20,048 nt of DNA from a virus. The DNA is taken from positions 1 through 20,048 of the IMG/VR virus record IMGVR_UViG_3300035180_000103; one strand, given 5' to 3'. Position 1 is the first letter of the stretch; each line of letters begins with the position of its first letter. The position numbers and the translations under genes were made by a program. The notes beneath the pieces are model-generated. The model did no database searches. It saw only the letters and a list, made by a program, of their open reading frames with translations, and was not told the origin of the DNA. This document shows, piece by piece, positions 1 to 20,048 of the stretch.

Positions 1-534
1 CCACTATTAACGAGTGATGATAAGTTCACAAGAGCATGGTCTTTTTATATTTGTATTAAGGGTGCATTTAGTGGTGATCTTGGACATACATCCGAATCAT
101 CAAGAAAGAATTTAAGTCTTGCAGGTATTCATAAATTGATTGGATTTCATAATCCAAACTTCTCATTTTCTTTTGGTAATTGCTTTGAGACAATACCAAA
201 GCATCAGAATGACTTCATGTATTTGGACCCACCATATTATAAAACTACATCATACTATTATGGTATTGATGGAAGCACTCATGAAGGATTTAATCATGAT
301 AAACTTGCTGATGTCTTGAAGCAACACAAAGGTGGGTTTGTGATGTCTTATGACAACACAGATTATCTCAAAGAATTATATAAAGATTGGACTGAATTTC
401 GTTATCTTGAGTTTGACTATCAGATGGCGGGTGATGTAAGTTGTAGAGGTAAAAAAACAGAACTTATTATTATCAAACAACCAGAAGTTAAAGTTGAATC
501 TAATGTAAATGTATTGGAAACTTTATTATACTAA
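1..534 (+). CDS. Dam-type DNA N6-adenine methyltransferase, C-terminal part (5' end outside window)
   Basis: The reading frame is open from base 1, so the N-terminus (with the SAM-binding motif I) lies outside the window; 177 residues are visible. The catalytic motif IV DPPYY is at 226-240, preceded by FMYL, as in D12-class/Dam methyltransferases, which transfer a methyl group from SAM to adenine N6. A later stretch reading FVMSYDNT resembles motif VI of this class. The end (GKKTELIIIKQP) matches the usual C-terminal signature of phage Dam enzymes. Likely roles are protecting phage DNA from host restriction or marking replicated DNA. It is the second methyltransferase system in the window, besides the split one at 4064-5393. 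The specificity (GATC or other) cannot be read from this fragment. Family assignment is confident; biological role is inferred. Confidence 0.88.
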   Translation, partial: PLLTSDDKFTRAWSFYICIKGAFSGDLGHTSESSRKNLSLAGIHKLIGFHNPNFSFSFGNCFETIPKHQNDFMYLDPPYYKTTSYYYGIDGSTHEGFNHDKLADVLKQHKGGFVMSYDNTDYLKELYKDWTEFRYLEFDYQMAGDVSCRGKKTELIIIKQPEVKVESNVNVLETLLY

Positions 535-535
535 G

Positions 536-591
536 GACACTTGAAGAACTGTCACACAGGTGCTCGCAGGGGTCGCAGGAGACCCTATAAT
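536..591 (+). promoter_or_regulatory. Palindrome plus -10-like TATAAT upstream of the 617 gene
   Basis: An imperfect palindrome GACACTTGAAGAACTGTC spans 536-553 (GACACTT against GACAGTT, one mismatch). A hairpin-forming GGGTC (570-574) / GACCC (581-585) directly abuts TATAAT at 586-591. There is no good -35 at 17 nt. A related arrangement occurs at 6067-6129 (GACACTT, AAC, GTC, then an inverted repeat, then a -10), so this looks like a second regulatory module. Promoter function is inferred. Confidence 0.5.
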
Positions 592-616
592 AACAAGGTA
601 ATCAACGAAACGCCTC

Positions 617-1039
617 ATGTCCACCCGCTCCCGCATTGGTATTGAACTCAAAGATGGTTCAATTCTGTCTGCTTATCATCATAGTGATGGTTATCCTGAA
701 TGGTTGGGACGCATTCTTAACACTCACTACAACACAAAATCACTTGCTGAAGAACTAATTGACGGTGGTGATATGTCTTCTGCTTGGACTAATGAGCGTT
801 GGTCTAATGATTTGTTAGATCGCACCAGGCAAAAATACGGTCCCAACTATTACTCTTATCGTGGTGAAGAATGCCCTCCTCGTTTAGATGCTGACCTGTG
901 CGAGTATCTGCTCCCTGATGGTAGTGAAGAGTATGCTTATGTCTTCCGCAGTGGTGAGTGGGTGTGCTATCATATGCACCAGTTTGAGGATGATAAGTTG
1001 CCCGAAGTGGTAGAAATCCCTGTCCCCGTTGCTGCTTGA
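617..1039 (+). CDS. Conserved phage protein of unknown function, 140 aa
   Basis: The protein begins MSTRSRIGIELKDGS and continues with AYHHSDGYPEWLGRIL. This 'basic start, then Y-H-x-DGYPE' pattern recurs in many phage and some bacterial uncharacterised proteins of this length. It is rich in Tyr, Trp and acidic residues, with no signal peptide or membrane segment, and so is probably cytoplasmic. It follows the palindrome/-10 module at 536-591. No strong Shine-Dalgarno lies close to the ATG; AAGG is about 18 nt upstream. The stop is 3 nt before the next ATG (1042), so this is the first gene of an overlapping operon. Function unknown. Confidence 0.85.
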   Translation: MSTRSRIGIELKDGSILSAYHHSDGYPEWLGRILNTHYNTKSLAEELIDGGDMSSAWTNERWSNDLLDRTRQKYGPNYYSYRGEECPPRLDADLCEYLLPDGSEEYAYVFRSGEWVCYHMHQFEDDKLPEVVEIPVPVAA

Positions 1040-1041
1040 TA

Positions 1042-1305
1042 ATGCTTAAAGATCTTCGTCATCAAACAATTCAAGAAGCACTACTTCTATGTGGTGCTCT
1101 AGGTATTGGATCAAACACTGCCAGTGTAATGGAATGGGCAAAGTTTATGGGTCTTCCTGATAAGTATTGGACAGGAACACAAAATCATATCATTGGCAAT
1201 CATATTGCTGATGCTGGTAAGAAAATCAATCGTGCTATGGGTTATGATTACATAGCTCAAAAGTTTCCTAATTGGAAAAACAATCCTATGTATGTTGCGG
1301 TATGA
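1042..1305 (+). CDS. Hypothetical protein, 87 aa
   Basis: I chose the ATG at 1042, which follows the previous stop by 2 nt; a TTG at 1036 would also be in frame. The protein looks globular and soluble, with a predicted helical start (LKDLRHQTIQEALLLCGALG) and a C-terminal half with Trp, Tyr and Lys. A GALGIGSNTASVMEWAKFMG stretch could include a helix-turn-helix, but this is weak. The stop overlaps the next start as ATGA at 1302, indicating translational coupling. I do not recognise the family. Confidence 0.75.
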   Translation: MLKDLRHQTIQEALLLCGALGIGSNTASVMEWAKFMGLPDKYWTGTQNHIIGNHIADAGKKINRAMGYDYIAQKFPNWKNNPMYVAV

Positions 1306-1466
1306 ATCTCTCACCCAAGAACATCTCATTTATCGTTGTTGCTATTGGTGCTATTATTGGATGGAATGCATTTCTCATTCAACGTGATGATGCCTTGTAT
1401 AAATCTTACTACAAGCAACAAGCAATTGAAAACCTCAAACGACCTCTTACTAGTGAAATTCGATGA
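1302..1466 (+). CDS. Small single-span membrane protein, 54 aa
   Basis: The ATG overlaps the previous stop (ATGA). One hydrophobic helix spans about residues 8-26 (ISFIVVAIGAIIGWNAFLI), followed by a charged, Lys/Arg- and Tyr-containing C-terminal tail of about 28 residues. No signal-peptidase site is evident, so it is probably an anchored protein. It sits in a chain of coupled small ORFs (1042-1901). It ends in an ATGA overlap with the gene at 1463. Function unknown. Confidence 0.72.
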   Translation: MNLSPKNISFIVVAIGAIIGWNAFLIQRDDALYKSYYKQQAIENLKRPLTSEIR

Positions 1467-1612
1467 TTGATTACAACGAAAATCGTAAAGATTTACAAAT
1501 TGATAAACTTCATGAGGATCTTGTTGCTGAACTGGAAGAGAAAGCATCTGCACTTTCTGTAACTGTTGACTACTACATCTCAGAGTTCACTAATCTTACT
1601 ATTAAAAAATGA
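1463..1612 (+). CDS. Small acidic/helical protein, 49 aa
   Basis: The start overlaps the upstream stop (ATGA) and the stop overlaps the next start (ATGA at 1609). The sequence begins MIDYNENRKDLQ and runs through LHEDLVAELEEKASALS, a short amphipathic helix that could form a coiled coil, then a more polar end in TIKK. It contains no cysteine and no membrane segment. It is supported mainly by the unbroken chain of overlapping genes. Function unknown. Confidence 0.65.
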   Translation: MIDYNENRKDLQIDKLHEDLVAELEEKASALSVTVDYYISEFTNLTIKK

Positions 1613-1791
1613 CTTACAAACAACCAATTCGGATTGAAGTTCATTACGATCCAGAAATTGACGCATATTTTGAACGTCCAGTATATTCACCAGAGGCATA
1701 TTCTGAAGCAAATGCACTATTAGATAAGATTATTCGAGGTGCCAAAGATAATGATGTAAAATTTGGATACTATATTCAGGAGTTTCTATGA
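1609..1791 (+). CDS. Hypothetical protein, 60 aa
   Basis: The ATG at 1609 overlaps the previous stop. The product starts MTYKQPIRIEVHYDPEIDAY and contains a helical YSEANALLDKIIRGAKDND segment. It is soluble, of mixed charge, with no recognised motif. The stop overlaps the start of the membrane protein at 1788 (ATGA), so it is part of the same translationally coupled string. Function unknown. Confidence 0.7.
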   Translation: MTYKQPIRIEVHYDPEIDAYFERPVYSPEAYSEANALLDKIIRGAKDNDVKFGYYIQEFL

Positions 1792-1901
1792 ATTTTCTTT
1801 TTGGCGTAGGTTTAGGTGCTCTTATTACAATCGGCGTATCATTTATTTTTGCTGCTGATCGTAATAAACTTGACGAAGAAGATGATGAGTGGTACACTTG
1901 A
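1788..1901 (+). CDS. Very small membrane protein, 37 aa
   Basis: The ATG at 1788 overlaps the previous stop. Residues 3-22 (FLFGVGLGALITIGVSFIFA, with GxGxGA spacing) form one membrane helix. A strongly acidic cytoplasmic-type tail follows (DEEDDEWYT). The ORF is short but lies in frame in the overlap chain. An AGAGG sequence after its end (1901-1905) may serve the next gene. Function unknown; a small regulator of a membrane complex is possible but speculative. Confidence 0.6.
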   Translation: MNFLFGVGLGALITIGVSFIFAADRNKLDEEDDEWYT

Positions 1902-1918
1902 GAGGTAAATTACTATAA

Positions 1919-2158
1919 ATGATGAAGTATCTGTATTTGATTCCACATGCAATTAGTTTTCCAAGTTCTGAATATGGTGGACTTTGGAATGTCATTGCAG
2001 AGAGTGATGACGAATGTTTTGACTTAATTTCTAATCATTATGAATATGAAGGGTATGATGAATACTACCCAAAACTCCGTGAAAACATTCTAAAAGCACC
2101 AAAGTTTGCTCTTGTGGATGAGGAAACCTCCCGAGTAGTTGAAGCATTTACAACGTAG
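1919..2158 (+). CDS. Hypothetical protein, 79 aa
   Basis: Two ATGs occur in tandem at 1919 and 1922, with an AGAGG about 13 nt upstream. The product begins MMKYLYLIPHAISFPSSEYG and is acidic and Tyr-rich in the middle (HYEYEGYDEYYPKL). It ends in a VDEETSRVVEAFTT segment. It has no membrane helix or recognisable catalytic motif. It is separated from the next ORF by 3 nt. I regard it as an accessory protein of unknown role. Confidence 0.78.
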   Translation: MMKYLYLIPHAISFPSSEYGGLWNVIAESDDECFDLISNHYEYEGYDEYYPKLRENILKAPKFALVDEETSRVVEAFTT

Positions 2159-2161
2159 ATT

Positions 2162-2449
2162 ATGAACCAAGAAGTTCCATTCAGTCATTTACCTCCCAAG
2201 GGGTATTTTTATTCTTTTGAGGAATACAAATCAGGTGTGGTTAGCATCTGGTTAAACAACTCCCGTAAGTTTGATTACAATATGGGTAAACCTACGAGGA
2301 CAATATGGGGGTTTTACAAGAGTAAATCCAATAAGTTCTTTGCTCCTGTAAATAGTTCCACAGTCGGTAAAGAAGTAGATTTCAAAAACACAAGAAACTA
2401 TACTGCTATGCAAATTAAACAATCTCCTTTAGATGCTTTCTTTGTATGA
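2162..2449 (+). CDS. Hypothetical protein, 95 aa
   Basis: The product is Phe/Tyr/Trp- and Lys-rich (PPKGYFYSFEEYKSGVVSIW, then TRTIWGFYKSKSNKFFAPV). This suggests a small beta-rich fold that could bind nucleic acid, though there is no specific motif. The stop overlaps the following start (ATGA at 2446). It has no signal peptide. Function unknown. Confidence 0.76.
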   Translation: MNQEVPFSHLPPKGYFYSFEEYKSGVVSIWLNNSRKFDYNMGKPTRTIWGFYKSKSNKFFAPVNSSTVGKEVDFKNTRNYTAMQIKQSPLDAFFV

Positions 2450-2682
2450 CTTACACACCCAATGTGAATGACTATGTGGTATGGGTCAAAGGTATTGAGG
2501 GTTGGGTGTATTTTAAGCACGAAGAATATATTACAATCGAAACTGATGTATGGGAAAAAAGTAAAGAAAACTATGAGTTCTTTCCAATACACAGAAATGA
2601 TAGAGTTCTGGTTCTCTGTTATAATTACCAGTGGAATGAACTGACTTACATTAAATCAAGAAAATCTGTTTATGAAGAATAG
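2446..2682 (+). CDS. Conserved cyanophage-type small protein, 78 aa
   Basis: It begins MTYTPNVNDYVVW and has WVYFKHEEYITIE and VLVLCYNYQWNELTYIKSR segments. I associate this pattern (NDYV-W ... GWVYF ... LCY ... LxYIKSR) with short cyanophage proteins. The alternating hydrophobic pattern suggests a compact beta barrel. Its 3' end overlaps the start of the membrane protein at 2672 by 11 nt. Function unknown. Confidence 0.8.
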   Translation: MTYTPNVNDYVVWVKGIEGWVYFKHEEYITIETDVWEKSKENYEFFPIHRNDRVLVLCYNYQWNELTYIKSRKSVYEE

Positions 2683-2890
2683 GAAGAAAAGTCTCCTGTA
2701 CTACATCTATTGTGCTCTGGGAGAAAAGTCTGGTAAGAATAATAAAGAGGCGGACAAAATTTCTTTGATCCGTCTTTTGGCATTTCTGTCTATTTTTATA
2801 ACTAACTGCTTTATTGTTTTTAATGCAGTCAGGACACATATTGTTCCAGCAGAACCAAGACCAGTAAAGTGCATCATTGCAAGTAAATAA
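2672..2890 (+). CDS. Small membrane protein with basic N-terminus, 72 aa
   Basis: The ATG lies inside the previous gene. A basic N-terminus (MKNRKK) and a polar GEKSGKNNKEAD stretch precede one strong membrane helix at about residues 32-53 (SLIRLLAFLSIFITNCFIVF). A short tail ends IIASK. I associate this layout with small membrane proteins in cyanophages. The last codons and the stop (2876-2890) lie inside the 45-bp direct repeat that recurs at 5430-5474. The 3' end of this gene therefore appears to have been copied to the far side of the restriction-modification cassette. Function unknown. Confidence 0.75.
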   Translation: MKNRKKSLLYYIYCALGEKSGKNNKEADKISLIRLLAFLSIFITNCFIVFNAVRTHIVPAEPRPVKCIIASK

Positions 2891-2920
2891 AGTTAGGATT
2901 GTCCAAAGTGTTTCTATAGT
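2876..2920 (+). repeat. Left direct repeat flanking the RM-like cassette
   Basis: This 45-bp sequence starts ATTGCAAGTAAATAAAG and continues through the 33-bp element. It matches 5430-5474 at 43 of 45 positions, with differences at 2900 and 2912. It brackets the nuclease and split-methyltransferase genes. The upstream 12 bp belong to the end of the 2672-2890 coding sequence, which points to duplication during insertion or recombination. Confidence 0.8.
2888..2920 (+). promoter_or_regulatory. 33-bp promoter-like element, copy 1 (before the putative nuclease)
   Basis: The shared core reads TAAAGTTAGGATNGTCC followed by AAAGTGTNNCTATAGT. This copy has T in place of C at 2900 (GGATTG) and TTTCTATAGT at its end. 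After TATAGT it diverges from the other copies (ATACAATTAATT), with the nuclease ATG 20 nt downstream. TATAGT (2915-2920) resembles a sigma70 -10, but there is no canonical -35. TTAGGA-n3-TCCAAA (2894-2908) is a near-palindrome that could bind a dimeric regulator. Confidence 0.7.
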
Positions 2921-2939
2921 ATACAATTAATTTTTTGTT

Positions 2940-4064
2940 ATGGGAGCAGGTTGCACTAAAGATCATTTCATTCAGGATGCTGCTGAAGCGTACATTGTGT
3001 ACCTTCTACAAGCATATGCTGTTGAGAATAAAGTTGCTATCAGTGATGATGTGGCAGAGAAACACAATACTTTCATTGAGTATTGTGAAGATCGGGATAT
3101 TCTTGATGAGTTTAACAAGAGTATCTACAAGAAAAATATTGATGTTGTAATTGATAAGTTCATCTTGGATCTTCTTTCCAAATATCCCAATCGTAAGTTT
3201 GATTTTGTAGACGTTGAGCGTGAGTTTAGGGACAAGAAACTGAAGGGGGATTTCATTATCCGATTTGAGGATGGTTCTTTCATTTCTTTCTCTCTCAAGA
3301 ACTACAAGAAAGGATTTAATCGCATTCAGTTGTGTTCTGGAACCTGGCACTCATTCCTAAACAATTTCTTGTTTGAATCTGCTGGTGTGGGTACTTTCTT
3401 TGATCCTTTCACTCAAGAAGTATTTCAAGGATGTAATCGTGAGTATCGTGATAGTTTGATTGAGAAACTTGGTTATGATGCTCTCAAGGAAGTTTACACA
3501 TTTTTTGATACTATAAATGATACTATCAAAAAGTTTTATACCTATGGTGAACAAGCACGTTACTGGAAAAATGTATCTGCTCAATGGAAAGGTGATTGTG
3601 CTGCCTATGGATTGAAAGCAGCAGAGAAGATTATATCTGCTCTTGATTCTATCCCTAAAGATATGGTCAAGAATCGCATTATTAAGATGGCAGGTCTTAA
3701 CTATGATGAAGAGATTCTGCTTGTTGGTAATGGTAAGTATCTCTGTTCTTTGTTTAATCAAAAATATGCACAAATCCTGGAGCGCGTCAACTCTGTTGAA
3801 TCTGTGGTAGAATATACCACAAATGGAAAAGGTTTGTTGTTCACTTTGTGTGACTCTGTGGGAGTGATTGTAAATATTGAAGTTCCTTTTACTTTGCAAA
3901 AAAATGGTGCTTGGCACTTACCCAAAACAAAATATGTTGGTACTCAATATCACAATAAAGAAGGTGTTGCTCTAATTCACGGTGAACGTCGTCCAAAGAA
4001 ATCGAAGGAGATTTCAACTTCAATAAATACATTTTTGAACCTAAAGAAATCAGGAGTTTGTTAA
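2940..4064 (+). CDS. Putative PD-(D/E)XK-like restriction endonuclease, 374 aa
   Basis: I see no close named family, but a nuclease-like core is visible. DVEREFRDKKLKGDFIIRF is followed by DGSFISFSLKNYKKG, giving D104, a 13-residue beta-hairpin stretch, then S118-L-K120. This fits the D-x(n)-(E/S/Q)-x-K form of the PD-(D/E)XK fold seen in some type II enzymes; upstream Glu residues (E93, E95) could supply another acidic ligand. Length and position fit a type II restriction subunit: the stop overlaps the methyltransferase start by one base (TAATG), with AGGAG at 4052-4056. It is driven from the 33-bp element at 2888. Calling it a restriction enzyme rests on fold pattern plus neighbours. A nicking enzyme or anti-competitor nuclease is equally possible. 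Confidence 0.6.
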   Translation: MGAGCTKDHFIQDAAEAYIVYLLQAYAVENKVAISDDVAEKHNTFIEYCEDRDILDEFNKSIYKKNIDVVIDKFILDLLSKYPNRKFDFVDVEREFRDKKLKGDFIIRFEDGSFISFSLKNYKKGFNRIQLCSGTWHSFLNNFLFESAGVGTFFDPFTQEVFQGCNREYRDSLIEKLGYDALKEVYTFFDTINDTIKKFYTYGEQARYWKNVSAQWKGDCAAYGLKAAEKIISALDSIPKDMVKNRIIKMAGLNYDEEILLVGNGKYLCSLFNQKYAQILERVNSVESVVEYTTNGKGLLFTLCDSVGVIVNIEVPFTLQKNGAWHLPKTKYVGTQYHNKEGVALIHGERRPKKSKEISTSINTFLNLKKSGVC

Positions 4065-4957
4065 TGCAATTTGACGTAGTAGCAACTAATCCACCATTTC
4101 AGGATTATACAAATAAAAAGAAAACACAACATAAATTATGGATTGATTTTACTCGTCGTGCATTTGACAAGTGGTTAAAACCTGAAGGAATACTTCTTCA
4201 GGTTTCTCCTAGCAGTTTTCTGTCTCCGTCAAGTAAAATTCTTAAGTTGATGCAAGAAAAAGATGTAAAGTATTTGCGATTAGATACCAAGAAGTATTTT
4301 TCTAAAGTTGGAAGTACATTTGCAGATTATCTAATATATAATCGACCAAAATCAAAAAAAACAGAAATTATTACTGATAAAGGTACGTTTGAGCAAACAA
4401 TTGATTCTACACTATTTTATCTACCTGCTGATGTAAGTGAGGAATCCCTAAACATTCATAGAAAAATAATCTTTAGTGTCATTGACAAAATGAATGTAAA
4501 ATATGATTATGTAACCTGTCACAATGTACTGATTCATCGTAATGATACTATTAGTAAGATAAAAACAGAAGATCATATTTATCCAATTTTTCATACTAAT
4601 GCCCAAGTTTGGTACTCTAAAATTCGCCAAGACTGGGGCAATAGAAAAAAAGTAATGTGGTCTCGTAGTGGATATACTAAACCATTCTATGATAATGGTG
4701 TTTATGGTGGTACAGACATGATATACTATGTACTGGTTGATGATGATATTAGTGGGAAGAATCTTGAAAATAATCTCAACACTAAATTAATGAAATATCT
4801 GTTCAAGACTGCCAAGTGGTCAGGATTTGGTAACGAAAAAGTATTCTGTGCCTTACCAAATCTCCCTATTGATTATGCAATGTCGGATTTACAAATGTAT
4901 GAGTTGTTTAATTTAACTAAAGAGGAGCAATCTTATGTCGAAAATTATATGGGATAA
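4064..4957 (+). CDS. Split N6-adenine methyltransferase, motif IV/target-recognition subunit, 297 aa
   Basis: The start is the ATG at 4064, 7 nt after AGGAG and overlapping the nuclease stop; a TTG at 4058 is in frame but less likely. The protein opens directly with MQFDVVATNPPF, so motif IV (NPPF, residues 9-12) is at the very N-terminus. There is no upstream room for motifs X, I, II or III. The sequence after it (DFTRRAFDKWLKPEGILLQVSPSSFL) matches motifs V-VI of Eco57I/HsdM-like gamma-class enzymes. The remaining 200 residues would hold motif VIII and the target-recognition region. It cannot bind SAM by itself. The missing half is the next gene, which overlaps it by 23 nt, so co-translated subunits probably form one active methyltransferase. 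Confidence 0.82.
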   Translation: MQFDVVATNPPFQDYTNKKKTQHKLWIDFTRRAFDKWLKPEGILLQVSPSSFLSPSSKILKLMQEKDVKYLRLDTKKYFSKVGSTFADYLIYNRPKSKKTEIITDKGTFEQTIDSTLFYLPADVSEESLNIHRKIIFSVIDKMNVKYDYVTCHNVLIHRNDTISKIKTEDHIYPIFHTNAQVWYSKIRQDWGNRKKVMWSRSGYTKPFYDNGVYGGTDMIYYVLVDDDISGKNLENNLNTKLMKYLFKTAKWSGFGNEKVFCALPNLPIDYAMSDLQMYELFNLTKEEQSYVENYMG

Positions 4958-5393
4958 GATTAAAGATTATATGGATGATCACTCATATATGGGAGAGATT
5001 GATCGTGATGAATATCGTATCAAAGAAACCGCAGAAATTTTTACTCCCACTGATCTGGTAATTGATATGCTACAGAAAACTGATCTTGATTGCTTTTTAC
5101 CTGGTAAAACAGTTCTTGATCCTGCTTGCGGAGATGGACAATTCCTTTGTGCTATCAAATGGATCAAAATCCTAATACATAAAATGACTGAATTTGATGC
5201 ACTACAAGACATTTATGGTGTTGATATTATGCGTGATAATGTAGATCTCTGCAAAAAAAGATTGGGTGGTGGTACAATTTTAATGGGAGACTCCTTGTGC
5301 CCAGGAAAAGAATTCATAGAACAAACTGAAGAAGAACATAAACAAATGAGGATTCTTTTTTTTGCAAATGGTTTGGAAAAACTTCTTATATGA
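4935..5393 (+). CDS. Split N6-adenine methyltransferase, SAM-binding subunit (motifs X, I-III), 152 aa
   Basis: The ATG at 4935 follows AGAGGAG by 6 nt, one of the best ribosome-binding sites in the window. AEIFTPTDLVIDML (residues 34-46) is motif X. TVLDPACGDGQFL (59-71) is motif I, the SAM-binding loop. YGVDIMRDNVDLCKKRL (94-110) is motif II and MGDSL (117-121) sits at motif III. The protein then stops about 30 residues later, without any NPPY/F catalytic motif, which is encoded by the preceding gene. The C-terminal 15 residues follow a run of eight T at about 5355-5362. A shift there would give other short endings, so the exact terminus is uncertain. Downstream lies the right copy of the 45-bp repeat. 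Confidence 0.82.
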   Translation: MSKIIWDKIKDYMDDHSYMGEIDRDEYRIKETAEIFTPTDLVIDMLQKTDLDCFLPGKTVLDPACGDGQFLCAIKWIKILIHKMTEFDALQDIYGVDIMRDNVDLCKKRLGGGTILMGDSLCPGKEFIEQTEEEHKQMRILFFANGLEKLLI

Positions 5394-5429
5394 CAGGAAC
5401 TTTGGATGGGTTTTTTATTGTTATCTATT

Positions 5430-5474
5430 ATTGCAAGTAAATAAAGTTAGGATCGTCCAAAGTGTCTCTATAGT
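5430..5474 (+). repeat. Right direct repeat flanking the RM-like cassette
   Basis: This is the partner of 2876-2920 (43 of 45 identical). Here the ATTGCAAGTAAATAA part is not the end of a clear gene, as it is on the left, but leftover sequence after the methyltransferase stop. That is what a duplicated insertion seam would leave. Confidence 0.8.
5442..5474 (+). promoter_or_regulatory. 33-bp promoter-like element, copy 2
   Basis: This is a consensus copy ending TCTCTATAGT, followed by GTAAGCACCAAACCAAAG and the ATG at 5494. GTAAGCACC differs by only two bases from the ATGAGCACC found after other copies, so here no start codon is created at that place. Confidence 0.72.
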
Positions 5475-5493
5475 GTAAGCACCAAACCAAAGA

Positions 5494-5631
5494 ATGGACG
5501 ACTACGACGATCTTCAAGTTGAAGAGTTCTCTAATTTTGATTTTGTAGAAGAGATGAATGAAAATCTCTTTGATGATGATAAAGACAACAAAACTTTCAA
5601 CTCTTTCCTAAACTCCAACACTGATTATTGA
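5494..5631 (+). CDS. Small, extremely acidic protein, 45 aa
   Basis: The ATG is 20 nt after the element at 5442. The product (MDDYDDLQVEEFSNFDFVEE and onward) has 15 Asp/Glu and only 2 Lys in 45 residues, with Phe/Tyr spaced along it and no membrane helix. Such composition is seen in DNA-mimic inhibitors and in small host-takeover peptides. It lies immediately after the restriction-modification cassette, which makes a nuclease-modulating role conceivable but unproven. The stop overlaps or abuts the next start region (TGATTATG). Function unknown. Confidence 0.7.
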   Translation: MDDYDDLQVEEFSNFDFVEEMNENLFDDDKDNKTFNSFLNSNTDY

Positions 5632-5633
5632 TT

Positions 5634-5822
5634 ATGACGCCAAGTACATTTAACTTTAGTGGTGATGCTGTTACCTTCCTAGGTCTGGTAGGTGTTATTA
5701 GCACTGCAATCATCATTACCACATCATTCCGTAGGTTCTTCAATAGTCCCTATAACATTCGTGTAACACCTAAACAAGTAGTTACTGAAACTTCTAACGA
5801 AACCGAAACTCCTGTATCCTGA
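5634..5822 (+). CDS. Single-span membrane protein, 62 aa
   Basis: I chose the ATG at 5634; a TTG at 5628 is in frame but unneeded. A membrane helix covers about residues 12-31 (AVTFLGLVGVISTAIIITTS). A basic patch follows (FRRFF), then a Thr/Glu-rich tail (VVTETSNETETPVS). The positive-inside rule places the C-terminus in the cytoplasm. It sits between two other small genes with short spacers (2 and 4 nt), so it is co-transcribed from the element at 5442. Function unknown. Confidence 0.74.
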   Translation: MTPSTFNFSGDAVTFLGLVGVISTAIIITTSFRRFFNSPYNIRVTPKQVVTETSNETETPVS

Positions 5823-5826
5823 ACCC

Positions 5827-6066
5827 ATGACTTCTAACATTCTCCATCATCTTCGTGAACTTCAGGTTGCTTGGCGCCGTCAAAATTTTGTTCTAACAGG
5901 TAAGCAAACTGAAGAATACGATATTCTAGTTGCTGCTCGTCGTCAACGTGTTCGTGGTTTTTATGCTGAAAATCGTGTTTTTAAGGGGAGTAAAGCAGCA
6001 GCAGACAAGATTCGTGATGAAGAACAAAAAGCAAATCCAACATTAGTAGAGGACCAAGACTATTAA
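5827..6066 (+). CDS. Conserved cyanophage-type small basic/helical protein, 79 aa
   Basis: The product runs MTSNILHHLRELQVAWRRQN, then TEEYDILVAARRQRVRGFYA, and is predicted almost wholly helical with a basic middle. I associate this type with small proteins conserved among T4-like cyanophages near structural genes, but no function is known to me. The stop is directly followed by the palindromic control module at 6067. Nucleic-acid binding is possible given the Arg clusters; this is inference. Confidence 0.8.
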   Translation: MTSNILHHLRELQVAWRRQNFVLTGKQTEEYDILVAARRQRVRGFYAENRVFKGSKAAADKIRDEEQKANPTLVEDQDY

Positions 6067-6129
6067 GACACTTTAAAAACCGTCCACCTCCTCATCCATT
6101 CTGGGTCGGGAGGTATTATAGTATAAATA
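6067..6129 (+). promoter_or_regulatory. Compound control region with T4-type late promoter for the 6157 gene
   Basis: GACACTTTAAAAACCGTC (6067-6084) resembles the palindrome at 536-553. An inverted repeat ACCTCC (6086-6091) / GGAGGT (6109-6114) then sits just before TATAGT (6117-6122). That overlaps TATAAATA (6122-6129), the octamer recognised by T4-type late sigma (gp55 family). The combination suggests a gene read both from a sigma70-like -10 and from a late promoter. The downstream GAAAGG is close to the ATG region. Confidence 0.7.
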
Positions 6130-6156
6130 TCTGAAAGGTTATCTACACTGCAAAAA

Positions 6157-6789
6157 ATGAAGACGTTCTCCGAATTTATGTCTATTTGTGAAGCATATGA
6201 TGCAGACTTTATGTCTGGAGCACAAATCCGTAAAACGGGGGCTGATGGAAGAATTGGTCCCGAACGTAAGAAAACTCCTGCTGAAAGACGTAGAGTAAGG
6301 TCAATTGGTGGTGGTAAAACTGAACCAGTTGAGTATAAACCCAGAAAAGATATTGGTTCTCAACGTCAGTCATCTGCAAGAGTACAAGCACCAGAACAAG
6401 AACGTGGAAGTGCTGATGTAAAGGCAAAAGCAGCAGAAGCAGCAAAAGCAGAAAGAATAGCAGCAGCAAGAAAAAGAGCAGCAGCAAAAAGTGGTGGAGA
6501 AACATCTAGTAGTGCAAAACCAAAAGCAAAAGAAATAGCAAAGACTGCATCAAAACTCCTCTCTAAAAAGAAAGCAACAAAACCAGTTTCTCCTGATTAC
6601 AAACCAGCAAAACCATCAGGATTGTCTCAGAAAGAAAGAAATATTCAAAGTAAAGCAGGTGAAAGAACGTTACTTGGTATCATGAAGCAACAAGAACTAT
6701 CAAAATATGAAAAAGAAACAGGACAGAAAGCAACTGGAAAAGCAAAAACCATAGCACTTGGAAGAGCAGCAGCAAGAATGTCCCAGTGA
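6157..6789 (+). CDS. Basic Ala/Lys/Arg-rich protein with capsid-targeting-like N-terminus; putative internal head protein, 210 aa
   Basis: The N-terminus MKTFSEFMSICEA closely resembles the capsid-targeting sequence of T4 internal proteins (MKTYQEF...). I-C-E followed by Ala (residues 10-13) fits the (I/L)-x-E cleavage rule of the T4 prohead protease gp21. The rest is highly basic and low-complexity: KKTPAERRRVRSIGGGKTEP, then a long Ala/Lys run around residues 85-120, as expected of a DNA-associated protein packed into the head. A TATAAATA late promoter lies 28 nt upstream. Together these support a virion internal protein that is cleaved on maturation. Family knowledge supplies the targeting rule; its application here is inference. 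Confidence 0.75.
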   Translation: MKTFSEFMSICEAYDADFMSGAQIRKTGADGRIGPERKKTPAERRRVRSIGGGKTEPVEYKPRKDIGSQRQSSARVQAPEQERGSADVKAKAAEAAKAERIAAARKRAAAKSGGETSSSAKPKAKEIAKTASKLLSKKKATKPVSPDYKPAKPSGLSQKERNIQSKAGERTLLGIMKQQELSKYEKETGQKATGKAKTIALGRAAARMSQ

Positions 6790-6790
6790 T

Positions 6791-6823
6791 TAAAGTTAGG
6801 ATCGTCTAAAGTGTCTCTATGGT
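6791..6823 (+). promoter_or_regulatory. 33-bp promoter-like element, copy 3
   Basis: This copy carries two deviations: GTCTAAA for GTCCAAA, and TATGGT for TATAGT at 6818-6823. The gene's first ATG (6824) follows with no gap; a second in-frame ATG is at 6839. Confidence 0.68.
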
Positions 6824-7069
6824 ATGAGCACCAAACAAATGTCCTTCACTATCACCGACCAACCTGTAATCATTAACGGCACTGAACATCAAGTCACTGC
6901 TGTGAATGGTATGGACCGAGTTCTAATCAACAACAAACTGCATGATCTTGGAGAGCAAATCCTGAAACTGCGTATGCAGCAAGATGAACTTGCACAGATG
7001 CGTAATGTTCTTGATCATCACATCAAATCCAAAGAAGAAGATTTGTTTGAGATGTTTTATGCTTCCTGA
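6824..7069 (+). CDS. Hypothetical protein with C-terminal coiled coil, 81 aa (76 aa if started at 6839)
   Basis: Reading from the ATG fused to the element gives MSTKQMSFTITDQPVIINGT. The second Met (6839) gives MSFTITDQPV. If TATGGT is a -10, transcription would begin inside the first codons and only the second Met would be usable. The N-terminal half looks beta-rich. Residues 37-75 (NKLHDLGEQILKLRMQQDEL onward) form a heptad-like coiled coil, consistent with an oligomeric regulator. No catalytic motif is seen. Function unknown. Confidence 0.78.
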   Translation: MSTKQMSFTITDQPVIINGTEHQVTAVNGMDRVLINNKLHDLGEQILKLRMQQDELAQMRNVLDHHIKSKEEDLFEMFYAS

Positions 7070-7108
7070 TATACTCTCTGTAACCCCTCCACAATCCCCT
7101 ACAACATC

Positions 7109-7306
7109 ATGGAAACTGTGAACGTGTCTGTAAGTACTCTGGAAACTCTTATTGAGGGTCTTGAGAGTGCAATCAAAGTGTGCTATAATGTAGACTACCA
7201 ATCAGACGATCACGAAAAGTCTGCACCTTATGCAACAGGATATAGTCGTGCTGCGATGCGAATGATTAGTGATCAACTCAAAACTCTGAAAGTACAGGGG
7301 TATTAA
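7109..7306 (+). CDS. Conserved cyanophage-type small protein, 65 aa
   Basis: The sequence METVNVSVSTLETLIEGLES with AIKVCYNVDYQSDDHEKSAP and YATGYSRAAM matches a pattern I associate with short cyanophage proteins. It is mostly helical and soluble. Its stop codon TAA (7304-7306) is supplied by the first bases of the next 33-bp element. It lies 39 nt after the preceding gene, with no promoter of its own visible, and so is probably co-transcribed from 6791. Function unknown. Confidence 0.8.
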   Translation: METVNVSVSTLETLIEGLESAIKVCYNVDYQSDDHEKSAPYATGYSRAAMRMISDQLKTLKVQGY

Positions 7307-7336
7307 AGTTAGGATCGTCCAAATTGTCCTTATAGT
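7304..7336 (+). promoter_or_regulatory. 33-bp promoter-like element, copy 4 (before the helicase)
   Basis: This copy has AAATTGTCCTTATAGT (the consensus has AAAGTG). TATAGT at 7331-7336 is immediately followed by ATGAGCACAACC; the helicase could start at that ATG or at the in-frame ATG at 7352. Confidence 0.7.
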
Positions 7337-8590
7337 ATGAGCACAACCTTGATGAATACGCAAATCAAACTTCGTCCTCACCAAATTCGTGGTGTTGATG
7401 CTATGTCCAAGCACAACAAAGGTCAACTTATAAAACCAACTGGAGCAGGAAAAACTCTTACTATGATTGCTGATGCACTCAAAGAGTTTGCTAAAGAAAC
7501 TCCACAGACCGTTGTTGTTGTTGCTCCTAGAATACTTTTGAGCGAGCAGTTGTCCAGTGAGTTTTTGGAGTTTATCACAACTGTTGCTGTGTTACATGTG
7601 CATAGTGGAGAGACAACTCACTTCAGCACTACCAAACCTGCCGAGATCTACAACTGGTCTCGTCGTGCATACAAGCATCAACTGATCTTCACTACCTATA
7701 ACTCTCTCCAACGTCTTGTTGATGCAGAGATTGATGTGGATACGATATATTTCGACGAAGCACATAATTCCGTCAAACGTAACTTCTTTCCTGCAACGGA
7801 GCACTTCTCTGCAAATGCAAATCGTTGCTACTTTTTCACTGCAACTCGCAAGACTTCTGTGACTGTGGGTAAACCAGGAATGAACGATGTTGATGTTTAT
7901 GGTAACATCATCTGCCGCGTTTCTGCACCAGAACTTGTTGATGGTGGGTATATTGTTCCGCCTAAAGTTTATGCTCACAAGTCTAAAACTGCTGATGAAT
8001 GTGGTGGTTGCTCTTATGAACGGGACAAGCACAATCTCATCGACATTATCAACACCTATGGAATGGATAAAGTATTGGTCGTATCCAAAAAGACCAAGGA
8101 TATTATAGGTCTCACTACTCAAACTGATTTCCAACTCCAAATGGAAGAAATGGGATATGAAGTTCTTCATATCTCCAGCAAGTTTGGTGCCTTCATTAAC
8201 AACCAGAAAGTTGATCGTGAGGTATTTTTTGATACGCTCAATGCTTATGGTAAGGATGTGAGCAAGAAGTTTGTTGTATTGCATTTCGATATTCTTGCGG
8301 AAGGACTGAACATCTCCTGCCTGAATGGTGTAGTCTTTCAGCGTAGCACAGACTATATCAAAATCCTGCAAACTGTTGGTCGTGCTGTTCGTCTTGATCC
8401 ACGCGACAGTAAGGGTATTCGTGAAGGTGCAATCACTCCTGGTGCTGTGAATACCTACAGCAAGAAGTTTGGTCTTGTTGTTACACCAGTTTTTGATAAA
8501 GTTGGAGTAAGCACTGCGACCAAGATTAACAACTGTTTAGATACAGTTTTTACTCACGGAGAACTGCTGGATAGCGTCACTCGCAAATGA
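7337..8590 (+). CDS. SF2 DEAH-type helicase / ATP-dependent translocase, 417 aa
   Basis: The SF2 motifs appear in order. LRPHQ is a Q-motif-like start (residues 12-16), and PTGAGKT (34-40) is the Walker A loop. APRILLSEQ (63-71) is motif Ia-like. FDEAHN (139-144) is the Walker B/DEAH box, FTATRK (167-172) is motif III, and QTVGRAVRLD (345-354) is motif VI with its arginine finger. This is the compact two-RecA-domain core also found in type I/III restriction R subunits and in T4 UvsW-like branch-migration helicases. No nuclease domain is attached. Likely roles are replication fork or recombination remodelling. The start is either the ATG fused to the promoter element (7337) or Met6 (7352); no motif is affected. 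Confidence 0.9.
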   Translation: MSTTLMNTQIKLRPHQIRGVDAMSKHNKGQLIKPTGAGKTLTMIADALKEFAKETPQTVVVVAPRILLSEQLSSEFLEFITTVAVLHVHSGETTHFSTTKPAEIYNWSRRAYKHQLIFTTYNSLQRLVDAEIDVDTIYFDEAHNSVKRNFFPATEHFSANANRCYFFTATRKTSVTVGKPGMNDVDVYGNIICRVSAPELVDGGYIVPPKVYAHKSKTADECGGCSYERDKHNLIDIINTYGMDKVLVVSKKTKDIIGLTTQTDFQLQMEEMGYEVLHISSKFGAFINNQKVDREVFFDTLNAYGKDVSKKFVVLHFDILAEGLNISCLNGVVFQRSTDYIKILQTVGRAVRLDPRDSKGIREGAITPGAVNTYSKKFGLVVTPVFDKVGVSTATKINNCLDTVFTHGELLDSVTRK

Positions 8591-8717
8591 GACCCAATGA
8601 GATCCTTGTCCACCACTCAAGCAAAAACGTGATTTTTTGAAGATTTCACTGAAACCAACCTATCCTACCTTGACCCAAACCAGATCACTGATTTTTTCTA
8701 AAGTGTAATGCAGGTGC

Positions 8718-8746
8718 TTGACATCACCACTCAAAGTTGTTAAACT
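8718..8746 (+). promoter_or_regulatory. Canonical sigma70 promoter for the 8814 gene
   Basis: TTGACA (8718-8723), a 17-bp spacer and TAAACT (8741-8746). The lead-in GGTGCTTGACAT is identical to the one at the 16076 promoter. The predicted leader is about 60 nt. The rest of the 223-bp gap (8591-8813) holds no gene I can support. Confidence 0.75.
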
Positions 8747-8813
8747 TACATCATCAGTTGAGAACTTCTGTTCGCACCAACTGATACAAAGCAAACTTGC
8801 TATTTTTTTAATC

Positions 8814-9815
8814 ATGACTCAAATTGTTCCCTTTTTCCAATCCAACGTAACTTCTTGGGATGCTCTGCTGAGTAATCCTACATTCAAATCTCTTGACATT
8901 CCTTCCTTTGATTGCTCCGAATTTGTAGGTGTTAAAGTGAAAGAATGGTCTAACCTTAATATTCAACAAGCAGCAAATAAAGCACGAGCAGGTGGTGTTG
9001 ATACCAACAACATCAATGGTCTAATTACAGAATTTCAAAAAGGTTATCGTGTAACTGAATTGCCTCCTATTGTAATGATTCTTCCTAATGGTACGGAAGA
9101 AACTTGGGATGGATACAATCGATCCAATGCTTGCTATGAACTTGGGATTCAAGATTACCCATTTCTTGTCTATCGACTGAAAGAAGAATGGGCAGATCGT
9201 ATCGAGGATGCTTATGATCTTGTTTCTCTTGGTGCAAACAATCATACGGTAGCAAAGCGTCACACCATCAACGATTTTATTCTTCGTGGTGTGTGCTACT
9301 GTAAGCGTCAAGGTAATTCTCTCTCCAAAACACAAATTTCTAACTGGGTTGGTAGCATCAATCATTCATTCACTGCAAAACAAGTGAGTGACATTGTGGA
9401 TAAGATTTATCAGCAAACCACAATCGCTGTTAATATTCTTCCTTTTATTCATCCCAAGAGCGCACAGTCAAAAGTTGCAGAGATTGTAGATACTAGTTCC
9501 TCTACTAATCCGATTGTGATTTGCTGCAAAGATGTAATGTATATTAAACGTGGTTTTATTAAAATCATGGAAAACTTTGTCGAAAACGACATTGATGTTA
9601 CTGATGTTGTGACTTACACCAAAGGGTGTGAAACTGCCGAAGAAGTGACTGCACAACGTCAATCTGGAGTCAACTATCTCAAGAAACTTGATGATCTTGC
9701 CGTTCAGTATGTTGTCAAGCGTATGAGCAGTCAATCTTCATCTTACTCTATTGCTGGTGCTCTGCCCCAGTTGATTGGTGTTGAAGATCCCCAATCTTTG
9801 GTTGAGATTAACTAA
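8814..9815 (+). CDS. ParB/Srx-fold-like DNA-binding protein, 333 aa
   Basis: The frame is open further upstream from a TTG at 8718, but that codon is the -35 of a promoter, so I place the start at the ATG at 8814 (MTQIVPFFQSN). GYRVTELPPIVMILPNG (residues 77-93) and WDGYNRSNACYELG (98-111) form the signature of the ParB/sulfiredoxin fold: a strand, then a D-G-x-x-R phosphate-binding loop and helix. The region at about 146-215 (SLSKTQISNWVGSINHSFTA and around) has helix-turn-helix character. Family members bind DNA and CTP/ATP in partition, or act as nucleases or regulators. Which applies is not visible. The stop overlaps the next start (TAATG). Confidence 0.75.
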   Translation: MTQIVPFFQSNVTSWDALLSNPTFKSLDIPSFDCSEFVGVKVKEWSNLNIQQAANKARAGGVDTNNINGLITEFQKGYRVTELPPIVMILPNGTEETWDGYNRSNACYELGIQDYPFLVYRLKEEWADRIEDAYDLVSLGANNHTVAKRHTINDFILRGVCYCKRQGNSLSKTQISNWVGSINHSFTAKQVSDIVDKIYQQTTIAVNILPFIHPKSAQSKVAEIVDTSSSTNPIVICCKDVMYIKRGFIKIMENFVENDIDVTDVVTYTKGCETAEEVTAQRQSGVNYLKKLDDLAVQYVVKRMSSQSSSYSIAGALPQLIGVEDPQSLVEIN

Positions 9816-9985
9816 TGAAAGGATTTATTGTTGGAGAATATGCTGCCGTACCTTTTGTGAACGGGTATATCATCATTCACAACGGACAACAACTTGAGAA
9901 ACTTTGTAGGACTGAAAGTTCTGCAAAGAAGTATATTGCCGACCACAAGAAGAGTTTAACTCAAGGACAACTTCCAATCAATTAA
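9815..9985 (+). CDS. Hypothetical protein, 56 aa
   Basis: The start shares a base with the previous stop (TAATG), implying coupled translation with the ParB-like gene. The sequence MKGFIVGEYAAVPFVNGYII then a basic helix (SSAKKYIADHKKSLTQ) suggests a small beta-hairpin plus helix. The stop TAA is the first three bases of the next 33-bp element, as for the 7109 gene. Function unknown. Confidence 0.74.
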   Translation: MKGFIVGEYAAVPFVNGYIIIHNGQQLEKLCRTESSAKKYIADHKKSLTQGQLPIN

Positions 9986-10015
9986 AGTTAGGATCGTCCA
10001 AAGTGTCCTTATAGT
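9983..10015 (+). promoter_or_regulatory. 33-bp promoter-like element, copy 5
   Basis: A consensus copy ending CCTTATAGT, with ATGAGCATCC following directly. This is the only copy whose gene has no second nearby in-frame ATG, so the start codon must be the one touching the element. Confidence 0.72.
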
Positions 10016-10885
10016 ATGAGCATCCAAAACAAGCACCAAGAACATTTTGAGGATCTAATCCTAACAGGTGATCTATCAGTACTAGATTTCTTCAATGGTG
10101 ACTATGAAGTTTCATTGAAAATTGATGGTTCTCCTGCTATTGTATGGGGAACCAATCCTGTGAGTGGTAACTTCTTCGTGGGCACCAAAAGTGTCTTCAA
10201 TAAAGTTAAACTGAAAATCAACGAAACGCACGAAGATATTGATGCAAACCACATTGGGAATGTAGCACAAATCCTACACTGCTGCTTGGATAGTCTTCCT
10301 CGCACAGAGAACATCTATCAGGGTGATTTCATAGGTTTCGGTGGACTTAATGTCTATACTCCTAACACGATTACCTATCAGTTCCCTGAAGTTGTAACTC
10401 AAAGTATCATCATCGCACCACACACAAAGTGGAGCACTGATGGTGAACTTCGTGATGCTTATGTATCTGGTTCTGCGCCATTTTTCGTTGATACTCAACA
10501 CGTCAAGTTTGTGCAACCTTGTGTGGACTTTGTTCGTGTAAATCTGCTTGATGTGAATGTTGATGACGTTGTGTTTTTGAGTGTAAAGGAAGCAGCAGCA
10601 GCAAAAGTAAAAATCAATGCTCTTATTCGTGAGGGAAAGGAGTTGACTTGGTGGGCACTTGGAGACATTTTTGGTTGTATGAACCTTGCACATTTGTATC
10701 TTACGATGATTGAGATTAAGGAAGACTTGATGCAGTCAATGATCGTCAGTGATAGTCCAGTAGCATACATCAACGGAGAAAAGATTGTTGGTGAGGGTTT
10801 TGTCCTCAAGAATAGTAGCATCATTATGAAGTTGGTGAATCGTGAAGTTTTCAGCAAAGCAAATTTCAACCTGCAAAGATCCTGA
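10016..10885 (+). CDS. Ligase-superfamily-like nucleotidyltransferase, 289 aa
   Basis: The motifs of the ATP-grasp-free ligase/capping superfamily can be traced. SLKIDGSPAIV (33-43) carries the KxDG nucleophile K35. YQGDFIGFG (101-109) sits at motif III/IIIa. GEGFVLKN (259-266) is motif IV and IMKLVN (270-275) carries the motif V lysine K272. I associate it with an uncharacterised phage family (HFEDLIL start, KIDGSPAI, FFVGTKS, YQGDF), which I believe is DUF6267. Expected chemistry is transfer of AMP to a lysine and then to a nucleic-acid end; no separate OB or ligase C-domain is seen. RNA or DNA end repair, such as countering tRNA cleavage, is one possibility. Substrate unknown. Confidence 0.78.
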   Translation: MSIQNKHQEHFEDLILTGDLSVLDFFNGDYEVSLKIDGSPAIVWGTNPVSGNFFVGTKSVFNKVKLKINETHEDIDANHIGNVAQILHCCLDSLPRTENIYQGDFIGFGGLNVYTPNTITYQFPEVVTQSIIIAPHTKWSTDGELRDAYVSGSAPFFVDTQHVKFVQPCVDFVRVNLLDVNVDDVVFLSVKEAAAAKVKINALIREGKELTWWALGDIFGCMNLAHLYLTMIEIKEDLMQSMIVSDSPVAYINGEKIVGEGFVLKNSSIIMKLVNREVFSKANFNLQRS

Positions 10886-10888
10886 TAT

Positions 10889-10921
10889 TAAAGTTAGGAT
10901 CGTCCAAAGTGTCCCTATAGT
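10889..10921 (+). promoter_or_regulatory. 33-bp promoter-like element, copy 6
   Basis: A full consensus copy with TCCCTATAGT. It is followed at once by ATGAGCACAACC; a second in-frame ATG lies at 10937. Confidence 0.72.
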
Positions 10922-11353
10922 ATGAGCACAACCACTATGCAACTCCAAGCACAACAAACCATTGCAGATATCGTTCTCAAGAATACTCATCTGCTGATTG
11001 AAGCACTCAAAGATAACTTTCGTGAGTATTCTATTCGTGGTCATCAACGTTCTGTTGATCGTGGTGAAAGTGTAGAGCATCATCAGCAGAGGATTGATGA
11101 ACTCAAGAATGGTATTCTGCCGATTGATTATGTGATTGAAAGTGGTAAAAAGTATCACAAAGTTGTTATGGTTGATGCTGGAAGTTCTAGGTCTGTTCAT
11201 GCTTTTGTGGACAAGAATACTGGAGAATTGTATAAGTCTGCATCGTGGAAATCGCCTGCTAAAGGTGTTCGTTATGACCTGCGATTGATTGCTGATCGTG
11301 AGTATCTGCTGAAAAATGCAGATTGGTCGGGTGGGTATTTGTACGCAAAATGA
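10922..11353 (+). CDS. Conserved cyanophage-type protein, 143 aa
   Basis: The first residues MSTTTM are encoded by bases also seen after other promoter copies, so the true start may be Met6 (10937). The C-terminal part, YHKVVMVDAGSSRSVHAFVD then KSASWKSPAKGVRYDLRL, is a pattern I associate with many cyanophage genomes. The middle (RSVDRGESVEHHQQRIDEL) is helical and charged. It is soluble, with no catalytic motif I can name. The stop overlaps the next start as ATGA. Function unknown. Confidence 0.8.
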   Translation: MSTTTMQLQAQQTIADIVLKNTHLLIEALKDNFREYSIRGHQRSVDRGESVEHHQQRIDELKNGILPIDYVIESGKKYHKVVMVDAGSSRSVHAFVDKNTGELYKSASWKSPAKGVRYDLRLIADREYLLKNADWSGGYLYAK

Positions 11354-11496
11354 GTATAATGAACTGGGAAGAAATGAAACAACAAATGCTCATTGAAGCA
11401 GTTGAAGATTACATCTACAGTATGAAACAACTTAACTGCAATCAAGCAGCAATTGATGCCTACACTAAACTTTTGGAAGAACTTGAAACAAAATGA
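11350..11496 (+). CDS. Small helical protein, 48 aa
   Basis: It lies in an ATGA overlap at both ends. The product (MSIMNWEEMKQQMLIEAVED then YIYSMKQLNCNQAAIDAYTK) is predicted to be all helix, acidic, and possibly a helical hairpin. It is supported by gene chaining and good codon content rather than homology. Function unknown. Confidence 0.66.
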   Translation: MSIMNWEEMKQQMLIEAVEDYIYSMKQLNCNQAAIDAYTKLLEELETK

Positions 11497-11756
11497 CTTA
11501 CTCAAACCTCTCCAAAATCAAAACAAAGTTTAGAACAAAAGGTAATGTTACTGGAAACTTTGGTGCGATTAAAGTTGTCTCAGGTTCACCCCTAAATGAT
11601 ATTGGTGTAACGAACGCAAAAGTAGTCAAATGTGCAACACAAGACGAATATCTCAATCGCCTCTATTATGCGTTTGATAATAGCACAGATGAAAAACTCC
11701 GTCATTTCATCTACACCGAAATCCGACAAATCCTTATCCAAACAGGTAAATGGTAA
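11493..11756 (+). CDS. Hypothetical protein, 87 aa
   Basis: The start overlaps the previous stop (ATGA) and is preceded by AAACAAA rather than a Shine-Dalgarno. The N-terminal part is basic (KIKTKFRTKGNVTGNFGAIK). The C-terminal part is helical (DEYLNRLYYAFDNSTDEKLR). The next gene begins right after the stop (TAAATG). Function unknown. Confidence 0.74.
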   Translation: MTYSNLSKIKTKFRTKGNVTGNFGAIKVVSGSPLNDIGVTNAKVVKCATQDEYLNRLYYAFDNSTDEKLRHFIYTEIRQILIQTGKW

Positions 11757-12170
11757 ATGAAACATCTACTCACTCTTTCACTCCTACTTCCATTTGTATT
11801 TGTTGCACCAACTCAAGCACAGCAAGTGAATGTTTATGGTGAAAGTTATTGTTATACTAACATAGAGCAATACGTTCCTGGGTATTATGATGCTTATGGA
11901 AACTATGTGGGTGGTTATGTAAATAATACTCGCAATCGTGTTCCTTGTGGTAATAATGTAGTGGTAAATCAACAACCTTACTATAACAATGGTGGAGGTT
12001 ATTATGGTCGTCGCACTAACCCTAACTGTAATCCATCTCGAACTATATTAGGAGCAGTACTTGGTGGTGCGATTGGTAGATCTATGACTAGCACTCGCAA
12101 TAATCGCAATAATCGTGGATGGGCAACTGCACTTGGTGCAAGTATAGGTGGGCTCGCATTTTCTTGTTAA
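11757..12170 (+). CDS. Exported glycine-zipper protein, 137 aa
   Basis: A clear Sec signal peptide (MKHLLTLSLLLPFVFVAPTQ) ends with a TQA|QQ cleavage site after residue 21. The mature part has a Tyr/Asn/Gly-rich, repeat-like region (YVPGYYDAYGNYVGGYVNNT). Two glycine-zipper helices follow: LGAVLGGAIGRS (about residues 97-108), and TALGASIGGLAF near the end, with a final Cys. Such proteins insert into or associate with the outer membrane or envelope of Gram-negative cells. In a phage this suggests an envelope-acting function such as superinfection exclusion, lysis aid or surface change; this is inference. Four Cys (two near residues 32 and 64) could form disulfides. Confidence 0.8.
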   Translation: MKHLLTLSLLLPFVFVAPTQAQQVNVYGESYCYTNIEQYVPGYYDAYGNYVGGYVNNTRNRVPCGNNVVVNQQPYYNNGGGYYGRRTNPNCNPSRTILGAVLGGAIGRSMTSTRNNRNNRGWATALGASIGGLAFSC

Positions 12171-12203
12171 TAAAGTTAGGATCGTCCAAAGTGTCCTTAT
12201 AGT
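12171..12203 (+). promoter_or_regulatory. 33-bp promoter-like element, copy 7
   Basis: A consensus copy with CCTTATAGT, followed by GTAGAGACCAATCAAACC and the ATG at 12224. The downstream arm TAGAGAC pairs only partly with GTCCTTA here (one mismatch, one wobble). Confidence 0.72.
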
Positions 12204-12223
12204 GTAGAGACCAATCAAACCAA

Positions 12224-12391
12224 ATGACCAGATACGATGTCCGTTGCGGACAAGCACCTTGGGAGAACACTACTACCGACCTTGATAGTGCAATCGACCT
12301 TGCCTATTCATTGTCCGAAGATTATCAGTGTGACGTGAACATTCACTATAACCACACTGGTACAATCTACACCACTGTTTCTAACTACTGA
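12224..12391 (+). CDS. Hypothetical protein, 55 aa
   Basis: The ATG is 20 nt after TATAGT and is preceded by AAACCAA with no Shine-Dalgarno. The product starts MTRYDVRCGQAPWENTTTDL, with a short helix (DSAIDLAYSLSEDYQ) and a beta end. It would fit a small alpha/beta fold. It is the first gene of a run extending to 13556. Function unknown. Confidence 0.72.
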   Translation: MTRYDVRCGQAPWENTTTDLDSAIDLAYSLSEDYQCDVNIHYNHTGTIYTTVSNY

Positions 12392-12393
12392 TT

Positions 12394-12555
12394 ATGGTTT
12401 ATAATATTTGCATTAAGTTTAAGGATGGAACTGTTACAGAGTTTACACGCAAAAGTAACATCAAACCTATCAACAGTTACAAACTAAACGATAAGATTGC
12501 AAAGCAAATCTTTCCTGCCCAGTGGAAAGAAATCACCTCAACTCCTGTTTATTGA
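12394..12555 (+). CDS. Hypothetical basic protein, 53 aa
   Basis: It starts 2 nt after the previous stop. MVYNICIKFKDGTVTEFTRK forms a beta-hairpin-like opening, then NIKPINSYKLNDKIAKQIFP. Lys-rich and soluble. It is supported by tight packing (the next ATG follows 5 nt after the stop) and the absence of any competing frame. Function unknown. Confidence 0.68.
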   Translation: MVYNICIKFKDGTVTEFTRKSNIKPINSYKLNDKIAKQIFPAQWKEITSTPVY

Positions 12556-12560
12556 TTATT

Positions 12561-12845
12561 ATGCTCACCGTCAATCTCACTGAAGACCAACTCAATCTCC
12601 TCTATGATTTGGTTGGCGAAAAGTTCAATGAAGTAGCACAAGCTTGGTTGCCTGCCGAAGAGACTGAAGAGATGAATAAACTCTCTTATGATACTCTTCT
12701 CAATCTTCGTGCCGTGAAGTATGCCGAAAAGTTTGATAATGAGTATCCCGAGTATGCCAGGGAATTTATGCCATATGATAAGGCAGAATACCTGAAGCAA
12801 GTTCATCTTGTGACAGAAAAACAACTGACACAACAAGGTATATGA
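12561..12845 (+). CDS. Hypothetical acidic helical protein, 94 aa
   Basis: The ATG at 12561 (MLTVNLTEDQLNLLYDLVGE) was chosen over an in-frame upstream GTG at 12522 that lies inside the previous gene. The product is rich in Glu, Tyr and Leu with helices throughout (EKFNEVAQAWLPAEETEEMN). The first 20 residues resemble a pattern I associate with short cyanophage proteins. The stop overlaps the next start. Function unknown. Confidence 0.78.
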   Translation: MLTVNLTEDQLNLLYDLVGEKFNEVAQAWLPAEETEEMNKLSYDTLLNLRAVKYAEKFDNEYPEYAREFMPYDKAEYLKQVHLVTEKQLTQQGI

Positions 12846-12994
12846 TGAACTACGATAATTTCTGGAAGAATGTATTAGGGCAGGAAGATTGGGTTAATGA
12901 ACTAATCAAATGGGAAAATGCTCATCCAGAGTATAAACCATTTAAGGAAGATAGCAACTCTCAACGTCAACAAAACTCCAAAGAAAACTACTAA
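12842..12994 (+). CDS. Small polar protein, 50 aa
   Basis: The ATG overlaps the previous stop (ATGATG, so Met-Met). The N-terminal half is aromatic (YDNFWKNVLGQEDWVNELIK) and the C-terminal half is polar and probably disordered (KEDSNSQRQQNSKENY). It lies between coupled genes with a 3-nt gap to the next. Function unknown. Confidence 0.64.
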   Translation: MMNYDNFWKNVLGQEDWVNELIKWENAHPEYKPFKEDSNSQRQQNSKENY

Positions 12995-12997
12995 ATT

Positions 12998-13210
12998 ATG
13001 GTTCTCCCAACTTACAACGCAATTCAGTTTAATGCCGAAGCAACACATAAAGCAGCACTATATGATTCATGTTCGTTGATTGTGAACACTTACAATCAAA
13101 CTGACATGCTTGATGGTCATTGTATTGAGAATTATAATGGTAATGTAACTGCATACGACTTTATGAAGTATGCTCGCAACATTCTCAACCATATTGCTGA
13201 AGGAAACTAA
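12998..13210 (+). CDS. Hypothetical protein, 70 aa
   Basis: The product begins MVLPTYNAIQFNAEATHKAA and contains two Cys (DSCSLIV and GHCIENY). It is soluble, Asn/Tyr-rich, with a C-terminal helix (MKYARNILNHIAEGN). The stop and next start share a base (TAATG). Function unknown. Confidence 0.73.
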   Translation: MVLPTYNAIQFNAEATHKAALYDSCSLIVNTYNQTDMLDGHCIENYNGNVTAYDFMKYARNILNHIAEGN

Positions 13211-13416
13211 TGCAAAACCAAGCACGAATCCTATCATCCCTGATACTTTGTGTTGCATATATTATCACTTTATATGTTGATACAATCACAGGGTCTCGGT
13301 TATATTTGGTAGGTAATGCTCTAGCACTACCTTATATGATTAAGCACAAATGTTGGGATATTGTTGCACTTCTCACTTTCTTTATTATCGTCGGTCTTCC
13401 TAAAGTTTTCTCATGA
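13210..13416 (+). CDS. Conserved cyanophage-type membrane protein, 68 aa
   Basis: Two strong hydrophobic helices are seen, at about residues 7-22 (ILSSLILCVAYIITLY) and 50-65 (DIVALLTFFIIVGLPK). A weaker one lies at 32-43 between them. The pattern (LILCVAYxxTLYVD ... NALALPYMIKHKCWDxVALLTFF) is one I associate with small cyanophage proteins. It may be a small integral membrane subunit or holin-like protein, but there is no lysis cassette nearby. It overlaps both neighbours. Confidence 0.78.
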   Translation: MQNQARILSSLILCVAYIITLYVDTITGSRLYLVGNALALPYMIKHKCWDIVALLTFFIIVGLPKVFS

Positions 13417-13556
13417 AATACATCGTTGAACTCTATGTCGGTGGAAAAGTATTCACCGAAACTGTACAAGCAAACAACCCACAAGATGCACGTTACACAG
13501 CACAAAATCGAAATCCTACAGCAAAAGTAATTGGAGTGAATGTAAGTTTCAAGTAA
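13413..13556 (+). CDS. Hypothetical protein, 47 aa
   Basis: It overlaps the previous stop (ATGA). The product MKYIVELYVGGKVFTETVQA then NPQDARYTAQNRNPTAKVIG fits a beta-alpha-beta mini-fold of the kind seen in many short phage proteins. Its last codons (VNVSFK and stop) fall in a segment repeated verbatim at 14059-14078, after the gene at 13854, where it is not translated in this frame. This indicates copying through the adjacent 33-bp element. Confidence 0.72.
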   Translation: MKYIVELYVGGKVFTETVQANNPQDARYTAQNRNPTAKVIGVNVSFK

Positions 13557-13590
13557 TTAAAGTTAGGATCGTCCAAAGTGTCCCTATAGT
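13538..13590 (+). repeat. Extended 53-bp repeat, first copy (pair with 14059-14111)
   Basis: GAATGTAAGTTTCAAGTAAT precedes the 33-bp element here and at 14059; 51 of 53 positions agree. In this copy the extra bases are the coding end of the 47-aa gene. Confidence 0.82.
13558..13590 (+). promoter_or_regulatory. 33-bp promoter-like element, copy 8
   Basis: A full consensus copy with TCCCTATAGT, directly followed by ATGAGCACAACCCAAATG, which offers two in-frame starts (13591 and 13606). Confidence 0.72.
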
Positions 13591-13854
13591 ATGAGCACAA
13601 CCCAAATGATCGACTTTCCCACACTTCAATCCAAAGATGGTACAATGTTAGTTGGTTTCTATCCTATTGCGGATTGTTCTGATCATACTCTCAAGGTTCT
13701 ATCTTGGAAAGGAGTTAATACCATCTCCCGAAAGTGTATCAGCAAAAAAGATGCAATCCGTGAGGTAAATGATCGTCTTGCACTTGATTATGTGATCACT
13801 GGTGATAATGTTGATTCAGTGCAAGATTATAATCCAATGCAAGGTGCTGTTTGA
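13591..13854 (+). CDS. Hypothetical protein, 87 aa (82 aa if started at 13606)
   Basis: MSTTQMIDFPTLQSKDGTML: the first five residues are encoded by the promoter-like sequence, so Met6 is a serious alternative start. The product has a beta-rich first part with one Cys pair region (ADCSDHTLKV, RKCISKKDAI), then an alpha/beta end. It is soluble. The stop overlaps the next start (TGATG). Function unknown. Confidence 0.75.
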   Translation: MSTTQMIDFPTLQSKDGTMLVGFYPIADCSDHTLKVLSWKGVNTISRKCISKKDAIREVNDRLALDYVITGDNVDSVQDYNPMQGAV

Positions 13855-14066
13855 TGATTTCTCTTCCCAATCCTAATACAAAAATGACAAACTACAATCC
13901 TTATGTGAATACCCTGATTGAGATGGGTTATGATGAACAAGACTGCCGAAATGTTGCTGCTGTAGGTGAAACAAACGTAACCTATCCCCGTATCATTCAT
14001 GGTCGCACATTTGAGACTAAAGAAGAGTATGATGATGCAGTTGCTGACTTTATCAATGGAATGTAA
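13854..14066 (+). CDS. Hypothetical protein, 70 aa (60 aa if started at 13884)
   Basis: The ATG at 13854 overlaps the previous stop. A second Met at 13884 (MTNYNPYVNTLIEMGYDEQD) is preceded by ACAAAA, like other starts here, and may be the true one. The YVNTLIEMGYDEQDCRNVAA segment resembles a UBA-like three-helix start. The rest (RTFETKEEYDDAVADFING) is helical and acidic. Function unknown. Confidence 0.72.
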   Translation: MISLPNPNTKMTNYNPYVNTLIEMGYDEQDCRNVAAVGETNVTYPRIIHGRTFETKEEYDDAVADFINGM

Positions 14067-14111
14067 GTTTCAAGTAATTAAAGTTAGGATCGCCCAAAGT
14101 GTTCCTATAGT
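14059..14111 (+). repeat. Extended 53-bp repeat, second copy
   Basis: This matches 13538-13590 at 51 of 53 positions, including 19 bp upstream of the 33-bp element. Here those bases begin in the final codon of the 13854 gene and run past its stop. Confidence 0.82.
14079..14111 (+). promoter_or_regulatory. 33-bp promoter-like element, copy 9
   Basis: This copy has CGCCC for CGTCC and GTTCCTATAGT, followed by GTAGAGACCAATCAACCC and the ATG at 14138. Confidence 0.7.
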
Positions 14112-14137
14112 GTAGAGACCAATCAACCCAACTTAAA

Positions 14138-14392
14138 ATGGCAATTTACTCTCAAGCAACTGATCTTGCAACCAAACAAACTATTTGGGTTTCACGCAAT
14201 GTTGTAAAGAATCGTTCACAACTTAATTCTCATCGTGAAGGTGCATTTGGCAATTCATTCAAAGATGCAGGAGTTGATGGTTTCTCTGCTGCTGAACTTG
14301 CAAACCTTTCCACTAACTTCGAAGGTTGGCAGCATAATCAACCCAAATACTGGTGCAATCCAGAAGCAAAAAACATCTCATTCCCTGCTTGA
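14138..14392 (+). CDS. Hypothetical protein, 84 aa
   Basis: The start follows CTTAAAATG with no Shine-Dalgarno. The product MAIYSQATDLATKQTIWVSR then NSHREGAFGNSFKDAGVDGF is soluble and polar, ending in aromatic residues (GWQHNQPKYWCNPEAK). It is first in a three-gene run (14138, 14395, 14565) under copy 9. Function unknown. Confidence 0.74.
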   Translation: MAIYSQATDLATKQTIWVSRNVVKNRSQLNSHREGAFGNSFKDAGVDGFSAAELANLSTNFEGWQHNQPKYWCNPEAKNISFPA

Positions 14393-14394
14393 TA

Positions 14395-14559
14395 ATGACT
14401 ACACAAAGGTTCACTAATCTGTTTGAAGCAGTAGATTTTCTCACTACAAACTTTCCTCTCTCACGACAACAAGCAACTCATTTTGTATGGGATCATTCAT
14501 TCACAATCGGCACTGATAAAGGTGTCTGGATTGATACTCGTTTCGTAAAAGTCTCTTAA
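14395..14559 (+). CDS. Hypothetical protein, 54 aa
   Basis: The ATG at 14395 lies 2 nt after the previous stop; the frame is open 42 nt earlier, but that region is inside the upstream gene. MTTQRFTNLFEAVDFLTTNF then SRQQATHFVWDHSFTIGTDK suggests a helix-turn-helix-like N-terminal half, with a beta-hairpin end (VWIDTRFVKVS). A DNA-binding role is possible; function unknown. Confidence 0.7.
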   Translation: MTTQRFTNLFEAVDFLTTNFPLSRQQATHFVWDHSFTIGTDKGVWIDTRFVKVS

Positions 14560-14564
14560 ACAAA

Positions 14565-14726
14565 ATGATCACAACTTCTTTCTACAAAGGCAACTCTTAC
14601 TCAAAATTTGATGCTTATTATGAAGATCACGAACATGATGATAATCTAACAGCAGAAGATTATGATCGCAAAGCATATCAACGTGATGGATGGGAAGATG
14701 TAAAGTATGACCGACAATATTGGTGA
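14565..14726 (+). CDS. Small acidic, Tyr-rich protein, 53 aa
   Basis: The start is preceded by TTAAACAAA. The product MITTSFYKGNSYSKFDAYYE continues DHEHDDNLTAEDYDRKAYQR, with many Asp, Glu and Tyr and a possible metal-binding HEHDD cluster. The stop lies 3 nt before the next 33-bp element. Function unknown. Confidence 0.68.
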   Translation: MITTSFYKGNSYSKFDAYYEDHEHDDNLTAEDYDRKAYQRDGWEDVKYDRQYW

Positions 14727-14729
14727 TAT

Positions 14730-14762
14730 TAAAGTTAGGATCGTCCAAAGTGTCTCTATAGT
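14730..14762 (+). promoter_or_regulatory. 33-bp promoter-like element, copy 10
   Basis: A full consensus copy with TCTCTATAGT, followed by GTAAGCACCAAACC (as after copy 2) and the ATG at 14785. Confidence 0.72.
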
Positions 14763-14784
14763 GTAAGCACCAAACCAAAACCAA

Positions 14785-15102
14785 ATGACCCGCAAAATCG
14801 AAATCCAAATGAATGATGCAATCTCCAATCAAAAGAATTGGAGCAATGCTAACACTCAAGTTCTTACAGAAGGTAACATCTCCCGTGTGTTTCTTCATGG
14901 TAATCAAATCGCAACTATTGGAGAAAACTTTATTCAACTGTTTGATGGTGGTTATCAATCAGCAACCACTAAGTCCCGTCTAAATGCTATTCTGAAAGAG
15001 CACGGACTTCCTGGTGAAAGTGTATTCCAAAAGAACTTTAACTGGTTTGTGAATCAAGTTGGAGGTGCTATTCCTTTCTTCTCAGGTATGCGTCTTAACT
15101 GA
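14785..15102 (+). CDS. Conserved cyanophage-type protein, 105 aa
   Basis: MTRKIEIQMNDAISN at the start, VFLHGNQIATI in the middle, and DGGYQSATTKSRLNAILKEH then VFQKNFNWFV together match a pattern I associate with a short cyanophage protein family. The layout suggests a beta-sheet domain followed by a helix with the conserved TTKSRLNAIL. It is soluble. The ATG is 22 nt after TATAGT with no Shine-Dalgarno. Function unknown. Confidence 0.82.
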   Translation: MTRKIEIQMNDAISNQKNWSNANTQVLTEGNISRVFLHGNQIATIGENFIQLFDGGYQSATTKSRLNAILKEHGLPGESVFQKNFNWFVNQVGGAIPFFSGMRLN

Positions 15103-15104
15103 GA

Positions 15105-15257
15105 ATGAGAACTAAAAAACTAACACTCAAATCACCCTCAAAGATGAAACTTATTGCACTTATCTTTGTGATTAGTTTTATAGTCTTCCCATCAGTAAGG
15201 TATACAACTGCTGATGTATTAAGGTCTACTGCATCACTCATCTCACCACAATACTAA
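15105..15257 (+). CDS. Small basic protein with signal-anchor, 50 aa
   Basis: It starts 2 nt after the previous stop. A basic N-terminus (MRTKKLTLKSPSKMK) precedes one hydrophobic helix at about residues 15-30 (KLIALIFVISFIVFPS). A short polar tail follows. The strongly positive N-terminus predicts N-in topology. I associate this layout with small cyanophage proteins found next to the 105-aa family. Function unknown. Confidence 0.74.
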   Translation: MRTKKLTLKSPSKMKLIALIFVISFIVFPSVRYTTADVLRSTASLISPQY

Positions 15258-15264
15258 ACACAAA

Positions 15265-15450
15265 ATGACATTCACTGAAGCACTTATCGCATCTGGTTAT
15301 TACTTTCAACCAGAATGTGATGCCTATTGTAAGGATGATTCAAATGGTAATCTTCACTCTTATATTGAACAAGAGAATGAAGAATGGTCTTATGAAAAGT
15401 ATAATGAATCTGGTCAACTTGTTGCCTCTAAAGTATTCTCTCTTAACTAA
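15265..15450 (+). CDS. Hypothetical acidic protein, 61 aa
   Basis: The start is preceded by AACACAAA. MTFTEALIASGYYFQPECDA then YCKDDSNGNLHSYIEQENEE: an N-terminal helix followed by a WSYEKYNESGQLVASKVF beta-strand end, as in small repeat-like phage proteins. The two Cys are close (ECDAYC). Function unknown. Confidence 0.72.
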   Translation: MTFTEALIASGYYFQPECDAYCKDDSNGNLHSYIEQENEEWSYEKYNESGQLVASKVFSLN

Positions 15451-15462
15451 ATCACAAACAAA

Positions 15463-15600
15463 ATGATACGTTACGAAGTCCGATTCCAAACTCCTTATAA
15501 CAATCAGGAATGGAGATCACAATTCTTTAATACACTTCAAGAAGCAGAAAGTATGGTAAGGTTTTATCTCTCTTGTGGATCAAAGTCTTATATGGTATAA
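15463..15600 (+). CDS. Hypothetical protein, 45 aa
   Basis: The ATG follows AATCACAAACAAA. The product MIRYEVRFQTPYNNQEWRSQ then NTLQEAESMVRFYLSCGSKS has a beta-alpha-beta mini-fold pattern, similar in outline to the 13413 gene. It is the last gene before the non-coding region that begins at 15601. Function unknown. Confidence 0.7.
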   Translation: MIRYEVRFQTPYNNQEWRSQFFNTLQEAESMVRFYLSCGSKSYMV

Positions 15601-15609
15601 TAATCAAAG

Positions 15610-15634
15610 GCGCTTGCGCTTGAGCACTTCGTGC
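15610..15634 (+). other. Two tandem short hairpins after the 15463 gene
   Basis: GCGCTTGCGC (15610-15619) and GCACTTCGTGC (15624-15634) are two GC-rich palindromes, unusual in this AT-rich sequence. There is no T-run after them, so they do not look like a simple terminator. They could be RNA-processing or protein-binding sites. Nothing else is recognisable between 15635 and 15716 except the pairing partner at 15649-15656. Confidence 0.45.
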
Positions 15635-15716
15635 GAGGAAGATGTTGGCCTCTGCTATACAAGAAAGTGACATCGTAGAGTATAGATAATTTAAGAAAGT
15701 GGTGTATGGTGATTAT

Positions 15717-15746
15717 AAGCAGAGGGGTGGTTCCTTCTGCTTTTTT
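15717..15746 (+). terminator. Rho-independent terminator closing the accessory gene block
   Basis: AAGCAGA (15717-15723) pairs with TCTGCTT (15735-15741), extended by GG/CC through a wobble pair, and is followed by a run of six T. The AGCAGAGG part (15718-15725) can instead pair with CCTCTGCT at 15649-15656, giving an alternative, mutually exclusive hairpin. Confidence 0.75.
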
Positions 15747-15872
15747 ATGCTTTTTAATCAAAATAAGGTTAAAAATACATTAAAATCAATTAAAAATGTA
15801 TTAAAGAATATAAAGTACTTTATTATCTCTCTGTGGAAAACCTGTGGAAAACCTATGTTAATCTGTGGAAAA
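15747..15872 (+). other. AT-rich tract and three phased DnaA-box-like sites; candidate origin or DnaA-binding cluster
   Basis: A stretch of about 85 bp that is almost all A and T (15747-15830) is followed by three identical TGTGGAAAA sites (15832-15840, 15843-15851, 15864-15872). Their complement TTTTCCACA is the DnaA-box sequence reported for cyanobacteria and differs from the E. coli box TTATCCACA at one base. Spacing start-to-start is 11 and 21 bp, placing all three on the same DNA face. The remaining 15873-16055 is non-coding, with C-rich runs and nothing else I recognise. Confidence 0.55.
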
Positions 15873-16055
15873 CCTATAATCTATGGAGTATTATTGTCTC
15901 TGTGTGACTATAATGTGGGGAGGTTAATGTCTCTGTACCTTATAAACCCCTCAGAGTCTTGTTATCTAAGCAAGCATACACTAAGGAACGCAAATTGTCA
16001 ACCCCCCAAGGTCACAAAACCCCCACAGATCCCTCACAAAACTCCACCAGGACCT

Positions 16056-16104
16056 CATAAATACCCCCAAGGTGCTTGACATTCACTCTCAGGTATCTTA
16101 TAGT
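16056..16104 (+). promoter_or_regulatory. Late-like octamer and textbook sigma70 promoter for the 16133 gene
   Basis: CATAAATA (16056-16063) is one base off the late octamer. TTGACA (16076-16081), a 17-bp spacer and TATAGT (16099-16104) form a near-perfect host-type promoter. The preceding GGTGCTTGACAT is shared with 8713-8724. Leader AGGAG (16121-16125) is a good ribosome-binding site. Confidence 0.8.
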
Positions 16105-16132
16105 ACCCTTATAACACATCAGGAGCACTCTT

Positions 16133-16306
16133 ATGTCCGTTGCATATCATCAAGCACAGAAGCAAAAGTATCGTGTGACTATTGAATTAGAGGTCCTCAG
16201 TGACTTTGACCCGCACAATTTGGACTGGGAGAAGATCTTTGACCTCGAACCCGCAGAGAAGGTGTCAGCATATGTTGAGTCACTCAGTGTACCTGATAGA
16301 TGGTAA
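16133..16306 (+). CDS. Conserved cyanophage-type small protein, 57 aa
   Basis: AGGAG lies 7 nt before the ATG, so this is one of the few genes here with a strong Shine-Dalgarno, and it has a canonical sigma70 promoter. The product MSVAYHQAQKQKYRVTIELE then DFDPHNLDWEKIFDLEPAEK is acidic, with a beta-strand then helices, and resembles small proteins I associate with cyanophages. Strong early expression from the host polymerase is expected. It stands alone between non-coding stretches. Function unknown. Confidence 0.82.
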   Translation: MSVAYHQAQKQKYRVTIELEVLSDFDPHNLDWEKIFDLEPAEKVSAYVESLSVPDRW

Positions 16307-16321
16307 TTGCGTTCTTAAGTG

Positions 16322-16329
16322 TATAAATA
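16322..16329 (+). promoter_or_regulatory. T4-type late promoter octamer
   Basis: TATAAATA is a perfect match to the T4 late octamer. It is not followed by a gene for about 400 nt but by the non-coding stretch ending in a terminator at 16595. Confidence 0.65.
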
Positions 16330-16630
16330 ACCTCATAAGAGACTAACATTAAACGACAGAACATTCAGCACAATTCTATACCTAGAAAGCACAACAGACA
16401 GTTTACCTGGTGAGATAAGTCTTTCGTTTTGGATCATTAGAATTCCCTGCTACATTCCGTCAATAATTGTTACTATCTTATGAGTTGATTCGTTTATATT
16501 ATACAGGCGTACAGGGTTTAATGCTAGTGTTCCCAATTTGCCGCATCGATGTGAAATAGGTTATCAGGTTAAGGTATATCCAAGAACTTAAGTATCCAAA
16601 AAAGCAGTGTACTTTTTGGAGATTTTTTGC
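16330..16630 (+). ncRNA. Candidate late non-coding transcript of about 300 nt
   Basis: The region has no ORF of useful length on either strand; the longest ATG frames I found stop within about 12 codons. It is bounded by a TATAAATA octamer (16322) and a hairpin-plus-T terminator (16595-16627). No tRNA, tmRNA, known riboswitch or intron core is recognisable. Its existence as an RNA is inferred from these boundaries only. Confidence 0.4.
16595..16627 (+). terminator. Rho-independent terminator
   Basis: TCCAAAAA (16595-16602) and TTTTTGGA (16613-16620) form an 8-bp stem with a 10-nt loop, followed by GATTTTTT. It would end a transcript started at 16322 or read through from 16104. Confidence 0.65.
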
Positions 16631-16653
16631 TGTCTGGATTTATACTCATAATC

Positions 16654-16718
16654 TACAATCTCTTACGTATTAAAGTTAGGATCGTCCAAAGTGTCTCTAT
16701 AGTGTAGAGACCAATCAA
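16654..16718 (+). repeat. Extended 65-bp repeat, first copy (pair with 17261-17325)
   Basis: TACAATCTCTTACGTAT, the 33-bp element and 15 bp downstream are identical in both copies. This copy lacks the ACGTAAG left arm found before the 17261 copy. Confidence 0.85.
16671..16703 (+). promoter_or_regulatory. 33-bp promoter-like element, copy 11
   Basis: A full consensus copy. Its 3' part forms a perfect 7-bp dyad with the following bases: GTCTCTA (16693-16699) and TAGAGAC (16705-16711). Confidence 0.74.
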
Positions 16719-16724
16719 ACCAAG

Positions 16725-16979
16725 ATGACCGCCACCTTCCAATCTAATGCTCTTGATATCTCCTATAACGGTTGGGAGAACTATGAGACCTGGAATGTAT
16801 CTCTCTGGATCAACAATGATGAGGGTCTGTATCTCCTTGCTGCAGAGTGTGGTGATTATGAAACCTTTGTAGATTGTCTCTACAATGAGTATGGAGTAAA
16901 GGAAACAAAGGACGGAGTTAAGTTTGCCGACCCCAAAGTTAACGTGGTTCAGATTAACTCTGACGTGTTCGATTTCTAA
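16725..16979 (+). CDS. Conserved phage protein of the 'NYETWNV-LWINND' type, 84 aa
   Basis: NGWENYETWNVSLWINNDEG is the hallmark of a widespread short phage and bacterial protein family of unknown function. Here it is preceded by an unrelated short N-terminus (MTATFQSNALDISY) and followed by an acidic alpha/beta part ending VVQINSDVFDF. No enzyme motif is seen. The ATG is 22 nt after TATAGT, with AAACCAAG before it. It is alone in its module; the stop lies 6 nt before the next element. Confidence 0.82.
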   Translation: MTATFQSNALDISYNGWENYETWNVSLWINNDEGLYLLAAECGDYETFVDCLYNEYGVKETKDGVKFADPKVNVVQINSDVFDF

Positions 16980-16984
16980 GGTAT

Positions 16985-17017
16985 TAAAGTTAGGATCGTC
17001 CAAAGTGTCCCTATAGT
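16985..17017 (+). promoter_or_regulatory. 33-bp promoter-like element, copy 12
   Basis: This copy has GTCCCTA (17007-17013) paired with TAGGGAC (17019-17025). The C and G changes relative to copy 11 compensate each other, so the dyad is kept. Confidence 0.74.
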
Positions 17018-17050
17018 GTAGGGACCAATCAACCCCACTTATTTGTGATC

Positions 17051-17239
17051 ATGACAGTCTCTGAGTTTGCTTCGTTGTCTACACTGGATCTCGCAATTGC
17101 CGAAGTCCAGGGTAAGATAAAGGTCACACGGTTAGCATCAGCAAAACCCCGTAAGTCAGATCTAACTCTATCACAAACTAAGGGAAATCGTTGTAGAACT
17201 AACCGTTCCAGTGGCACTAACTTTGTAACCCAAGTTTGA
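17051..17239 (+). CDS. Small basic protein, 62 aa
   Basis: I chose the ATG at 17051; a GTG at 17045 is also in frame. A hydrophobic helical start (MTVSEFASLSTLDLAIAEVQ) is followed by a Lys/Arg- and Ser/Thr-rich, probably disordered tail (KPRKSDLTLSQTKGNRCRTN). The composition is typical of nucleic-acid-binding peptides. It is the sole gene under copy 12. Function unknown. Confidence 0.68.
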   Translation: MTVSEFASLSTLDLAIAEVQGKIKVTRLASAKPRKSDLTLSQTKGNRCRTNRSSGTNFVTQV

Positions 17240-17260
17240 TTTATTAAGTTACACGTAAGT

Positions 17261-17325
17261 TACAATCTCTTACGTATTAAAGTTAGGATCGTCCAAAGTG
17301 TCTCTATAGTGTAGAGACCAATCAA
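17261..17325 (+). repeat. Extended 65-bp repeat, second copy
   Basis: Identical to 16654-16718. Here ACGTAAG (17253-17259) pairs with CTTACGT (17269-17275) inside the repeat, forming a hairpin whose left arm is missing from the first copy. This suggests that 17261 is the older copy. Confidence 0.85.
17278..17310 (+). promoter_or_regulatory. 33-bp promoter-like element, copy 13
   Basis: A full consensus copy with the perfect GTCTCTA (17300-17306) / TAGAGAC (17312-17318) dyad. The start codon of the next gene is at 17337. Confidence 0.74.
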
Positions 17326-17336
17326 CCTCAAATCTT

Positions 17337-17528
17337 ATGATCTTCCCTAACACTGAAACCCGTCCATTCTTCGTAGAACAAAGTAAGTCTGGAAGGTGGA
17401 ATGTGTGGGTCTATCAGAGAGCAACTGATGAAGGTCACAAGTATTCTGTACAGCAGACATTAAAGCACCCTGATGATGCTTACTCCTGGGGACTGAATTA
17501 CATCAACAACGTAACAAAGTCTTATTAA
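17337..17528 (+). CDS. Hypothetical protein, 63 aa
   Basis: MIFPNTETRPFFVEQSKSGR then WNVWVYQRATDEGHKYSVQQ suggests a small three-stranded beta sheet with a C-terminal helix (DDAYSWGLNYINNV). Such small proteins of the 'W-V-x-x-R' kind are common in cyanophage accessory regions, but I cannot name it. It ends in TTATTAAGTTACAC, a 14-bp run also found just before the previous element (17242-17255). Confidence 0.75.
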   Translation: MIFPNTETRPFFVEQSKSGRWNVWVYQRATDEGHKYSVQQTLKHPDDAYSWGLNYINNVTKSY

Positions 17529-17568
17529 GTTACACTCACTCGTTCTTCACTAACTAACACCTTTCATC

Positions 17569-17814
17569 ATGAAAACCTCCACTAAGTATACCATCAAACT
17601 CAACGATGAAGAGATGAGTATGCTCCGTGATCTTGTGCGGATTGGTATGCGATCGAAGTATTATCAGGACTTTGTGAGTTATGAATGCGACGACATTGAT
17701 ATGGAAGTTAATCAGCAGGATATTACTCTTGCTGTTACTCAATTCGTCAACCTTTGCTCATCTAGTCCAATCGAAAGTTTGATGGATAAGTACATCTTCG
17801 AAGGTGCAGAGTAA
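17569..17814 (+). CDS. Hypothetical acidic helical protein, 81 aa
   Basis: MKTSTKYTIKLNDEEMSMLR begins with a beta strand and then a helix. The middle (MRSKYYQDFVSYECDDIDME) is acidic, and the end (SSPIESLMDKYIFEGAE) is helical. It is soluble. It follows the previous gene by 40 nt and probably shares the copy 13 transcript. Function unknown. Confidence 0.76.
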   Translation: MKTSTKYTIKLNDEEMSMLRDLVRIGMRSKYYQDFVSYECDDIDMEVNQQDITLAVTQFVNLCSSSPIESLMDKYIFEGAE

Positions 17815-17892
17815 GCATCACACAAGGGAATGAGATGCGCCCCATAAAGACACTCAGTACACACACAGTTTCTTACTCTTTTCTTTCTTATT

Positions 17893-18027
17893 ATGACTCT
17901 CTCAGTTGCACTTAATCTCCTTGCACAAGGTAACAACGGTGATGAAATCTTGACCATTCTTGATACACTTGTTTCTGATATTGAGCAGGAAGGTATTAAC
18001 AGTTGCGCGGAGGTCTTCGAGGTCTGA
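17893..18027 (+). CDS. Conserved cyanophage-type small acidic protein, 44 aa
   Basis: The product MTLSVALNLLAQGNNGDEIL then DTLVSDIEQEGINSCAEVFE is all-helical and acidic. I associate it with a family of very short cyanophage proteins. It is separated by 78 nt of untranslated sequence from the upstream gene and ends 14 nt before a strong hairpin. Function unknown. Confidence 0.76.
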   Translation: MTLSVALNLLAQGNNGDEILTILDTLVSDIEQEGINSCAEVFEV

Positions 18028-18041
18028 ATATAACTCTCTGT

Positions 18042-18081
18042 GTGCCCTCTGGTTGACTCCGGAGGGCACTTATGTTAGACT
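18042..18081 (+). promoter_or_regulatory. Strong hairpin overlapping a sigma70-like promoter
   Basis: GTGCCCTC (18042-18049) and GAGGGCAC (18062-18069) form an 8-bp GC-rich stem without a T-run, so termination is possible but incomplete. TTGACT (18053-18058), a 17-bp spacer and TAGACT (18076-18081) form a promoter that starts in the hairpin loop. This would separate the accessory transcripts from the late block downstream. Confidence 0.6.
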
Positions 18082-18225
18082 TTGACAGTATATCCCTGAG
18101 AGCAGTGTTTTGCCCTTGGGGGCGTTGCGGCGCGGGGGGCGTTATTAAAAATCGACCACTACCCTAACCTACAGAGGTGACAAATCGACCTCTAAATATC
18201 AACCACATAAAATTTTTCCGGAAGT
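18082..18225 (+). other. Leader region before the late block
   Basis: This stretch holds a strongly G-rich run (about 18111-18140), a second TTGACA without a usable -10 (18082-18087), an AGAGGT/ACCTCT hairpin (18173-18193), and TCTAAATA (18191-18198), two bases off the late octamer. No ORF is supported. Confidence 0.45.
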
Positions 18226-18384
18226 ATGATAAGTCCTCGAAACCCCCGCAGATATAATCGTAGGAAACCTTATTGGAATTTCTATAGAGTTGTACTTGCA
18301 GGGTGGGTAATAAGATATCCAAAAATTGTGTGGGTGCCTATTGGATTTTTAATAGTATTGATATATAATGCGGTAGTAAATTAA
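18226..18384 (+). CDS. Small basic membrane protein, 52 aa
   Basis: MISPRNPRRYNRRKPYWNFY is an Arg-rich, aromatic N-terminus, followed by VVLAGWVIRYPK and a membrane helix at about residues 33-50 (KIVWVPIGFLIVLIYNAV). The ribosome-binding-like GGAAG is unusually close to the ATG. The positive N-terminus predicts N-in topology. The frame is open and compact in an otherwise non-coding 400-bp stretch. Function unknown. Confidence 0.68.
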   Translation: MISPRNPRRYNRRKPYWNFYRVVLAGWVIRYPKIVWVPIGFLIVLIYNAVVN

Positions 18385-18425
18385 GATTTGCTACAAAAAA
18401 TTTCTCAAAATATTTTTCACCCCGC

Positions 18426-18617
18426 ATGGAAAAAATATACCACATATATGCAAAGGATAGATGTTTATTTCATTCTATCAAAGAAGAAGAATTTGGAGTT
18501 ACGTGGAAAACATTAAACAATATGGTTGGTTTAATGAAAACTGATTATAAAATAGAAGACTTGTCATATGAAGAGTTAACTGTGAATAAACTCATATCAC
18601 TACATTCTTCTCATTGA
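18426..18617 (+). CDS. Conserved cyanophage-type small protein, 63 aa
   Basis: MEKIYHIYAKDRCLFHSIKE then FGVTWKTLNNMVGLMKTDYK and LSYEELTVNK: I associate this pattern with short cyanophage proteins encoded near glycosyltransferase or structural genes. It is soluble, alpha/beta, with one Cys. It follows AT-rich sequence with no clear Shine-Dalgarno. Function unknown. Confidence 0.8.
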   Translation: MEKIYHIYAKDRCLFHSIKEEEFGVTWKTLNNMVGLMKTDYKIEDLSYEELTVNKLISLHSSH

Positions 18618-18666
18618 CAAAACCATATATACCTGATAAAATTGATCTGAAGGTTGATTAAACTTT

Positions 18667-19434
18667 ATGGCAAAAGGATTCACAGTTAAAGCAGCAGCAC
18701 CTACTCCCAAGACTGAAGATTGGGACTATGTAGCAATTAAGGAAAGAATGAAAGGAAAAAGCATTGTTTTCTGTCTTCCCGGCAGAGGTTGTTCTTTTAT
18801 CTTTCTCAAAGCATTTGTACAACTTTGTTTTGATTTAGTTCAAAATGGAATGAGTATTCAAATCTCACAAGATTACTCATCAATGGTAAACTTTGCAAGA
18901 TGTAAGTGTCTCGGAGCAAATGTTCTTCGTGGACCTAAACAAATTCCATGGGACGGAAAACTTCAGTATGATTATCAACTTTGGATTGACTCGGATATTG
19001 TCTTTGACTCTAACAAGTTCTGGCAACTCTGTGATATGTCTCTGAATGCAGAAGGAGAAGAAAAAGAAATCGTTGGTGGTTGGTATGCAACAGAAGATGG
19101 ACACACAACCTCTGTCGCACACTGGTTAGAAGAAGATGATTTCCGCAAGAATGGTGGAGTGATGAATCATGAAACTGTGGAGTCTATCAGCAAGCGTCGT
19201 AAACCTTTTACAGTTGATTACACTGGATTTGGTTGGGTCCTGATTAAGAAAGGAGTCTTTGAGAATCTTGAGTATCCTTGGTTTGCTCCTAAGATGCAAG
19301 TCTTTGAGTCAGGTGCAGTACAAGATATGTGCGGAGAAGATGTCTCATTCTGTCTTGATGCTATTGAGAAAGGTTTTGAGATTTGGTGTGACCCTCGGAT
19401 TCGTGTGGGACATGAAAAGACTCGCATAATCTAA
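18667..19434 (+). CDS. GT-A-fold glycosyltransferase-like protein, 255 aa
   Basis: LWIDSDIVF (residues 105-113) contains the D-x-D metal/nucleotide-sugar motif (DSD at 108-110) after a hydrophobic strand. DYTGFGWVLIKK (184-195) and GEDVSFCLDAIEKG (223-236) match the acceptor-binding and catalytic-acid region of GT2/GT-A transferases. H249 near the end could complete the metal site. The N-terminal KSIVFCLPGRGCSFIFLKAF is the nucleotide-binding Rossmann start. It probably transfers a sugar to a phage structural protein or a host surface glycan. The type is common among cyanomyoviruses. There is no signal peptide, so it is cytoplasmic. The stop overlaps the next start (TAATG). Confidence 0.83.
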   Translation: MAKGFTVKAAAPTPKTEDWDYVAIKERMKGKSIVFCLPGRGCSFIFLKAFVQLCFDLVQNGMSIQISQDYSSMVNFARCKCLGANVLRGPKQIPWDGKLQYDYQLWIDSDIVFDSNKFWQLCDMSLNAEGEEKEIVGGWYATEDGHTTSVAHWLEEDDFRKNGGVMNHETVESISKRRKPFTVDYTGFGWVLIKKGVFENLEYPWFAPKMQVFESGAVQDMCGEDVSFCLDAIEKGFEIWCDPRIRVGHEKTRII

Positions 19435-19586
19435 TGAGTAAACTTTACAATCTTTTATATAAAGGGCGTAAGATTTATACAAATATCAGCACAGAAGAAT
19501 GTGCTGATATTCTTCAAGAATTCTCTGAGCGTTATTTCTCTGGAGAAAATATTAATCCTAATGAACTAGAAATGGAGGAGCTTTAA
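19434..19586 (+). CDS. Small protein following the glycosyltransferase, 50 aa
   Basis: It starts in a TAATG overlap with the glycosyltransferase and ends in another with the next gene. MSKLYNLLYKGRKIYTNIST then EECADILQEFSERYFSGENI is basic, then acidic and helical. GGAGG near its end (19574-19578) is the ribosome-binding site of the next ORF. Function unknown. Confidence 0.76.
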   Translation: MSKLYNLLYKGRKIYTNISTEECADILQEFSERYFSGENINPNELEMEEL

Positions 19587-19732
19587 TGGCATCTAAAGGT
19601 GGTATGAATAAGACGGTGTTTGAATCAGGAACACCTAAGAAAACTCGTCAAGGGAGAAGTGCTCGTACATTGCTTTCAGCAACTTCTCGCAATGGAAAAC
19701 AAAAGAAATATAGAGGACAAGGAAAAGGTTAA
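19586..19732 (+). CDS. Very small, highly basic protein, 48 aa
   Basis: GGAGG lies 7 nt before the ATG. The product MASKGGMNKTVFESGTPKKT then RQGRSARTLLSATSRNGKQK and a GQGKG end is Lys/Arg/Gly-rich, with no hydrophobic core, and is of a type I associate with cyanophages. It is probably a nucleic-acid-binding or ribosome-associated peptide, or a structural linker. The terminator at 19744 follows 11 nt after the stop. Confidence 0.78.
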   Translation: MASKGGMNKTVFESGTPKKTRQGRSARTLLSATSRNGKQKKYRGQGKG

Positions 19733-19743
19733 GTAATATAGAT

Positions 19744-19771
19744 AAACCAGGGAGAAATCTCTGGTTTTTTT
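19744..19771 (+). terminator. Rho-independent terminator after the glycosyltransferase operon
   Basis: AAACCA and TGGTTT pair, then GAG/CTC after a GG bulge, followed by a run of seven T. It ends the transcript covering 18667-19732. Confidence 0.72.
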
Positions 19772-19786
19772 ATTATTAAAAGGTTA

Positions 19787-20048
19787 ATGTCATATTTAAA
19801 TCATAATTTACCTACGTTTACATGTTATATTCGCAATGAGTTTCTCTATAATCATAAGAAAGGTCATGGTGAGGTAACTTTATGTGATGTGCATTCAGTA
19901 GCATCCTTAGAGAAGCACGTACCACTCTTTGAGACGTTTCTAGAGAATGGGGTTAACTGGACACGAAGACCTATTCATGCACTTTGTTGGAAACCTGATG
20001 CGCCAATACCAAAATTAGAAGAGTGTATGTGGTGGGACTGCTTTTCAC
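19787..20048 (+). CDS. Conserved cyanophage-type protein, N-terminal part (runs off the window)
   Basis: AAAAGG lies just upstream of the ATG. The open frame (MSYLNHNLPTFTCYIRNEFL then YNHKKGHGEVTLCDVHSVAS) continues to the last base, giving 87 visible residues. The Cys/Trp/His-rich middle (HALCWKPD, CMWWDCFS) could include a metal site, but nothing specific is recognised. It begins a new transcript after the terminator at 19744. The true length is unknown. Confidence 0.78.
   Translation, partial: MSYLNHNLPTFTCYIRNEFLYNHKKGHGEVTLCDVHSVASLEKHVPLFETFLENGVNWTRRPIHALCWKPDAPIPKLEECMWWDCFS

What the first reader, a model, noticed from the sequence alone, without database searches (positions are those of the whole stretch)
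4064..5393. Adenine methyltransferase split between motifs III and IV, with the two halves in inverted gene order
The first gene begins right at motif IV (MQFDVVATNPPF) and carries the target-recognition part. The second, overlapping by 23 nt, has motif X (AEIFTP), motif I (DPACGDGQF), motif II and GDSL, then stops. The sequences look gamma-class (HsdM/Eco57I-like), whose normal order is X-I-III then IV-VIII-TRD. Here the order is IV-VIII-TRD then X-I-III, which is a beta-class topology made by circular permutation plus fission. Split adenine methyltransferases of this layout are rare as far as I know.
Basis: partly seen in the sequence, partly recalled or inferred. Interest (0 to 1): 0.8.

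Follow-up and report, generated by a model that had tools for sequence, protein, structure and literature searches.

The report
Two-gene split DNA adenine methyltransferase
A marine virus of bacteria makes one DNA-marking enzyme from two separate proteins, one predicted to hold the methyl donor and one to hold the catalytic site and choose the target, and this is not a broken gene but a widespread two-part design in which the second part has often lost its spare half and in a few viruses has been re-joined in swapped order.

Summary
Gene M2 (4064-4957) starts eight residues before motif IV (NPPF) and carries the rest of the enzyme. Gene M1 (4935-5393, 23-nt overlap) carries motifs X, I, II and III and stops. 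Both are intact, under purifying selection (median dN/dS 0.15 and 0.20), with catalytic motifs invariant over 30 relatives. The arrangement is not rare: of 87 non-redundant phage loci, 67 have an IV-bearing gene just upstream of an M1 gene. Seven have both fused in the order IV-TRD-X-I-III, including one in the window's own family (L052) and Aeromonas phage Aeh1. M1 is an old stand-alone subunit family, also in bacterial operons where M1 keeps motif I and lacks NPPY while M2 keeps NPPY with a Gly-to-Lys change in motif I. M2's own N-terminal half was lost at least three times; fused permuted forms look derived. M1 tails often resemble the clamp-binding tail of T4-type DNA polymerase. The gene directly upstream (2940-4064) is probably the cognate nuclease, so the three genes look like a phage restriction-modification cassette. 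Activity is untested.

The parts
2877..2925 (+). copy of a 13-copy intergenic promoter-like element (TAAAGTTAGGATTGTCCAAAGTGTTTCTATAGT) immediately upstream of the three-gene cassette
   Evidence: the repeat finder family D1; sequence check. Promoter role inferred.
2940..4064 (+). 374-aa probable PD-(D/E)XK-type restriction endonuclease, stop codon overlaps the M2 start (TAATG)
   Evidence: invariant E16, D104, S118xK120-type pattern in 22 relatives; AF2 pLDDT 92, pTM 0.84; weak fold matches to ACE1, HinP1I, MspI, none significant; homologue next to M2-M1 in a Geodermatophilus contig, 2e-82
4052..4056 (+). Shine-Dalgarno AGGAG of M2
   Evidence: sequence
4064..4957 (+). M2: motif IV to VIII plus target-recognition part of an N6-adenine methyltransferase (297 aa), no motif I
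   Evidence: Pfam Eco57I, PHROG 3689, PADLOC PDLC03273
4088..4099 (+). motif IV, NPPF (M2 residues 9-12)
   Evidence: NPP invariant in 30 of 30 relatives
4921..4927 (+). Shine-Dalgarno AGAGGAG of M1, inside the M2 coding sequence
   Evidence: sequence; purine-rich stretch at the same place in most relatives
4935..5393 (+). M1: motifs X, I, II, III, SAM-binding half (152 aa)
   Evidence: Pfam N6_Mtase, PHROG 21201, PADLOC MTase_II; PDB M.BseCI residues 11-99 for the family profile, 2.6e-7
5034..5048 (+). motif X, EIFTP
   Evidence: E34, F36, T37, P38 invariant
5118..5147 (+). motif I, DPACGDGQFL
   Evidence: invariant in 30 relatives
5214..5231 (+). motif II, YGVDIM
   Evidence: Y94, G95, D97, M99 invariant
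5286..5297 (+). motif III, GDSL
   Evidence: G118 and L121 invariant
5367..5390 (+). M1 C-terminal tail NGLEKLLI, weak version of a sliding-clamp-binding-like tail
   Evidence: family tails; enrichment against background; gp43 tails
5431..5475 (+). next copy of the promoter-like element, bounding the cassette downstream
   Evidence: the repeat finder

Best explanation
M1 and M2 are the two subunits of one N6-adenine DNA methyltransferase. M1 supplies beta-strands 1-3 and the S-adenosylmethionine pocket (motifs X-III). M2 supplies the catalytic NPPF (motif IV), the rest of the sheet and the target-recognition domain. The two translationally coupled chains pack side by side into one gamma-type catalytic domain and methylate a specific site. 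M1 is an old stand-alone subunit. Because it works in trans, M2's own SAM half decayed and in the window lineage vanished. The upstream 374-aa protein is most likely the matching nuclease, so the phage carries a small restriction-modification cassette. Shown: gene structure, motif complementarity, conservation, repeated truncation at the same boundary, natural fusions. Inferred: assembly, activity, restriction role.
For: The halves map to consecutive parts of one single-chain MTase profile. Natural fused proteins carry each motif once: L052 (436 aa) and the Aeh1, PX29, phiAS5, ZPAH1, 65 and CC2 proteins. AF2 of L052 gives pLDDT 92-98 over most of the X-I part and 92 over the first ten residues with NPPF, pTM 0.72, and the best PDB matches are all adenine MTases, mostly gamma-type (CamA 4e-7, BrxX, M.BseCI, M.TaqI). 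Purifying selection and invariant motifs. M2 lost its X-I half at least three times, always beside an M1 gene or fused to M1 (the sample was collected through M1). In 50 bacterial operons M1 has motif I in 48 and NPPY in 0, while M2 has NPPY and a Lys in place of the first motif-I Gly in nearly all. M1-M2 takes the dam position (between genes 61 and 56) in Klebsiella PKO111. The nuclease gene accompanies M2-M1 in the window family and, in opposite orientation, in Geodermatophilus.
Against: No activity, complex or methylation data. Only a single-chain fusion could be modelled and coordinates were not inspected; its sequential fold alignments are poor (TM 0.2-0.34), as a permuted chain would give but also as a doubtful model would. 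In 16 of 67 split loci M2 keeps a motif-I-like GxG of its own, so there M1 may be an accessory rather than the sole SAM site. M2 alone has no significant PDB sequence match. The nuclease assignment rests on motif pattern, linkage and weak fold matches (E >= 0.14).
Confidence: 0.8

Rival explanations
1. The enzyme was first circularly permuted (beta-like order, one chain) and then split in two.
For: The gene order equals the fused order, and fused forms exist in the same family.
Against: M1 groups on its own with stand-alone bacterial members in the opposite order (M1 before M2); fused forms are 7 of 87 and scattered; many M2 keep remnants of an N-terminal X-I half, which a permuted ancestor would not have. 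The tree's deep branches are weakly supported and unrooted.
Confidence: 0.15
2. M1 is not a structural half but an accessory subunit (cofactor loader, allosteric activator or clamp tether), and M2 binds SAM in another way.
For: Some M2 retain near-intact motif I (L140 LDPCMGTGT, L041 FDPSMGSGQ) beside an M1 gene; many M1 carry a clamp-like tail.
Against: Window-family M2 starts at motif IV and has no room for a SAM pocket; single-chain fusions contain only M1's SAM motifs.
Confidence: 0.12
3. The pair is a decaying, inactive methyltransferase.
For: M2 lacks half of a normal enzyme.
Against: Intact ORFs in 30 relatives, dN/dS 0.15-0.20, invariant catalytic motifs; recurrence in T4-like phages of Klebsiella, Shigella, Aeromonas, Vibrio and cyanobacteria.
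Confidence: 0.04
4. The two ORFs are one protein read by a ribosomal frameshift.
For: Overlapping genes in different frames.
Against: M1 has its own Shine-Dalgarno and start; relatives have overlaps of different length or gaps of 27-126 nt; some loci reverse the gene order (L137, bacteria).
Confidence: 0.02

Closest known systems
Gamma-class N6-adenine MTases (M.TaqI, M.BseCI, CamA, Eco57I-type methylases)
   Same: Motif X EIFTP, motif I DPACGDG, NPPF, Eco57I and N6_Mtase profiles, best PDB fold matches
   Different: Normally one chain in the order X-I-III-IV-VIII-TRD; here two chains, second half encoded first
Naturally split C5-MTases M.AquI and M.EcoHK31I (PMC3404938)
   Same: Two polypeptides make one MTase
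   Different: In M.AquI the break is in the variable region, in M.EcoHK31I only motif IX is on the small chain, and both are cytosine enzymes; here the split lies in the Rossmann core between III and IV of an adenine-type enzyme
Beta-class amino-MTases and permuted C5-MTases (M.BssHII group, PMC5944983)
   Same: Beta-class shares the motif order of the fused relatives (IV-TRD-X-I-III); the permuted C5 enzymes show that permutation occurs in nature
   Different: Sequence relationship is gamma-type; window proteins are separate chains; [quoted passage not shown]
Bacterial M1-M2-R operon (Eco57I-type M2, T5orf172/GIY-YIG plus ResIII helicase R)
   Same: Small SAM-motif subunit beside an NPPY subunit; M1 related to window M1
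   Different: Bacterial M1 and M2 are longer, gene order is M1-M2, nuclease is a helicase-GIY-YIG protein
PADLOC MTase_II PDLC03273 (432 aa)
   Same: 14 of 15 M2 and 7 of 19 M1 match it, window halves in consecutive parts
   Different: Single chain, normal order
T4 Dam
   Same: Same genome position (between 61 and 56) as the pair in Klebsiella PKO111
   Different: Alpha-class (my knowledge), one chain, different Pfam family

Membership tests
gamma-class N6-adenine DNA MTase | motif X (F-T-P), motif I DPxxGxG and NPP[YF] | tested here: met
   All motifs present across the pair, invariant in relatives
gamma-class N6-adenine DNA MTase | single chain in the order X-I-III-IV-VIII-TRD | tested here: not met
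   Two chains, IV-TRD gene first
gamma-class N6-adenine DNA MTase | m6A activity on DNA | not testable with these tools
   Needs enzyme assay or native long reads
beta-class amino-MTase | order IV-VIII-TRD-X-I-III in one chain | tested here: not met
   Not in the window; met by seven fused relatives
beta-class amino-MTase | sequence relationship to beta-class enzymes | tested here: not met
   Profile, PDB sequence and fold matches are to gamma-type enzymes
two-subunit split DNA MTase (M.AquI-like design) | both chains required, neither complete | tested here: inconclusive
   Neither chain contains all motifs; requirement for both not tested by experiment
Type II restriction-modification system | MTase linked to a restriction endonuclease | tested here: inconclusive
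   374-aa neighbour conserved in linkage, PD-(D/E)XK-like pattern, no significant fold match
bacterial M1-M2-R operon | T5orf172/GIY-YIG plus helicase R gene and M1-M2 order | tested here: not met
   Window order is nuclease candidate-M2-M1
sliding-clamp client of T4-like phages | C-terminal hydrophobic/acidic clamp-binding tail | tested here: inconclusive
   Enriched in phage M1 (38/86 against 69/601; strict 19/86 against 17/601), absent in bacterial M1 (strict 0/73); window tail NGLEKLLI fits only the loose pattern

The most novel reading that the evidence does not exclude
A widespread two-subunit class of N6-adenine MTases in which SAM binding (M1) and catalysis plus recognition (M2) are separate genes, with repeated reductive loss of M2's redundant half and later fusion into natural permuted enzymes. 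This offers a living series for how permuted methyltransferases arise. In phages, M1 also carries a sliding-clamp tail that ties methylation to replication, and the window version forms a phage-borne restriction-modification cassette with a new nuclease family.
Probability: 0.4. Interest if true: 0.85.

Novelty: new variant of a known kind. Interest (0 to 1): 0.72.

Why it matters
Permuted DNA methyltransferases have been explained by gene duplication followed by truncation (Jeltsch model, cited in PMC5944983). Here intact-plus-M1, degenerate-plus-M1, truncated-plus-M1 and fused-permuted states coexist in one family and can be tested at the bench. The pair is also a natural split methyltransferase cut in the SAM/catalytic core, useful for conditional or targeted methylation, and most such phage genes are now annotated 'hypothetical protein' or as a lone 'DNA methyltransferase'. 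If the tail binds the clamp, phage DNA would be marked as it is copied.

Tried and rejected
Frameshift fusion: rejected (own Shine-Dalgarno, variable overlap, reversed order in some loci). Pseudogene: rejected. Recent within-locus duplication as the source of M1: rejected, cis X-I halves of M2 group apart from M1. Direct DNA search for near phage relatives: no match. tblastn of M2 in phage records: no match, so M2 relatives came from IMG/VR and from M1 neighbours. Profile search of M2 in the PDB: no match. Fold search of the nuclease candidate: nothing significant. NCBIfam: only sub-threshold hits to Alw26I-type and MADS MTases. Literature search for 'split methyltransferase' with 'phage' and 'DNA methyltransferase' returned nothing, but most subscription papers and REBASE are not held, so absence there is weak evidence. 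The Dam ORF at the window start was first taken for another half-enzyme; it is only cut by the contig end.

Full report
1. What is in the sequence. Two ORFs lie at 4064-4957 and 4935-5393 on the plus strand, overlapping by 23 nt in different frames. The first, M2, begins MQFDVVATNPPF and has no motif I. The second, M1, has AEIFTP (X), DPACGDGQFL (I), YGVDIM (II) and GDSL (III), then ends in NGLEKLLI. M2 matches the later part of the Eco57I profile (73-149/171) and M1 the early part of N6_Mtase (23-94/311). Both match the same 432-aa Type II MTase profile in consecutive parts, M1 at 22-87 (weakly) and M2 at 130-400; across the family 14 of 15 M2 and 7 of 19 M1 match it.

2. It is real and maintained. 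M1 relatives at 51-99% identity occur in 45 IMG/VR loci, and an IV-bearing gene directly precedes M1 wherever enough upstream sequence is held. In 30 aligned pairs there are no stops, median dN/dS is 0.15 for M2 and 0.20 for M1, and motifs X, I, II and IV are invariant; M1 and M2 distances correlate at 0.88 (shared ancestry alone also gives such a correlation). M1 has a Shine-Dalgarno inside the M2 end, and purine-rich stretches sit at that place in most relatives. Overlap length varies, and some pairs have a gap of 27-126 nt, so a frameshifted fusion is not the mechanism.

3. How common it is. I searched phage records, IMG/VR and one genome per species and classified 87 non-redundant phage loci. 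67 have an IV-bearing gene just upstream of M1: 26 with M2 starting at motif IV, 25 with an N-terminal extension without a recognisable GxG, and 16 with a motif-I-like GxG. These classes rest on pattern matching, and a few rows (for example L108, L126, L144) are doubtful. Seven are fused, one has the reverse order (L137), five have no adjacent partner and seven are cut by the contig end. Isolate examples include Klebsiella PKO111, Shigella PSD9, Vibrio phi-ST2, Aeromonas Ah1, Prochlorococcus P-SSM2 and Synechococcus S-CAM7 and S-SKS1.

4. Natural fusions in the same order. L052, whose M2 part is 55% identical to the window's, is one 436-aa ORF with NPPF at residue 9 and X-I-II-III in its last 140 residues, directly after the nuclease homologue. 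Aeromonas phages Aeh1, PX29, phiAS5, 65, ZPAH1 and CC2 have 383-417-aa fusions of the same order. AlphaFold2 of L052 with an alignment that mixes fused and half proteins gave pLDDT 74.8 overall, 92-98 over most of the X-I part, pTM 0.72. All 48 PDB matches at E <= 0.001 are adenine MTases (CamA, BrxX/PglX, M.BseCI, M.TaqI and a Vibrio MTase). TM-scores are low, as expected when a permuted chain is aligned sequentially, so this supports family and fold but does not prove the assembled sheet.

5. Origin. A tree of X-I domains puts phage M1, bacterial M1 and fused forms together and the cis X-I halves of M2 elsewhere, with one long-branch exception. The Aeh1-type fusions sit with split Ah1, phi-ST2, PKO111 and PSD9 at 99 support. 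A tree of M2 from motif IV onward needs four changes between extended and truncated M2, and well-supported branches force at least three. Trees are quick searches with many weak branches. The simplest reading is that M1 is an old stand-alone subunit, M2 trimmed its redundant N-terminal half several times at the same boundary, and fusion later gave beta-like order. This differs from permutation followed by fission, but resembles the permutation-by-duplication model (Jeltsch 1999, as cited in PMC5944983), with M1 in the place of the second copy.

6. Bacterial operons. In 50 bacterial loci M1 is followed by M2. M1 has an intact motif I in 48 and NPPx in 0 (instead I-x-F-[SAP]-E-W in most), and M2 has NPPY but DPxxK[ST]G in place of motif I in nearly all. 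A third gene with T5orf172/MUG113 and ResIII domains follows. Each operon thus holds one intact SAM motif and one intact catalytic motif, on different chains. This is the strongest independent support for a composite active site; how two longer chains arrange it is not known.

7. Surroundings. The 374-aa gene 2940-4064 overlaps M2 by one base (TAATG). A copy of a 13-copy promoter-like repeat lies immediately upstream of it, and the next copy follows M1, so the three genes look like one operon. It has homologues upstream of M2 in the window family, sometimes with a 375-aa gene between. In a Geodermatophilus contig a homologue (2e-82) lies convergent to M2-M1. Two cyanophages have it without M2-M1 next to it. 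Invariant E16, D104 and a conserved S-x-K120 suggest a PD-(D/E)XK nuclease. The model is confident (pLDDT 92) but has no significant PDB match; ACE1, HinP1I and MspI appear weakly. I take it as the probable restriction partner, not as shown.

8. A tail on M1. Phage M1 chains often end like the clamp-binding tail of T4-type polymerase. Shigella PSD9 M1 ends NSLLDIFDF and the PKO111 polymerase SSLLDMFDF; L038 M1 ends NTLESFF and the ACG-2014f polymerase SLESFFT. A loose pattern fits 38/86 phage M1 and 69/601 other ORF ends, a strict one 19/86 and 17/601; bacterial M1 2/73 and 0/73. The pattern was drawn after seeing the tails, so the p-values flatter it. T4 gp43, gp55 and gp33 share interchangeable C-terminal clamp-binding motifs (PMC2988020). 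The window tail NGLEKLLI fits only the loose form.

9. Position. In Klebsiella PKO111 and Shigella PSD9 the pair lies between primase gene 61 and the dCTPase gene, where T4 has dam, which fits a DNA methylation role.

10. Verdict. Observation confirmed; interpretation right about one enzyme in two chains, wrong about rarity, probably wrong about the route. Closest precedents for split MTases are the cytosine enzymes M.AquI and M.EcoHK31I, split elsewhere (PMC3404938). I found no description of a split of this kind for adenine enzymes in the library held, which lacks REBASE and most subscription papers. Activity, complex formation, specificity and restriction are untested.

Noticed in passing
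window 2877-2939, 5431-5493, 6780-6842, 7293-7355, 9972-10034, 10878-10940, 12160-12222, 13547-13609, 14068-14130, 14719-14781, 16660-16722, 16974-17036, 17267-17329: Thirteen intergenic copies of a promoter-like element (TAAAGTTAGGATCGTCCAAAGTGTCTCTATAGT), probably a shared phage promoter.
   Followed up: partly
window 1-534: C-terminal part of a Dam-type methylase cut by the contig end; its tail NVLETLLY resembles the clamp-like tails of M1.
   Followed up: partly
window 8718-9815; L009 3019-4137, L010 3006-4127, L019 3010-4137, L026 1398-2525: ParB-nuclease-like 365-375-aa proteins (my reading; no Pfam match) recur, in several relatives exactly between the nuclease candidate and M2.
   Followed up: no
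window 7337-8590; L009 517-1779; L010 173-1360: SF2 helicase (ResIII, PHROG 16) that lies directly upstream of the nuclease candidate in some relatives.
   Followed up: no
L054 1521-3008, L057 1340-2998, L055 1321-2958: M2 fused to an N-terminal LEM-3-like GIY-YIG or T5orf172 domain in Klebsiella, Vibrio and Aeromonas T4-like phages (the T5orf172 match of L055 is just below its cut-off).
   Followed up: partly
L114 3-3017 (also L113, L125, L139): About 1000-aa proteins with helicase-like sequence ahead of M2, followed by M1 (helicase reading by eye, no Pfam match).
   Followed up: no
L126 664-3909: An X-I domain embedded in a 1081-aa protein without its own motif IV and with no clear methyltransferase partner.
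   Followed up: no
L137 2812-3992: Split pair in the opposite gene order: M1 first, then a short IV-bearing gene.
   Followed up: no
L243 6001-7357 (Curtobacterium plasmid D40): Window-type M2 (47.5% identity) and M1 on a plasmid, annotated hypothetical protein and N-6 DNA methylase, close to a Dam-type methylase and without the nuclease candidate.
   Followed up: partly
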